Below are positions 1-59,715 of a stretch of 59,715 nt of DNA, piece after piece. Within the stretch, counting starts at the first letter, position 1; every line of letters begins with the position of its first letter. The notes beneath the pieces are model-generated. The model made no database searches and was not told the origin of the DNA. It worked only from the letters and a program-made list of their open reading frames with translations. Origin of the DNA: Nitrososphaerota archaeon (lineage in GTDB: Archaea; Thermoproteota; Nitrososphaeria; Conexivisphaerales; DTJL01); assembly GCA_021324115.1 (NCBI GenBank), contig JAJPJS010000006.1, positions 1-59,715 of the forward strand, written 5' to 3'. A program made the position numbers and the translations under genes.

Positions 1-79
1 GGGGTCGTCGTCCAGTTTGGTCTAGGATACCAGCCTGGGGCGCTGGCGATCGTGAGTTCAAATCTCACCGACCCCACCA
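1..79 (+). tRNA. tRNA-Pro (anticodon GGG)
   Basis: A complete cloverleaf can be folded by eye. The acceptor stem pairs 1-7 with 69-75, and the anticodon stem pairs 30-34 with 42-46 around a seven-base loop at 35-41. The T stem pairs 52-56 with 64-68 around the loop TTCAAAT. The anticodon at 37-39 is GGG, which reads CCC and CCU proline codons. Base 76 is the discriminator A, and a CCA follows at 77-79, so CCA appears to be encoded. The D stem is short (GTCC/GGAT with one G-T pair). No intron is seen. Confidence 0.95.
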
Positions 80-851
80 GCTCTAATGAGTTCAAGCAGC
101 GAACCTGCCGCACGTTAATTGTGAAGCAGGTGCTCTAGGGCAGGTGTTTTGAGTGGTGCTCGGAGTGAGAAAGGAAGGACGGGTTCATTCATGCGATGTT
201 CAGGAAGGGTCACTCCGTACACAGCAGGTGATTCCACAGGGTCGCGCTGCGAAAATTCGGCCAGTTCTGTGAAGAGAGGAAGATTTCTGAGGTCAATGAT
301 CAGAACATCGTAGACGTTCTGATCAGGTTCGTCTAATGGAACGACGCGAGAGGCGTCCACTCGAAGACCGTAATCGACTACCTCAGCAGAGTCTAGGGGT
401 TCCTGCTCTGCCGAGATGTCGAGATTGACCAGAACAAGTACATGAACAAGGTCAGCATCCAGCGGGTGACCAAGATAGTCGACCTGCCGCCTACCATCGG
501 GGTGATCAGGAGGCCCTGTCATTTGGACTGCCGGACAAGAAGACATTCGCTCACATCCTTACTCTATTGAGCTCTGAGATGAGGTTCGGGGAAGGTAAGG
601 CTCACCTCCGAGAAGTACAGGAAAGACGAGATTGAGTTTGGGAGCCTGAAGGACGCGGGGCCGGCTCAAGTTTCTCTCTCGCATTCAGATGTTTGGGGCA
701 TCCAGGTGAGAACTGCATTCACGATCAGGGTGAATATAGACTGCTAGCGCCTGAAGTCTGTGGAATGTGCACACTATTGAAATCGCGGCCCAACGTGCCG
801 AAAGCACCGACGCCCGTTGACAAAACCCTACGGTTTGATCAAGGGCCTTTC
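80..851. other. Gene-poor stretch with decayed coding remnants
   Basis: No intact gene is convincing here. An open minus-strand frame at 115-546 has no recognisable domain and no promoter. On the plus strand the frame from about 350 to 590 reads as plausible archaeal protein (for example KTVIDYLSRV, then after a stop EIDQNKYMNKVSIQRVTKI). It is broken by a stop near 394 and lacks a start, so it looks like an eroded gene. Lying directly 3' of a tRNA, the stretch could be a scar of past integration, but no second att copy was found. Confidence 0.35.
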
Positions 852-1676
852 TCATTGAACGGCAGTTGGCTGAGGAATCCCCCTGATCACCATCGAGAGC
901 GTCGCCGAGGTCAACCATAATCCAGCCATACCACCGAGGAGCGCGCCGACAACTATCCCCAATATGCCACCATTCACGGTTAGCAGGGTGAGAGGCACAG
1001 ACAGGAGAAGCGTCAGGACAATGTAACCCAGAACGAATGCTAGGTATCGGCCCGAAAGCGCCATGGCAATGCATTCTCGAAGAGCGGATGCGAACGACTT
1101 GTTTCCAATGACCACGATGTATGGCGTTGCGTAGCTGAAGTAATAGAACGCGAAAAAGAGGCCAATTAGGATCAGAAATATGGCTGAAGGGGAGACTGCA
1201 GCGAAGAGGGTGAAAAGGAAGAGGATGAACTGGTATGCCGCAATATCGAGCACTCTGGATGATGAGGCGTTAGTTTGGAACAGCAGGCCAACCCCGGAGA
1301 TGTATCTCAGATAGTATAGGATTAACACAGAAGTCACCGCAAGCGTCAGGAGGCCTGAAACTACGAGGAACCCAAGGGTAGGTGATGACGTTGCCTGCGG
1401 AAGACTGACAAAATCCCACACGGTCGGAATCGGCTTGGGAAACGATAACATGATGCCTACCCTGAGCCCGTGAAACTCTAGTACGCTCGCAATTTTGGAG
1501 AAATCTAGGAATGCTGCCAGAGTGTTCACGATTATCGCGGCTGGAACGCGCTTAAGAGCGTTGTACCCTTCCCGAAAATGGGTCCAAGTCTCTCCTGAGG
1601 TCTCCACCTTACGCAGAAAGAAGAGGCCGCTCGGCATACTTACGTTTTTCCTCGACCTTGACAGATGCCAAATCAA
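852..1676 (-). CDS. Polytopic membrane protein of unknown function
   Basis: The product is 274 residues with a short charged N-terminus and about five or six hydrophobic spans between residues 45 and 265. It has the overall look of archaeal DUF4013-like or YciC-like membrane proteins, in which a short amphipathic entry segment (EGYNALKRVPAAIIVNTL) precedes paired helices. That resemblance is by pattern only. A second ATG at codon 14 (MPSGLFF) is an equally good start. No catalytic motif is seen. It ends just past the decayed stretch and lies on the same strand as the MFS gene upstream, about 220 bases away, so it is probably transcribed on its own. Substrate and role are unknown. Confidence 0.65.
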   Translation of the reverse strand: MIWHLSRSRKNVSMPSGLFFLRKVETSGETWTHFREGYNALKRVPAAIIVNTLAAFLDFSKIASVLEFHGLRVGIMLSFPKPIPTVWDFVSLPQATSSPTLGFLVVSGLLTLAVTSVLILYYLRYISGVGLLFQTNASSSRVLDIAAYQFILFLFTLFAAVSPSAIFLILIGLFFAFYYFSYATPYIVVIGNKSFASALRECIAMALSGRYLAFVLGYIVLTLLLSVPLTLLTVNGGILGIVVGALLGGMAGLWLTSATLSMVIRGIPQPTAVQ

Positions 1677-1897
1677 GGGATACTAGGTGACGCCGGGGGA
1701 CAGACTACACTTCTAAAATATGCTCAGTGATGAAGGAAGACAGCTTTTCAACGCACAACTCGAGAAAATTTCGGCGTAGCACACGAATGGCAAGTCTTGC
1801 TCCAACACATCTAACGCTCTAGAAGATGAACAGTCGACTGCAAGATTGTAGCGTCAGCTTGTACTTATCCTAAGACTATCGAAGACAAGAGTGGATA

Positions 1898-3322
1898 TTA
1901 CTCTTCAGGTTCGGGGACCCTCTTGCCTCTCAAAAGGCTGGGGATTATCGCTGAGGCATTTATCACAGCCATGACCAATGAAGCCCGGTCCAGCCCAAGT
2001 GAAAACAAGGTTCTTGATATTGCTGGCAATGCCGCTGGATTCGCTGATGAGATGACCTGAGTGATCAATGAGTAGGGGAGGCTGAAAGCCATTACGAGTA
2101 TAACGAGATTGAAGCTGAGAGTGTAACCTACATTGAAGAATGTCGCACGAACTGCCGAAGCGACGCCCCTCCTCGCGGCCGGCGCCGCTCCCATGATCGA
2201 ACTCATGTTCGGTGAAGCAAAGAGTCCATTCCCCAACCCCCCCAAAATTAGAGTGAATGCAATTATCGCATAGGAAGTCCCCATTACAAATGTAGAAAAT
2301 AACATCAGAGATATACTGATCAATGCCAGTCCGGCCGTGATAAAGGGTAGTGTCCCATATCTGTCAGAAAACTTCCCGCTTAAAGGTCCCGAAGCCAAGA
2401 ATGCGAAATCAAACGGAAGAACGGCGAATCCCGCCTTCAGAGGCGAGTAACCCTGGACAAGCTGAAGGTAGAGGCTCATAAGAAGCAGGAAAGATCCCCA
2501 GGCCACAGAATTCATCAGCTGAGTAACTATGCCTCCTGTGAACTCTCTTATTTTGAGCAGACTCAGGTCCAGCAAGGGATGTTGCCTTCTACGCTCCACT
2601 CTGACAAAAAGTACCAGCGAAATCAACGAGACCAGAAGAAGCAGTAGCACATCTGTGGTCTCGCTGAGGCCGTAGGCGGCGAATGTAAGTGCGAGAAGCA
2701 GGGAGGTCATGAATATTGTAAAGGTTACGAAGCCCCACCAGTCCATGGGCGCCGTCCTTTCCTGAACCCCTACTTCTTTGAGTCGTCTGTAAGCCCATAC
2801 GGTTCCAAACAGGCCTATAGGTACATTGATGTAGAAAAGATATGGCCAGGCAAGGAAGGCCAGTATGATTCCGCTCATGGTAAGGCCAAACATCGAACCC
2901 GCCCTGAACGCTATCTGGTTTATGCCGAGAGCTGTCCCGAGTTCTTCCTTCGGAAACGCATCCGTAATTATTGCCGCGCTGTTTGAAAAGAGAGCGGCGG
3001 ACCCGAGCCCCTGTGATATCCTGGCAATTATGAAATAATCCGGTGACGATGACAGCCCCACAAGGGCTGAACCGATCGTGAACAGCGTGAAACCAATGGA
3101 ATAAACCTTTACCCTGCCAAACATATCGCTGACCCTTCCGATGAAGAGTAAGGCCACCGTGCTTCCCACCGTGTACGCCTGGGTGAACCATATTGCCTGC
3201 TCTGCGTCTGCATGGAGCGAAGCAGCAACAACAGGTAGTCCAATCAGCACAATTCTTCCGTCCACGCCGCTCATCAGTACACCTATCGTGGTAACGGTCA
3301 GGACGGTCCATTTGTACTGCAA
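1898..3322 (-). CDS. MFS drug-type exporter (DHA2 family)
   Basis: This 474-residue protein has the features of the 14-helix DHA2 (EmrB/QacA) branch of the major facilitator superfamily, which are proton-driven exporters of organic compounds. Visible marks are the loop 2-3 motif [11 protein letters not shown] near residues 62-72, the QGLGSAALFSNSAA segment around residue 105, and hydrophobic segments throughout. Translation starts at TTG (codons LQYKW), matching the other DHA2 gene at 5106-6920, which also starts at TTG and has QYKW. A possible TATA element (TTTTAAAAG) lies about 120 nt upstream, so this mRNA would have a leader, with a weak GGTG-type ribosome site. The two exporters flank a metal-regulated pair. 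The substrate cannot be told from sequence. Confidence 0.88.
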   Translation of the reverse strand: MQYKWTVLTVTTIGVLMSGVDGRIVLIGLPVVAASLHADAEQAIWFTQAYTVGSTVALLFIGRVSDMFGRVKVYSIGFTLFTIGSALVGLSSSPDYFIIARISQGLGSAALFSNSAAIITDAFPKEELGTALGINQIAFRAGSMFGLTMSGIILAFLAWPYLFYINVPIGLFGTVWAYRRLKEVGVQERTAPMDWWGFVTFTIFMTSLLLALTFAAYGLSETTDVLLLLLVSLISLVLFVRVERRRQHPLLDLSLLKIREFTGGIVTQLMNSVAWGSFLLLMSLYLQLVQGYSPLKAGFAVLPFDFAFLASGPLSGKFSDRYGTLPFITAGLALISISLMLFSTFVMGTSYAIIAFTLILGGLGNGLFASPNMSSIMGAAPAARRGVASAVRATFFNVGYTLSFNLVILVMAFSLPYSLITQVISSANPAALPAISRTLFSLGLDRASLVMAVINASAIIPSLLRGKRVPEPEE

Positions 3323-3564
3323 CTCAATTCACCTGTTCGCTCCTCAATTATGGCCCTCTCGTAGATTCACTCGAATTCTCGGTAAACCGGGGATTCTGTT
3401 TCCAGCGCGAGGCACGAACCGTGCCGCTTATCAGTATTCTTTTAAAAGTAGCTCGCAAGTAATGTCTTGATCGTGGATTCTGACTATATGAATCCGGATT
3501 TGGTTTTGACAGAAAATGGGTTAAGGCACAGGAGTTTGAATTGACAGCAGCACGGTCAGCGGAA

Positions 3565-4509
3565 TCATTTGGGTTCGGCTCCGGACGTCTGCGGTACAGA
3601 CGGCAACCGGGAAAGCTCCTTGTAGCCCTGGTAGACACTGCCCAACCCTATGATTCCCACAACACCGATCACCAGCAGTGTTGCAACCCCTATCTGATCT
3701 AGATTTGGTATGGGATTTCCCGTGCTAACTGCGTAGCTCTCGATGGATGGAAATGAGGCTATGAGCAGGCCGATTAAAGCGAACGCGATCCCACCTAGGT
3801 AAAGAGTTCTCGCAGCAGCAGACCTTCCGACGTACTTTATCTGAGTTTGATTCAGTTTTTTCACCCTCATTATATTCGCAAAAACAGACCCGAGGATCAC
3901 CTGCATAATCATCGTGCCGATACCAAAGCAGGCACCAACCAGCGCAGCGTAGTATATGTTAGGCATTTCCGGCGCCAGAACGAAGGTGATTATGCTGGCG
4001 TACGCCCCCACACCCCAGCCAGCAATGAATCCATGAAGAATCGCCAATCTCAGTGGGACAGGTTTCAGCACATCGTCTGATTCATGCAGCGGTATCCTTT
4101 CTGCTTTTTCGGTGTGGTGCTCCCTGCCGCCAAGCAGTCTGTCGAGTGGGAGGTGTATGTCAGTACCTCTCAGCAGGTAGTATCCGGCAAAGAACATGGC
4201 GATGCCTACCAGCATGTAGACGTATCCGTCCAGGTTGTATGCCTTGTAGATTTCAGCCAATCCGGCAAACCCAAGCGTAGTAAGGATTGCTCTCTGGGTG
4301 GTGAATCCAGCAGAAAAGGTGAACCCCGCCTTCATCCCTCCTTTCGTGCTGTAACTCCCTATGGAGTAACTGAATGTTATGGGCCAGGTGTGCTCATCGG
4401 GTGTAAGACCGTGAAGCATTCCGAGAACGACTGCTATCCCCAGTATTGTGGCCACGGTCAGCCCCCTGGGTGGATTGAGCAGCCAGCTAAGGTCGATCAA
4501 ATTCATCAC
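3565..4509 (-). CDS. NicO-like divalent metal (Ni/Co) transporter
   Basis: A 314-residue membrane protein with about seven or eight hydrophobic spans. Its first helix carries HGLTPDEHTW (His33, Asp38, His40), which resembles the H-x4-D-H signature of the NicO/RcnA/NiCoT group of nickel and cobalt permeases and exporters. A second conserved block, HGFIAGWGVGAYAS, follows the cytoplasmic loop, and a His-containing loop (REHHTEK) lies between. The start overlaps the end of the DtxR gene by 23 bp, so the two are co-transcribed and probably translationally coupled. This context suggests transport of a transition metal sensed by the regulator. Whether it imports or exports, and the exact metal (Ni, Co, Mn or Fe), is inference. 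Confidence 0.75.
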   Translation of the reverse strand: MMNLIDLSWLLNPPRGLTVATILGIAVVLGMLHGLTPDEHTWPITFSYSIGSYSTKGGMKAGFTFSAGFTTQRAILTTLGFAGLAEIYKAYNLDGYVYMLVGIAMFFAGYYLLRGTDIHLPLDRLLGGREHHTEKAERIPLHESDDVLKPVPLRLAILHGFIAGWGVGAYASIITFVLAPEMPNIYYAALVGACFGIGTMIMQVILGSVFANIMRVKKLNQTQIKYVGRSAAARTLYLGGIAFALIGLLIASFPSIESYAVSTGNPIPNLDQIGVATLLVIGVVGIIGLGSVYQGYKELSRLPSVPQTSGAEPK

Positions 4510-4915
4510 CTGCTGGGATCGGTCTGCCGTGGGGACATGTTACAGGATGACTCAGGTGCGAACAGAGAGCCTCTACAGCTTCGGTTCCGATCTCCGAACC
4601 GAGAGAAAAGGAAATCCTGCATGCTTCCTCAAGAGGTACTCCGGCACCAGCTAAGAGGGTCTCCATCAGACGATGGGTTCTTATCGCCCGATTCAGCTCG
4701 ATCGAACCTTTCTTGGTCAACCTGTAGCCTGCCGGTCCCTTTTCGACCATTCCTTCCTGAGAGAGCTTACCGAGAAATTCGACGGCGGTGGGCGGCCTGA
4801 CGTTCAGTTTCTTCGCGACGTCCTTCACCCGTGCGGGCCAGCCGCCAGCTGAGAGTTCATATACGGCGCCCATGCATTCGTAATGCCTCTTCGTAAGCAG
4901 GGATATTTGGCGCAT
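4487..4915 (-). CDS. DtxR/MntR-family metal-dependent repressor
   Basis: The 142-residue protein starts with a winged helix-turn-helix (KDVAKKLNVRPPTAVEFLGKL), then a wing (EGMVEKGPAGYRLTKKG). The DtxR dimerisation and metal segment follows, ending in HPVTCPHGRPIP, a hallmark of this family. It lacks the SH3-like third domain, as MntR-type members do. The ATG at 4915 is 28 nt from the centre of a TATA element (TTTAAG, 4941-4946), so the mRNA is probably leaderless. A palindrome (TTAGG-TATAT-CCTAA, 4926-4940) sits between TATA box and start, where bound repressor would block transcription. It most likely represses itself and the overlapping metal transporter in response to a divalent metal. 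Confidence 0.88.
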   Translation of the reverse strand: MRQISLLTKRHYECMGAVYELSAGGWPARVKDVAKKLNVRPPTAVEFLGKLSQEGMVEKGPAGYRLTKKGSIELNRAIRTHRLMETLLAGAGVPLEEACRISFSLGSEIGTEAVEALCSHLSHPVTCPHGRPIPAGDEFDRP

Positions 4916-4925
4916 GCTTACGTCG

Positions 4926-4940
4926 TTAGGTATATCCTAA
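4926..4940. promoter_or_regulatory. Putative DtxR-type operator
   Basis: A perfect 5+5+5 inverted repeat, TTAGG TATAT CCTAA, lies 11-25 nt upstream of the repressor start codon. It resembles known DtxR/IdeR boxes, which are built from TTAGG...CCTAA half sites. It fills the space between the TATA element (4941-4946) and the predicted transcription start at the ATG, a classic position for repression. Confidence 0.65.
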
Positions 4941-4946
4941 TTTAAG
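4941..4946 (-). promoter_or_regulatory. TATA box of the DtxR/metal transporter operon
   Basis: Read on the minus strand this is CTTAAA, centred 28 nt before the ATG at 4915, the distance expected for an archaeal leaderless transcript. Confidence 0.55.
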
Positions 4947-5105
4947 TGTTGCCATGTGTTCCGTTTAGCAAGCCTTCCAGACAACTTTCCTATACATCTT
5001 GAGTATGAAAAATGGATAGGAAAATTACCGCCAGAAAATGATGAGGTCGGGTTTCAGGGAATCTACATGCCCCTTGAATCCGGATACTGGTCATGAACGG
5101 AAGGG

Positions 5106-6920
5106 TCAATCGGTAGACCGCTTATCCGTCGAGCCTTCAGGTTTTTTCACCGATCCAGGCAAAGTATCTGCGTCGACTCGTTCCAGTTCGTTTGAAGATT
5201 CATTCGGATGATCGTCTACTTCTTTTGTAATGTTCGGTGCCGGATTTGGAATCGTCTGCCGAAGAGGTGTTATTTCGAATATTACTGCCTTTCCTCTCAG
5301 AAATGATGCAATTGCCGCTAGGCTGGTGAGCACGGCGGCGATGTAGAATGCTGAATGTAAGGCCGCAGTAAAGGCAGGGGCGACCGCCAGTGGAAACCAG
5401 GTTTTGCCTTCAATCGTAGCCAAAGAAGCAGCGTTTATGGCCCCCAGATCTACATGAGCCTGTTGCAGAACTGTGGCAACCGGATTGTAACCGAGGAAGG
5501 CGGCGAATAACGCTCCCGTGGGGGGAACGCTGGAAAAGAGCCCCGAAAGCTGGGGTAATCCGGCAGCAGCGAGTGCAGATGCAAAGGAGGTGGGCAGTCT
5601 GTTGGTTAGCACATTTATGATGACCCCAAAGAATAGTCCGATACTCACAGTCTGCCCCGTGTTCTGAAGCGTAGCCCTCATCCCGGACGCCGCTCCCCTG
5701 TGCTGAGGCGGAATTGAGTTCATTATCGCGGCTATGTTCGGTGCTCCGAACATCCCGTTACCTATTCCCATAACGAATATTATGATCGCAAATTCGGGAA
5801 ACTGAAAATCATAAGGGAGAGTGGAAAGTGCGATGAATGCCCCGGTTACGATGAGCATGCCGAGGGTTGCAAGACCTTTAGAACCCCACCTGTCGGACAG
5901 AATCCCGCTTAGAGGACCCATCACTACAAAGCCGGCCATCATGGGCAGAATGTATACGCCGGACCAGAACGGGGTGGAGGCGTAGCTGTATCCATGCAGC
6001 GGCAGCCAGATTCCCTGAAGCATTATGATGAGCATAAGCATGACGCCCCCGTAACCGATGGAGCTCAGGGTTCCGGCTATGTTTGCGGCGCTGAACATCC
6101 GAATCCCGAATAATTCGAGCCTGAACATAGGCTGTGAAACCTTCCTTTCAATGAAAGGAAAGAGGACGAGAAGTGCCACCCCTGCTGCCGTAGAAAGTAT
6201 GACATAGGGGTTGCCCCAGCCGGTTACAGAATTACCATACGGAACGAGGCCATATGTTATTCCCACAAGTAGCAGGGTTATTCCAACCCCAAACGTAAGA
6301 TTTCCCCAAAGGTCAACACGCTGGCTTCTGTTTATCTGGCCGAGCTCCCTAAGCTTGAGGTAAGACCATATCGTACCGCCGATTCCAACCGGTACGCTCA
6401 CCAGGAAAACGAGGCGCCAATCGAAAGGCGCAAGGATTCCGCCCAACACGAGCCCAGCAAGTGAGCCTCCAAGGAATGTGACCTGGTTCAAACCGAGAGC
6501 CTTTCCCCTTTCATTGGTGGGGAATGCGTCGGTGAGTATCGCTGCGCTGTTGGCGAAGAGGAATGCCGCCCCTATTCCCTGAACGAATCTGAAGGCGATG
6601 AGTTCCAGTGCAGCCGGATCCCCTTTGCCTGGCGTAAGAAACAGCAAAATTGATCCGACCGTGAATATCGCAAAGCCAAGATTGTACAGCTTCACCCGAC
6701 CAAACATATCGGAAAGCCTCCCGAACGTCACCAGGAGGGTGGCCGTGGCTATGTTGTAACCGAAAAGTATCCAGAGGAGGTACTGGAAGGAGTCGAGCGG
6801 ATTTATTCCGATACCGTTGAATATGCTTGGCAGCGAAATGAGTATGATTGTGCCATTGAGTGATCCCATAAGCACACCAAGCGTTGTGTTCGATAAAGCT
6901 ACCCATTTGTACTGAACCAA
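5106..6920 (-). CDS. MFS drug-type exporter (DHA2 family), long form
   Basis: This 604-residue DHA2-type exporter is related to the one at 1898-3322 (shared QYKW start, [13 protein letters not shown] loop and [13 protein letters not shown] segment). It is longer because of a periplasm-side insertion between the last helices (around residues 455-520) and a hydrophilic tail of about 55 residues rich in Glu, Asp and Ser. It probably has 14 membrane spans and would expel organic compounds by proton antiport. Translation starts at TTG. A TATA element (6945-6950) is centred 27.5 nt upstream, which supports a leaderless TTG start. No operator like that of the DtxR gene is seen here. Confidence 0.88.
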
Positions 6921-6944
6921 GGCAACCGCCGGTCTTCCAAGGAC

Positions 6945-6950
6945 TTTATA
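6945..6950 (-). promoter_or_regulatory. TATA box for MFS exporter at 5106-6920
   Basis: Minus-strand TATAAA within GGCTATAAAGTCC lies 27.5 nt from the TTG start codon and implies a leaderless message. Confidence 0.6.
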
Positions 6951-7305
6951 GCCATTTTTCAGGAACTCCGTTTGGAATAATTCTCAAAATCAGCCGATAT
7001 CTTCGATGAATGCCCACTTTGTGATTGATCCTAGCTTCGCTTTTGTGCGTGCTCAGTGCAGATTTTGAGTTTTTTTAAACCTCTGTCTTTCTTTGATCTC
7101 TAGAGCCTCTCCCTTCCCATAACATAAAGACAAGATTCTTATTCGGGACTCGATTTCGGACATCTTGTCCATCTTCATCTTGACTTACTGGCATTTCAGT
7201 TTGTTCTAATTCAGCACAAGACATGTACCAAGATCCAGTTTTTAGCAGAGTCCTTCCCAGTTGCACAAGTTCTTAACTGGGCAATTCGAAGGATCAACGA
7301 CTGGT

Positions 7306-7593
7306 TTGGTCAAGGTACATGTAACTCGGATGCTGATGACGCATCTTGGTATAGAACCGGAATTCTCGGTTCAGGCCCGCACTCTTCAGGATCTTCTGGT
7401 GGTGATTGATGGCTCGCATAGAGGATTCATGGACAGCATATGTGATGAATCGGGCAAAGTCAGACCCTATGTGAATATATTCCTAAACGGAGAAAATGTG
7501 AGTCATAAGCCCCAGGCGCTTTCAACACGTCTCTCCGAAGGGGATGAAGTCTATATACTAGCTTCTGTTGCTGGGGGTGATAGTAGCGCATGA
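7306..7593 (+). CDS. MoaD/ThiS-like ubiquitin-fold protein
   Basis: From the TTG at 7306 the product is 95 residues with the beta-grasp pattern of MoaD/ThiS sulfur carriers. It begins VKVHVTRML, has a central RTLQDLL helix region and a PYVNIFLNGENV strand, and ends in EGDEVYILASVAGG. The Gly-Gly (90-91) is followed by four more residues (DSSA), so adenylation at a free C-terminal Gly would need trimming. The frame is open back to a TTG at 7261, but a TATA-like TTCTTAACT 28 nt before 7306 and family alignment favour the shorter form. The stop overlaps the next start (ATGA), so the pair is translationally coupled. MoaD-like plus Asp-box protein pairs also occur in bacteria. The job is unknown. 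Confidence 0.75.
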   Translation: MVKVHVTRMLMTHLGIEPEFSVQARTLQDLLVVIDGSHRGFMDSICDESGKVRPYVNIFLNGENVSHKPQALSTRLSEGDEVYILASVAGGDSSA

Positions 7594-8651
7594 TGCTGTT
7601 AGTTGGGACGATGAAGGGCGGGTTTATCCTGGACGGCGATTCCTCACGTACGCGATGGAAGCTCAGGGGACCCTTTTTCGACGGTTTCGAAACTTATGAC
7701 ATGGTGGGGGACAACAGTGAAGGAGAAACCCAGCTCTACGGTGCTGTTAATACATGGACCTGGGGTCCTGTGATATACAAAAGCTCGGATTCGGGGAAAA
7801 GCTGGAGGAGAGCAGAATCGAGCCCAAGATTTCCCAAGAAAAAGGGGGGGCTCACTGTCAAAAGAATTTGGAACATCCAGCCAGATGGAAAGGGCAAATT
7901 ATACGCGGGGGTCGAACCTGCGGCATTGTTCGTAAGTGAAGATGAATCCAAAACGTGGAAAGGCTTCGACGGACTGAACTATCACAGTACCCGAAGCAAA
8001 TGGCAACCGGGAAATGGTGGACTATGCTTACATACAATTTTGATTCATCCGCGAAACAGAAAGAAAATACGTGTCGGAATCTCCGCAGTGGGTGTGCTGG
8101 GGAGCGACGACGGCGGTCGGAATTGGCGTTTCATGAACAAAAGGATAAGGGCAGACTTCCTTCCGAACAAATTTCCAGAATATGGGCAGTGTGTGCACAA
8201 GATCGACTATAATCCATCAAACCCTGATGTATTGTACCTTCAGAATCACGGCGGCGTGTACAGGAGCGACGATTTTGGCGAGAGGTGGTCGGAAATAGGA
8301 AAGAAGCTTCCAAGTGATTTCGGGTTCCCGGTAGGAGTCCACAGAAAGAAACCAGATACTGTATACATCGTTCCACTCGCCGGTATAGGGCGCTTCCCTG
8401 TCAAAGGCAAGTTCCAGGTGTGGGTAAGCCGCGACGGAGGTAAGAGCTGGGAAGGGAGCAGCAAAGGACTTCCGCAAACCGCCTTCTTCGGCGTCCTTCG
8501 GGATGGTATGGCGGTGGATGACGAAGACCCGGGCGGTGTGTACGTAGGTACCACAACGGGACAGGTATTCTTCAGCAGGGACGAAGGCGAGTCGTGGGAA
8601 AAGATAGCCGATAACTTACCGCGCGTGACCTCTGTATCTTTCATTTCATAA
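7590..8651 (+). CDS. Asp-box (BNR) beta-propeller protein
   Basis: This 353-residue protein carries six Asp-box motifs of the form S-x-D-x-G-x-x-W: SSDSGKSW, SEDESKTW, SDDGGRNW, SDDFGERW, SRDGGKSW and SRDEGESW. They are spaced as in a sortilin/sialidase-like beta-propeller. There is no signal peptide or membrane span, so it should be cytoplasmic, unlike secreted sialidases. Catalytic residues of true sialidases were not recognised. It is coupled to the MoaD-like gene by a four-base ATGA overlap, so the two products probably act together, for example as a carrier protein and its propeller partner. Automatic labels such as exo-alpha-sialidase should not be trusted. Confidence 0.82.
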   Translation: MMLLVGTMKGGFILDGDSSRTRWKLRGPFFDGFETYDMVGDNSEGETQLYGAVNTWTWGPVIYKSSDSGKSWRRAESSPRFPKKKGGLTVKRIWNIQPDGKGKLYAGVEPAALFVSEDESKTWKGFDGLNYHSTRSKWQPGNGGLCLHTILIHPRNRKKIRVGISAVGVLGSDDGGRNWRFMNKRIRADFLPNKFPEYGQCVHKIDYNPSNPDVLYLQNHGGVYRSDDFGERWSEIGKKLPSDFGFPVGVHRKKPDTVYIVPLAGIGRFPVKGKFQVWVSRDGGKSWEGSSKGLPQTAFFGVLRDGMAVDDEDPGGVYVGTTTGQVFFSRDEGESWEKIADNLPRVTSVSFIS

Positions 8652-8855
8652 GCTCCGAAGAGAATGGTCGTCCGGCTCGGAAAGATGGCATGTGGCTAAA
8701 ATAGAATCCAGGTACTACCCGGAGAGACGATATAGGTAGTGCCTAGGAGGCTCCCGAAGTGCTGCAGGTACACCTTCCCCGAAGGATGGAGGTGGAGTAC
8801 CAAATCGACTGTTCTGTAATGATACATCAACACAAAATCAACGCAGTTCAAGCCT

Positions 8856-9278
8856 TTATGTGAAGCCGAGCAACCACTTCCACGCCGGTAGGACTAAAAT
8901 TCGTTTTCCGGCAATCTGAATATCTTTTTCGCCCCCATCGTTAACTACTATTAGCAACCTGTCTGCGTGCAGTTTTCCATCAGCCTCTTTCAGTGCTGAT
9001 GTTTCTCTTTCGAAGGTGGCCTGGTCTGATAAGGAATAGGCAACTTGAAGCAAGGTGATCTTTCGGTTCTGGTTGATCACGAAATCCACCTCACTGCTGG
9101 AGTTACCGCGCCAGTACCCCACGTCCAATTTCCTTCGCAAAAGTTCCACGAAAACCTGGTTCTCCAGCTGCTTGGAGTAATCTCCTGAGGCCAGAGAAAG
9201 TATACCGGAATCGACTAATATCAAAGTTTGGGTAAGAGAATTTCTGGGTCTCGACAGGTATTCACCCCTGTCTAAATG
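8856..9278 (-). pseudogene. 3' fragment of an archaeal AAA ATPase (DUF4143-type C-terminus)
   Basis: The readable frame matches only the C-terminal part of archaeal ATPases that carry a PD-(D/E)XK-like DUF4143 domain. It has the pattern VDSGILSL, then LENQVFVELLRRK, SEVDFVI and a LLQVAYSLSD strand. The frame can be read upstream through EYLSRPRNSLTQT to a stop at 9279-9281. The P-loop ATPase half, normally about 250-300 residues, is missing. It is therefore a truncated remnant rather than a 122-residue gene. It sits immediately upstream of the Sec61-beta promoter on the other strand. Confidence 0.7.
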
Positions 9279-9307
9279 CTAAAAACCACTTCGGAGGTAG
9301 CTATGCC

Positions 9308-9430
9308 ATGGACGACGGCTCTGCTGAGGGAAGTGCGGGTGTTGACCCAAAAAGCATGGCGGTAATGATTGCAATTGCTGCGGCTGTGATTCTGCTTATC
9401 ATCGAAATAACTTCACATCTTGGTTCATGA
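9308..9430 (+). CDS. Preprotein translocase Sec61-beta (SecG) subunit
   Basis: This 40-codon gene begins ATG-GAC-GAC-GGC and ends TGA at 9428-9430. The product starts MDDGSAEGSAGVDPKSM and continues as one hydrophobic helix (AVMIAIAAAVILLIIEITSH). This is the pattern of archaeal Sec61-beta, a tail-anchored protein with a short polar N-terminus containing GSAG and DPK, then one membrane span. It would associate with SecY and SecE in the protein channel. A Shine-Dalgarno GGAGGT lies at 9293-9298, ten bases before the ATG, and a TATA-like CTAAAAA lies near 9279-9285. The N-terminus is shorter than usual (many are 50-60 residues). Confidence 0.75.
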   Translation: MDDGSAEGSAGVDPKSMAVMIAIAAAVILLIIEITSHLGS

Positions 9431-9520
9431 TAACCAGTTGCAATTGGATACCCGGCTTTGGTTCAAAAACACGCCTTGGAATATGAACCGAATCTGTTGA
9501 TACCCAACTGTTTAATCAGA

Positions 9521-9526
9521 TATAAG
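9521..9526 (+). promoter_or_regulatory. TATA box for SelB-like gene
   Basis: TATAAG within AGATATAAGCC is centred 25.5 nt before the TTG at 9549, consistent with a leaderless message and supporting that TTG as the true start. Confidence 0.55.
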
Positions 9527-9548
9527 CCAGCTTTTCGCAACTTGGCCG

Positions 9549-10523
9549 TTGGAACAACCTTCCGGAGCGCTGTTTGGCGTGTTTGGTTCAGAGCCGGAAA
9601 GGCGGATGTCGTTCTTGAATTCGATTGCCAAAAGAAGCGAGACAGAGGGGCTAATTGTGTACCACAGGGTCTCCTCCGGTTCGAGATACACTTTCTTGAA
9701 TGATGCCCACTACCCGGCGAGGATACAGGGAGCTTCCAGGGTGGCATCTCTTTGCTCCTATGCATATTATATCTTCCCTATGTCAGGCAAACTCACCCTC
9801 GCAGATGGCGAAGTGGCGATTCTGCTCGATGCATTCGAGCTTCCTGGCACAGTCGAACTCATTGATATCCCGATTGACCCGAGTAACGCGCTAAACCAGC
9901 TAAAAGGAACAAGGATGGCGGATTATGGTGTTGAATCTCGAGCTTCCGCTGCTTCCAACATTGATTTGCCCAGGATTTCGCCCTCGCCGGCCTTTGCAAC
10001 GGGTGGTACGCTGCTTTACGTAGACAGGGTTTTTACCGTAAAGGGTGTGGGGACTGTGGTTCTTGGATTTGTGCTGTCAGGAACCATTTCCCTGCATGAC
10101 GAGCTACGGCCGCTCCCAGAGCCCGATGGGAAGATGGTTGAAGTCAAGGGTATTCAGGTCAACGATGTGGATTTCCCACAAGTCGGACCCGGCATTCGGG
10201 TGGGTCTGTCGATAAAGGGTGCAACTCCTGAGGATCTGCAGAAGACCGCGTGGCTGGACTCAGGAAACCTAGAAACACTTGATGCGTTTTCTGTGAAGTT
10301 CAGGCAGAACCGCTTCTATAAGGATCAGTGGTCGGGTAAATCACTACATCTTCAGTTGCCAGGCGAATTCATGCCTGTGAAAGCCGAGGGAGAAAGCGGA
10401 GGAGAAGAATGCAGCATTCGGCTTAACGCGAGGGTCCCTGTCTGGAATGGGATGAAGGTTTGCCTGATCGACCTTAATGCAAAGGGATCAAGGATAGTCG
10501 GGTCAGGAACCTTTCTGGCCTGA
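9549..10523 (+). CDS. EF-Tu/SelB-like protein with a degenerate GTPase domain
   Basis: The 324-residue product has a C-terminal two-thirds like translation-factor domain 2 and following beta-barrels (VDRVFTVKGVGTVVLGFVLSG near residue 160, then VKGIQVNDVDFPQVGPGIRVGLSI), closest in style to archaeal SelB. The N-terminal part keeps the GTPase length but lacks a P-loop GxxxxGK[ST] and a DxxG motif: the P-loop region reads FGVFGSEPERRM. It probably cannot bind GTP in the usual way. Archaea without selenocysteine are known to keep such SelB-related paralogues, whose role is unsettled. The start is TTG with a TATA box 25.5 nt upstream. The 3' end overlaps the convergent dehydrogenase gene by 21 bp. 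Confidence 0.72.
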   Translation: MEQPSGALFGVFGSEPERRMSFLNSIAKRSETEGLIVYHRVSSGSRYTFLNDAHYPARIQGASRVASLCSYAYYIFPMSGKLTLADGEVAILLDAFELPGTVELIDIPIDPSNALNQLKGTRMADYGVESRASAASNIDLPRISPSPAFATGGTLLYVDRVFTVKGVGTVVLGFVLSGTISLHDELRPLPEPDGKMVEVKGIQVNDVDFPQVGPGIRVGLSIKGATPEDLQKTAWLDSGNLETLDAFSVKFRQNRFYKDQWSGKSLHLQLPGEFMPVKAEGESGGEECSIRLNARVPVWNGMKVCLIDLNAKGSRIVGSGTFLA

Positions 10524-11726
10524 AATTGTGGAACTGTTACCGGTCATGAGTCGCCTTTCATCGATAGTAATCTCCCTTTCTTTCAACCTTTTCAGGAAGT
10601 ATCCAAAGAGTCGCTTCCTCACCAGATTCTCGGGTGGAGTGAATCCTGACGGGTTCGGTCGGCGCTCTAGCAGTATCAGGGCAACGGTGGTGCAGGGGTA
10701 CGCCGTGGTCCGGGCCATCGATGTCACATGATTCTTCGTGTCGTACCTGTCCACCATGGAAAATTCTTCGGTCTTACCCCTATATGACACTGTAACCTTG
10801 AGAAGGGTCATGTCCCTGTCCGATTGCCCCATTCTGAGCTCCTGTGTTAGTAATGAGGCGACGATGGACCTGGGAGTTACTGCATCATGCAATCCTGGTA
10901 CGGTTATCGGTTTCGTCGAAAGGAGGCCGGTCGACGCCAGGAGTTTGATAAGCTCTGCATGTCCGGGCCATCTTACTGTCTTTTCAACCATACTCCTGGC
11001 TTTGATCGTCAAGGGCAGTGTTGAAAGCCCGTCGGTTACAAACGCCTCGAACTTCCTCCCTGGGAGCTGGTCGAAGGTAACTTCTTCGAGCTCAGAGAGT
11101 GCAGGCAGGAGAACTCTTTTGCCGTCCCGGACAACCAGGGCGTCCCGTGTGTACTCTTCAAGGACACTGTCAAAGGAGAATACGATTCTGTAATTGAACG
11201 GCGGTATCGGGCGCTCCGGTATCCCACCAACCATGATCCGGACGTCATCGGCGCCTCCCAGCAGATCACGACCCCTCATTGCAAGGATGTTTGTCAGGCC
11301 GGGGGCGAGTCCGCAGGCTGGAACAAGTATTATCCCCGCATCCTTAGCCCTCTTGTCGATGGATGAGAATTCTCCAGCCCTCCAGGAGAATATCAGGTCA
11401 ACGTAGCTGGTTCCCGAATCTATCGCTGATTCGACTGCCTTGTCTGCAATTGCATGCGGAAGAGCTCCGATTGCGACATCCGCTTCTGCAAGCACTTTCC
11501 TTAGTTTTGCTCTATCGTGCTGTATATTCAACACCTGGGAGGAGAGTTTTGTAACGACCGCAACCTGTGGGTGTCTGGCCCTGGCTTGCCGTTCAAGTTC
11601 GTTTAGTCTGCTTTCTGAAGAATCGACAACTCTAAGACTGGACACAGATCTTTCGGCTAGCATATCCAGTGCTATTTCAGACCCCATCAACCCCGTCCCA
11701 AGCACGACGACACTGCCAGAAGTCAT
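10503..11726 (-). CDS. Saccharopine dehydrogenase-family oxidoreductase
   Basis: A 407-residue soluble enzyme with an N-terminal Rossmann fold (VVVLGTGLMGSEIALDML, then VVDSSESRL for the nucleotide ribose). It also has the family segment GALPHAIADKAVESAIDSGTSYVDL and the substrate-domain block GLAPGLTNILAMRG. This set is typical of saccharopine dehydrogenase-like and L-lysine 6-dehydrogenase enzymes, which act on amino acids with NAD(P). The exact substrate is uncertain. The C-terminal part, TSMARTTAYPCTTVALILLE, matches the usual hydrophobic helix of the second domain. It converges with the SelB-like gene with a 21-bp tail overlap. The nearby aspartate-semialdehyde dehydrogenase makes a role in lysine-related metabolism conceivable, but the two are not in one operon. 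Confidence 0.8.
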   Translation of the reverse strand: MTSGSVVVLGTGLMGSEIALDMLAERSVSSLRVVDSSESRLNELERQARARHPQVAVVTKLSSQVLNIQHDRAKLRKVLAEADVAIGALPHAIADKAVESAIDSGTSYVDLIFSWRAGEFSSIDKRAKDAGIILVPACGLAPGLTNILAMRGRDLLGGADDVRIMVGGIPERPIPPFNYRIVFSFDSVLEEYTRDALVVRDGKRVLLPALSELEEVTFDQLPGRKFEAFVTDGLSTLPLTIKARSMVEKTVRWPGHAELIKLLASTGLLSTKPITVPGLHDAVTPRSIVASLLTQELRMGQSDRDMTLLKVTVSYRGKTEEFSMVDRYDTKNHVTSMARTTAYPCTTVALILLERRPNPSGFTPPENLVRKRLFGYFLKRLKEREITIDERRLMTGNSSTISGQKGS

Positions 11727-11997
11727 GCGCTGTCACGAATAACCAGCAAGACATTGATAACCTTTCCAAGTCTCAACAAGGTTCGATCAATCCTCTCACC
11801 CTCGGAGTGCGGTTCTTTTCTGGATGAATTAGATGGTTTGAAGTGACATGGGATTCGGGGTCTGTAGGTTGGTGAAGGCGACCTTAAACCTTGCAGATGC
11901 GCAATATGTAATATCTGAGGAGACGGGCTGAAATAAACCAGATGACTGTGTCCGAAAATTGGTTCGGCTGGCCCGCCTGCACAACTGATTTCTTCCT

Positions 11998-12222
11998 TCA
12001 TGTGACATTTTGGGAACGGAAAAAGGAAAGGGCAAGCCAGATTGCGAATCCCCAGACGACAACAAGAATCGTGGCGGACAACGCTGAAAACCAGTGAAAA
12101 TTGATCGTAAAAAGTGTCAAAATCAGAGCGGCTCCAACCGCTGCCATCAATATCGCCAAGCTGGCCGCCCTGAGGCCCATCCCAACCGCACCTGCGGCCT
12201 GACCCGGCATTTCATAAGACAT
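11998..12222 (-). CDS. Small two-span membrane protein, unknown
   Basis: From the ATG at 12222 the product has 74 residues, with two predicted membrane helices (LAILMAAVGAALILTLFT and ALSATILVVVWGFAIWLAL) and a short basic end. The frame is open to 12264. A TATA element (TAAATA, 12246-12251 on the minus strand) lies inside that extension, 26.5 nt before the inner ATG, so the shorter leaderless form is preferred. The 270 bases between this gene and the dehydrogenase gene contain no other convincing gene. No family was recognised. Confidence 0.6.
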   Translation of the reverse strand: MSYEMPGQAAGAVGMGLRAASLAILMAAVGAALILTLFTINFHWFSALSATILVVVWGFAIWLALSFFRSQNVT

Positions 12223-12245
12223 GCGTGTCACATCACTCGAAAGTG

Positions 12246-12251
12246 TATTTA
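12246..12251 (-). promoter_or_regulatory. TATA box deciding start of small membrane gene
   Basis: Minus-strand TAAATA in GCATAAATACAC is centred 26.5 nt before the ATG at 12222, which places the upstream part of the open frame outside the transcript. Confidence 0.5.
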
Positions 12252-12378
12252 TGCTTAAAGCCACGATCTTGTTCGAATTCCTTTGATTAAATAATTACAC
12301 GAAACGATGACCCTGATCTAGAGCACTACTCAGGGATGTTTAAAAGAAGTGCTTGGTTGACAGACCGAGAGAAGAGCG

Positions 12379-13275
12379 GTGAGAATCAATCAGAGCCATC
12401 CAGCGATGGGTTACGCCTACGGACTTGGGGCCGCGCTTCTCTACGGCACGACTGCGACCATTGGAAAGTATACACTGATTACGACAGACGCGTTCACCGT
12501 CGCCGCATTGGGATACTTTATCGGGTCTGTTGTTTTCATTCCAGCTAAGAGGGTCGGACCTCTTGAAAAAGGGGTCCTAAAGCTGGTATTTCTGGCTGGA
12601 ATCTTCGGCTCTGTGATAGCGCCCCTGCTGTATTTTACGGGTCTTTCGATGACCGCCGCCACAAACGCCGCCCTTCTCAGTAATGGCGAGGCCATATTTA
12701 CCTCGATCATCGCTGTTATGATTTTCAAAGAGTCAATGAGTAAATACCAGGTTGCTGCAGCAGCCACCGTACTTTTTGGTGTTGCACTCGTATCTTCTGT
12801 CCCTGGTGAAAGTATTGGGAGTTTGCTGTCAGCCTCGAGCTTCCGCGGAAACCTGCTGATTATCTGTGCTACATTCGCCTGGGGCATTGACAACAATATA
12901 AGCAGGGTCGCAACGAAAGTACTCGACCCAACGATCCTGACCAAATACAAGAATATGATCGGTGCCTCATGCCTTTTAGTGGCTTCATTGTTGGCAGGAT
13001 CGTTTCATATTCCAACGGAAGCTGCGCTTCCAGGGATCGTTGGGATCGGGGTGATGGGTGTGGGTCTGTCCACTGCATTTCTCATGCATTCCTTGAAGAA
13101 ATTGGGGGCAGTCAGGGCCGTAATGCTCTTCTCCACTTCATCTATATTTGGTCTCGCATTCGCACACATCTTTCTGGCTGAAGCAATTACGGCTGTGCAG
13201 GTGGTGGGCATGGTACTTATGGTGGCCGGGCTATACATCATGAATATCCTGAGCGTGAACCTCAAAAATGTTTAG
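12379..13275 (+). CDS. EamA/DMT-family transporter
   Basis: The 298-residue protein has about ten hydrophobic spans arranged as two five-helix repeats, the drug/metabolite transporter (EamA) layout. The typical end of repeat one is visible as SNGEAIFTSIIAVMIFKESM, and the matching end of repeat two as TSSIFGLAFAHIFLAEAIT. These proteins usually export metabolites or amino acid derivatives. The GTG at 12379 is used as start and an ATG at 12406 is an alternative. A TATA element TTTAAAAG near 12341 would give a leader of only about ten bases. The gene ends three bases before the open frame of the aspartate-semialdehyde dehydrogenase, so the two are probably co-transcribed. The substrate is unknown. 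Confidence 0.85.
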   Translation: MRINQSHPAMGYAYGLGAALLYGTTATIGKYTLITTDAFTVAALGYFIGSVVFIPAKRVGPLEKGVLKLVFLAGIFGSVIAPLLYFTGLSMTAATNAALLSNGEAIFTSIIAVMIFKESMSKYQVAAAATVLFGVALVSSVPGESIGSLLSASSFRGNLLIICATFAWGIDNNISRVATKVLDPTILTKYKNMIGASCLLVASLLAGSFHIPTEAALPGIVGIGVMGVGLSTAFLMHSLKKLGAVRAVMLFSTSSIFGLAFAHIFLAEAITAVQVVGMVLMVAGLYIMNILSVNLKNV

Positions 13276-13329
13276 ATTATGGCGGATACAGGGCTGCGCC
13301 GAGACGATGTTACGAAGGGGGGATTCTCC

Positions 13330-14394
13330 ATGAGGAAAATAGATGTGGCTCTGCTTGGTGCTACTGGCTCTGTTGGCCAGAGGTATGTCAGTATGCTTGC
13401 TGAACATCCTTACTTCAGACTTCGCACATTGGTAGGAAGGTCGTCGGCTGGCAAAAAATACGGGGAAGCTGTGAAGTGGATGCTGGAGGGCGAGGTTCCG
13501 GCTGAGATAGCCAGCATGAGGGTAGAAGAGTTCTCCCTAGACACATTGAAGGACTGCGGGCTGATCTTCTCGGCTCTTCCCTCTGAGGCTGCTTCATCGA
13601 GGGAGGTTGAACTGGCCAGAATTGGAAAGATTGTGGTCAGCGAGGCAAGTGCTCACAGGATGGATCAGGACGTCCCTCTTTTGATACCTGAGGTGAATCC
13701 TCAGCATCTCCTCCTTCTTGAAAGACAGAGGTCAGGAAGAAAGTGGGATGGAGGAATCGTTACCACACCCAATTGCACCGCCGTGGGTCTCGACATCGTA
13801 CTGGCACCTCTGGTGAAACTTGCAGACGTCAAGCTCATCGTCGTGAATACAATGCAGGCGATTTCCGGTGCAGGTTACCTTGGTGTTCCCTCGATGTCAA
13901 TCCTCGAGAACGTGATACCATTTGTGAAGGATGAGGAAGAAAAGGTGGTCAGAGAAACGGCCAAGATACTTGGAAGGATCGAGGATGGAAAGATAGTCAA
14001 CGCTTCCATGCCGATGGCCGTATCCTGCAACAGGGTGTCCACGATAGACGGCCATCTGGAGAGCCTGCTGATCGAATACGAAAGAGAGGTGAGCGCAGAC
14101 GAATCCATAGACGCCCTTTCGAATTTCACCGGTGAGCCCCAGAAATACGGTCTGCCAACTGCACCATCAAGGCCGATAATCGTTCGAAGAGAGCAGGACA
14201 GACCGCAGCCCAGGATCGACAGGATGCAGGGTTCGGTACCCGGAATGAGTGTAGTGGTTGGGAGGGTCAGAAGGGGGGCGGCAAAGAAGACTCTGCAGTT
14301 GACGCTTCTTTCCCACAATACGATCAGGGGGGCGGCAGGCGGCGCTATACTAACAGCAGAGCTTATGTATGCAAGAAAACTTCTCCAGAATTAG
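13330..14394 (+). CDS. asd: Aspartate-semialdehyde dehydrogenase
   Basis: This 354-residue enzyme catalyses NADP-linked reduction of aspartyl phosphate to aspartate semialdehyde in the pathway to lysine, threonine and methionine. The N-terminus shows the nucleotide-binding VALLGATGSVGQRYV. The catalytic cysteine lies in TTPNCTAVG, and the substrate segment is MQAISGAGYLG. It belongs to the archaeal/fungal type of the family, whose close relatives also include malonyl-CoA reductases, so that alternative is not fully excluded. The frame is open back to 13279, but family length and a G-rich ribosome site at 13317-13322 support the ATG at 13330. It probably shares a transcript with the EamA transporter upstream. 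Confidence 0.9.
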   Translation: MRKIDVALLGATGSVGQRYVSMLAEHPYFRLRTLVGRSSAGKKYGEAVKWMLEGEVPAEIASMRVEEFSLDTLKDCGLIFSALPSEAASSREVELARIGKIVVSEASAHRMDQDVPLLIPEVNPQHLLLLERQRSGRKWDGGIVTTPNCTAVGLDIVLAPLVKLADVKLIVVNTMQAISGAGYLGVPSMSILENVIPFVKDEEEKVVRETAKILGRIEDGKIVNASMPMAVSCNRVSTIDGHLESLLIEYEREVSADESIDALSNFTGEPQKYGLPTAPSRPIIVRREQDRPQPRIDRMQGSVPGMSVVVGRVRRGAAKKTLQLTLLSHNTIRGAAGGAILTAELMYARKLLQN

Positions 14395-14512
14395 AGGATG
14401 AAAACGGGCCTGGATCAAACCTGCATTGCTGTAGACCGCATACCGGTCAGATACGATTCACCGATGCGAAATATGCAAAAAGCAAATAAGAGTGGATTAT
14501 TATAAATCATTT

Positions 14513-15376
14513 ATGAGTCAAACACAACAAAGCGGTTACGCTCATCCGGAAGTTCTGGTGGATGTCAACTGGGTTGAGAAAAGTATCGGAAATCCTCAGG
14601 TGAGAATTGCAGAAGTTGATTATGACCCTGCATCAAACTATAACGTGGGGCATATTCCGGGCTCCGTTCTTCTCGACTGGAGGAAAGATATGAACGACCC
14701 TGTGAGCAGAGACATCGTCACAAAGGAACAGCTCGAGGATGTACTGAGCAGAATCGGCGCGGACCAAAACACAACGATCGTGCTGTATGGGGATTTCAAC
14801 AACTGGTTCGCGGCATTTGCCTTTTGGATACTCAGGTACTACGGCGTCAAAAACGTTAAGCTCATGAATGGAGGAAGAAAGAAATGGCTGCTTGAAGACA
14901 AACCAGTTACAAAGGATGTTCCAGCTTATCCAAGAACAAACTTCAGAGTGTCGGAACCCGATGAAACCGTCAGAGTATACCGGGATTATGTCAGGCAGGT
15001 ACTGAGGATGAAGGATAAGGTGCTTGTCGATGTTAGGGGTCCCAAGGAGTTTACCGGCGAGGTACTCGCACCGCCTGAGTACCCCACAGAACATGCGCAG
15101 AGGGGTGGACATATTCCCGGGGCGATCAACATACCGTGGGCGCTCGCGGTGAATGACCAGGACGGTACATTCAAGAGCAGAGAAGAACTCGAAAAGCTTT
15201 ACAGCTCAAAGGGTGTCACAAGCGACAAGGAGGTCATCACGTACTGCCGGATAGGGGAACGCTCGTCACATTCCTGGTTCGTGCTTACATATCTTCTGGG
15301 TTACCCGAACGTTAAGAACTATGACGGCTCCTGGACGGAGTGGGGTAACGGCATAAGATTTCCGATCGAAAAGTAA
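14513..15376 (+). CDS. Two-domain rhodanese sulfurtransferase
   Basis: The 287-residue protein has two rhodanese domains. The first (with GHIPGSVLLDWRKD) lacks a catalytic cysteine. The second carries CRIGERSS, with Cys245 as the persulfide-forming residue in a loop typical of thiosulfate sulfurtransferases rather than the CG[ST]GVT of mercaptopyruvate enzymes. It would move sulfane sulfur from thiosulfate or another donor to an acceptor in the cytoplasm. The frame is open to a GTG at 14492 and the ATG at 14513 is preferred. It meets the GcvH/TusA-like gene tail to tail with no base between the stop codons, which suggests a shared sulfur-trafficking theme. Confidence 0.9.
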   Translation: MSQTQQSGYAHPEVLVDVNWVEKSIGNPQVRIAEVDYDPASNYNVGHIPGSVLLDWRKDMNDPVSRDIVTKEQLEDVLSRIGADQNTTIVLYGDFNNWFAAFAFWILRYYGVKNVKLMNGGRKKWLLEDKPVTKDVPAYPRTNFRVSEPDETVRVYRDYVRQVLRMKDKVLVDVRGPKEFTGEVLAPPEYPTEHAQRGGHIPGAINIPWALAVNDQDGTFKSREELEKLYSSKGVTSDKEVITYCRIGERSSHSWFVLTYLLGYPNVKNYDGSWTEWGNGIRFPIEK

Positions 15377-16036
15377 TCAACTTTTCTTCAGGATAAAGTG
15401 TCGTAGGTTAGCTTCCGTACGGGCCTCCAGAAGCCTGTTTCCTGTTTGGTCACTCCATCTTATGAGCTCAACTTCTGCTGTCGGATCGTCGGAGACTACG
15501 TGGACGACCGTTCCGGAGTCTGAACCGGAAAGAAGGTCGTTCAGCTTGACAAGCACAGCTGAACATTCGGTACCAATTTCATATAGTTCGTGATCTGGGA
15601 ATTCCTTGAAGCATCTTACCCCCATTTCCGTGATCATCTTTTCAAACAAGGGTGCAGCTTCGTGGAATGACTTCAATGATGAACTGACGTCATTTCCAGC
15701 TGCCACCTTGACTTCTGCCAGCCAGCCTCTTCCGTACGGGTCCTTGTTTACCAGGGAAGGATTCAATTCAAGATCAGGATTCGCAACCGTGACAGTACAC
15801 CTGACGGGAGATCTGATGACATCGAAGTGTCTTGGACCCTCGAGAGATGCAACCATGCGGCCGGGCTCGATCGAGGTGCCCGGCTGCCGCACGCTGACTC
15901 TTGCCGCCTTGCCAGTGATCCAGGCAATGATGGTATCCGGTCCCAGCACTGCTTTGTCTCCTCTGAATGAAATCCAGCAGTGGCCCTCAGGGAAGTACAG
16001 TACATCCTCTGCGAAGTAGCAATCCTCCAGATGCAA
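15377..16036 (-). CDS. GcvH-like / TusA-like fusion protein
   Basis: The 219-residue product joins two sulfur-related folds. Residues about 14-115 match the lipoyl-carrier fold of glycine cleavage H protein, including NPSLVNKDPYGRGWLAEVKV. At the position of the lipoylated Lys (ESVKA in GcvH) it reads EGPRH, so Arg69 replaces the lysine. Residues about 150-219 resemble TusA: a cysteine at the sulfur-carrier position (Cys158 in ECSAVLVKL, without the CPxP prolines), then VVSDDPTAEVELIRW and an LRHFILKK end. It starts at TTG, with a TATA-like TTAAAA about 26 nt upstream. The role is probably in sulfur handling, not glycine cleavage; no other gcv gene is nearby. The fusion call is from pattern and is fairly secure for the N-terminal half. 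Confidence 0.72.
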   Translation of the reverse strand: MHLEDCYFAEDVLYFPEGHCWISFRGDKAVLGPDTIIAWITGKAARVSVRQPGTSIEPGRMVASLEGPRHFDVIRSPVRCTVTVANPDLELNPSLVNKDPYGRGWLAEVKVAAGNDVSSSLKSFHEAAPLFEKMITEMGVRCFKEFPDHELYEIGTECSAVLVKLNDLLSGSDSGTVVHVVSDDPTAEVELIRWSDQTGNRLLEARTEANLRHFILKKS

Positions 16037-16100
16037 GCATACCTGAATTTTAACAACTGTTTTTAAGCTTGATGTAAATTACAGTTAAGGAGCACAAGAA

Positions 16101-17192
16101 TTGACATCGCTGGGGAGTCAGCTGGTAAAGCCAATGGGTAAGGAGGCGGAGCTTTACCGGAGGCTTCCCAACGGAAGGATACAATGCACGGCATGTGCCA
16201 GAAACTGCCAGCTCGGGGAGGGTCAGATAGGTTTCTGCGGTGTGAGGGGCGTGGTTGGAGGAAAGCTCTGGCTTCTTGTGTACGGGAAGGTGATGGCCGG
16301 TCACATCGACCCCATAGAGAAGAAGCCGGTCATGCACTACAGGCCTGGCTCGCGGATCTTTTCCATCGCAACCACAGGGTGCAGCTGGAGGTGCCTCTAC
16401 TGCCAGAACTATGACATCAGCCAGAGACGAAAGGTTGAGGGAAAGGCACTTGACCCGGACGAGGCGGTGACACTGGCCGAGCAGAGGGGGTGTGAAGGTA
16501 TTGCATATACATACAACGAACCGTCCATTTTCATGGAATATGCGAGAGACGTGGGTAGAATAGCCCACAAAAGGGGCATCTTCAACATATTTGTCTCGAA
16601 CGGATACGATACACCATCCAGCGTCGCAGCAATGGGTGAGTTCCTGGACTGCATAACCGTGGACTTCAAGGGAAGTGGAGAGACATCGTTTGTCAGAAAG
16701 TACATATCGATACCAAATGCAGACCCAATTTTCCAATCTCTCCTTGAGATTAAGGAGAAGACGAAGGTGCACATAGAAATCACCGACCTTATTGTACCGC
16801 AGGTGGGAGACAGCCTCGAAGCGGCGGAAAAACTGTCGAAATGGATTTATGACAACCTCGGCCCAGACGTACCAGTACACTTTCTCAGGTTTCATCCTGA
16901 TTACATGATGATGGAGTTCCCGGTAACGCCGGTGGAAACCCTTGAGAGACATTACCAGATAGCCAAGAAGGCAGGCCTGAACTACGTTTACGTTGGGAAT
17001 GTTCCAGGTCACCCGGCCGAAAACACCTACTGCCCCGGCTGCTCAAAGGTTTTGATAAGAAGACACGGCTACTACATTTTGTCATACAACCTGGATGAAG
17101 ATGGTAAATGCGTTTTTTGCGGCTATAAAACACCCATCGTGGGTCCTCTGAGCAGGTGGGCTAGAGAAGACAGATTTCAGTCGGTTCTTTGA
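16101..17192 (+). CDS. amrS: AmmeMemoRadiSam system radical SAM enzyme (PflA-like)
   Basis: The 363-residue protein has the radical SAM cluster motif at Cys94, Cys98 and Cys101 (TTGCSWRCLYCQN). Upstream are an N-terminal cysteine group (CTACARNC and GFCG, Cys29-46) and downstream a C-terminal zinc-like set (CPGC, CVFCG). This is the layout of the radical SAM partner in the AmmeMemoRadiSam group, once annotated as a pyruvate formate-lyase activating enzyme. Its reaction is not established. The AMMECR1 and MEMO partners are not in this window. The start is TTG at 16101, with a Shine-Dalgarno AAGGAG at 16087-16092. The AT-rich stretch near 16060 may serve this gene and the divergent GcvH/TusA-like gene. 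Confidence 0.88.
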   Translation: MTSLGSQLVKPMGKEAELYRRLPNGRIQCTACARNCQLGEGQIGFCGVRGVVGGKLWLLVYGKVMAGHIDPIEKKPVMHYRPGSRIFSIATTGCSWRCLYCQNYDISQRRKVEGKALDPDEAVTLAEQRGCEGIAYTYNEPSIFMEYARDVGRIAHKRGIFNIFVSNGYDTPSSVAAMGEFLDCITVDFKGSGETSFVRKYISIPNADPIFQSLLEIKEKTKVHIEITDLIVPQVGDSLEAAEKLSKWIYDNLGPDVPVHFLRFHPDYMMMEFPVTPVETLERHYQIAKKAGLNYVYVGNVPGHPAENTYCPGCSKVLIRRHGYYILSYNLDEDGKCVFCGYKTPIVGPLSRWAREDRFQSVL

Positions 17193-17221
17193 AGTATTGC
17201 CAACATTCTTGACGGTGCAGC

Positions 17222-17506
17222 TCAGTACTTGAATATCCTGCGTGGGTCCTTGACGGTGCCGGACAGGTGGTTCGTCAGCTGCTTCAGGTTGGAGAAATGT
17301 CTGAACTCTACTCTCCTTCCGGGGCCGACCAGGTTCTTCATCTTTGTGTGCACGGCCATCGCGAAGCCCTGACCGCTTCGTGTGATAAATATGTAACTTT
17401 CCACCCCATCGTATCTGGCTTCGATCCTGATGCCCGCGTCCGCGTCGAGTATTTCCAGTTCCCTGAGAAGTTCCTTGAATGAGGGTATCTCTTCTTCGTA
17501 CGCCAT
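17222..17506 (-). CDS. Conserved-looking hypothetical protein
   Basis: A 94-residue soluble protein with mixed charge and no membrane span, starting MAYEEEIPSFKELL and ending in KDPRRIFKY. The predicted pattern is a helix followed by beta strands (RIEARYDGVESYIFIT, GFAMAVHTKM), a small alpha/beta fold. No family was recognised. Codon use fits the neighbours, and the gene fits neatly between the convergent radical SAM gene and the divergent CysRS promoter, which supports it being real. Confidence 0.6.
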   Translation of the reverse strand: MAYEEEIPSFKELLRELEILDADAGIRIEARYDGVESYIFITRSGQGFAMAVHTKMKNLVGPGRRVEFRHFSNLKQLTNHLSGTVKDPRRIFKY

Positions 17507-17571
17507 GGTTTACGCCCTGCTCAACAGTAATTTAACCAGCTCGCTGGAGTGGTAGAAAGAATGCGAGCCAC

Positions 17572-17580
17572 TTTATATAA
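17572..17580 (+). promoter_or_regulatory. TATA box for cysS
   Basis: The strong TTTATATAA predicts a transcription start near 17602, giving an 85-nt leader before the GTG of cysS. That is unusual in a window where most strong promoters are leaderless. Confidence 0.55.
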
Positions 17581-17613
17581 CCTTGGTTCAAAGGCTGTCA
17601 AAAGGTGCAGGCC

Positions 17614-17682
17614 ATGGAGTCCAGATTGACGGTATCCAAGCCCGGTTTGAGGACCCATGGTATGTCAAGGAACCATAATTGA
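17614..17682 (+). other. Possible upstream ORF in the cysS leader
   Basis: A 22-codon frame starts at ATG 17614 after an AAGGTG sequence and ends with TGA five bases before the cysS GTG. The peptide is MESRLTVSKPGLRTHGMSRN plus two residues. It has no cysteine codons, so simple cysteine-dependent attenuation is not suggested. It may be chance. It is noted because the promoter position makes it part of the cysS mRNA. Confidence 0.3.
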
Positions 17683-17687
17683 TGTGA

Positions 17688-18908
17688 GTGAATACGCGGT
17701 TGCCCGAGAGAATCAAGGTATTCAATACTCTTTCAATGAAGAAGGAACAGTTTGTGAGCATGTCCCCAGGGCAGGTCTGGATGTTCGTCTGCGGGCCCAC
17801 CGTGAATGACTACATGCATATTGGACATGCAAAGACGTATGTATTCTATGACGTCGTAGCAAGATACCTCAGGCACGAAGGGTATGATGTCCAATTCGCA
17901 ATGAATGTCACCGACATCGATGAGTCCATTGTACAGGTGGCCAGACGATCCAGAATTAGTGTAGAGTCATTTGTCAGAAAGTACATGAATTATTACGTCG
18001 AAGACATGAAGAAGCTGGGTATCGAAACATTAGGTAGATTCGAACGGGTATCCAAGTACATTGAGGAAATGGTCCAGCAGGTTTCTGGACTCCTTTCAAA
18101 GGGGTATGCGTACAGGGTAAGGAACGAGATTTTCTTTGATGTGTCGAAGTTTCCCAGGTTTGGGTCGCTGTCTCACATGAGCGTGCCTGAACTTGAGCTG
18201 AGACCCACCGAACTTTCTGAAGATAAGAGAAATCTTCTCGATTTTGCTCTTTGGAGAAGGCCACCCGTTGACGGGATAAGCTTCAGCAGTCCGTGGGGGG
18301 AGGGATGGCCTGGATGGCACATACAAGACACAGCCTACACTATGTCAATCTTTGGGCCGCAGTACGATATGCACGGTGGCGCAAGGGAGCTGATCTATCC
18401 TCACCACGAGGCCGAGATCGCTCAGGCGGAATCACTCAGCGGGCTTCGCCCATTCGTAAGGTACTGGGTGCACTGCGGTCTTCTGACGACTGAGGGGCGC
18501 AAGATGTCAAAATCCGAGGGAAATGTGGTATACTCCAGGGACATCCTAAGAAAATACGGAAAGAATGCCGTCAGGTTGTTCCTGCTCATGCAGCATCATA
18601 GAGACAGCTTCGAATTCGATGAATACACACTCAGGAGGGTGGCGGGTGAATTCCAGTTGGCAAGAGAGAATCTGAAGCAGCTCAAGCAGTACAGAGGAAG
18701 AAGCTCAAATCAGAAAAGGGTTCACGCGATCCTTGCCGGCTTCTTCGAGGCGATGAACGATGACTTTGACACGCCTCAGGCTGTTGATCTCTTGAACACG
18801 ATTGCAAGCGAAGCATCAGGTGCACCTCCTGGCAGTACAAAGGCTGAGGATTACGCCGGCGCTCTTGAGCTGGCTGGAAACATCTTTGGAGTAGATTTCA
18901 TTGGATGA
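17688..18908 (+). CDS. cysS: Cysteinyl-tRNA synthetase
   Basis: This class I synthetase charges tRNA-Cys with cysteine. It has HIGH at residues 44-47 after the zinc-region Cys35 (CGPTVNDYMHIGH), and KMSKS at 272-276. The metal-site block is WHIQDTAY...YPHHEAEIAQ. Asp214 stands where bacterial enzymes have a zinc cysteine, a replacement also known in archaeal CysRS. At 406 residues it is shorter than the usual 450-470, mainly at the C-terminal anticodon-binding end. The start is GTG at 17688. The last eight bases overlap the next gene, so the two are co-translated. Confidence 0.95.
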   Translation: MNTRLPERIKVFNTLSMKKEQFVSMSPGQVWMFVCGPTVNDYMHIGHAKTYVFYDVVARYLRHEGYDVQFAMNVTDIDESIVQVARRSRISVESFVRKYMNYYVEDMKKLGIETLGRFERVSKYIEEMVQQVSGLLSKGYAYRVRNEIFFDVSKFPRFGSLSHMSVPELELRPTELSEDKRNLLDFALWRRPPVDGISFSSPWGEGWPGWHIQDTAYTMSIFGPQYDMHGGARELIYPHHEAEIAQAESLSGLRPFVRYWVHCGLLTTEGRKMSKSEGNVVYSRDILRKYGKNAVRLFLLMQHHRDSFEFDEYTLRRVAGEFQLARENLKQLKQYRGRSSNQKRVHAILAGFFEAMNDDFDTPQAVDLLNTIASEASGAPPGSTKAEDYAGALELAGNIFGVDFIG

Positions 18909-20214
18909 AGACTACAGGATGGAGCTACTGAATGAAACCGGCTTCTGGTCGAAATGGGCCAGGTTAAGGTGGAACACAAGGACCAGATATGAAATCACCT
19001 GGCCCGAATTCAAAGAGCCGCTCTTTAATCATGTAGGAGTAGTGCAGAAATGGAATCCGACCGATCGCTACACAAAGCAGGTGGAAAGAAGATTCGTCAG
19101 GATAGGCAGCAACCCGGCGTTCTTTGTCCCCGACACAGAAGATTTTAGCCTTACGGTATCCAAGCTCGACGGATACGGATTTAAAAAAGAAGACTCGCTC
19201 ATAGTATACGAGTCGGCGGAGGATATCCAGGCCGGGGATGAAGTCCAGATAAGGACAGTCGGTAACCGGGGTATTGGAGAGTGGGCCAGAATCTATACCA
19301 GGGCGTTCTACGGAATGTGGTTCACGACTGATGCGCTGGCGAGGGCGCTGTCAAGGGCGTTGGCAGCCAGAGGATCCAGATTCATACTAGCGAAGGTGGG
19401 TGGACTGCCCGTCGGGTGCACGGCGGTATTTACAACAAGAGGGTATACGGGAGCCTACTGCGTTGGCGTGCTGAATGAATACAGAAACAGGGGGGTTGCC
19501 AGGGCGATGCTGGCATATTCCAGGAAAGTGGCTGCCGAATCAGGCACGAAGCTGGTGGTCCAGACTTTCGAATCAGACGGTCTTCAGAAATTCTACGAAA
19601 AGATTGGATTCAGACGACTCTTTTCGAGGTTGGTGTTAATGAAGAAAATTATTGAGAATGCCCCTGAAAACGAGATCGGTGTAAGGTTTCAGCCCCCATC
19701 AGCGAAGGCAGAACTTCCTGGAAAGGTCAAGCTGAATGTGAAGATAGAGAGGTCGCTCGGGCTGAGAGAGTATTCCTTCATTGATGCTTTTCCCGGATTC
19801 GATAAACTCGCCGCGGTGAAGGGAATATTTGGGGAGTCCACACCCGAAGTGCTCAGGAAGGTGAAGGTGGTGCTCGACCCGCGGGAAGGTTACCTTCACG
19901 TTGATAACGAGGATGGAACAATCTACCTCAGCCAGCCCTATCTGAAGCAGGGGGAAGAGGTGTACATTTACCTGGATCTTATACACGAGCTGGTTCATGT
20001 GAAACAGTTTATGGAGGGAAAGGAACTGTACGACAGGCGGTATGAATACTTCGAGAGACCAACCGAAGTGGAGGCGTACCGGGTGGGAGTTCAGGAGGCC
20101 CGAAGGCTGGGTCTTTCTGACAAGCAGATAGAGGATTACCTGAGGGTCGACTGGGTCGAAGAGGACGAGTTCAGGAAGTTCCTGAAGAGAATGAATGTGG
20201 GCACGAAGCCATGA
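18901..20214 (+). CDS. GNAT acetyltransferase fused to an HExxH metallopeptidase-like domain
   Basis: The 437-residue protein begins with a unique segment of about 110 residues. A GNAT acetyltransferase domain follows (about 115-250) with the acetyl-CoA loop RNRGVARAM at 195-203 and the strand FYEKIGFRRL. The C-terminal domain (about 275-437) holds HELVH at residues 362-366 and a possible third ligand at Glu389 or Glu391 (RPTEVEAY), a gluzincin-like zinc site. Such a fusion could acetylate and cut peptides, or the peptidase part could act structurally. The start is TTG at 18901, overlapping cysS by eight bases, with an ATG seven codons in as the alternative. The substrate is unknown. Confidence 0.75.
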   Translation: MDEDYRMELLNETGFWSKWARLRWNTRTRYEITWPEFKEPLFNHVGVVQKWNPTDRYTKQVERRFVRIGSNPAFFVPDTEDFSLTVSKLDGYGFKKEDSLIVYESAEDIQAGDEVQIRTVGNRGIGEWARIYTRAFYGMWFTTDALARALSRALAARGSRFILAKVGGLPVGCTAVFTTRGYTGAYCVGVLNEYRNRGVARAMLAYSRKVAAESGTKLVVQTFESDGLQKFYEKIGFRRLFSRLVLMKKIIENAPENEIGVRFQPPSAKAELPGKVKLNVKIERSLGLREYSFIDAFPGFDKLAAVKGIFGESTPEVLRKVKVVLDPREGYLHVDNEDGTIYLSQPYLKQGEEVYIYLDLIHELVHVKQFMEGKELYDRRYEYFERPTEVEAYRVGVQEARRLGLSDKQIEDYLRVDWVEEDEFRKFLKRMNVGTKP

Positions 20215-20227
20215 TTATGGGGTAAAT

Positions 20228-20233
20228 TTTATA
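20228..20233 (+). promoter_or_regulatory. TATA box for thioredoxin-like gene
   Basis: TTTATA is centred 26.5 nt before ATG 20257 and decides for that start over the in-frame GTG at 20239. Confidence 0.55.
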
Positions 20234-20256
20234 CGAATGTGATCCGCCGACAAGGT

Positions 20257-20598
20257 ATGCGTAAGCTCAAGGGAATCCATGTGGTATACGCTCAGTGGTG
20301 TCCTCATTGTGTTCCCACGACGGTTGAACCGATGAAGGCTGCGGGGAAGGAGCTGGGGGTTCCGGTTCACCTTTACGACATAGACACCGAATCGGTGAAG
20401 CAGGGGGACGAACTGGTCAGGAAGTATGGGGACTGGTCTGATGACTATATCATACCTCAGGTCTTTCTGGAGTTTGATGATGGCACATTCCAGCACATTC
20501 TTACAGGCTACTCCGAGGGTGTTTCATTCACCAAGAAGGCCGTTGAGAACTTCCTGAAGAGTGACCTGTATCAAGAGCTGAAATCTGCGGCAGCTTGA
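20257..20598 (+). CDS. Thioredoxin/glutaredoxin-fold protein
   Basis: A 113-residue cytoplasmic protein with the redox motif CPHC (Cys15 and Cys18 in YAQWCPHCVPTT), followed by VPVHLYDIDTE and a cis-proline region YIIPQVFLEF. This is the thioredoxin/glutaredoxin fold. It likely carries out thiol-disulfide exchange. A TATA box 26.5 nt upstream supports a leaderless ATG start at 20257. Its stop overlaps the TTG start of the HerA-like ATPase, so the two genes form an operon. A functional link between them is not obvious. Confidence 0.85.
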   Translation: MRKLKGIHVVYAQWCPHCVPTTVEPMKAAGKELGVPVHLYDIDTESVKQGDELVRKYGDWSDDYIIPQVFLEFDDGTFQHILTGYSEGVSFTKKAVENFLKSDLYQELKSAAA

Positions 20599-22280
20599 CA
20601 GCATCCGGAAGCTTAATCAAACTTCTGTTATTCGAGAAGGTCGTGCAGCAGGTAGGAGGGAGTGATGCGAGCGGCGGGCATCAGCTTCTGCTGGGTACAG
20701 TGGAAGGCTTGCCATTTACGGTCAACGCCGCGGCCATCGTCACCGGAAGAACGTGCGTAATAGGTGCGAGCGGAAGCGGCAAAAGTTATGCCGTTGCAGT
20801 GATTCTTGAAGAGTTGTGCAAAAACAGGGCGCCCTTCGCAGTGGTGGACACAGAAGGGGAATATTCTGGACTGAAGGATAAATATGAAGCGATACTGGTG
20901 AGCGAGGATGAGGGGGCCGACCTCAAATGGAGCGATCTCAACATCAGGGAGCTGGCAGCCCAGGCACCGGACATAGCGCCGCTGATCCTGGATACATCCG
21001 ACCTGGAGAATCCAAGGGAAACGGTACAGAACCTCCTCTCGGAGCTGTATTCGATACTTTCCGAGAGGCGAACACCCTACCTGGTTGTCATCGAAGAGGC
21101 TGACAGATTCGTGCCTCAGTCAGGCGAAAGAATACCGATCGTGGGTGAGATTGCGCGCAGGGGAAGGAAGAGGGGGATCGGGCTGATGGTGTGCACACAG
21201 AGACCGTCCCTCGTGGACAAAAACATACTCAGCCAGTGTGGAAACCAGCTCATAGGGAAGCTTGTCATCCAGAATGACCTTCAATCGGTTTCCCAGTTCT
21301 TTTCTTCGAAGGGGGTGCCAAAAATGCTCACAACTCTGAACGCAGGTCATTTTTATGCCATGGGAGGGTTGTATGACCGGCCGGTGCTGGTGAAGATAAG
21401 GCAGAGGGAGACAAGACATGGAGGCTTCACACCGGAACTCAGAGAGAGGGTTGTGAAACCCTTCATGGGGACCCTGGGTGCCTCTGTCAAAGTTCAGCAA
21501 CCCTCTCCAACGGTCAGCAGGGGAGAATCGCCCCCCAACGCCCCCTCACCAAGCGTGAAAATGGGGTTCAACCTCATAATACCTGAGGAGGAGGTGCCTT
21601 CAAGGGTAAGCAGAACTAAAAGCCATGTCATCTTCGGGGAGCAGGAAAAGGTCACGTCATTGAGCCTGAACTGGAGGGCGCTTCAGCTGATTACGATTCT
21701 GCAGATGAAAGGGGTAATCAGGAAGGGATTCAAGGCGCACTTCCTCCTGCTTGATTGCCTGACAGGCTCCGAGGTGGAACTAGGAGAGGGAATAAGCTTC
21801 AGACCTGGGGTACGGGCACTGATGGGATACGCAGAGAGAGACATCCGGATTCTTCGGGCTCTGAAAGAAGAATCCACAATGACTGTGGTGGATGTTGAAG
21901 GAAGGACCGGATACCCAAGGAGCATCATCAGACGAGTTCTCTCGAAACTGGAACAGGAAGGCGTGGTCAGCTCAACAGACATGGGAAGATACAGAGCGTA
22001 CAGGAGACTCGTCAAAATCCCTTCGATAAAATTGCTTGATGAAGCTCCCAAGGCACAGCCAATAGTGCCGGGTGGGGGTTCCGGGACCACTGCTGTTACT
22101 TCTCAGGGGCTAGATCAGAAGAAGGTCAGGGAACTCATCAGGGGTCTGTTGGATGATTCCGATGCAACAGAATTCTCTCTCCTGTTCTATCCGCTTTGGC
22201 GCGTGGAGCTGGCGAGGGGCCCTAGGAGACGGGTTTCCTGGATCGATGGTAGAACCGGAAGGGAAGTAGATGTCCCCTAG
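20595..22280 (+). CDS. HerA-like DUF87 ATPase with C-terminal winged helix
   Basis: The 561-residue protein has an N-terminal HerA/FtsK-type motor with Walker A GASGSGKS (57-64), Walker B LVVIEEADRF (about 160-170) and CTQRPSLVDKNILSQCGNQ. A proline-rich linker (about 300-325) follows, then a winged helix (TVVDVEGRTGYPRSIIRRVL, about 425-460) and a short C-terminal beta domain. HerA relatives pump DNA, often with a nuclease such as NurA in end resection, but no nurA gene is adjacent. The linker and DNA-binding extension separate it from canonical HerA, so a different DNA transaction is possible. The TTG start overlaps the preceding stop by four bases. Confidence 0.85.
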   Translation: MTASGSLIKLLLFEKVVQQVGGSDASGGHQLLLGTVEGLPFTVNAAAIVTGRTCVIGASGSGKSYAVAVILEELCKNRAPFAVVDTEGEYSGLKDKYEAILVSEDEGADLKWSDLNIRELAAQAPDIAPLILDTSDLENPRETVQNLLSELYSILSERRTPYLVVIEEADRFVPQSGERIPIVGEIARRGRKRGIGLMVCTQRPSLVDKNILSQCGNQLIGKLVIQNDLQSVSQFFSSKGVPKMLTTLNAGHFYAMGGLYDRPVLVKIRQRETRHGGFTPELRERVVKPFMGTLGASVKVQQPSPTVSRGESPPNAPSPSVKMGFNLIIPEEEVPSRVSRTKSHVIFGEQEKVTSLSLNWRALQLITILQMKGVIRKGFKAHFLLLDCLTGSEVELGEGISFRPGVRALMGYAERDIRILRALKEESTMTVVDVEGRTGYPRSIIRRVLSKLEQEGVVSSTDMGRYRAYRRLVKIPSIKLLDEAPKAQPIVPGGGSGTTAVTSQGLDQKKVRELIRGLLDDSDATEFSLLFYPLWRVELARGPRRRVSWIDGRTGREVDVP

Positions 22281-22406
22281 CCAAGACTCCTTTAGAAAGT
22301 GACTGTTTTTACGAACATAACACGGGCAGACATGCCGTTCGTGTATGTGCACAGCCACCCAATGAACCAGGCTAAGACGTGGCGCCGTGCGCCTGCTGCA
22401 ACAAAT

Positions 22407-22865
22407 TCATGATTTCGAAGCGGAGCACTCGGCACACATGGGCCCCGCTGAATCTAAAGGACCCGTGAAGAGCTTCGAGCAGTGTGAGCAAAGAAACAGT
22501 GAGATTCTTTTTGGGTCTTCTGACTTCGACCTTCTGTAGGACTGAGTCCAGTAGGTTTCCTTGAGTAGATCCACCCCACCTGGAGCACCAAGGTCCCATG
22601 GGTGTCTCGTCGCCACCCTAATATCCCCGTCTTGGATGTCGATGAGCCCGGACCCGTGCTTCTTCACGATCTCTTTGAGATACGACGGGTTACTTTCTCC
22701 GCCCTCGCCGTACATGACCAGCCTTGAAACGTAACCGGACGGGCAGACATACGCCCCAATCAGAAATTTCTCATCCTGCAGGAATTTGAGTGAGGCCGCT
22801 TCGGAGCAGTGGCGAAAACACGGAGTCGTTCCCGAAAGTTTCGATTCTACGAGCTCCCTGAGCAT
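22407..22865 (-). CDS. Hypothetical protein with C-terminal zinc ribbon
   Basis: The product is 152 residues from the second Met (22865), chosen because an AT-rich TATA-like element (TTTAATATTA, 22890-22899) lies about 28 nt upstream. The frame also opens four codons earlier at 22877. The C-terminus has a CSHC...MCAEC arrangement that should bind one zinc ion. The N-terminal part holds two more cysteines (TPCFRHC). No family was recognised. It is divergent from the acetoacetyl-CoA synthetase gene and shares a short promoter region with it. Confidence 0.6.
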   Translation of the reverse strand: MLRELVESKLSGTTPCFRHCSEAASLKFLQDEKFLIGAYVCPSGYVSRLVMYGEGGESNPSYLKEIVKKHGSGLIDIQDGDIRVATRHPWDLGAPGGVDLLKETYWTQSYRRSKSEDPKRISLFLCSHCSKLFTGPLDSAGPMCAECSASKS

Positions 22866-22958
22866 AAACGGGTTCATCAGGTGGATGGATTTAATATTAC
22901 CGCATCATTCGGTTTACATCGCCACCCCTAAAAGCCTCTTATTCCTGCCTTGTTTGGC

Positions 22959-24929
22959 TTGGCCGAAGGGGACATTCTCTGGACACCTGATGAGAAAGTC
23001 AGGTCAGAATCGAACTTTCAAAAATTTGAAGAGTGGCTGCAGGGACGATTGGGGCTTGAATTTGACAGCTATCTCAAGATGTGGGAATGGTCTGTTTCAG
23101 ATCTTGAAGGGTTCTGGTCTGCTGTATGGGAATACTTCCGCCTCTTCAGCAGCACCCCCGTAATTCATTTTTTGGAGTCCAGGGATAAAATGCCAGGGGC
23201 CAGATGGCTCACCGGTGCAAGACTAAACCATGCCGAGCACCTTCTACGCAGATACCCTGACGCCAAGCCCGCACTGCTCTTCGAAAGGGAGGATGGTTTG
23301 AAGAGAAGAATAACTAGGGAAGAGCTTCGGAAGGAGGTCTCCAGACTTGGTGAGGGTCTGCGTTCACTTGGTGTTCGACAGGGCGACAGGGTTGGGGGCT
23401 GGCTTCCTAACTGTCCCGAAGCTGTTATTGCTTTTCTTGCCTCTGCTTCTATCGGAGCCATCTGGTCCAGCTGCTCCTCCGATTTCGGCCATTCAGGGGT
23501 GCTGGACAGGTTCGGTCAGATAAGGCCGAAGGTGTTAATTGCGGCGGATGGGTATCTCTACAACGGCAAAGCGTATCCCAAGGTTGAACAGGTGAGGAGC
23601 CTTGTGAAAGCGCTCCCATCGGTCGAAGCGACCATAATTGTGCCTTACCTGAATCCTGAGGAAGCTCCACATGATATGATCGCATGGAATGATGCCAAGA
23701 AGAATGGTGGTAGACAGGATTTTGAAAGGGTAGGCTCAGACCATCCCCTTTGGATACTTTTTTCTTCCGGCACAACTGGGCTACCTAAGCCGCTGGTCCA
23801 CTCCCACGGAGGCATTCTTCTAGAACATGCAAAGACGCTTGCGATTCACAACGACCTGAAAGAGGATGACGTTTTCTTCTGGTACACATCCACAGGATGG
23901 ATGATGTGGAACTATCTTGTGGGCGGGCTGATGCATGGAAGTACGATAGTACTTTACGATGGCTCGCCGTCGATCCGCGGGATGGAGACGCTCTGGGAGA
24001 TGGCTGAAAGGCTGGGGGTCACCTACTTTGGAACAAGTGCCGCATTCATCTCATCATCTTCCAAAGCAGGCGTAAGGCCAAACGAGAGATACGACCTGAA
24101 AAAGCTGCGTGGTGTCGGGTCCACCGGCTCGCCTCTTTCTTCAGACCTTTTCGAGTGGGTTTACAGGAATGTGAAAGATGATCTTTGGCTTGCTTCCATG
24201 AGCGGCGGAACCGACGTGTGCACAGCATTCGTGGGGGGTTGCCCTGTGCTGCCGGTGAAATCCGGAAGGATCCAGTGCAGATTTCTCGGTTCCAGTGTGG
24301 ACACCTTCGACGACTCCGGCAGACCCGTAAAGAACGCGGTCGGGGAGCTCGTATTGACGGCACCCATGCCGTCGATGCCAATTTACTTCTGGAATGATGA
24401 GGGGTCAAAGAGGTACGTGGAGAGCTATTTTTCCACGTTCCCGGGGGTATGGAGGCACGGAGACTGGGCCACAATATATGATGATGGCACGGTTGTGATT
24501 TACGGCAGGTCTGACGCTACGCTGAAGCGTCGAGGAATCAGGATAGGGACGTCCGAGATTTACCGGGTTGTGGAAAGGTTGAGCTTCGTTGAAGAAAGTC
24601 TGGTGGTAGACCTAGAACGGCCAGGGGGCGACTCCCAGATGATTCTCTTTATCGCCACCAAAGGTGGAGAAGAGCTGTCTGAAGCTATGAAAAAAGACAT
24701 CTTCGATCTTCTGAGAGAGGAACTTTCGCCCAGGCACGTACCTGACAAGATATACAGGGTTCCCGAGATTCCAAAGACGCTGAACGGAAAGAAGATGGAG
24801 ATACCTGTGAAGAAGATACTCAAGGGAGCCGAGCCCGAAGATGTCGTAAATCTGGCATCGGTCGCCAACCCGCAGTCGTTGCGTTTCTTTGTTGATGTTT
24901 CGGCAGAGATCAGGGGAGGGATGAGGTAA
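22959..24929 (+). CDS. Acetoacetyl-CoA synthetase
   Basis: A 656-residue ANL-superfamily enzyme that activates acetoacetate to acetoacetyl-CoA via an AMP intermediate. The N-terminal region (ILWTP...FQKFEEWL, then WEWSVSDLEGFWSAVWEYF) is typical of AACS rather than acetyl-CoA synthetase. The AMP-binding motif is LFSSGTTGLPKPLVHSHGG and the hinge and C-terminal lysine region is IPKTLNGKKMEIPVKK. Of three in-frame TTG codons (22950, 22959, and none better), 22959 lies 28 nt after a TATA-like TAAAA (22929-22933) and is preferred as a leaderless start. It may serve ketone body or leucine and lysine breakdown. Confidence 0.9.
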   Translation: MAEGDILWTPDEKVRSESNFQKFEEWLQGRLGLEFDSYLKMWEWSVSDLEGFWSAVWEYFRLFSSTPVIHFLESRDKMPGARWLTGARLNHAEHLLRRYPDAKPALLFEREDGLKRRITREELRKEVSRLGEGLRSLGVRQGDRVGGWLPNCPEAVIAFLASASIGAIWSSCSSDFGHSGVLDRFGQIRPKVLIAADGYLYNGKAYPKVEQVRSLVKALPSVEATIIVPYLNPEEAPHDMIAWNDAKKNGGRQDFERVGSDHPLWILFSSGTTGLPKPLVHSHGGILLEHAKTLAIHNDLKEDDVFFWYTSTGWMMWNYLVGGLMHGSTIVLYDGSPSIRGMETLWEMAERLGVTYFGTSAAFISSSSKAGVRPNERYDLKKLRGVGSTGSPLSSDLFEWVYRNVKDDLWLASMSGGTDVCTAFVGGCPVLPVKSGRIQCRFLGSSVDTFDDSGRPVKNAVGELVLTAPMPSMPIYFWNDEGSKRYVESYFSTFPGVWRHGDWATIYDDGTVVIYGRSDATLKRRGIRIGTSEIYRVVERLSFVEESLVVDLERPGGDSQMILFIATKGGEELSEAMKKDIFDLLREELSPRHVPDKIYRVPEIPKTLNGKKMEIPVKKILKGAEPEDVVNLASVANPQSLRFFVDVSAEIRGGMR

Positions 24930-24931
24930 CG

Positions 24932-25345
24932 TTAGACGCTGAAGGATGCGTTTGTTGAAGTGTGTCCGACGTGTGGGGAATCGTGGGCATGCGGGTCTTC
25001 GTAGTAGACCGATGGGTCAACATCATTCGCAGCCCTTTCTGCAAGCTTACTGTATTCCGACTTCAGACCCTCAAGATTGGTCTCGCTAACGTGGATGTAC
25101 AGCAGTTTTCCCTTTGACATGTTGTACGTACAGGGGCACAGAAACTGTTCCCTCACTGCGACGGCGTCGGCTCCCATCGCGAGTATGACCTCCATAGCCT
25201 GTTCCTTTCCGCCATGAGTGAAACCATACCCAGGGTTGGGTTCTATCTTCTGAACTGTGCCTTCGTCAGAAAGAAGGATGATTCTCTCCCCCTGGTCGAG
25301 TGGTTTCAGGTCGAGTCGAGCATCCACAACTGCAGCAACCTTCAT
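24932..25345 (-). CDS. NifX/NifB-associated (dinitrogenase cofactor-type) domain protein
   Basis: The 137-residue protein follows the small alpha/beta fold of the dinitrogenase iron-molybdenum cofactor domain family. It starts MKVAAVVDARLDL, has GGKEQAMEVILAMGADAVAV, and then a CPC motif (EQFLCPCTY). The His-rich tail (HAHDSPHVGH) may bind metal. Homologues outside nitrogen fixers are thought to handle iron-sulfur or metal clusters, and no nif genes are present here. A TATA box (25370-25375) 27.5 nt before the ATG indicates a leaderless message. It converges with the synthetase gene with two bases between them. Confidence 0.65.
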   Translation of the reverse strand: MKVAAVVDARLDLKPLDQGERIILLSDEGTVQKIEPNPGYGFTHGGKEQAMEVILAMGADAVAVREQFLCPCTYNMSKGKLLYIHVSETNLEGLKSEYSKLAERAANDVDPSVYYEDPHAHDSPHVGHTSTNASFSV

Positions 25346-25369
25346 GGGTGCGCCTTTCGCGGGGGATGC

Positions 25370-25375
25370 TTTAAG
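25370..25375 (-). promoter_or_regulatory. TATA box for NifX-like gene
   Basis: Minus-strand CTTAAA is centred 27.5 nt before the ATG at 25345. Confidence 0.5.
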
Positions 25376-25431
25376 TTTGACTGACGATGCAGCCTTACTG
25401 CACCGTCTTCTGCCACTTTGCCCCCTTCTTG

Positions 25432-25440
25432 TTTATATTA
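25432..25440 (+). promoter_or_regulatory. TATA box for pterin dehydratase gene
   Basis: TTTATATTA is centred about 29 nt before the ATG at 25465, consistent with a leaderless transcript that may run on into aconitase. Confidence 0.55.
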
Positions 25441-25464
25441 TAGCTTCACAAATATGTCAATAGC

Positions 25465-25776
25465 ATGACTTTGCTTTCAGACCAGGAAATTACGGCAAGG
25501 CTAAGGGTGCTCAAAGGCTGGAAAAGGGAGAAGGATTTTCTGACCAAGGAATTCAAATTCAGGAGATTCATGGATGGAATAAGATTCATCAATAGTGTGG
25601 CGAGGGTGGCCGAGAAGTTGGAGCACCACCCCGACATTTATGTGAGGTGGACCAGCGTGAAGTTGCTTGTTCAGACACACGATGAAGGAGGGTTGACCGA
25701 GCGCGACTTTGAACTGGCCTCATCGATAGAAAAAGCGGTCCTATCCAGTTCACGCAGAAGGCAAATTTCAGCATAG
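25465..25776 (+). CDS. Pterin-4a-carbinolamine dehydratase
   Basis: The 103-residue protein has the family hallmarks: LEHHPDIYVRW (active-site histidines) and VQTHDEGGLTERDFELA. It dehydrates 4a-hydroxytetrahydropterin and also occurs in organisms without aromatic amino acid hydroxylases, where it may serve molybdopterin or other pterin metabolism. The length is normal. It has its own TATA box and lies 14 bases before the aconitase ATG, so the two may be co-transcribed. Confidence 0.92.
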   Translation: MTLLSDQEITARLRVLKGWKREKDFLTKEFKFRRFMDGIRFINSVARVAEKLEHHPDIYVRWTSVKLLVQTHDEGGLTERDFELASSIEKAVLSSSRRRQISA

Positions 25777-25790
25777 CTTATAAGTACTGC

Positions 25791-28547
25791 ATGCGTGCGC
25801 TTGCTTCAGATTTGGTAACTGATTTTTCTGACCTGAGAAAGAAGCTAGAGACACCGAAGGGACCCGCGTCCTACTGGTCGTTACCGGACACAAGTAAATA
25901 CGGCTGCGACCTGCAGGCTCTTCCTTTCTCAATAAGGGTCCTCCTTGAAAATACCTTAAGGAATTCTGGCAGTGTGGCCGGCGCAGCAGAGGCTGCCCAG
26001 AGGATCATGGATTGGCCTTCCGGAATTGGGACTGAACTGCCATTCATGCCGTCAAGGGTGCTGCTTCAGGACTATACTGGTGTACCGCTCATAGTTGACC
26101 TTGCAGCTTTGAGGGATGCTGTGAAGAATGCCGGCCTTGATGCGAAGATCGTGAATTCGGAGGTGCCTGTGGACCTTATTGTGGATCATTCTGTCCAGGT
26201 GGACAGGTGGGGAACAGATGATGCTCTCCCTGTAAACCTCGAGATGGAGTATGAGCGAAACTCGGAAAGGTATTCCCTGCTTAAATGGGCTCAACGCTCC
26301 TTCTCGAACATGAGGGTTTTTCCTCCCGGGAAGGGAATATGCCATCAGGTCAATCTGGAACATGTTTCGACTGTGGTGACCTTATCAGGCAAGGGTGAGC
26401 TGCGAGCATTCCCTGACACACTGGTCGGGACTGACTCTCACACAACGATGGTCAACGGGATGGCGGTGCTGGGATGGGGTGTGGGAGGTATCGAGGCGGA
26501 GGCTGTGATGCTCGGTGAACCGTACCACATGCCGGTGCCCAAGGTTACCGGTGTGCGTCTGACCGGCAGCCTGCCTGAAGGGTCTACCCCCACCGACATC
26601 GTTCTTACGGTGACAGAAGCCCTGAGAAAAAAGGGCGTGGTGGGTCAGTTTGTGGAGTATTTCGGAGACGGATTCCAGAACCTCTCCGTTCCAGACAGGG
26701 CCACCATTGGGAATATGTCACCCGAGTATGGCGCCACCGTTGGTTTCTCTCCGGTAGACGCGAACACACTGTCCTACCTGAGAGGCACAGGAAGAACCGA
26801 TTCGCATGTTCTATTCGTTGAGAAGTACGCCAGACTGAATGGCATGTACTATGAAGAGGGGCAGGGAGTCCCCAAGTACAGCGATGTGATTGAGATAGAC
26901 CTTGGAAGGATCGAGCCATCGATAGCTGGTCCAAGGAATCCCGACGAAAGAATACCTCTGGCTTCGGCGCCCGAGATGATACGGAGGATTATTGATGATG
27001 CGAGCAGGAAGAGAAGGAGCGTGCAGGCTGGCGGCTACTCAGGGTCGAGCGTCGACAATGGATTCCAGCCAGATGGAACCGGGAGTCAACAGCTGCTCAG
27101 CAAAACGGATTCCAAGCTGGAAGACGGCGCGATAATAATAGCTGCGATCACAAGCTGCACAAACACATCGAACCCGACTGTGATGCTTGGGGCGGCGCTG
27201 ATGGCGGAGAAGATTGCAAGATTTGGCTTGACGCCAAAGCCCTTTGTGAAGACCAGTATGGCTCCGGGTTCAAGGGTGGTTACAGATTATCTACAGAATT
27301 CGGGGCTGATGCCGTATCTTGAGAAACTCGGTTTTAACGTGGTGGGGTATGGCTGCACCACCTGCATAGGAAACAGCGGACCGCTTCTGCCCCAGATCGA
27401 GGAGGAGATCAAAAGAAGGGACCTGTACGCTGTTGCGGTGCTGAGCGGGAACAGGAATTTCGACGGCAGGATCCATCCTCTGGCCAGGGGCTCGTTCCTG
27501 ACCTCCCCCATGCTTGTGGTCGCATATTCGCTTGCCGGTAACATAACATTCGACCTCACAAAGGAACCGCTGGGTACTACGAGTGAGGGAAGGTCCATCT
27601 ATCTTAGGGACATATGGCCGACGATGCAGGAAATAAGAAGTGCCGTATCCCGCTCCCTAAATCCGGAGCTGTTTCGGAGAAGGTACTCCGATGCAACGGA
27701 GGGGGACGAAAGGTGGAAGGCTCTTGCTGCTCCCCCCGGAGACGTGTTCGGGTGGAACCCGAATTCAACCTACATAAGACAACCACCATGGTTCGATCCC
27801 GATGTTTCTGTGGTGCCATCCGACATTCAGGGAGGTAGGGTGCTCGCAGTCTTCGAAGATAAGGTCACAACCGACCACATATCCCCTGCTGGTTCGATAC
27901 CTTTTGATGGTCCTGCAGGTAAATACCTGAGGGAAAAAGGCGTTGAAGTGGTAAATTTCAGTTCATTTGGAAGCAGGAGAGGAAACCACGAAGTAATGGT
28001 CAGGGGAGGATTCAGCAACATACGTCTGAAAAATATACTGGCCGGAGGCAGGGAGGGGGGCTGGACGACGCACTTCCCATCGGGGGAACTGATGACGATA
28101 TACGATGCGGCAGTCAGATATTCTTCACAGAAGGTACCCCTTCTGGTGCTGGCCGGAAAGGAATACGGCGCGGGTAGCTCGAGGGATTGGGCGGCGAAGG
28201 CGCCCCTGCTTCTTGGTGTGAGGGCGGTCATTGCAGAGAGCTTTGAAAGAATCCACAGAAGCAATCTGGTCGCGATGGGCATACTTCCTTTGCAGTTTGA
28301 GGATGGACAGGGGTGGAGGTCGCTCGGGCTGAATGGAAGTGAGATTTACGACATTGCAGGCATATCCGATATGAAATCTCCAGGTGAGAAACTGCAGGTG
28401 ATGGCCGCAAACAAAGAAAAACAGGTAAAGTTCAGTGTAACTGCGAGAATTGATAACGAATCTGAGATGAAGTATTTCAGGTCTGGCGGTGTTCTCCCCT
28501 ATGTGCTCAACAGAATAATTAGTTCAAAATCTAGTCGCAGAACCTGA
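25791..28547 (+). CDS. acnA: Aconitate hydratase A
   Basis: The 918-residue enzyme interconverts citrate and isocitrate in the TCA cycle with a [4Fe-4S] cluster. Cluster cysteines are visible in AAITSCTNTSNP and in VGYGCTTCIGNSG. Other family marks are LVGTDSHTTMVNGMAVLGWG, the swivelling domain EDKVTTDHISPAGSIP and the catalytic AGKEYGAGSSRDWAAK. The length matches AcnA/IRP1-type enzymes (about 890-920). The ATG at 25791 is annotated. A TATA-like TTATAAG at 25776-25782 would fit a leaderless TTG eight codons later (25812), giving a protein that begins VTDFSDLRKKL. Confidence 0.96.
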   Translation: MRALASDLVTDFSDLRKKLETPKGPASYWSLPDTSKYGCDLQALPFSIRVLLENTLRNSGSVAGAAEAAQRIMDWPSGIGTELPFMPSRVLLQDYTGVPLIVDLAALRDAVKNAGLDAKIVNSEVPVDLIVDHSVQVDRWGTDDALPVNLEMEYERNSERYSLLKWAQRSFSNMRVFPPGKGICHQVNLEHVSTVVTLSGKGELRAFPDTLVGTDSHTTMVNGMAVLGWGVGGIEAEAVMLGEPYHMPVPKVTGVRLTGSLPEGSTPTDIVLTVTEALRKKGVVGQFVEYFGDGFQNLSVPDRATIGNMSPEYGATVGFSPVDANTLSYLRGTGRTDSHVLFVEKYARLNGMYYEEGQGVPKYSDVIEIDLGRIEPSIAGPRNPDERIPLASAPEMIRRIIDDASRKRRSVQAGGYSGSSVDNGFQPDGTGSQQLLSKTDSKLEDGAIIIAAITSCTNTSNPTVMLGAALMAEKIARFGLTPKPFVKTSMAPGSRVVTDYLQNSGLMPYLEKLGFNVVGYGCTTCIGNSGPLLPQIEEEIKRRDLYAVAVLSGNRNFDGRIHPLARGSFLTSPMLVVAYSLAGNITFDLTKEPLGTTSEGRSIYLRDIWPTMQEIRSAVSRSLNPELFRRRYSDATEGDERWKALAAPPGDVFGWNPNSTYIRQPPWFDPDVSVVPSDIQGGRVLAVFEDKVTTDHISPAGSIPFDGPAGKYLREKGVEVVNFSSFGSRRGNHEVMVRGGFSNIRLKNILAGGREGGWTTHFPSGELMTIYDAAVRYSSQKVPLLVLAGKEYGAGSSRDWAAKAPLLLGVRAVIAESFERIHRSNLVAMGILPLQFEDGQGWRSLGLNGSEIYDIAGISDMKSPGEKLQVMAANKEKQVKFSVTARIDNESEMKYFRSGGVLPYVLNRIISSKSSRRT

Positions 28548-28696
28548 GATGCTGGCTACGATCAACAACATTTCCATCATAAATTTGGATGCAAGACTTA
28601 GCCTGGCAATTTCACCGCTTACTCTTGAAAATGCGCACAGATGTGAAGCATGACCCCTACTTCAATTTGGCGCTCTTTCGTGATATGTCGGCCCTT

Positions 28697-29122
28697 CTAC
28701 GGAGATGTTATCTTTATGCAACCAGTCGGACAACTGGTCTCGCATGCCATGCAGAAAATGCAGTCTGCCTCGCGTATTGGATCACACTTGTCAGACCTGT
28801 ACTTATTCCATAGCTCCGTATTGGGTTCAAGAATCTTATCCTTGCCGGTTCCTGCCTGACCCGGATTCAGAAGCCATTCGAAGACATTAACGGGGCATAC
28901 ATCCATGCAAACTCCATCGGCATCACAGTTCTCCCAGTCGACCGCCACGTTCGTGCCATGAATTCCCCATGCGGTCGGGTAAGGCTTTCCATCCCCATCC
29001 AGTCTGACCTTACCTTCTGCCCTCACCTTGTGGCCGTTATGCTCACCGGTGATCGGATACTCATCGGTCTTGGTAAGAAACTGCGGGTCGATTGGGTGAG
29101 TCTTGTAACCAACATCTCTCAC
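28697..29122 (-). CDS. zfx: Zinc-containing ferredoxin
   Basis: The 141-residue product matches the zinc ferredoxin type known from Sulfolobus and Thermoplasma. The N-terminal extension carries histidines (GEHNGHKVRAEGKVR, HGTNVAVDWENC) that bind zinc. The core has two cluster motifs: CDADGVCMDVCPVNVFEW and CDPIREADCIFCMACETSC. It is a major electron carrier for 2-oxoacid ferredoxin oxidoreductases in the cytoplasm. The start is GTG. A TATA box (TTTTTATACC near 29157-29167) predicts a leader of about 13 nt. It converges with aconitase across 150 bases that hold no gene. Confidence 0.94.
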   Translation of the reverse strand: MRDVGYKTHPIDPQFLTKTDEYPITGEHNGHKVRAEGKVRLDGDGKPYPTAWGIHGTNVAVDWENCDADGVCMDVCPVNVFEWLLNPGQAGTGKDKILEPNTELWNKYRSDKCDPIREADCIFCMACETSCPTGCIKITSP

Positions 29123-29167
29123 ATTAACTCACTAAACGGCCAGCGAATGATGTGGGTATAAAAAGGT

Positions 29168-29872
29168 TCTGCGAACTACGAAGCCTTTCCGATAATGTTT
29201 CACTGATTGAGCAGTTGTTCAATGCTGATGCCTGATTCAGGTATCCGTATCTCATTACCGTTGAATAGGCAGGACGTTCAGATAAGAATCGTCTTGTACG
29301 GTTTGCACTGGGCGTGGTAAATTGTGCTCAAAAAGAGAAAAAGTCAGCTTATTAATGGAAATCATGGCTGCAGAATTTACTGGACTGCCCCTGTCCAAAT
29401 CCGAACTCAAAAATTAAAGAGATTTCTAACTTGGTGCAGCCTCGCACATAGGGCCTTCATACATACCCGCGTCCCATTCCAGGGTCGAAGCTTTGGTACG
29501 AGCCCATTTCCGGCCAGGAACGTGTCATCATATTCTTCTTCCAGTTTCATCCATCGACTCCTTTGTATGAGGTTGACTGCTTTCCTAAGCGGAGGGTTTC
29601 CCGAAAACCAGGTTGCGATCCGGATTATATTATCCGAGTCTCTGACCAGAAAAGTCTTCATTGACCAGATTCTGGGACCGGTGACCTTTCCCGCCTGAGG
29701 TGTTCCTATCTTTGAACAGAAGTGAAAAATACCCAGATGTATCCGTTTCGTGCACAGATGGTGCTTCTTTTCAGGCAGCCCGCTACTGATATTCGGTAAA
29801 AGGAGTGCCGTTTTAATAGGAGACTTTTGTCGTAAGGACAGACAATTGTCATCATATCACGGCGTTTCTCAC
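29168..29872. other. Intergenic stretch upstream of the DUF255 gene
   Basis: About 700 bases hold only one weak open frame (29407-29661, minus) and short AT-rich elements. TTTTAATA near 29812 is a possible TATA box for the downstream gene, about 60 nt before its ATG. No RNA gene or repeat was recognised. Confidence 0.4.
29407..29661 (-). CDS. Doubtful small ORF, unknown
   Basis: An 84-codon frame starting MKTFLVRDSDNIIRIATWF and holding RWMKLEEEYDDTFLAGNG. The amino acid composition is reasonable for a protein, but no TATA box lies at the usual distance and no family was recognised. It could be a small gene, a remnant of a larger one, or chance. Confidence 0.3.
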   Translation of the reverse strand: MKTFLVRDSDNIIRIATWFSGNPPLRKAVNLIQRSRWMKLEEEYDDTFLAGNGLVPKLRPWNGTRVCMKALCARLHQVRNLFNF

Positions 29873-31942
29873 ATGTACAACAGACTGAAAAACGAAAGGA
29901 GCCCGTACCTGCTCAAACATGCAACCAATCCTGTGGAGTGGTATCCTTGGTGTGACGAGGCATTCGAGAAGGCGATAAACGAGGACAAACCGATCTTCCT
30001 AAGCATTGGATACTTTTCATGCCATTGGTGCACAGTTATGGAAAAGGAATCTTTCGAAGATCCTGAAGTCGCTAGGCTCATGAATGAAACATTCGTAAGC
30101 ATAAAGGTTGACAGGGAAGAGCGGCCCGATATAGATGACCTTTACATGCATGTATGCCAGATGATGACCGGTTCAGGGGGGTGGCCGCTCACAATCATAA
30201 TGACGCCGGACAGGAAGCCGTTTTTTGCAGGAACATACATCCCGAAGGAAACACGTTCGGGAATGGTCGGAATGCTTGACCTGATCCCACGGGTGCAGGA
30301 GCTTTGGAAGAGCAGAAGGGGGGAGCTTGTACATGAAGGGGAGAATGTGATATCGATGCTGAAGAAGATGGCAAGAACAGAAAGGGGGACGGGCCTTTCG
30401 GACGAAGATGTTGAAGCGGCGTATGAACAGTTGATTAGCTCATTCGATGAAGAGTTCGGTGGATTCGGTATTGCACCAAAATTCCCTTCCGTTGATAAGC
30501 TGATGTTTTTGCTCAGGTACTGGCGAAATACGGGTTCCAAGGCGTCACTTATCATCGTCGAAAAGACCCTGAAGTTGATGAGAGCGGGGGGTATATTTGA
30601 CCAGGTTGGGCTGGGCTTCCACAGATACTCGACCGACCAGGCCTGGATGGTTCCGCATTTTGAAAAGATGCTATACGATCAGGCTATGCTTGCCATGATT
30701 TATGCCGAAGCTTACCAGGCTACTCGTTCAGAAACTTACGGGAGGACGGCAAAAGAAGTGCTTGATTATGCAATTGAAAATCTGCTTTCCCCAGAAGGTG
30801 GATTCTACTCTTCGGAGGACGCGGATAGTGACGGAGAGGAAGGCAAATTTTACCTCTGGAGCGAAGCGGATTTTCGCCGGGCTCTGGGCACGGAGCTCGT
30901 GGATGAAGGGTCCAAAATGCTCCTGGAGGGGGGAGGGATGATTAGTGCATCGAATGGGGTGGGTCGTGTACTGCATCTCTCAAGGCCTTTGCCGGAAGGT
31001 GAAAATGGACAAGGGTATTGGAATAGATACGAGGAAATAAGGAGAGTGTTGTTGAAGGAGAGGGCGAAAAGGGTAAGACCGGCGCGGGACGAAAAGATCC
31101 TAACCGACTGGAACGGCCTCATGATCGCGTCACTTTCCAGAACGGCCTCGATTCTCGGGGAAAGTGGAAGCAAATACCTTGACAAGGCTAGGAGATGTGC
31201 AGACCTTATGATTGAAAAGGTCTTCAAACATGAAACGATTGGAGAGGTTCAGAAATTCTCTGGTCTTTACCACATGTACAAGGACGGCCAGCCGTCGATA
31301 GATGGACTTCTTGAAGACTATGCCTGCCTGGGATGGGGGTTGGTTGAACTTTATCTGGCAGGTTTTGATGAGAAGTACCTTGCAGCAAGCATCGAACTGG
31401 CGAAGAAGGCAGTCTCCGATTTTTGGGATACAAAGGAGGGAGGGTTTCTCAGGGCATCGAAAAGCGAACTGCAGTACAAACTGAAGGATGCACAGGATGG
31501 CTCCATACCACCGGGCAATTCAGTTATGGCTCTGCTTCTCACGCTTCTAAGCAGAATCACGGGTAACACAGATTTTGAAAAGAAGGTGGAGGAGATCGAA
31601 AGCACATTCTCTGTTCAGGTGAAGTCCTATCCATCGGCCTACACCTTTCTTCTGTCTTCTACTGTGCTGCTGCGTAAGGGATTCCATGAAATAGTTATCG
31701 TTGGGAAGCGTTCATCCCCGAGGGTCAAGGAAATGGTTCAGGTCATACGCCAGAGATATATTCCCAACAAGGTACTCATCCTCAGAGACATATCCGTGAG
31801 TCCGCCTGGGATAGATAATCTGTCATCATTTACTTCCGCCTGTTCAATGATTGGCGAAGGTGCAACTGCCTACGTCTGTACAAATTTTGCCTGCTCCTTG
31901 CCCGTCACCTCCACTGAGGAGCTCCTAAACCAGCTCGGCTGA
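29873..31942 (+). CDS. DUF255 thioredoxin-domain protein (YyaL/SPATA20 type)
   Basis: The 689-residue protein starts [20 protein letters not shown], the family's highly conserved N-terminus. A thioredoxin-like domain follows with [13 protein letters not shown] (Cys50 and Cys53) and [12 protein letters not shown]. The remainder is an (alpha/alpha)6-type region resembling N-acylglucosamine 2-epimerase-like proteins ([41 protein letters not shown]). The frame extends upstream to 29750, but that part shows no family similarity and the ATG at 29873 is preferred. The function of the family is not settled. It is cytoplasmic. Confidence 0.9.
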
Positions 31943-32067
31943 AGTGCCCTTCAGCACAGCTCTGGATAGTCGGCGTGCTGTCCGTCAAAGTTTGATAAGC
32001 AACGGGTAACCTCATTTTGACCAAGTCGCATTTATTGATAGCATGAAAATAACGTCTGGAAAAGCAA

Positions 32068-32529
32068 ATGTTGGGAGATATAGTATTCCCCTTGCTGGTG
32101 CTGGCGGCGTCAGCGGCAACTGTGGCCTTTGCAATCTCGTACAGAGCGAGGCCCAGGGCCATCGCGACGTCCGTTTCCACAACGACCACAACTTCGTTTC
32201 CAGCCTCTGGTTCCGATGCAACATTTATCGATCCCGTAAGGAATGCGCCCGAGATAAACGCCGAAGCGATTCCGACAGTTCATACTGCTGTAACAGATGT
32301 TCAACCTGCATACGCTCCATCAGTTGAGACGACCTTTTCGGCTTCTGAGCCGATCGTATCAGAAACCACGGGAAACGATGCGACCACGCAGACGGTTGCG
32401 GTCGCTGTCCGAGCCGATGGCAACACTTCAACTATGCCGCGGGACTCGGTTACACGGACTGGCAAAAGAAGTACGCGGACCCACAGCAGCCAGGGACGAA
32501 GGGTGAAGAGACGAGCAGGTCAGCAGTAA
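32068..32529 (+). CDS. Membrane-anchored Thr/Ser-rich protein, unknown
   Basis: The 153-residue product has an N-terminal hydrophobic helix (IVFPLLVLAASAATVAFAIS), then a long Thr, Ser and Ala-rich low-complexity region (about 30-125) and a strongly basic end (KRSTRTHSSQGRRVKRRAGQQ). The topology is ambiguous: the basic tail suggests the C-terminus faces the cytoplasm or binds nucleic acid. A TATA-like TTTATTGATA near 32031-32040 lies about 30 nt upstream. No homologous family was recognised. Confidence 0.5.
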   Translation: MLGDIVFPLLVLAASAATVAFAISYRARPRAIATSVSTTTTTSFPASGSDATFIDPVRNAPEINAEAIPTVHTAVTDVQPAYAPSVETTFSASEPIVSETTGNDATTQTVAVAVRADGNTSTMPRDSVTRTGKRSTRTHSSQGRRVKRRAGQQ

Positions 32530-32752
32530 TATTCCCACTGGGCGGTCCAAGAATGATGTGCCGAGGAGCTAGTACAGGTTACTGTTGACTCCATGAAATT
32601 TTTACTCTGTTGTACGATTGCGAAGTGCTGCACATGAGCGGGTGTGCACCAAGAATAAGAGCGTTCTTTTCGAGGGATGGTTTCCAGTTAAACTCACCAC
32701 AACCAGCAAGCACTTTGCGTAGATCGGTTCATCCCTACCGTTCTAAATTGGT

Positions 32753-33043
32753 TTAACTCTTGGGTCCCAGCAACGGGTCGCCTGTGTGTTTGGCATCTGG
32801 TATCGGTGTGAAGTTACCCTGAACTATGCTCCTCTGCAACTCCAGCTCGACCTGTTCGGCATCCAATCCCATGGCAGTAAGCGTCCTTACAGAGGATGGC
32901 ATCAGCGTAACCACGACGTTATGGCCACCGTATCTACCAAAGGCCACACCCTTGAAGCGAATCCTGGTGCCCTCGATGATCGCGTACCCCTTTACGAATC
33001 CGGCCACAGAACCCATCTTGGCCTCCGTCACAAATACTTCCAA
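32753..33043 (-). CDS. Hypothetical protein, third gene of a small operon
   Basis: A 96-residue soluble protein, beta-rich at the N-terminus (EVFVTEAKMGSVAGFVKGYAIIEGTRIRFKGV), with a helical middle and a proline-rich end. No family was recognised. It follows the membrane protein gene at 33056-33430 after 12 bases and probably shares the transcript that begins at 33840. Confidence 0.55.
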   Translation of the reverse strand: MEVFVTEAKMGSVAGFVKGYAIIEGTRIRFKGVAFGRYGGHNVVVTLMPSSVRTLTAMGLDAEQVELELQRSIVQGNFTPIPDAKHTGDPLLGPKS

Positions 33044-33055
33044 TGTCTGGCGCCT

Positions 33056-33430
33056 CTAACCATAGACCGGCATATCGAGCGGGCTGGGTTGTTTTGTCTT
33101 CCCTACTCTTGAGATTAGGTAGCCCAGCGCGAATAGCGTTGCGAGTTCGAGCAGCAGGGGGAGGATTGCGTATGGAGTGTACCTGAAAGCGAGAACCAGC
33201 CCGATGTATCCTAGGCCGATGACAGAACATGCCATGGTTGCCGCCATGCTTCTTTTTGAGTTGATAAGCGCAGGGATGGAAGTAAGTATCCTGAACAGGC
33301 CCACAAGAATACTCACAAGGGCAGCAGGGTAGCCGGAATTCAGTACGTACAGGGAGATGTATGAAAGACCTGCAATTACCGATACAAGAAAGGCGAGATT
33401 TGAAAGCTTCAAGTCAGGTGGTCCCCTCAC
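33056..33430 (-). CDS. Small four-span membrane protein, unknown
   Basis: The 124-residue product has about four hydrophobic helices (AFLVSVIAGLSYISLYVL, ALVSILVGLFRILTSI, ATMACSVIGLGYIGLVLAF, AILPLLLELATLFALGYLI). Its start overlaps the upstream Cys-rich gene by four bases (ATGA), so translation is coupled. No signature motif is seen and the function is unknown. Confidence 0.6.
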   Translation of the reverse strand: MRGPPDLKLSNLAFLVSVIAGLSYISLYVLNSGYPAALVSILVGLFRILTSIPALINSKRSMAATMACSVIGLGYIGLVLAFRYTPYAILPLLLELATLFALGYLISRVGKTKQPSPLDMPVYG

Positions 33431-33840
33431 ACATAGACGGTGCGGTTAAGATTTGGCCTGACCCTAATGAGCCTGTGTTTTCCTTCGTGGCCCGAATCAC
33501 ATGAAATCTGCCAGTCGTTGTTTACGGTAAGGTTACAGCCCTGAAACACACTGCAGGAATGCTGAAAGGTCTGCTTCCGGTTCAGCTGGGCGAGGTTCCA
33601 GTCGAGTTTTGATCCATCATCACACACGATCGCCACCCATTCCGTTCCCTTTGTGCGGGGTGGAAGGCCGACCTCCGGAGGGAGTTCCTGGTGCTCCATC
33701 CGTTTCTCATCACACCAAAGTTCGCTGCAAAGGGTGCAGGTCCAGGCATCTACCGCTCCCACTATTCCGAAACCTCTGATCAGGTTTATCACGCCTGCGT
33801 ACACGACATTGTGCTTACACTCGGTCACCTGAGAGGACAT
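33427..33840 (-). CDS. Cys/His-rich hypothetical protein
   Basis: The 137-residue protein contains a CTLCSELWC motif and five more cysteines with several histidines (CKHN, HSCSVFQGC, CDSGHEGKH), suggesting one or more metal sites. It has no signal peptide. It is first in a three-gene operon with a small membrane protein and another unknown. A TATA element (AATAAA at 33866-33871, read on the minus strand as TTTATT) is centred 28.5 nt before the ATG, indicating a leaderless transcript. No family was recognised. Confidence 0.6.
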   Translation of the reverse strand: MSSQVTECKHNVVYAGVINLIRGFGIVGAVDAWTCTLCSELWCDEKRMEHQELPPEVGLPPRTKGTEWVAIVCDDGSKLDWNLAQLNRKQTFQHSCSVFQGCNLTVNNDWQISCDSGHEGKHRLIRVRPNLNRTVYV

Positions 33841-33957
33841 TCAAGTGAGCGAATTTGGCACGCTTAATAAATCTTAGCGGTGTTTTTGTGGGTGTGCCTC
33901 CTGCGATACCATCCGTCAGCCTGGGCTGGTAATTAATGCATGAATGCGAAAGAAATC

Positions 33958-34347
33958 TCACCATCCCTGCACGTCCTCCCTCCTCTTTACAAGCATAGCA
34001 GTGATTGCATCCAGTCTCACCCTTCCCACCCTCACGGCATCATCCCTGGCTAGTGCTATTCTGTAGAGGTTGCTCAGCGCAAGACGGGGGTGAAGGGGGA
34101 TGTATCCCACCTTCCCTCTTATCATCAGGCCATCTTCGATCATCTTTTCCATTATCTTTGACGAAACTTCTTCTCCAACCCCAAGCAGCTCCGACATTGT
34201 GCTGACAGAGATCTCTTCTTCGATGGTGAGGGCTCGAATAAATCCAAGGAGCACCACCTGGTCGTAACGGAGAAGTGACGCAAGCTCCGAAGCTATTTCG
34301 GCCGAGTCGTCATTATTCATCCCGTGGTTACACTTTGCCTGGTTCAC
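33958..34347 (-). CDS. Winged-helix (TrmB-like) partner protein
   Basis: The 129-residue protein has a helix-turn-helix pattern (EEEISVSTMSELLGVGEEVSSKIMEKM) followed by a wing (DGLMIRGKVGYIPL) and a helical C-terminus. It lacks a sensor domain. It overlaps the TrmB gene by four bases (ATGA) and so is made together with it, possibly as an accessory DNA-binding or dimer partner. Assignment to the TrmB-type HTH group is tentative. Confidence 0.6.
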   Translation of the reverse strand: MNQAKCNHGMNNDDSAEIASELASLLRYDQVVLLGFIRALTIEEEISVSTMSELLGVGEEVSSKIMEKMIEDGLMIRGKVGYIPLHPRLALSNLYRIALARDDAVRVGRVRLDAITAMLVKRREDVQGW

Positions 34348-35105
34348 AGCACAGGCTTGGAGGATGACCAGAGGGATTCGAAGTAGCTTTTCGCGAACAT
34401 TGCTACCCCGGGGTGGTCGGCCCAGATGGCCATGTGAGGACTGCCTTCGCTGCTCTTGCCCAGAAGCAGCATAACCTGCTTGGCATCGCTGACGAGGCCC
34501 CCTCCAAACATTCCGTCCCTGACTCTGACGTCCGCCCTGGGCAGTGCATTCCTCAGCCTCTTGCCGGTGCTCGGATTGGAAAGAAGAACCGAAATCTTCA
34601 CCTCTTTCCCGAACAGCTTCTGAAAAACCTCGTTCGCCCCCTTTGTGAAGGTGCCCTGCTCTTCTGGGAGGGCGATCATGATCTCGGTTCTGCAGTTATC
34701 TATCATCTCGTTCACCTTGCCGATTATGTTGAATTCGCCCTTTACTATCCACACTTCGGGTCTCTCCTTTATGCCTCGCTTTTCATAGATCGGCATCAAC
34801 TCCGCGGTTATCACCTCCTCGTATGTCCTGTATTCATTCTCCCTCTGCATTCTGTTGGACTGCAGGGCAACATCGGGGGGCTTTGGATAGTACTTGCTCG
34901 GCCTGCTCATGTCGCTCTCCACCCAGCCCTTTTGCTCGAGCCTTCCCAGCACCTCATACACCTTGGAGTAGGGTACGGAGGAGTACTTGCTCACCTCGGC
35001 GGCAGTCTGGGCTCCGTTCTGGAGTAATGAAAGGTATGATTTGATCTCGTAATCTGAGAGTCCCTGTTTTTGAAGAGCTTCCAGTGCCTTCTGGCCTATC
35101 TCCAT
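34344..35105 (-). CDS. TrmB-family transcriptional regulator
   Basis: The 253-residue protein starts with the TrmB winged helix (LSDYEIKSYLSLLQNGAQTAAEVSKY then VPYSKVYEVLGRLEQKGWV). A coiled segment follows, then a PLD-like C-terminal domain (VWIVKGEFNIIGKVNEMID...EIMIALPEEQG). The sugar-binding domain of the Thermococcales TrmB is absent. Such regulators respond to small molecules and control nearby genes. A perfect 19-bp palindrome (35141-35159) abuts its promoter, so autoregulation is likely. It lies directly downstream of the tetraether synthase cluster on the same strand. Confidence 0.85.
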   Translation of the reverse strand: MEIGQKALEALQKQGLSDYEIKSYLSLLQNGAQTAAEVSKYSSVPYSKVYEVLGRLEQKGWVESDMSRPSKYYPKPPDVALQSNRMQRENEYRTYEEVITAELMPIYEKRGIKERPEVWIVKGEFNIIGKVNEMIDNCRTEIMIALPEEQGTFTKGANEVFQKLFGKEVKISVLLSNPSTGKRLRNALPRADVRVRDGMFGGGLVSDAKQVMLLLGKSSEGSPHMAIWADHPGVAMFAKSYFESLWSSSKPVL

Positions 35106-35140
35106 GGCGCATTCATACCGCTGTCAGGGGTAAAAAGTTT

Positions 35141-35159
35141 TATCCACTGCCAGTGGATA
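35141..35159. promoter_or_regulatory. Perfect 19-bp palindrome, putative TrmB operator
   Basis: TATCCACTG-C-CAGTGGATA is a perfect inverted repeat with one central base. It overlaps the upstream side of a TATA-like element (GGATAAAACTTTT, minus strand) about 30 nt before the regulator ATG at 35105. It also sits just after the 48-codon gene at 35164-35310. It is a strong candidate for a regulator binding site. Confidence 0.65.
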
Positions 35160-35163
35160 TAAG

Positions 35164-35310
35164 TCATTCGGGTACGCTTTCCGTGACCAGCTTCCCTTCG
35201 ATGAGCCTGATGAAAAGATATCTGTTATCCCTGAAAATCAGCGTTACCTCGTTCTCCTTCTCCTCAACAGTGAGGAGCTCCTGGTTGATTATTCCGTCAT
35301 ATTTCGCCAA
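35164..35310 (-). CDS. 48-residue conserved-looking small protein
   Basis: This short frame starts at TTG 35310 and stops at TGA 35164-35166. The product begins LAKYDGIINQELLTVEEKEN and continues EVTLIFRDNRYLFIRLIEGK, a compact mostly beta pattern with balanced charge. A ribosome site GGAGAGGG lies about six bases before the TTG, which argues for translation. It is about 80 bases downstream of the 192-codon gene of the tetraether synthase cluster. No family was recognised. Confidence 0.5.
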   Translation of the reverse strand: MAKYDGIINQELLTVEEKENEVTLIFRDNRYLFIRLIEGKLVTESVPE

Positions 35311-35392
35311 ACCAGCCCTCTCCGCGCTTTAACACCCGAAATGATTGGTGATATAAGTGTTGAGCAGGTGATGAACGGTGCGGCCGACCCAA

Positions 35393-35971
35393 TCATTCGA
35401 CATTGATCACTATGGGCTCGGACTTGGCGGAGGTGGACCCCTTTTCGATGTAAGTATGCCTTCCCCACTTCAGCCATGCATGTGCGAAGTAGGTGTTCTT
35501 TCCGGGCTTAAGAGATGTTGACGGTATCGAGAAGATTCTCTCTATGCCGAAGAGTGAATCTCTAAGGTCCCTTTCTGAATCGAATATTTTCGGGGCTCCA
35601 TCCTCTGTAACGACGAAAGCCCATATTCTGTTGGTGATGTTGTCTGTAAGGTCGGGGTTGCGAGTCCAGTATAGCCTGCCCTTCCTTACGAACTTTACAG
35701 GTTTAACAACGGCGGAACTAACGAAGCCTGAAGTTCTTCTGTAGAGCCCGATCCGGAACATCAGCCTCAGCAGTGTGTCGTGGCTTTCGTACGCCTGCTG
35801 CCAGGTGCTCCTGTTGAAGACATCGTACAGACCGCCCCTGACCTGGAACTTCACCTTGATGTCGACCGCCTGGTCCGGCCGAGCCCTGCTCGTCGACGCG
35901 ATGCATGTGAGGCCCTCGATTTTTGTCGTTCTGCCAAGCTCCCTAGCTTCGCTAGTTGGTGATGGCATCAA
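35393..35971 (-). CDS. Unknown protein downstream of tetraether synthase
   Basis: The 192-residue product is beta-rich, with alternating hydrophobic strands (DIKVKFQVRGGLYDVF, RIWAFVVTEDG) and an end like an Ig-type sandwich (LKPGKNTYFAHAWLKWG...EPIVINVE). It has no signal peptide or membrane span. It starts 17 bases after the tes stop (TTG 35971 or ATG 35968) and should be co-transcribed with tes. No family was recognised. Its tight linkage suggests a role with the lipid-coupling enzyme or its membrane substrate, which is inference. Confidence 0.65.
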   Translation of the reverse strand: MMPSPTSEARELGRTTKIEGLTCIASTSRARPDQAVDIKVKFQVRGGLYDVFNRSTWQQAYESHDTLLRLMFRIGLYRRTSGFVSSAVVKPVKFVRKGRLYWTRNPDLTDNITNRIWAFVVTEDGAPKIFDSERDLRDSLFGIERIFSIPSTSLKPGKNTYFAHAWLKWGRHTYIEKGSTSAKSEPIVINVE

Positions 35972-35988
35972 GTTGAAACAAAACCGTC

Positions 35989-37647
35989 CTACTGAAGGTT
36001 GCTTACCTTCGAGAAGATCTCAGAGGTCGAGCAGGACATCTCTATCTTCTGTCCGGGCCTTACCTTTCTCAGCTCTCCCCTGTACAGCTTTGCTTCGAGC
36101 TTCTCTCCGGTCTGCTTCTCCCATTCCTCCACGGGAACTCCGAACTTCTTCTGCACCCTGTCCCTGTACCACTCGGGAATCACGTTGAAGCTGCAGAATG
36201 GTATTATCCTCAGGTCGGGTGTGAGGTAGTGAATATCGCACCTCTGAAGCCTCTCTTCATCCTGGTTGTACTTGTCCTGGAAGTGCATCATGCCCAGGAA
36301 CAGGCTCTTCAGGTGGAACTGGCCTATCGCGGAGTAGTCGTGCCTGACCAGAGCATCGAAAAGCATCTTGCCCATGTTGAGTCCTTCAGGCTGCTTCTCC
36401 TTATCGATGAAGCTCATTATCTTCGTAGCGGATGTGGCCAGCGTGATCCACCTGTTTCTGCCGGAGTTGATCTCCTCCGATTTCTCGTCCAGGTACTCTG
36501 TAAGCCCCCGGACGTCAACGAATTTGCTTATCGGAACAAGTTTCTTGTTGTTGTCAAGGTATACATATGTGCCGGCTCCGCACGCAAAGTGGATGGAGAG
36601 TTCGTACTGAGGCTTCTTAGTGACGGCTTCTATGAAGTGTGTGATAGGTGAGCAGCTTGGGACAGGGAACCAGGAGTCAGCCGTAACCTCGCCGTTGGTC
36701 TGGTCTTCGATTCTGTGTACGCAGTCAGGGATCGTGATCCTGTACTTTTCCCTTTCCTTCTTGCTCATTCTGCCTGTCAGGGAAACGGGCTGGAAGTTGA
36801 CAGCCCTAACGGTGTCGATGTTGGTCTTTGCAAAGTCGATTATCCCGCCCAGCTCATGATCGTTTATGGACTTGATAACGGTGGGAACCAGAACGACACC
36901 AAGGTGCGCCTTTCTGCATGCGTCAATTGCGTATGGGGCCTCCCAGTGGTTCTTGGGATTGGTTTTCGCGGTAACACCGTCAAAGCTCATGTACAGGTTG
37001 CTTACGCCGGCGTCCTTGTAGATCTTGGCAAGCTCCGGATGAAGGGCTATGTTGATCCCGTTGGTGTTGAGCTGTATATGGTCCACCCCTTCTCTCTTGA
37101 TTATCTTGATTATCTCGGGCAGGTCGTCTCTCAGCGTGGGTTCGCCGCCGGTGATCTGAACGGAGTTGCCGGGCACCGGCCTCTCAGCCTTCAGGGCGCG
37201 GGCCATCATTGTAATCTGATCCTGTGTCGGTTCGTAGACATATGCACCCTCCAGACCCTTCTTTACGTAGAAGAAGCAGTACCAGCAAGTCAGGTCGCAC
37301 CTGTTTGTAACAATTATGTTAGAAAGGCCCGTGTGGGAAAGATGGTTGCTGCACAGTCCACAGTTGGCGGGGCACTGGCAGTTCTCTATCTTGACATTCG
37401 GGGCGTGTGTGCCCTTGCCGTCGGACCAGTATGTGCTGAACTGCATGTACATGTCGTAGTCGCCGAAATAGAGCTCCTCGGTCTCACCATGTTCAGGACA
37501 GGTCTTCGTCATGAAGACCTTGTGATCCCGCTCGAAAACGAATGCCGGGAGTATCCTGTTACACTCAGGACATATGCTCTGAGTCTTCCGTATGAGATTG
37601 ATTCCCTTCGGCGCTTCCTTTTCATCAACCAGCTGTGTTATAGCCAT
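35989..37647 (-). CDS. tes: Tetraether lipid synthase (radical SAM)
   Basis: The 552-residue protein matches the Tes/MJ0619 type of radical SAM enzyme, which couples phytanyl chains of archaeal diether lipids to make tetraethers. The N-terminal zinc-like domain shows CPEC (26-29) with CPEH (50-53), and a second cysteine cluster CQCPANCGLC (90-99) precedes the radical SAM motif Cys117-x3-Cys121-x2-Cys124 (TNRCDLTCWYCFFY). GGEPTLRDDLPE is the SAM-binding GGE segment. C-terminal cysteines (CGAGT, RCDIH, IPFCSF) likely hold extra clusters. A TATA box (37683-37688) predicts a leader of about 11 nt. It heads a cluster with two unknown genes and is followed by TrmB. Confidence 0.88.
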   Translation of the reverse strand: MAITQLVDEKEAPKGINLIRKTQSICPECNRILPAFVFERDHKVFMTKTCPEHGETEELYFGDYDMYMQFSTYWSDGKGTHAPNVKIENCQCPANCGLCSNHLSHTGLSNIIVTNRCDLTCWYCFFYVKKGLEGAYVYEPTQDQITMMARALKAERPVPGNSVQITGGEPTLRDDLPEIIKIIKREGVDHIQLNTNGINIALHPELAKIYKDAGVSNLYMSFDGVTAKTNPKNHWEAPYAIDACRKAHLGVVLVPTVIKSINDHELGGIIDFAKTNIDTVRAVNFQPVSLTGRMSKKEREKYRITIPDCVHRIEDQTNGEVTADSWFPVPSCSPITHFIEAVTKKPQYELSIHFACGAGTYVYLDNNKKLVPISKFVDVRGLTEYLDEKSEEINSGRNRWITLATSATKIMSFIDKEKQPEGLNMGKMLFDALVRHDYSAIGQFHLKSLFLGMMHFQDKYNQDEERLQRCDIHYLTPDLRIIPFCSFNVIPEWYRDRVQKKFGVPVEEWEKQTGEKLEAKLYRGELRKVRPGQKIEMSCSTSEIFSKVSNLQ

Positions 37648-37682
37648 GCCTTAATTCTGAAACTACCGGATAATGTGTAGTA

Positions 37683-37688
37683 TTTATA
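37683..37688 (-). promoter_or_regulatory. TATA box for tes
   Basis: Minus-strand TATAAA within GATATAAATAC lies about 38 nt before the ATG at 37647. Confidence 0.5.
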
Positions 37689-37806
37689 TCTTTAAGTCAA
37701 TTAACCCGCAGAATAGGGTGATTCTGTTTCATTACACTGAAACCATGAAAGCGGAGGGGTTCGCTGTCGTGAGGTTCCTTTCGTGTGATTCCTTGTTTTT
37801 ACCCTG

Positions 37807-38664
37807 TTATTCACTGGTAAGAGGGTAAATTGAACTTTTACGACGCAATTCTATAAATCGGGCAACGGCTGCGCCTATGAGATAGAGCGCCGACAACAGC
37901 AGGCCGATTGAAATTTCTATGATTCCACCGGTCGCGCCGGGTGGAGATATAACAAGTGCGATGAAGAAGGCCCCAACTACTGCATGCCTCCAGTAATGGA
38001 ACCACGTTGAATAGCTCACCAGGCCTACGTAAGTCAGGCCCACGATTACGATCGGCAACTCAAAGGCAAGTCCCATTGCTATCATGTACGCAAGAACCAT
38101 GGTGACGAATGACATGATGCTTATAGTCGGGAGTGCGTTGAATGCAAGAATGAAATAATAAAGGAATCTGAAAAGTATAGGCAGAACCACCCAGTACGCA
38201 AAGACCACCCCTGCCAGAAAAAGAAGGCTGGCCGGCATGAGAAGGTACTGGATCGTCTTTTTTTCCTTCGGGGTCAGGGCGGGTCCAACGAAGCCGCCCA
38301 GCTCGTACACCCAGACCGGCATAGAGGGGATCAGTGCAAGCACGGCGGCGGTGTAAACACTGGCGGTGAAGGCATCAAAGGAATTGAGGTTGATCAATAT
38401 CATCTGTGGGGGAAGAAGCTGGGCCCTCATCATGTCAAAAAACTCAGAGCTAAAGCTTGTGAACAGTCCAGGATATGGATAGATCAAGGTCATTCCAGCG
38501 AAGGTAAAAGGCTTTGGCTCAAAAATGAAGAAAAATGCGAAGAAAAAGACCGTGACGCCCCCCGCGATTTTTATTCTGCTAAGCAGTTCCGAAAGTTGTG
38601 TAAAGAAAGGATGTGGGTCGGCTTCTGCCTGTGGAGCAGTGGTTTCAGCTGACATCGGGGTCAA
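37807..38664 (-). CDS. tatC: Sec-independent translocase TatC
   Basis: This 285-residue integral membrane protein has six hydrophobic spans and family marks: the N-terminal PHPFFTQLSELLSRI (the conserved L-x-E-L-R region), then SMPVWVYELGGFVGPALTPKEKK between spans two and three, and a late segment RHAVVGAFFIALVISPPG. TatC recognises twin-arginine signals and pairs with TatA. The TTG at 38664 and an ATG three codons later are both possible starts. The gene lies 42 bases downstream of tatA on the same strand. Confidence 0.93.
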   Translation of the reverse strand: MTPMSAETTAPQAEADPHPFFTQLSELLSRIKIAGGVTVFFFAFFFIFEPKPFTFAGMTLIYPYPGLFTSFSSEFFDMMRAQLLPPQMILINLNSFDAFTASVYTAAVLALIPSMPVWVYELGGFVGPALTPKEKKTIQYLLMPASLLFLAGVVFAYWVVLPILFRFLYYFILAFNALPTISIMSFVTMVLAYMIAMGLAFELPIVIVGLTYVGLVSYSTWFHYWRHAVVGAFFIALVISPPGATGGIIEISIGLLLSALYLIGAAVARFIELRRKSSIYPLTSE

Positions 38665-38706
38665 CCGGTGGCTCTGAATATCAATCTAAACAAAAAGAAA
38701 AACACA

Positions 38707-38943
38707 TCAGTTGCCTGTGGTTTGATTATCCTTGTTGGGCTGAGCCGCTTGATTGGTCTGCGTGGGGCTGGCCTGAGCCGAAGTCATGTTTTTGAGCTCC
38801 TTCTCTATCTCTGCCTGTCCCCTTTTGAATTCGCCAACAGCTCTTCCCATCGCACGTGCAAATTCTGGTATCTTGGAAGCCCCGCCAAAGAGTAGGAGCG
38901 CAACCCCCAGGAGAATCAACCATTCCGTCAGGTTGTCTAACAA
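38707..38943 (-). CDS. tatA: Sec-independent translocase TatA
   Basis: A 78-residue protein with one N-terminal membrane helix (TEWLILLGVALLLFGGASKIPEFARAMG), the FG hinge, an amphipathic helix and a polar Gln/Asn-rich tail. This is the TatA/E type, forming the protein-conducting part of the Tat pathway. The start is TTG. A TATA-like TTTAAATA near 38972-38980 lies about 32 nt upstream. The PQQ-type dehydrogenases of this window have Sec-like rather than twin-arginine signals. Confidence 0.93.
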   Translation of the reverse strand: MLDNLTEWLILLGVALLLFGGASKIPEFARAMGRAVGEFKRGQAEIEKELKNMTSAQASPTQTNQAAQPNKDNQTTGN

Positions 38944-39068
38944 TTTGGTCGAACAGTGGGCTAACGCGCTTTATTTAAATCTGTCTGTACGTTCTCGGCG
39001 CCCAGCTTACTGCGTGCGCGGAATAGGATATTGACCTATTTTGAATTTACTACCCGGAGCAATCAGAA

Positions 39069-39647
39069 TCATGCTCGTGACATCAGGTGGCTTACGTCAT
39101 CATAGTAAGATGTGCGACAACCCTTTCTTTTCATTTCTTCTACTGCGGTCTTTCCCTGGGTATCGTCGATTGGTGCAATCGCATCGAGGAGCAACACAGT
39201 GTTGTATCCCAAAGACAAGGCGTCCAAGACTGTCGATTTTACGCAATACTCGGTGGCGATCCCACATACATACACGTCCTTTACAAGTAATGATTCGAGT
39301 CGGGACCGCAGGTCAGTTCCCTGAAAGCCCGAGTATGCTTCAACATCTGGCTCGGTTGCCTTGGATATGATTATTGTGTTGGGTGGAATCCTTAACAGCG
39401 GGGAGAATTCAGCCCCCTTTGTTCCTCTTACGCAGTGGGGCGGCCATATTCCTCCTCTAGAAGTAAAGGAGATGTGATCTGGCGGGTGCCAGTCTCTCGT
39501 TGCTACGACTGGCAATTTCTCGTCTCCGAACAGTGTCACGTACCTGTTGACAGTCGATATTATGGAATTAGAATTTGGAGCCCCAAGAACGCCACCTTCG
39601 AGAAAATCATTCTGAAGGTCAACCAAGATTAGAGCGGCTCGCGACAT
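39069..39647 (-). CDS. pncA: Nicotinamidase
   Basis: The 192-residue enzyme converts nicotinamide to nicotinate in NAD salvage. It has the isochorismatase-like fold and the full active set: Asp10 (LVDLQNDF), Lys96 and Cys135 (ATEYCVKST). Metal ligands lie in RDWHPPDH (Asp52, His54) and PPHCVRGT (His71). The length is usual. TATA-like elements lie just upstream of the ATG. It is not clearly in an operon. Confidence 0.93.
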   Translation of the reverse strand: MSRAALILVDLQNDFLEGGVLGAPNSNSIISTVNRYVTLFGDEKLPVVATRDWHPPDHISFTSRGGIWPPHCVRGTKGAEFSPLLRIPPNTIIISKATEPDVEAYSGFQGTDLRSRLESLLVKDVYVCGIATEYCVKSTVLDALSLGYNTVLLLDAIAPIDDTQGKTAVEEMKRKGCRTSYYDDVSHLMSRA

Positions 39648-39694
39648 GCAAAATGATTGGTATATCTGATAAAAATGGGTTTCCGCTGAATTGG

Positions 39695-40408
39695 TTACTT
39701 GGTTTGTTGAGCCTCAAGAACTGGAATTTTTGTGTCGGTTGCAGCACCACCTGAGAGGATGGATATTACTCCCAGTATTGAAGCAAACATCAGAGTGTAG
39801 ATGAATATCGCTGATGGAATTACGTTTGACTCCATTACTATTCCAACAAGGGCGTCCCCCCCTCCACTGTAGTTAAGCGCGGCTCCAGTGTAACCTCCCC
39901 AAAACATGAAAAATGCCAAGCCATAGATTCCTACCTGGTAAAGGATAAACTGCACGACGTATGGGCCCTTGTCAAAGGAACCCCGATTGAACAGCCTTGG
40001 AGAGTTAGAATATGCCAAAGACCAGCCAAATGACCCCAGAACACCAACAAGCAGGAATGACAAGTAAGCAGTTACCATGTAAATGCCGGGCCAGCGGGTA
40101 ATTAGTATAGGAAACTCAAGGGTTGGAATCAAGACGGGGGAAATGAATATCACAGCTGCGACGACATTTGCCAAGGCTGCGTAGCCGAAATACCTTGATG
40201 CCTTGTGACTTGCAATGCCTTCTCCTGCTCGCAGGATGTAGCCAATTAGCACAAGAATTACACCTCCTGCAAGCAAAGGGATACTCGCGGTTCTCCAAGG
40301 AGGGATATCGCCCCTGAAAGTGACAGTCGAAAGCTGGTTCAGCAGCAGAGGCATTGTGATCCCCAGTACCAACAAATAAACACCAAGCGCAATGATACCT
40401 CTTCGCAT
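39695..40408 (-). CDS. Multi-span membrane protein, WPxxWM-like family (copy 1)
   Basis: The 237-residue product (ATG 40408) has about seven hydrophobic spans. Its last five align by eye with the proteins at 56076-56609 and 55565-56074. Shared blocks are RWPGIYMVTAYLSFLLVGVLG, GWSLAYSNSPRLF and GGYTGAALNY, with NVIPSAIFIY before the last helix. Two extra N-terminal helices are unique to this copy. Histidines are scarce, so haem binding is unlikely. The frame opens to 40534, but a TATA element (40433-40438) 27 nt before the inner ATG decides the start. It could be a membrane partner of the surface dehydrogenases. No family was recognised. Confidence 0.65.
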   Translation of the reverse strand: MRRGIIALGVYLLVLGITMPLLLNQLSTVTFRGDIPPWRTASIPLLAGGVILVLIGYILRAGEGIASHKASRYFGYAALANVVAAVIFISPVLIPTLEFPILITRWPGIYMVTAYLSFLLVGVLGSFGWSLAYSNSPRLFNRGSFDKGPYVVQFILYQVGIYGLAFFMFWGGYTGAALNYSGGGDALVGIVMESNVIPSAIFIYTLMFASILGVISILSGGAATDTKIPVLEAQQTK

Positions 40409-40432
40409 AAGATTACCGGTTAGTTCAGAAGA

Positions 40433-40438
40433 TATATG
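40433..40438 (-). promoter_or_regulatory. TATA box deciding start of copy-1 membrane gene
   Basis: Minus-strand CATATA in CCATATATC is about 27 nt before the ATG at 40408 and inside the longer open frame. Confidence 0.45.
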
Positions 40439-40829
40439 GTTTTCGAGTCTGTTCTTGAGAGTCCACAAAAACATTGGATAATGACTTTGCAAAACGCCTT
40501 GAGAATGAAGTTCCATACTAGAATTACATGCCAATCGACCGACGGTTTTCTCAGTAAACTATGCGTAACACGTTCGAAAGAGGATTTTTTGCTGATTTTT
40601 ATTGCGTAATACCGAACTGAATAAATCGCTATACAAAAAATGATTAAAAATGTTGAATTCATTGATTGACTCCATGTTCTTATATATATATCGTACCTGG
40701 TTCTATGGTTTATCGTATAGTTGGGCCTCATAATCGAATTATTTTGGTAATAGTGTGCTTGTACCTGTCGAATCCTTTCCAATCCCGTGTCGACAGAAAG
40801 AGATCGGCACAGATACAACCACTCATGTG

Positions 40830-41655
40830 CGAGGAGGGGAGAGCCGAACCTCGAATTCTCCGTCGTAGGCGAGTGGAGAAGGGAGCTGTAGAAGGTCGAC
40901 GATGGCAATGTGGGCGAACCCTACCGCCACCTGGAGTCGTACAGCAGGTTGCTGGCCTTAATTCATACGCTTTATCTTTCATGAGCCCTAAAGGCAGATT
41001 GAGGAGTTCGTCCACTCCTTCTCCAAGTTCGTGGACGATCTGAAGGCGCCCGTCTGGTCCAACATAACGGGAAGGCGAACCGCATTCGGATAAACCTAGA
41101 CGACTCTCTCGTCAAATCGAACAACCCGCTCAGCAATCCCGTCGATTCCTCTGGAATCGGAGTCCGAAACTGAGGGGACTAGACCAGGGAGTTTGGAGGG
41201 CGAAGAAGTGGTATCTGAAGATACACTTCGTCGTGGATTTGAAGACGGGGCAGGTGGTTTCCATGGACGTCTTATCCGAGAAGGTGGGCGATGCGAGGAG
41301 GCCGAAAGGGCGGTGAGGTGGGTCCTGGCCGACGGGGCGTACGACTCGAAGGCCAACTTCGACTTTCTTTCCGGGAAGGAGATCAGACCAGTAATCAGGG
41401 TAGCCAAAAACTCGCTGGCGAGGGGCAAAGGCGTCTACGCGAGGTAGAGGGCGGTGATAGTGCAGCACGACTTCGGGCAGGCCGGAGGCCTAATCGAGGA
41501 TACTCAGGTTCGGGTACAAGTATATGTGGAGGTGGTGTTCTTCTGCATCAAACACATCTTCGGCGGGTACGTCCCAGCAAACAAGTTCGTGACCATGGCG
41601 AAGGAAATAGTGGTGAACGCGTCCTTCTACAACGGGTTCATAGGGACAGCATAGG
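40830..41655 (+). pseudogene. Decayed DDE transposase (IS5-like)
   Basis: Pieces of one transposase can be read in shifting plus-strand frames. They are PYRQIEEFVHSFSKFVDDLK (about 40980-41045), VDSSGIGVRN (about 41140, catalytic Asp), KWYLKIHFVVDLKTGQVVS (about 41200), VLADGAYDSKANFDFL (about 41325, second Asp) and IFGGYVPANKF before the end. Several frameshifts and stops separate them, so the element is inactive. The order fits the archaeal IS5-type DDE transposases. Terminal inverted repeats were not found. It marks past mobile activity at the border of the accessory region. Confidence 0.75.
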
Positions 41656-41735
41656 CGTAGCCACGAACCCGGCAACAATTTGCCGCGTCACGGATTTATG
41701 CAATGCGGCATAACATAAGTAAAGCCTAAAAGGGA

Positions 41736-41741
41736 TTTAAA
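41736..41741 (+). promoter_or_regulatory. TATA box for ABC-2 exporter operon
   Basis: TTTAAA in GGATTTAAAACA is centred 24.5 nt before the GTG at 41763, implying a leaderless message with a GTG start. Confidence 0.5.
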
Positions 41742-41762
41742 ACATGTACTTGAAGTCGAAAC

Positions 41763-42671
41763 GTGGCCGATATACTTTCTGTAAAGAATGTAGATAAGAA
41801 TTTTGGAAGGACCCGGGTCTTATCCGGTGTTTCTTTTGGAGTGGAGTCGGGGGAAGCCGTACTCCTTTTGGGACCAAATGGTGCGGGGAAAACGACGATC
41901 ATCAAATGCATTCTAGGACTACTCAACTTCAATGGAAGCATAATGGTAGACGGTATAGACGTGAAATCCAAGGGCAATTTAGCTAGAGCTGAAATTGGAT
42001 ATTTACCTCAATTATCATCTTACTATGAGACGCTTACGATCGAACAGCATGCGAGGCTTATGGCAAGTCTCAAAGGAGCCAGCAGGGATGAGATCGAACG
42101 AAGTTTGGAAATAGCGGGGCTCCAGGATGTAAGGAATAGGATGGTCAAAGCGCTGTCAAGCGGTATGAGGCAAAGGCTGGGACTCAGCATTGCGCTGCTA
42201 GGTAATCCTCCCCTTTTGATTCTCGATGAACCTACGAGCAATATCGATCTGGAGGGTCAGCTTGAATTCAAAAGAATGCTTCAGAGACTAAAGGAGGCTG
42301 GCAAAGCTTTCCTTATTTCGACCCACTTGTCAGGTTTGGACCTCATCGCAGATGAAGTCGTGGTACTTAATGCTGGAAAGGTTGTTGCAACAGGCTCAAG
42401 CAGTGAGATACTTCAAAGGCTTGGTTTGAATGACAAAATGTACCTCAAAGTAAGCGAGGCCCAAGTCTCTCTTGTAAAGGAGGTTGCTAACGGTCTTGGA
42501 GGCGTGCCTGAATTCAAGGATGGGTGGCTGGTCCTGCCTGTTTCCCCCTCAAACAAAGCAACCTTTCTAGAAGAGTTATTGAAGAGGGGAGTTAAGATAA
42601 ATGACCTTGTCGTAGAGCAATTCAGCATCGAATCAGAATATGTCAAGCTTCTGCAGGTGAATCAGCAATGA
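41763..42671 (+). CDS. ABC transporter ATP-binding protein (ABC-2 type exporter)
   Basis: The 302-residue ATPase has Walker A LLGPNGAGKTT (about residue 37), Q-loop YLPQLSSYYE, signature LSSGMRQRLGLSI and Walker B LLILDEPTSNID. The H-loop reads ISTHLSG. The extra C-terminal domain of about 80 residues is typical of exporters of the NatA/CcmA/DrrA type. It starts at GTG, and its stop overlaps the ATG of the permease gene, so the two form one transporter. The substrate is unknown; options include lipids, drugs or ions. Confidence 0.92.
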   Translation: MADILSVKNVDKNFGRTRVLSGVSFGVESGEAVLLLGPNGAGKTTIIKCILGLLNFNGSIMVDGIDVKSKGNLARAEIGYLPQLSSYYETLTIEQHARLMASLKGASRDEIERSLEIAGLQDVRNRMVKALSSGMRQRLGLSIALLGNPPLLILDEPTSNIDLEGQLEFKRMLQRLKEAGKAFLISTHLSGLDLIADEVVVLNAGKVVATGSSSEILQRLGLNDKMYLKVSEAQVSLVKEVANGLGGVPEFKDGWLVLPVSPSNKATFLEELLKRGVKINDLVVEQFSIESEYVKLLQVNQQ

Positions 42672-43516
42672 GCAATTATTCGCTGTGGACCCTCGTTTAT
42701 CATTACTTTAAAGAATCTCTGAGACAGAGGTGGCTGATTATATTCAGCATCATTTTCTTTTTCCTCGCGATAAATGTCCCCACACTTGTCCTCTTATCCG
42801 CTAATTATTTGCCTCCAAACTATCTACCTCTTTACCTTTCCTATCTAGTTTCATTAACCTTCCCTTACCTTCCTCTGCTTGCGCTCCCCATGGGAGCGAT
42901 CTCAGTTGTGCAGGAAAAGGAAAGTGGCACGCTTCAATATATCTTATCGACAAGAGTAACTAGACATGGTTACCTTTTCGCGAAGCTTACAGGCCTATTG
43001 TTAGCAACGACAGCAGTGGTCGTCATCGGTTATGGTCTGGCAGCACTGGTTGCTTATAGAGTAAGCTTATCTCACTATGTTACAATGGGTGAAATAATTC
43101 TTGTGGCCGTGATTCTCAACGCAATAATGCTATTGCTCGCAATGACCGTATCAATCTTGACGAAGAGAAGGGAAACCGCTCTTGGAGTAGCTATCGCCAT
43201 TTGGTTCCTGTTTGCTGTAGTGTCTAACCTTGGACAACTTGGCATCGTATTGAATACAACTCATGCCACCCCCTATTTCATTTTGTTTACGCTATTGGAC
43301 CCCACAGAATCGAGCCGCATACTAGCAGTGATCGGAACTCAAACAGTCGCAGATATCCTTCTAACGAATCCAACCCAGCTCGGAGTGACGGGAGACACAA
43401 TAGTTGGTGTATTCGGCAACCAATCGGTGGCTGTGATCCTTTCAACTTTGCTTATTTGGCTCGGTACCCTTACCTTATTGATTTTCCTCCTATTTAGAAG
43501 ACAGGATGCGACATAG
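42668..43516 (+). CDS. ABC-2 type permease
   Basis: The 282-residue membrane protein has six or seven hydrophobic spans. The ABC-2 feature ISVVQEKESGTLQYILSTRV (coupling segment between spans two and three) is present, as is a KRRETALGVAI loop. It pairs with the ATPase encoded four bases upstream in overlap. The membrane subunit resembles NosY/NatB-type permeases. The substrate is unknown. Confidence 0.88.
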   Translation: MSNYSLWTLVYHYFKESLRQRWLIIFSIIFFFLAINVPTLVLLSANYLPPNYLPLYLSYLVSLTFPYLPLLALPMGAISVVQEKESGTLQYILSTRVTRHGYLFAKLTGLLLATTAVVVIGYGLAALVAYRVSLSHYVTMGEIILVAVILNAIMLLLAMTVSILTKRRETALGVAIAIWFLFAVVSNLGQLGIVLNTTHATPYFILFTLLDPTESSRILAVIGTQTVADILLTNPTQLGVTGDTIVGVFGNQSVAVILSTLLIWLGTLTLLIFLLFRRQDAT

Positions 43517-44107
43517 GAACTGGATCGGTTAGCACCACTCGATTAAGTTAGAACGCGTTTAATTCAACCTTAGACATCATAGATGATCACCAAAAATAAT
43601 TTGGGTGACTTATAATCGCTTTCGCGGCTAATGAGTCTCTGATCCGATGCAGGCTTTTCGGAAATGACTAAATTATGAATGATATAAACAATTCTTCAAT
43701 GAAGTTGCTTTCGCGGCGTTGCTACTGTGTGCAAATGATGGCCATATCGAATAAGAAATCTAACGAAAGGGCTCAACGAGAAATTGTCTAAGATTGGCTA
43801 TTGAGGTGTCTCATACCATTACGATCGAGGTAGGCGTCATGCACATCCAAAGGCAAAAAATGGCTATATAATAAGCTCGAATTTCGCCTAAATAGTTGAT
43901 CCTTCAAGAATGCTGTCACGAAGAACCATATCAATCCTAGGAGGAACTGAATTATCACCGACTGATGACAAAACTCTTCTGATCGTTCCAAACCTATTTC
44001 GCTTAATAATTACCGAAAGAACTCGATCTTATTCTGCTTCATTTTTAGCAGTAAATAACATCGAGTAGGCATGATGCTACAAAAACAAAAATGTGAGTAA
44101 ATTTGAA
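43517..44107. other. Intergenic stretch, AT-rich, no convincing gene
   Basis: About 590 bases separate the ABC operon and the first PQQ-type gene. A 67-codon minus frame at 43788-43991 has one hydrophobic span but its nearest TATA-like element is at the wrong distance, so it is not annotated. An 11-base word GCTTTCGCGGC occurs twice about 90 bases apart (near 43619 and 43707). No RNA or terminator hairpin was recognised. Confidence 0.4.
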
Positions 44108-46129
44108 TTAAGATGTCGGCTTTGGTGTTGACCGTCTTCTGCCAACTGTACCAAGCGCTATGGCAATCACTGCGAGTATTATTGCGACAACAACAACGCC
44201 GTAGAACAGAGTAGGGCTGATTCCTTGGGTGGTGGTTACTACTTGGGGCGGCGTGGTTACCGCTGGAGTGAGAGCAATTACATCACCAGGAACAACTGCA
44301 CTGAAAAGACCAAGATTGTCAGAACCGACGGGTTGCACAATCACCATGTGTCCGTTAGAGTCGGTACCGATCGAAGGCTGCTGTTCCAATGGGCCTCCTA
44401 TCAACTGTTGAGCGATGACGCTTCCATTGTTTGCGTTGAGTATATTCAGATATCCGTTCAGGAGTGGTACAAGGAGCAGGTTCCCGGTTGCTGTCATTCC
44501 GCCTCTGAAGCCGACATTCGGTACGAAGTAACTCCAGACCGGTTTGCCTGTAGCGACATTAATAGCCCATATGGTGGTATTGTCGTTAGCTTCGGTGCCG
44601 AAAGTATTCGCTCCAAACGTCCCGAGCGGGACACCGGGCGTAGGCGCAACCGCTTCGATGCCTATCGAGCTTGGTGAGTTGTAAGTGCCGTAGTATACGA
44701 GTCCGGTCTGTGGGTCATATGCAGGGTCTGATTCGATTCCTCCAGTACCGCTTGGGTTCTGTGGGCAGGGACTTGGCTTCGGATAACAGGAGTATGGTTT
44801 GTGCATATCAGCGGAGCTCAGCGGATTCAAAGCGGAGGCGTCTTGTCTTGCAATGCTTGGAGGGTTGAAGAACCAAAGGAGTGCACCAGTTGACGGGTTT
44901 AGGCCGTAAACTATTCCATCTTTACATCCTTTGACCAACACACCCTGGTTTGCTCCATTGATCTGAGCAGTGGTAAGAACCGCGGCCCAGGAGCAGTCAT
45001 AATCTTGCAAGTCGTGAGGCCAGCTCTGGAATCCCCACACTAGCGCGCCCGTCTGTATGTTCACTGCTAGTTCAGAATCGCCCCAGAGGTCAGGGCCTGG
45101 TCTGAAAGTCGCATTGAAGTCTGGCGATTCATTGGTAGTGCCAACATAAAGCAGTCCGCTCGATTGATTCTCCGCCCAAGGGCCACCCCAGGAAAGGCCA
45201 GCCCCAGCGAACGAGTTTGTGCTGTTGGAATATTTGGCGAAACCCCAGTCGTCGTACAGTGTTGCATTCAGGACTGATGTTGGGAGTGCCTTCAGATTAA
45301 CAGCTCCAGTGCCGTTGAAAATCCAAGCGCCAACCATGCTTTGTACTTGTTGCAGGTCCCAGTTAGGGTTGCTACCATCCTGAGGTGGAATGACGGGTGT
45401 CATCCACATGAGAGAAGGTGGATTCTGATTGACGTTGTAAGCTATTAGAAAGCCTCTGCCTGCATCCGTCCCTTCCGATACCGATGTTCCTATAACAAGG
45501 ATTCCGCGCTGATCGTCCAGGAAGCCTACAGGAGTAAGGTCGTCATAGTGGCCAAGGTTACCATCCTGGCCATGGAGTGGTAACTTGGGTGTGAAACTGA
45601 GTACCAGTGTACCGAGGTTAGCATCGAATGCGTAGACGGTGTAGTTGTCCGATATAACCCAGATGAGCGGTCTACCGAGTACGTGTGTGGAGTAAAACAT
45701 ATTCTGGTTATGGTAATGTCCAGCCGCGCCACTGTTGGAGAAAGGAAGGAAGATGCCTGTGTTGTTCACATTTACCTCGAACTGCGATTGCCAGAGGATC
45801 GCTCCTGTGGCTAGGTCTAATGCATACACATGGTGATAGTTTGTAAGCATGTATGCAACGCCATTTTCGATTAGAGGTGTACAGCACACTCCTTCATGAC
45901 CTGCATATGGATCTGGTGCAGCAGGGGTGGGGAACGCCCATTGTAAGGTAAGCTGCTTAACTGATGATTGCGTGATAACCGACTGGTTAATGTAATTCCA
46001 GTTGAGCCCATAATTTGCGTTTGTACTCCAGTTCACTTGGGTTGTTGCGGCGATACCTATGAGAGAAATGGTGGACATTGGTATGATTGCCGAAATCAAG
46101 ATTGCCGTGATAAAAATTCGGGCCTTCAT
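44108..46129 (-). CDS. Surface PQQ-type dehydrogenase-like propeller protein 1
   Basis: From ATG 46129 the protein has 673 residues: a Sec-type signal (ARIFITAILISAIIPMSTIS), a quinoprotein beta-propeller, and a C-terminal anchor (FYGVVVVAIILAVIAIALG) ending in Arg/Lys. The enzyme would face outward. Quinoprotein alcohol dehydrogenase marks are vicinal Cys82-Cys83 (HEGVCCTPL), a candidate metal Glu219 (SEGTDAGRGF), Asn333 (GTTNESPD), and Asp376-x-Asp378 (LQDYDCSW). The 43-residue Asn-to-Asp spacing fits methanol dehydrogenase (42), and the D-x-D pair is the lanthanide-type mark. PQQ binding and substrate are inferred. A TATA box sits 28.5 nt upstream. Confidence 0.82.
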   Translation of the reverse strand: MKARIFITAILISAIIPMSTISLIGIAATTQVNWSTNANYGLNWNYINQSVITQSSVKQLTLQWAFPTPAAPDPYAGHEGVCCTPLIENGVAYMLTNYHHVYALDLATGAILWQSQFEVNVNNTGIFLPFSNSGAAGHYHNQNMFYSTHVLGRPLIWVISDNYTVYAFDANLGTLVLSFTPKLPLHGQDGNLGHYDDLTPVGFLDDQRGILVIGTSVSEGTDAGRGFLIAYNVNQNPPSLMWMTPVIPPQDGSNPNWDLQQVQSMVGAWIFNGTGAVNLKALPTSVLNATLYDDWGFAKYSNSTNSFAGAGLSWGGPWAENQSSGLLYVGTTNESPDFNATFRPGPDLWGDSELAVNIQTGALVWGFQSWPHDLQDYDCSWAAVLTTAQINGANQGVLVKGCKDGIVYGLNPSTGALLWFFNPPSIARQDASALNPLSSADMHKPYSCYPKPSPCPQNPSGTGGIESDPAYDPQTGLVYYGTYNSPSSIGIEAVAPTPGVPLGTFGANTFGTEANDNTTIWAINVATGKPVWSYFVPNVGFRGGMTATGNLLLVPLLNGYLNILNANNGSVIAQQLIGGPLEQQPSIGTDSNGHMVIVQPVGSDNLGLFSAVVPGDVIALTPAVTTPPQVVTTTQGISPTLFYGVVVVAIILAVIAIALGTVGRRRSTPKPTS

Positions 46130-46639
46130 GCGCTCGTGCACAAGTGTATGCAAGTATATACGCATTGCTGGAACGCGTTATTCTCATTGAGTTGAGATAT
46201 GATAATGCAATACTTGGTGGATTTTTTTGTTCAATGTAAAAACCGGTAATTTCAACATTGGAAAGTTATGATGCGGTATGTAAGTTATATTGTATAGACA
46301 TTCCGGCTTCTAATCGACAGGTTGCTGTGTTTCTCCTTTGATGATCTAAAGAACTTGGCTATTGGCCCTCGTGGCGTTTACGATGCTTTACTTGGATGAT
46401 GATTTATTATGGCAGAGTTCTTAAAAAACAGCATCCTTCTAAGCAACAAGTATCTGCACAGCGAATCTCTTGTTTATAACAGTTCATTGGAAGCACAAGC
46501 CGAATTCCTCATTTCAAAGATAACCGGCGGACCTCTTTCTATTTATAACAATTGTCACATGACTCAATCGCGGTGAATATTTGATTTAATCTCTCAGTTC
46601 AATTTTCGAGTGCTTACGCTATCTCGTTTAAATGAAAAA
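46130..46639. other. Promoter and spacer between PQQ-type genes 1 and 2
   Basis: About 510 bases without a gene. The first 35 hold the TATA box of gene 1 (TATATA, 46155-46160). The remainder is AT-rich, with two similar words TTTATAACAGTT and TTTATAACAATT near 46475 and 46542. Nothing else was recognised. Confidence 0.4.
46155..46160 (-). promoter_or_regulatory. TATA box of PQQ-type gene 1
   Basis: TATATA is centred 28.5 nt before the ATG at 46129 and lies inside the longer open frame, so it decides for the inner Met. The geometry is the same as for gene 2. Confidence 0.6.
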
Positions 46640-48649
46640 TTAACTAGGTTTTGGTTTCCTTCCCGAGCGAATCGCGAAAGTTATTGTCGTTATCGCCAGA
46701 ATTATAGCCACGACTGCAAGGCCATAGAATGCGTAAGGAGAGATGCCTGTTGGAGCTGATGAGACGGTTGACGTGGTAATGGCTGGACTCACGGAGAATG
46801 CCAATACATCACCCGGAGTTGGGGAACCTACGACGAACGCTGTGTCCACAGATATCGGTTGTACCAGAAGCATGTTACCCTGAAGGTCTGTTCCAACAGC
46901 AGGTTGTTCTATCATGGGAGCCCCTATCAACTGTCTGTACACTACAGAGCCCGTCTGTGCATTGAAAAACATGATGGTTCCGTTTACCTCCGGTGCTACC
47001 ACTAGGCCGCCTGTCGTGGTAAGACCACCGCGATAGGGTATGTCTCCGAGAAATTGTGACCAAGCGGGCTTTCCTGTAGCCACGTTCACAGCCCAAAGTG
47101 TTGCGTTCTGGTCTGCGCGTATAGGGGTAACCAACCCGCCCGAACCGCCAACTGCGACACCCGGAGTAGGAGCTACAGGCGTGATTGTGACATTAAACGG
47201 GTAGTTGTAAGTGCCTTCATAGGCAAGCCCGGTCTGGGGATTGTATGCGATATCAGACTCCAATGAACCGAATCTGTCGTTGGGTAACTCTACACAGCTG
47301 GTTTTGGGGTAACAGGCCCATTTCAGATTCATCTGTGTGCTGTTTAGCGGATTGTATATCTGGAAGTTGTCATGCTTTTCAGACGGTGCAAGGAAATACC
47401 AGTTCAAAGCCCCCGTGAAGGCATTCAGTCCGTAGAGGTAGCCATTCTTGCAGCCCTTTACTACCTCCAGTTGTGGTTGGCCGTTTATTGTCACGTTTGC
47501 CAGGGCGCCTGCCCAGGAGCAGTCCAAGTCCCAGAAATCATGCGGTGTACTCTGAAAGCCCCAAATATACTGACCGGTTGTAACGTTTATTGCAAGAATG
47601 GAAGCCGCCCAAAGATCAGGCCCGGGCCTGAATGTTGCATTGTCGTCGGGCGAATCCTGCGAAGTCGATACATACAGGATGCCATCATGATAGTCTTCTT
47701 CCCATGGGCCTCCCCAACCCGTTCCCACACCAGCGAATGCCTCTGTTCCATTGAATCCCATTGTACCCCAGTCGCCATATAGAACAGCGTGCTGTACGGA
47801 AGAAGGAAGAGTTTTCAGGTTGACGGCTCCTGTGCCGTTGAAAATCCAGGCGCCAGTCATGTTATTGACGACCTGTATGTCCCAATTGGGATCGCTGCCA
47901 TCCTGAGGCGGCATCGTCGGTGTCATCCAGAGCAGCTTGGGCGGATTCGTAGCCAGGCTGAAGCCTTCAAAGAACCCACGTCCAGCATCTGTGCCTTCGG
48001 AAACTGATAGACCCACAACAAGGACGCCACGCTGAGCATCTAAAAATCCGGTGGGAGTCGTGGTATCATAGAAGCCGTAGTTACCATATTGTCCGATCCG
48101 CGGTAAAACCGCGTTGAAATGAACGATGATCGATCCGGTGTTTGCATCAAGGCCAAAAACGGTGTAGTTATCGGATATAACCCAGATCAATGGACGTCCG
48201 AGCGCTGCTGGGGAATCGGAATAGAAGAAGTTCTGGTCATGATAGTGGCCCGGTGGTATGTGATGGAAGAACTGAGGCGCACTGACGTTCAGCACAGGTA
48301 GTTGGGTCTGCCAAAGCGTTGATCCATCTGAAGCGTCGATAGCAATCACTTCATGGTAGTAAGTGAGAACGTAGACTACGCCTCCCTCGATGATGGGTGT
48401 GCAGCACACGCCTTCGTGACCCACGTAAGGATTAGGCGCGGCGGGAACTGGATATACCCACGCGAGCTTTAGATTCGGTACGCTCGAACTATTGAGCATA
48501 TTTTGGTTCACATAATTGCCATTTATTCCGTAAACACCTTCTTGGTTCCAGTTGACCGACTGTTGTGCAGTGACCTCATATGGAATGAAAGTTATCATTG
48601 CGAGCAAAGTTAGAATAAATGATGTTGCAAGAAGTATGTGTAATTTCAT
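46640..48649 (-). CDS. Surface PQQ-type dehydrogenase-like propeller protein 2
   Basis: This 669-residue paralogue of the protein at 44108-46129 has the same layout: Sec-type signal (LHILLATSFILTLLAMITFI), propeller, and C-terminal anchor (FYGLAVVAIILAITTITFAI). It shares vicinal Cys82-Cys83 (HEGVCCTPI), Glu218 (SEGTDAGRGF) and an Asp374-x-Asp376 pair (WDLDCSW). The position of the metal Asn is Gln331 (STSQDSPD). It would be a surface oxidoreductase with PQQ and a metal, though Gln could alter metal choice. A TATA box is centred 28.5 nt before ATG 48649, so it has its own leaderless promoter rather than sharing an operon with gene 1. Confidence 0.82.
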   Translation of the reverse strand: MKLHILLATSFILTLLAMITFIPYEVTAQQSVNWNQEGVYGINGNYVNQNMLNSSSVPNLKLAWVYPVPAAPNPYVGHEGVCCTPIIEGGVVYVLTYYHEVIAIDASDGSTLWQTQLPVLNVSAPQFFHHIPPGHYHDQNFFYSDSPAALGRPLIWVISDNYTVFGLDANTGSIIVHFNAVLPRIGQYGNYGFYDTTTPTGFLDAQRGVLVVGLSVSEGTDAGRGFFEGFSLATNPPKLLWMTPTMPPQDGSDPNWDIQVVNNMTGAWIFNGTGAVNLKTLPSSVQHAVLYGDWGTMGFNGTEAFAGVGTGWGGPWEEDYHDGILYVSTSQDSPDDNATFRPGPDLWAASILAINVTTGQYIWGFQSTPHDFWDLDCSWAGALANVTINGQPQLEVVKGCKNGYLYGLNAFTGALNWYFLAPSEKHDNFQIYNPLNSTQMNLKWACYPKTSCVELPNDRFGSLESDIAYNPQTGLAYEGTYNYPFNVTITPVAPTPGVAVGGSGGLVTPIRADQNATLWAVNVATGKPAWSQFLGDIPYRGGLTTTGGLVVAPEVNGTIMFFNAQTGSVVYRQLIGAPMIEQPAVGTDLQGNMLLVQPISVDTAFVVGSPTPGDVLAFSVSPAITTSTVSSAPTGISPYAFYGLAVVAIILAITTITFAIRSGRKPKPS

Positions 48650-48674
48650 ACAGATGTATACAGATGCCCACACC

Positions 48675-48680
48675 TATATA
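48675..48680 (-). promoter_or_regulatory. TATA box of PQQ-type gene 2
   Basis: TATATA is centred 28.5 nt before the ATG at 48649 and lies upstream of the alternative Met codon's first residues. Confidence 0.6.
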
Positions 48681-48856
48681 CATCTTTCTCATGGGTTATC
48701 TGCAAAACCGCGCAATGCAACTGATTATTCGATTTTGATATTAATAAGAACAACAATGAAATTTCTTGAAAGTCGAACCGGCCGTTCATCATTAAAGAAA
48801 CAGTTGTACCCGGGCTTTAGTTATGCAAGAGAAGATTAAGAAACACAGGATGTAAA

Positions 48857-49090
48857 TCAAATACTTTGCTTATGCTTCTGAATCCTGCGCCTTGACAGAA
48901 CTGATATGCCTTCCGCGACCACAGAAAGGGGTAAAGAGAGCAAAAAAGACCACCCAAAGATATAGATGGATACGACTAAAGGGAGCGGTGTTTGATGGCC
49001 GATCCCGTTTAAAATCGCCAGGATAACAGTTATCGCAAGCCCTAGGAGCGAAAAGGAAAATACCAAGATCCCAACCTGAATGGGCCGCAC
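48857..49090 (-). CDS. Small two-span membrane protein, unknown
   Basis: A 77-residue product with two hydrophobic helices (VGILVFSFSLLGLAITVILAI and VSIYIFGWSFLLSLPLSVVA) and a basic C-terminus. The start is GTG. A TATA element (TTTAA, 49115-49119) is centred about 27 nt upstream, which supports a real leaderless gene. It lies between PQQ-type genes 2 and 3. No family was recognised. Confidence 0.55.
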   Translation of the reverse strand: MRPIQVGILVFSFSLLGLAITVILAILNGIGHQTPLPLVVSIYIFGWSFLLSLPLSVVAEGISVLSRRRIQKHKQSI

Positions 49091-49119
49091 GCGGAGAATC
49101 GAAGCGATGGGTAATTTAA

Positions 49120-49561
49120 TTCTTTTTAAGCTACCAAGGATGTATATTATATAGCTGAGCCGTTGATTACCGCACGGTTTTCCAGACTAGGGTGCCGATT
49201 GAGACTTGAAATCCATTTACTTCACCAATTGAAAAGATAGGAATTGACTTGGTTAAATCTAACCAAATTTGTTTATGTTTTTCTCTGCCAGACTTTGATT
49301 CTAGGGGTTTTTCACTTGTGCTTGTTTCCAACGTGATTTTCTGGTTCGTGCATAATACGATCCTATCATCACTCGAATATCTCGTTGAATAGGATTGAGG
49401 CGAGGGGTCTTTGCCTAGCGATCATAATATTGCCCATGCTCAGTTGTCATTTTCATAGCTTAGGTCTGCGCCGGGGTTTTCTAGTCTACTTACTAACCGG
49501 TCTGTATAATAGATCATTTTCTTCGGCAAAAGTTAATACCGCTGGCAGGAATTCTAGCTGC
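49120..49561. other. Spacer upstream of PQQ-type gene 3
   Basis: About 440 AT-rich bases. The open frame of gene 3 runs back to 49385, but the upstream 59 codons look non-coding and the real start is at 49562. The TATA box of gene 3 lies at 49533-49538. Nothing else was recognised. Confidence 0.4.
49533..49538 (+). promoter_or_regulatory. TATA box of PQQ-type gene 3
   Basis: TTAATA is centred 26.5 nt before ATG 49562 and decides for that start. Confidence 0.5.
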
Positions 49562-51400
49562 ATGGGATTGGGTGCCAATAGAGCCATACTACTCCTTGCC
49601 CTTTTACTTATTTTTTCGCCGGTGATATTGCAGCCTTACAACTTATATGGACAAACCAACTTGAATTGGACAAGCCCTGCTTACGACCAGTTTAACTCCA
49701 ACAGCGATCCGCAGACCCTTATTACGCAGTCAAATGTACCTAATCTGCAGCTTTCTTGGGTATATCAGGTACCGCTCAATCCATTTCAGATCGCTGGTGC
49801 AGCACCGGCGCTCGGGATCGAAACTACCCCTCTGGTATCGGGCGGAATAGCATACGTAGCGACCCCCTACAACAAGATCATAGCACTTAACCTGGATAAC
49901 GGGCACGTGGTCTGGTCCTATCAGGTCAACATGAGTGGTTTCACTCATGATCCATGGTGGGCTTATGCATATACGATTAGCAGCCTTTCCATCTATAATG
50001 GAACTGTATACATGATGGCATCAGACACATCTGTATATGGATTCGACGCAACAACGGGCGCCGTTACATTTTATCTCCCTCCCGTAGCAGCAAATATCTC
50101 TGGCAACACCGGCCAATATTACGGAGAGAAGGCACCGATAATTTACAAAAACGAAATCATCGTAAGAGCATCCACTACCGACTATGGCGGAAGGGGATTT
50201 GTCTCTGCATATGACCTCAGTACGAGAAAATTACTGTGGACTTGGTACTCCGTTCCGCCATCTGGAGGTGACCCCAATTGGGACTTCAGCACCTGCCGGG
50301 CTCCCTGCCACGGCAATGTGCAGCCGTACAGGGGTGACTGGGGAAACACCTCCCTCATTGGAGGGGGGGCTGCGTGGGGATTGATTGCTCTTGACTCGCA
50401 ACACGGCGTGCTCTACTTTTCCACAGGGCACCCTTCGGGCGTTTATGATGCTTCGTTGAGGCCGGGTCCGAATCTGTACTCCGACTCGGTTATTGCCCTT
50501 AATGCAACAAATGGTCAGATGATCTGGTACTATCAGATCAATTCCCATGATATCGTGGAGCATGAGGGTGGCTGGAGCGTTCTGCTTGCTAACTTGACAG
50601 TGAATGGACAGACGAGGGAAGTAGTCATCCAGCCTGCAAAGAACAATTACATCTACGTGCTTGATGCTATTACGGGTCAGCTTGTGTATCCTCCCATTCA
50701 TGTAGGTCCTGCTTCGATCAATGCCGTCAATGACAATCACGTCAGCGATGCCAATCTCACCGCATCACAGGCGCCATTAGTTGGAAAGGAAATCTGTCCT
50801 GGTCCTGACGGAGGAATCGAAATGGCCCCAGCTTATAGCAATAATGTGCTTTATGTGGTAACGCAAAATGCCTGCGGAACGATGTTGAAGGGTCCTGTTA
50901 CTTACAAGGGACACACCATACTTGGATATGTATACACCGGAGAGGCTACATCAGCGCAGAACTCAACCGTGTATGCAATAAATCTACAGACTGGTCAGCC
51001 GATATGGGAGTTCAATCTTCCGTACAGGTACCAAGCTGCTTCAGCAGTGATTTCGGGCGGAACTGTATATGTGGTCGATAGAGGAGGAGACCTTTATGCC
51101 CTCAATGCACAGTCGGGGGCAGTTCTGAAGAGCATAAATCTTGGGGGGTTGGGTGCAGCTGGTGTTTCAATTGCTACGGGACTGAACGATCAGCCTGCTC
51201 TTATAGTGCCAGTCGGTGGAGGCGACCTGCCTCAGGCTACGGCTGGCATAGTACTTTCATTCGTCTTGCCCCCGGCTTCAGGGAACAATAACGGTCAGTC
51301 ATCAAACTATCTGCTGTACATAGTCGCGCCGATCGTCGCAGTGGTACTGATATCAGCGTATGTAATCATGTTGAGAAGGCAGAAACCCAATCGTGCGTGA
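49562..51400 (+). CDS. Surface PQQ-type propeller protein 3, divergent metal site
   Basis: The 612-residue paralogue has a signal (AILLLALLLIFSPVILQ), propeller, and C-terminal anchor (LLYIVAPIVAVVLISAYVIM). It lacks the vicinal cysteines (GIETTPL). The metal Asn is His290 (STGHPSG) and the D-x-D pair is Glu333-x-Glu335 (VEHEGGW), again 43 residues later. The Glu region reads STTDYGGRGF. So it keeps the propeller but changes most catalytic and metal residues. It shares with protein 4 a loop with two cysteines (CRAPCHGNVQP). It may bind another metal or be a non-catalytic partner. Its stop overlaps the downstream ABC ATPase start. Confidence 0.78.
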   Translation: MGLGANRAILLLALLLIFSPVILQPYNLYGQTNLNWTSPAYDQFNSNSDPQTLITQSNVPNLQLSWVYQVPLNPFQIAGAAPALGIETTPLVSGGIAYVATPYNKIIALNLDNGHVVWSYQVNMSGFTHDPWWAYAYTISSLSIYNGTVYMMASDTSVYGFDATTGAVTFYLPPVAANISGNTGQYYGEKAPIIYKNEIIVRASTTDYGGRGFVSAYDLSTRKLLWTWYSVPPSGGDPNWDFSTCRAPCHGNVQPYRGDWGNTSLIGGGAAWGLIALDSQHGVLYFSTGHPSGVYDASLRPGPNLYSDSVIALNATNGQMIWYYQINSHDIVEHEGGWSVLLANLTVNGQTREVVIQPAKNNYIYVLDAITGQLVYPPIHVGPASINAVNDNHVSDANLTASQAPLVGKEICPGPDGGIEMAPAYSNNVLYVVTQNACGTMLKGPVTYKGHTILGYVYTGEATSAQNSTVYAINLQTGQPIWEFNLPYRYQAASAVISGGTVYVVDRGGDLYALNAQSGAVLKSINLGGLGAAGVSIATGLNDQPALIVPVGGGDLPQATAGIVLSFVLPPASGNNNGQSSNYLLYIVAPIVAVVLISAYVIMLRRQKPNRA

Positions 51401-52527
51401 TGCTTCCCCAGAATATGTTTATATTTGAACTGGCGGGTTCGAAATTTCCGTTGTCACTAAAGGTCGAAGGTTTGACCAAATTTTTTGGGGAAGTGGTAGC
51501 GCTAGACGGGATGACATTTTCAGTACCCTCGGGATCTTTTACGGCCGTGCTCGGCCCAAGTGGTTGCGGCAAGACAACATTACTTAGGTGTATCGCGGGG
51601 GTGGAAACGCCTGACTCGGGCAGAATTATGTTGGGTAACTCGGTTGTATTCTCCTCTAAGGACTCCGTGAATATTCAACCTGAAAGGCGAAATGTCGGTA
51701 TGGTTTATCAGTCATATGCGCTCTGGCCCCACATGACAGTTTACGACAATGTGGCGTTCCCGTTGAAGGTACGAAAGGAAAGCGCCGATAATACTGACTC
51801 TATGGTAACTTCTGTACTTGAGCGTCTCGGCATCGAAGGACTTGCAGGGCGATACCCAAGTGAACTTTCGGGCGGTCAACAACAGCGTGTAGCACTTGCC
51901 AGGGCACTCGTATATCGACCGCCGGTTCTGCTTTTGGACGAACCTCTGAGTGGGTTAGATGAATCAATGCGGAGAAACGTCGCTAAAGACCTAAAGAGCC
52001 TACAGGAGTCACTTCGCTTGGACACTATATATGTCACTCACAACCGTGAAGAGGCCTTGTGGTTGGGGGATGAAATAATTGTTATGAATCGTGGGAAGTT
52101 GATAGCCTCTGGGCAAACAGATTCGTTGATAAGGAACCCTCCGAACGCGTACACAGCCAGTTTTCTTGGTGGAATGATCCTCTTTAAAGGAACATTGATC
52201 TCAAGAAACCAGAGATATGTACTTGTTCAAACCGAAATCGGGAAATTGATGTGCCGGAGCGTAGACGGGTTTTCGCCTGGCGCAAATGTATTGATTGGAA
52301 TCAATGAGAAGAACATACTCATCCAGAGTTCCGATTCAGCTGAAAACAAAGTCACGGTTACCATAGAATCTATGATCGGTATTCAACCTGACGGGTCCTA
52401 TGAATACAATGTAGTTGCAGGTGGTAAAAGGTTCTCTGCAGTGTCCAAGTCAGGTGATCTACCAAACGGAGCAACTGCTACACTGTCATTGTCTGCATCA
52501 GACTGCGTTGCCATACCAAATGCGTGA
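51397..52527 (+). CDS. ABC importer-type ATP-binding protein (orphan)
   Basis: The 376-residue ATPase has Walker A LGPSGCGKTTLL, Q-loop YQSYALWPHM, signature LSGGQQQRVALARAL and Walker B LLLDEPLSGLD. C-terminal OB/TOBE domains (from about residue 260) are those of MalK/PotA/UgpC-type importers for sugars or polyamines. No permease genes are in the window. It starts at GTG 51397 or ATG 51400, overlapping the stop of PQQ-type gene 3, so the two are translationally coupled. A shared substrate, or regulation by the propeller protein's operon, is inference. Confidence 0.85.
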   Translation: MMLPQNMFIFELAGSKFPLSLKVEGLTKFFGEVVALDGMTFSVPSGSFTAVLGPSGCGKTTLLRCIAGVETPDSGRIMLGNSVVFSSKDSVNIQPERRNVGMVYQSYALWPHMTVYDNVAFPLKVRKESADNTDSMVTSVLERLGIEGLAGRYPSELSGGQQQRVALARALVYRPPVLLLDEPLSGLDESMRRNVAKDLKSLQESLRLDTIYVTHNREEALWLGDEIIVMNRGKLIASGQTDSLIRNPPNAYTASFLGGMILFKGTLISRNQRYVLVQTEIGKLMCRSVDGFSPGANVLIGINEKNILIQSSDSAENKVTVTIESMIGIQPDGSYEYNVVAGGKRFSAVSKSGDLPNGATATLSLSASDCVAIPNA

Positions 52528-52556
52528 ATCATGGACTGAATGGATACGTTTATGCA

Positions 52557-53471
52557 CTAGAATATAGAACCGATCGCAGGATGAATGAGCTCCTGGTAAT
52601 CAACCTTTTGATTGATCAGAGAATATTCCCCCAAAAATGAAACCGCCTTTCTGAAACTGCTGGCAGGATAAGTCTGCCAATGTTTCCACTTCGGGCCATC
52701 GATTGTATCGCGTAACGAAAATGCGGCTGATCTAAGATCGCCGGGCAAAGTCGCGGCTATGCTCATAAAATTAGAAACGTATGACTCCCTTACCGAATCG
52801 AAGTCATCGTTAATGTCATCTATGGCGTGGTTGGTGGCATTGAAAAATCTGTGCAGGTCACTTCCATCGACCGAGCGGCGCGTCACGGCAAGGGTTGGAT
52901 TCTGCCGATTAGTTTCCAAGAGCTTTTTCATACCAACAACCTCAGCGAGCTCATTCCAGGGGTGTATCAGGCTGGCTGCGGCTACTGCACCGTTAAAAAG
53001 GGCAAGCAGCCTCAGGTGCGGGCTCCCGACCTGCACAAGTTTGATCTGGCTTTGATTTAAGAATCCAAGCATATCCTGCAATGCAGTGAAATATGACCCA
53101 GTGCCGTACTCGATCGCCACAGTCCTATTTTCAAGCTGCCTGATGTCTGTTATTCCAGAATCCGACCTCACATAAATGGAAAAAGTTGAATTAAGTGTAT
53201 GCGAATCAGGGTAGCTCGCACCTGTGATGCAGCTTTCGCGGTCCTCGAGAACCCGAATTATGCAGGCCCATTCTCCTGCGTGATATATATCCGTCCTGCC
53301 CGTCTTCAGCAACTCCTCGTATGCTACATTCTTGTTTACGCCTCTCCTGGCTCCAAAAGTAGAGAGTTCGAAATCCAGACTCTGCTGCTGGTAGTAACCT
53401 CTTTGGTAGGCCACTATCTCTGGAAAGGACCACTGATACGCGTAAACATTATACGAAAATTTCAAACTCAT
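52557..53471 (-). CDS. NMT1/THI5-type or SsuA-like substrate-binding-fold protein without signal
   Basis: The 304-residue protein follows a type II periplasmic-binding fold: FSYNVYAYQWSFPEIVAYQRGYYQ, GASYPDSHTLNSTFSIYV, then IRQLENRTVAIEYGTGSYF and AASLIHPWNEL. This layout occurs in NitT/TauT-type binding proteins and THI5-like proteins. There is no signal peptide, lipobox or anchor, and a TATA box (CATAAG, 53495-53500) 27 nt upstream fixes the ATG start. It should therefore act in the cytoplasm, perhaps as an enzyme or sensor. It converges with the ABC ATPase gene. Confidence 0.68.
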   Translation of the reverse strand: MSLKFSYNVYAYQWSFPEIVAYQRGYYQQQSLDFELSTFGARRGVNKNVAYEELLKTGRTDIYHAGEWACIIRVLEDRESCITGASYPDSHTLNSTFSIYVRSDSGITDIRQLENRTVAIEYGTGSYFTALQDMLGFLNQSQIKLVQVGSPHLRLLALFNGAVAAASLIHPWNELAEVVGMKKLLETNRQNPTLAVTRRSVDGSDLHRFFNATNHAIDDINDDFDSVRESYVSNFMSIAATLPGDLRSAAFSLRDTIDGPKWKHWQTYPASSFRKAVSFLGEYSLINQKVDYQELIHPAIGSIF

Positions 53472-53565
53472 TCCGTTCCGGCAAAATAGAAGCTCATAAG
53501 TTTTCTCGGGTGATCAATACCCTGAATATAGTTAAAGAGAGAATCTGGACGCGTGATATTAGCCC

Positions 53566-55449
53566 CTATTGTTTCGACGTCGGTTTTCTTGAAAGGCTTC
53601 TCAACTTTACTAGTGCAATGGTAGAAACTGCGGCCAATACTGCAACAGCAGCGTAGAGAAAAGGAAGAGGGGACAGTGTTTGAGGTTTCAATCCATATGC
53701 AATTAACACGCCGGGCGTTCCTGAAGATGGCTGATAGTAGCTCGATGAGCTAACCAGCTGCAGCATTATGACGTCACCTGTTATCGTAGAGCCAAAGACC
53801 GGACCTTCGTATAAACTCGGCCCTACATAGAGCTTGGAAACGAGCTTGCCGGAATGGGCGTCCAGCATATAGATATTACCATCCAAGCTGCCGGCAAAGA
53901 CCATACCTCCGCTGGCTGTGAGCCATCCCCTAAACGGTACGCCTGGAATAACAAATGACCAAACTGGTTTGCCCGTTGATTGATCCAGCGCATAGATTGT
54001 GGTGTTAGCAGACTGAGTCAGGTAAGCTATGCCAGAGGTCCCTGTCACGTTATTACCGAACCTTCCGACGGGGCTGGGAGTAATGACTGAGCAAAAATTG
54101 TGCGTCGCCACATACACGTTGCCGTACGCTAACGCAATATCAGATTCAACCCCACCATTCACACCAGGGCATTGAGTATAGTAGGTCGAGTTAGGGTAGC
54201 CAACCCATGGAAGAGTTGGATCATAGGCGCCTGTTTGAACATATTGGGAATTTAGAGTGTTGTCTCTCAAGATCGACGGAGGATCAAAATACCAAAAAAG
54301 TTTACCCGTCAAGGCATCGAGCGCGTAGACATAGCCATTTTTACATGCTTTGAAAACAACGTCTGTATTTCTGTTTCCGGCATCAATCGTTCCAAGTGCG
54401 ACATTCCACCCGCAATCAAAATCATAGAGATCGTGCGGTGTAGTTTGGAAGTACCAAATCAGCTTCCCCGTGGTTGCATTTAACGCAATAATCGAGTCTG
54501 AATAAAGATTGGGGCCTGGGCGTAACGTAGCATTCCAGTCGGGAGAAGGTTGTCCGGTGCCCAAATATACCATTCCAGTGGTATTGTCCACTGCAAATTG
54601 TCCCCATGAACTGTCAGCACCCTCGAGCGTGTTGTTGCCGTTGTAGCCCATTGTGCCCCAGTCGCCAGGAAAAGGCTGAACGTTACCGTGACAAGGCTGC
54701 TGGCAGGAATCTGTGTCCCAGTTTTGGTCGCCACCAGCAGGTGGAGTAACAAACCAGCGCCATAGAAGTGAACCATTGGTAATACTGTAAGCTGCCACAA
54801 AACCACGACCAGCATCAGTCCCCTCCGAAACTGAAGACCCCACGATCATTATGTCTCCAAAAAAGACTGGGGCGGTACCCCTTGTTGCATAGAGGCCAGC
54901 GTTTCCCGGCACATCAGCACAGATGCCCGTGATCCTAAACTTTTCGACGCCGGTGTTTGCGTCAAGCGCGACGACGGAGCAATCAGGTAGTTGTAGCCAG
55001 ATCTCACCGCGATAATAATTTATTCCGTGCATATGTCCGATAAGGTAACCGAGAGGCAGACCAGTTCTATTTAGTGTAGGCTGATAACTCCAGATCAGGC
55101 TGCCATCTGCACCATCAATTGCGTAAACTGTCGCATAGTTCGTCAGTAGATATACGATGCCGTTTACAATTAGAGGAGGGGCGATCGCCCCCTGTCCTGT
55201 TAGATTTAATCCGGCAACATCAGGGGAGGAAGGAATTGCGAAAATCCAATCTTGATACAGGTTTTGTATATTTGACTTTGAAATTTGATTCTGCGGACTA
55301 AAATCTGTACCCAACGGGTTGGAATTCATAAAGGTCCAGTTATAGGTGGACCCGCCACCAAACAGGTAGTTTGGAAAAGCAGGAAGAGCGTTGAAGAGCA
55401 GGATGATCAGAAGAATAATATTAATTTTGTTTTTGTGGTTCTGCAGCAA
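53566..55449 (-). CDS. Surface PQQ-type dehydrogenase-like propeller protein 4
   Basis: The 627-residue paralogue has a signal (INIILLIILLFNALPAF), propeller, and C-terminal anchor (LPFLYAAVAVLAAVSTIALVKL). Glu209 (SEGTDAGRGF) and Asp343-x-Asp345 (LYDFDCGW) are kept. The Asn position is Gln300 (GTGQPSPD), with the usual 43-residue spacing. The vicinal cysteines are absent (GAIAPPL). It shares with protein 3 the loop CQQPCHGNVQP. The start is TTG at 55449, with a TATA box centred 28.5 nt upstream. The downstream end lies near the substrate-binding-like gene but on its own transcript. Confidence 0.8.
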   Translation of the reverse strand: MLQNHKNKINIILLIILLFNALPAFPNYLFGGGSTYNWTFMNSNPLGTDFSPQNQISKSNIQNLYQDWIFAIPSSPDVAGLNLTGQGAIAPPLIVNGIVYLLTNYATVYAIDGADGSLIWSYQPTLNRTGLPLGYLIGHMHGINYYRGEIWLQLPDCSVVALDANTGVEKFRITGICADVPGNAGLYATRGTAPVFFGDIMIVGSSVSEGTDAGRGFVAAYSITNGSLLWRWFVTPPAGGDQNWDTDSCQQPCHGNVQPFPGDWGTMGYNGNNTLEGADSSWGQFAVDNTTGMVYLGTGQPSPDWNATLRPGPNLYSDSIIALNATTGKLIWYFQTTPHDLYDFDCGWNVALGTIDAGNRNTDVVFKACKNGYVYALDALTGKLFWYFDPPSILRDNTLNSQYVQTGAYDPTLPWVGYPNSTYYTQCPGVNGGVESDIALAYGNVYVATHNFCSVITPSPVGRFGNNVTGTSGIAYLTQSANTTIYALDQSTGKPVWSFVIPGVPFRGWLTASGGMVFAGSLDGNIYMLDAHSGKLVSKLYVGPSLYEGPVFGSTITGDVIMLQLVSSSSYYQPSSGTPGVLIAYGLKPQTLSPLPFLYAAVAVLAAVSTIALVKLRSLSRKPTSKQ

Positions 55450-55474
55450 TGGCCTAAATGGCGTTCATACCTTC

Positions 55475-55480
55475 TTTAAG
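55475..55480 (-). promoter_or_regulatory. TATA box of PQQ-type gene 4
   Basis: Minus-strand CTTAAA is centred 28.5 nt before the TTG at 55449, the same spacing as genes 1 and 2. Confidence 0.5.
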
Positions 55481-55564
55481 TGTATCCTTGTTGTCATTCG
55501 ATTAGGGTTCTTCGTAAATCTTGCTCTAATAGTCTCAAGCAACATGCGTCGCTCAGGGAACGAA

Positions 55565-56074
55565 TTACTGCGTCGGGCTCAAGAGTATGTTAAAGATGCC
55601 AATCAGTGTAGACACGATTGCCACGACTATAAGAGTTCCTATGGGAATGACAGCCCATTCGATCACCCGCGTCACTATGAATTGCCCAAAGCCGTTATGC
55701 AGAAGCGACCCACCCTGATACCCAGCAACAAGTCCCATTAGAGTGGTGATAGCCAAAAGACTGCCTTCGAAGAAAGTGATGTGAACGAGTGACAAGAATC
55801 TGTTCAGATATTTCCTTCGTAGTAAACGGGGCGCTAAATAATATATAGCCCCCCAAGAGACAAAACCAGCTACCCCACATATGAGTAGTGTGAAGTAGGC
55901 AATGAACATCCACGTTCCCGGCCATTGCTCGATAACAAGTGGCAGACCTAGTTCAGGTATCAACATAGGTATCGTGGCACCAGCGGCTATAAGCATGTTA
56001 CCTATGGCTATGTAGATGCAGTACCTTGCTACAGCGTCAGCTTCGAGTTCTCCAAAGAGCCTAGGCTGCATCAT
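55565..56074 (-). CDS. Multi-span membrane protein, WPxxWM-like family (copy 3)
   Basis: The 169-residue protein has about five hydrophobic spans. It shares with the products at 56076-56609 and 39695-40408 the block EQWPGTWMFIAYFTLL, then SWGAIYYLAPRLL, a GYQGGSL loop and an EWAVIPIGTL segment. It starts one base after the stop of the upstream paralogue, so the two are made together, possibly as a heterodimer. No metal, haem or flavin site is evident. It is the last gene of the operon led by the NTF2-like surface protein. Confidence 0.68.
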   Translation of the reverse strand: MMQPRLFGELEADAVARYCIYIAIGNMLIAAGATIPMLIPELGLPLVIEQWPGTWMFIAYFTLLICGVAGFVSWGAIYYLAPRLLRRKYLNRFLSLVHITFFEGSLLAITTLMGLVAGYQGGSLLHNGFGQFIVTRVIEWAVIPIGTLIVVAIVSTLIGIFNILLSPTQ

Positions 56075-56075
56075 A

Positions 56076-56609
56076 TCAAGAACCAGCTGATTGTCTGGAT
56101 GGCAGGAATAGGTTCAGCACGCCCAGCAGAACTCCTAAACCGGTCAGTGCCACACCTAGCCCGGTAGGAATAACTGTCCATTGGGCGCTTCCCGCCACCA
56201 CAAGAGGAGATGCTCCCTGAGCAATGCTCAGCCCTTCGGTGTACCCCACGTACACCATTAATGCAGTTGACAGATAAACGCCCACGACATAGATTATAAT
56301 TTGAAGAATAGATATCGCACTGCTTCTCTGTTGTTTTCCGAAAAGCGCGGAACTCAAGTAGTAAACAGAGGACCATGCGAATGAGCCAACGACTGCTGCT
56401 AGGATAAACATGGAGAATCCCACAAACATCCATAACGAGGGCCAAGTTGTGTAGTCTGTCAGAATACTGCCCGGTCCGTTGTTTATGATGTTGTGACCGT
56501 TTGGGTTAACCAAAGGGCCAAGTACAACAGGTGCAACGTAACCTACAGCTACAACAGCGCTGATAAGCCCCACGTAAAAAAAGTACTTTGAAACCTTCAG
56601 TGTTTCCAA
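56076..56609 (-). CDS. Multi-span membrane protein, WPxxWM-like family (copy 2)
   Basis: The 177-residue protein (TTG 56609) has about five hydrophobic spans. Shared family blocks are TTWPSLWMFVGFSMFILAAV, FAWSSVYYL, VYVGYTEGLSI and AQWTVIPTGL. The frame runs back to 56690 but that part overlaps the NTF2-like gene. The TTG start, overlapping the upstream stop by 13 bases, gives LETLKVSKYFFY and fits the membrane topology. It lies between the NTF2-like surface protein and copy 3. The role is unknown; an electron-passing or scaffolding partner is a guess. Confidence 0.68.
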   Translation of the reverse strand: METLKVSKYFFYVGLISAVVAVGYVAPVVLGPLVNPNGHNIINNGPGSILTDYTTWPSLWMFVGFSMFILAAVVGSFAWSSVYYLSSALFGKQQRSSAISILQIIIYVVGVYLSTALMVYVGYTEGLSIAQGASPLVVAGSAQWTVIPTGLGVALTGLGVLLGVLNLFLPSRQSAGS

Positions 56610-57319
56610 GTGCGCTTCACCACGGCCACGACAGCCACAGATATGATAAATGCGTACAGGAATACGGCCACTGCAGGAGCATAAATCCAAGCAAGATTAT
56701 GCACCATGTCAGGCCCGGTGTGCGCAGGGTTAGGCGGTCCAACGCGCTGCCACTCAGGGAATGTTGTTGCACCACCAGTGTTGGTGACGGAGAAAGTTAT
56801 GAAATTCCAAGTTTCGTTTGATATAACCCATGAACTACCACTTGGTATGTAATTCACCTGCACACTGACGGTTCCAGAAATATTCCCTAAGAAAGTGCTT
56901 TGCCCGCTCATCCCGAGTGTAGCATTAACTGTTGCCAAGCTGGTGGAAATGTTCTGTTGATGGTAACTCAATATATTTAGGTTAAAAACCTGTGCCGAAC
57001 CTAGAGCTTTGTCATATAATAGCTGAATGTTTCCTGAGCCGGTGTAGGTGCCCCCAAGGCCCTGTGCGTTGTTGTATCCTTCCCAGACAAGCAAAGAATT
57101 AGTCTGGTATTGCTGCATAACACTGGAGATGTCCCGGTTCGAGATGCTCTGAACATGGCTATCAAAAGTCGACCGTACTTCAGCAAGATTACCTCCCGAT
57201 GGTGGTGGCGGCGGCGGGGGGCTGGAATGACCTGAGCTTATCACGACATACACTCCTACAACAGCAACTGCCACGATAATTATGATCACGACAGGGACAA
57301 TTTTGGATACGGCGCGCAC
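56597..57319 (-). CDS. Surface-anchored NTF2-like domain protein
   Basis: The 240-residue product has an N-terminal membrane helix (IVPVVIIIIVAVAVVGVYVVIS) and a run of prolines (PPPPPPPSGG). An NTF2-like domain of about 125 residues (FDSHVQSISNRDISSVMQQY... through the final strand SSWVISNETWNF) lies outside the cell, and a C-terminal helix precedes KRTWKH. The start is GTG with a TATA box 27.5 nt upstream. It heads the operon with two WPxxWM-like membrane proteins. NTF2-like domains often bind small hydrophobic ligands, but none can be inferred here. Confidence 0.72.
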   Translation of the reverse strand: MRAVSKIVPVVIIIIVAVAVVGVYVVISSGHSSPPPPPPPSGGNLAEVRSTFDSHVQSISNRDISSVMQQYQTNSLLVWEGYNNAQGLGGTYTGSGNIQLLYDKALGSAQVFNLNILSYHQQNISTSLATVNATLGMSGQSTFLGNISGTVSVQVNYIPSGSSWVISNETWNFITFSVTNTGGATTFPEWQRVGPPNPAHTGPDMVHNLAWIYAPAVAVFLYAFIISVAVVAVVKRTWKH

Positions 57320-57342
57320 AACGCAGTGTCTACGAAGCGGAG

Positions 57343-57350
57343 TTTATTAA
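57343..57350 (-). promoter_or_regulatory. TATA box of the NTF2-like/membrane protein operon
   Basis: TTAATAAA on the minus strand is centred about 27.5 nt before the GTG at 57319, giving a leaderless GTG message. Confidence 0.55.
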
Positions 57351-57599
57351 TTTTTGTACACAAGCGTCGGTAATAGTGTCCAGAAGCTGCGTCACTATCA
57401 ATGAAATCTTCAGATATCCCATTGCACAATGTCTGCCTCCACATATTACCGACTTCGTTCACGAGTATGCTACCTTTACTCTTAAAAATTTGTCCTGTTC
57501 GATACTACTCTCATAACGTTAGAAAGAGCATAACTTGGCCAGGAGTTGTCTTAAGCTGCTGCAGAGAACGACATCCTCTGTTGAAGCATTTTCCGAAAG

Positions 57600-58961
57600 T
57601 CACTTTACATGCCTTAAGAATGAGAAAGCAAAAACCAGAAACCCCGAAATGACCAAGAAGATCGAAAGATCTTTGAATGTTGCTACGAATCCAAGGAGGG
57701 AAACCACGACGCCTCCTATTACCGAACCAATACCATATCCAGCATGCTCAACTGCGTGATTGGTGCCCATTATTCCAGCGCGGTTATGCAAAGTGCTGTG
57801 TTCTGCAAGGATGACAAGCTGGCTTACCCTTGTCATCGCCAACGAAAGTCCAAATACAATTGAAGCAACCATGAAGCCGACCGCGCTTGGAAAAATGAAA
57901 ACTTCGGCCAAGGCGAGTGAGCCTATTAGTAAACCAGAAGCCAGATAAGGCATTCGCCTAGAGTATCTATCTTCCAAATGGCCAAACGGTATCATCATTA
58001 TTACACCAACTCCTGCAACCAAAGATTGGAAGATTGGATATATCACGCCCAATATTGGGATCTTTTGCCTGAGTGAATCCGCAAAAACAGGTACGTAGTA
58101 GAAAAAGCCGGAAAATGCAATGGATGCGATGAGAGTAGTAATGAGAATTATCCCTACGATTGGAATTTTGAATGCGGCAAAAAAATCTGACCAGCTTGCT
58201 GCATGAGTGTGAAGGTTCGCAGGTGTTGGATTTCCGTTGGGGTTCTCGCTAACGTTGGGAACGTAGCGTCCAGGTTTATCCTCCTTCATGAATGCGTAGG
58301 CAATAATGGCTGATAATACCAGAATTATTCCAGAGATGGCAAAAGTGAAAAATCTCCCAAAGACTAGAGAAATAGCGACACCCATCGCTGGACCAAACGC
58401 ATAGCCAACAAATTCTGCGCCTTCGACCAATCCGTATGGTTTCCCATACACATTTTCTTTCGCGATGTCGCCAGTATATGCAAGTGTACTCGCCGTATAA
58501 GTGCCGTGCGCTGTTCCGAGCAGAGCCAACGAGATGAACATACCCAGAAGGAAAGTATTCAGCGTGGAAAACCGGTCAATTAGCGGCAACGAAAAAAGCG
58601 CCAAGGCTCCTAGCACGCAACCAATAATCGTAAACTTGCGGCGACCATATCTGTCAGTATAGTGTCCGATTGGTATAGCAATCAAACCGGAGATTACGAG
58701 GTAGATTCCGGCAACACTACCTATGATGGCGTAAGCGATAGAGCTCAGGCTAAATGTAAGAATGAGCTTCGTCGACATGTACGCGAGAACGATGATAAAT
58801 GAAGCGTATTCAGCAACATAAGAAAGCATAGCAACTGCTGCCACCCCGCCAAAAGAGCCAGCGAAGCTACTAAGACTATGTCGTAATAGCGCTCCAGCTC
58901 CCCCACCCGACGCGTGAACTGTAGGGCTGGACCGGGCTCTTCTTGACTGTTGCAATTGCAT
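57600..58961 (-). CDS. MFS transporter (12-span)
   Basis: The 453-residue protein (ATG 58961) has about twelve spans and the MFS loop motif PIGHYTDRYGRRKFTIIG near residue 105, with a second copy GHLEDRYSRRMPYLASG in the C-terminal half. It is of a different subfamily from the two DHA2 exporters and could import or export a small molecule. It follows the Cys-rich secreted protein gene after four bases, so the two form an operon. The open frame extends to 59042, but that part overlaps the upstream gene. The substrate is unknown. Confidence 0.85.
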   Translation of the reverse strand: MQLQQSRRARSSPTVHASGGGAGALLRHSLSSFAGSFGGVAAVAMLSYVAEYASFIIVLAYMSTKLILTFSLSSIAYAIIGSVAGIYLVISGLIAIPIGHYTDRYGRRKFTIIGCVLGALALFSLPLIDRFSTLNTFLLGMFISLALLGTAHGTYTASTLAYTGDIAKENVYGKPYGLVEGAEFVGYAFGPAMGVAISLVFGRFFTFAISGIILVLSAIIAYAFMKEDKPGRYVPNVSENPNGNPTPANLHTHAASWSDFFAAFKIPIVGIILITTLIASIAFSGFFYYVPVFADSLRQKIPILGVIYPIFQSLVAGVGVIMMIPFGHLEDRYSRRMPYLASGLLIGSLALAEVFIFPSAVGFMVASIVFGLSLAMTRVSQLVILAEHSTLHNRAGIMGTNHAVEHAGYGIGSVIGGVVVSLLGFVATFKDLSIFLVISGFLVFAFSFLRHVK

Positions 58962-58965
58962 AGCA

Positions 58966-59448
58966 CTAAGGTTTAGTACTATTGTATAGTTGGGATATCT
59001 CAGCTTGGGCGGCAGCCTGACAAACTGTAGCAGGAGCAGCACAACGCCCTGTGTACCAGTCCGGCGTCGTGGCGCCAGGACAACTGCAATCCAGAGGGGC
59101 AGTTATAGAAGTTTCATTAGGATCACACACTCCGTTGCCGTAAGTCTGTTGATACAACTGACAAGCAGCAGCGCTCATCTGGGATGGACAGACCGCCTGT
59201 GGTGCTCCAGGAAGTTTCGGTGCTATTTTGTATCCTGAAGGCAATGTTGCACAGTTCCACATAGAACTATTCGCCGGAAGTGCACAGTCATATGGATACG
59301 TCGTTTGCGATGCCTGAAGTGTTTGTCCTGAACCACCATTTTGTGAGCTGGTTGACATGGTGAAAATGTATGGAGCAGCAGCAGTCAATCCGATGGCTAG
59401 GCCTGCAGCGACAACTGCTACAATTACAACTAAAACGATTTTTTTCAT
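58966..59448 (-). CDS. Secreted Cys-rich protein, unknown
   Basis: The 160-residue protein has a strong signal or anchor (KIVLVVIVAVVAAGLAIGLTAAAP), then a Ser/Gly/Gln-rich linker and a region with about nine cysteines. This includes GNGVCDPNETS...PLDCSCPG, which resembles small Ca-binding-like loops (G-N-G-x-C-x-x-x-E...C). No CxxCH haem site is present. Disulfides outside the cell are likely. A TATA box (TTATTATTTAAA, about 59473-59484) lies about 30 nt upstream. It precedes an MFS gene by four bases and may bind a ligand for that transporter. Confidence 0.62.
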   Translation of the reverse strand: MKKIVLVVIVAVVAAGLAIGLTAAAPYIFTMSTSSQNGGSGQTLQASQTTYPYDCALPANSSMWNCATLPSGYKIAPKLPGAPQAVCPSQMSAAACQLYQQTYGNGVCDPNETSITAPLDCSCPGATTPDWYTGRCAAPATVCQAAAQAEISQLYNSTKP

Positions 59449-59557
59449 TGTTATTAACTTCTAGTCGTACAGTTATTATTTAAACCTTGCCCGGGAAAGG
59501 AGGTTGTCGCCTAATTCCTTTAATCCATAACGTCATCTTATCTTGATTCAATCAATC

Positions 59558-59715
59558 ATGAACGTAGTTAGGGTGTGGGCTCCGATGACGTTTGAGCACA
59601 CACCGGAGAAGAGAAGGATACTGGAGAGTATACCATCTCGCCCACACGCGTGAACGGGATGAACTGGTAAGAGATATAGTTACGCTTGTCAGGGAGAATG
59701 AACCTCCTCGTAGAC
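59558..59715 (+). pseudogene. Partial or frameshifted ORF at window end
   Basis: A frame from ATG 59558 reads MNVVRVWAPMTFEHTPEKRR and stops at 59654. A shifted frame continues as RERDELVRDIVTLVRENEPP to the edge. The two parts look like one protein with a frameshift, or a short gene plus chance. The window ends here and no identity can be given. Confidence 0.25.

Follow-up and report, generated by a model that had tools for sequence, protein, structure and literature searches.

LbpA of the sHdr pathway (Cao et al. 2018, PMC6067878) carries a lipoyl lysine that is strictly conserved in 95 LbpAs, and two cysteines, one by each end of the protein, that are missing in GcvH, with some archaeal exceptions; it has no TusA domain and is encoded in or near hdr-like clusters. 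TusA (PF01206; E. coli TusA, 3lvj and 1dcj) is a free-standing protein with a single carrier cysteine in a CPxP motif at the start of helix 1. In sulfur oxidisers TusA is loaded by rhodanese-like proteins, and in the rhd-tusA-dsrE2 sulfur relay a rhodanese is paired with a TusA module (PMC4175335). Here we describe a gene that joins the two folds in one protein, located next to a rhodanese gene in a window of 59,715 nucleotides (the whole stretch analysed, from contig JAJPJS010000006.1 of the Nitrososphaerota assembly GCA_021324115.1).

The fusion resembles LbpA in the clade of its H-fold domain, in a cysteine near each end of that domain and in its sulfur-related context, and differs in having arginine at the lipoyl position, an attached TusA domain and a location away from the hdr-like cluster. 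With TusA it shares the fold and the single carrier cysteine at the start of helix 1, whereas its family has a degenerate C[SA]xx motif and the domain is joined to an H fold. The likeness to the rhd-tusA-dsrE2 relay lies in the pairing of a rhodanese with a TusA module, but at the fusion locus the rhodanese has two domains and is mostly convergent, the TusA module is fused to an LbpA fold and no DsrE gene is adjacent. GcvH is alike in fold alone: the fusion falls in another clade, lacks the lipoyl lysine and has three cysteines, and most of its ammonia-oxidising carriers have no glycine cleavage system. LbpA, TusA and the rhodanese-TusA pairing are already known; we found no prior description of an LbpA-TusA fusion in the open-access literature searched, which suggests that such a fusion beside a rhodanese is apparently undescribed. 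The protein is probably a lipoate-independent sulfur carrier that works with the adjacent rhodanese. The features of the locus are the following:

15377 to 16036, reverse strand: LbpA-TusA fusion gene, 219 amino acids, TTG start (open reading frame, Pfam GCV_H and TusA matches, 98 full-length homologues)
15653 to 16000, reverse strand: H-fold (LbpA-type) domain, residues 13-128 (GCV_H match, tree, Foldseek match to 1onl with TM 0.92)
15386 to 15574, reverse strand: TusA-fold domain, residues 155-217 (PF01206, order of elements in the AlphaFold2 model, Foldseek match to E. coli TusA)
16019 to 16021, reverse strand: codon of Cys6, the N-terminal LbpA-type cysteine (98/98 homologues; aligned with the LbpA cysteine)
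15830 to 15832, reverse strand: codon AGA of Arg69 at the lipoyl-lysine position (reverse complement of TCT; gap-free alignment)
15611 to 15613, reverse strand: codon of Cys142 (VRCFKEFPD), the C-terminal LbpA-type cysteine, in the interdomain linker (98/98; aligned with the C-terminal cysteine of LbpA)
15563 to 15565, reverse strand: codon of Cys158, the TusA-type cysteine in CSAV (98/98; aligned with the CPxP cysteine of TusA)
14492 to 15376, forward strand: two-domain rhodanese of the thiosulfate-sulfurtransferase type (PF00581, 1.5e-36; linkage; clade)
15245 to 15247, forward strand: active-site cysteine of the rhodanese CRIGERS loop (CRIGER[SA] in 23/23 linked rhodaneses)

The N-terminal half matched GCV_H over residues 13-128 (E 9.6e-17, 61.5 bits in Pfam; cut-off 22.2). 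The TusA match over residues 155-217 was slightly below its cut-off of 28.6 bits in the Pfam search (E 3.6e-6, 27.2 bits) and above it in the genome scan (29.3 bits), and the orthologue in genome G002 also exceeded it (32.3 bits). The AlphaFold2 model of the full-length protein (pLDDT 83), built like our other models of the fusion on thin alignments, matched both the Thermus thermophilus H-protein 1onl (Foldseek TM(target) 0.92, E 2.5e-11) and E. coli TusA 3lvj_C (TM(target) 0.85, E 7.8e-4). When the C-terminal half was modelled alone, its secondary-structure elements followed the TusA order, and Foldseek placed TusA 3lvj_C and YeeD on top and YhhP at rank 10, with no E-value below 0.001. The profile and fold matches exclude a chance similarity to H-protein and TusA, and the 98 homologues exclude a local oddity or an assembly artefact. 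An H-protein fold followed by a TusA-like half that lacks CPxP, as the original prediction had it from the sequence, is thus what profile searches and structural models both recover; the motif reads CSAV.

A tree of 77 H-fold domains had a branch, supported at 100/98, with 20 GcvH on one side and the fusions together with LbpA and LbpA-like proteins on the other; the fusions formed a single group in 93% of bootstrap trees. Since the fusion lies on the LbpA side of this branch and has both LbpA-type cysteines (Cys6 and Cys142), its H half is LbpA-type and not GcvH-like as first proposed. The lipoyl lysine of LbpA is absent, and the hdr-like cluster of the same genome lies on another contig (G000:C2, with the fusion on C15); on the TusA side, the fold and the cysteine at the start of helix 1 are present and CPxP is not. 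By strict membership the fusion is neither LbpA nor TusA. Only six columns are invariant among the 98 full-length proteins, namely Cys6, Gly32, Asn86, Trp105, Cys142 and Cys158, so that the one cysteine originally singled out, Cys158, is confirmed as conserved but is not single. Proline directly follows Cys158 in 2 of the 98 homologues, and with CPxP lost the reactivity of this cysteine may differ from that of the TusA cysteine. The linker around Cys142 (residues 140-154) had pLDDT below 50 in the AlphaFold2 model.

The fusion ends exactly against the thiosulfate sulfurtransferase gene, as had been noted: nothing separates the stop codon of the fusion (15377-15379) from that of the rhodanese (15374-15376). 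Homologues suggest that the rhodanese starts at an ATG near 14513. Among 25 larger loci (ten families and L034), the rhodanese is beside the fusion or a few kilobases away in 23, and other neighbours are not generally common to the families. A high-scoring rhodanese is encoded on the contig of the fusion in 59 of the 75 fusion genomes of the class (54 convergent and 5 tandem pairs, 53 of them within 800 bp), and at least some of the other cases reflect contig ends. Because the convergent order is usual, the pair is not co-transcribed in most genomes; the two genes are codirectional in family f37 and in genome G499 of f52. We built a tree of 43 rhodaneses, in which the fusion-free lineages f7, f12, f10-g37 and f9-g43, the last two being groups inside fusion-bearing families, had theirs in a clade of their own (100/97). 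Most linked rhodaneses fell in another clade (96/94), and the fusion and the linked-type rhodanese are therefore absent together. Two genomes (G184 and G188) have a linked-type rhodanese without a detected fusion, perhaps because they are fragmented. The linkage is real and old, which does not in itself prove contact between the two proteins. The ammonia oxidisers G264, G248, G329, G201 and G099 of family f10 each carry at least two close copies of this rhodanese type with two domains. An AmmeMemoRadiSam-type radical SAM gene (16101-17192 of the window) is divergent from the fusion; it was dropped as a candidate partner because it is beside the fusion in loci of family f1 only.

We infer the sulfur donor, the direction and order of transfer, the Cys142/Cys6 relay and the acceptor as follows. 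The loop cysteine of the rhodanese (CRIGERS) would pick up sulfane sulfur as a persulfide, with thiosulfate or a comparable compound as donor, and hand it on to Cys158 in the TusA domain. Next, the sulfur itself, or reducing equivalents for its release, would reach Cys142 in the linker and Cys6 on the H fold. This cysteine pair would stand in for LbpA's swinging lipoyl arm and present the sulfur to an acceptor. Dihydrolipoate accepts sulfur from rhodaneses in vitro, an argument that has been made for LbpA (PMC6067878). In ammonia oxidisers, a biosynthetic acceptor (thiolated tRNA, molybdenum cofactor, iron-sulfur cluster or thiamine) would be likelier than one in energy metabolism. That this is a general lipoate-free relay in the Nitrososphaeria and their relatives, including ammonia oxidisers, running from rhodanese to TusA cysteine to the cysteine pair of the LbpA fold and on to an important sulfur acceptor, is a more tentative proposal. 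If true, it would show the LbpA fold doing sulfur chemistry with cysteines instead of lipoate. The use of lipoate in sulfur oxidation is known from LbpA; the fusion family allows what the fold does to be told apart from what the cofactor does, and so makes it testable why LbpA needs lipoate. Together the fusion and its rhodanese suggest that ammonia-oxidising archaea, organisms important to the nitrogen cycle, have a sulfur-transfer pair not described so far.

The same cysteines and the same neighbour could also belong to a thiol redox or sulfane-sulfur sensor or buffer, in which the three cysteines form disulfide or polysulfide bridges and the rhodanese removes excess sulfane sulfur. The other invariant residues do not look catalytic, which would agree with such a role, but the TusA fold is that of a carrier, the fusion has no DNA-binding or output domain and no regulator is kept near it, and we regard this function as unlikely.

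A profile built from five fusions was used to find homologues across the class and phylum of the window genome, and bacteria and the other archaeal phyla were queried with exact peptide patterns taken from a single protein; viral contigs that were searched yielded no relative. The 98 full-length homologues are from Thermoproteota, many of them from ammonia-oxidising archaea. The fusion is present in families f9, f10, f11, f14, f19 and f1 of the class and f37, f52, f68 and f79 of the phylum, and was not detected by the profile search in family f7 or in genus g37 of f10. Families f7, f9 and f10 carry archaeal AmoA, which identifies the class as that of the ammonia-oxidising archaea (Nitrososphaeria). 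The four fusion proteins of f1 did not form one clade in a quick, long-branched tree (the one used below for residue 69), a scatter that may be due to paralogy, transfer or error. L177 (G261) and L184 (G650) hold LbpA-TusA fusions of a second type, with CPET in the TusA half and lysine at the lipoyl site, and G650 has both types.

A complete sHdr-like cluster that includes LbpA, Lpl, DsrE, TusA and Apr is encoded in family f1, to which the window belongs, and a link of the fusion to sulfur oxidation is possible there. It is nevertheless rather improbable, more so than a sensor, that the fusion is a TusA-LbpA shuttle accessory to dissimilatory sulfur oxidation (sHdr): in the genome of the window the cluster and the fusion are on separate contigs and standalone TusA and LbpA are also encoded, and most fusion genomes are those of ammonia oxidisers or of other archaea in which an sHdr-type two-cysteine LbpA was not detected. 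The fusion is thus not specific to sulfur oxidation, which corrects, on this point, the kinship to lipoate-binding and TusA modules of sulfur oxidation that had been suggested and is otherwise supported. The sHdr-like cluster was found in the window's genome (L055, G000:C2:247000-264000) and in three further members of the family (L058, L060 and L062), a lineage without AmoA, and comprises HdrA/B/C-like proteins, two-cysteine LbpA, Lpl, DsrE, TusA, ArsR, Apr and, in most of them, Sat. From this gene content, these four members, which are related to ammonia oxidisers, are predicted to be sulfur oxidisers.

A gap-free alignment places E66-G-P-R69, the lipoyl position of the fusion, opposite ESVK of solved H-proteins, so that the arginine read there originally is correct. 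Among the 98 full-length homologues, residue 69 is arginine in 55, lysine in 26 and threonine, asparagine, serine, isoleucine, valine or leucine in 17. We counted 18 changes between lysine and other residues, at least 10 of them forced by well-supported branches, on a tree built without this column, a quick tree with long branches on which the exact number is soft. Lysine and arginine alternate even among species of one genus, and the sequences show repeated loss of the lipoyl lysine in the family. No member of the lipoate/octanoate ligase family PF21948 scored over the cut-off in 26 of the 27 ammonia oxidisers with the fusion, which include several single-contig genomes, but one did so in 12 of the 14 controls and in almost every other fusion carrier tested. 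This agrees with a published survey in which Thaumarchaeota had no lipoylation genes (PMC3904984). The residue counts and the missing ligase support the lipoyl-independent function first proposed. Lysine occurs at residue 69 in 8/28 carriers without the ligase versus 7/24 with it, and its retention is therefore unrelated to the capacity for lipoylation. This independence speaks against lysine-bearing members being still lipoyl proteins and the arginine forms recent decay, for which the 26 lysines and the conserved lysine of the LbpA and GcvH reference rows could be cited; moreover, arginine and other forms keep all three cysteines and the rhodanese partner and so are not decaying, and we consider this explanation very unlikely. 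Individual lysine-bearing members, about a quarter of the family, could be lipoylated where the ligase exists.

GDC-P is absent in 23 of 25 fusion-bearing ammonia-oxidiser genomes, consistent with a report of glycine cleavage in only a few members (PMC7848895), and the role of the fusion there is thus not glycine cleavage. Despite the GCV_H profile match and fold, the scores below the NCBIfam GcvH cut-offs (TIGR00527, 51.5 versus 115.85 bits; NF002270, 58.9 versus 117 bits), the position outside the GcvH clade and the genome content, with a canonical GcvH elsewhere in the window's genome and GDC-P missing from most ammonia-oxidising carriers, rule out GcvH identity and leave a glycine cleavage H-protein or pseudo-H-protein regulator with hardly any probability.

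LbpA-like proteins in L190, L192, L193, L197-L200, L203 and L204 mostly have an E[ST]xKW lipoyl site and fall on the LbpA side of the tree, and L190 and L192 contain additional H-fold open reading frames with arginine at the lipoyl site. H-fold proteins without the lipoyl lysine were also found in loci of bacterial metagenome-assembled genomes (L037, L043, L044 and L045), three of them consecutive in L037, and perhaps belong to the GcvH-related NCBIfam family NF045810.
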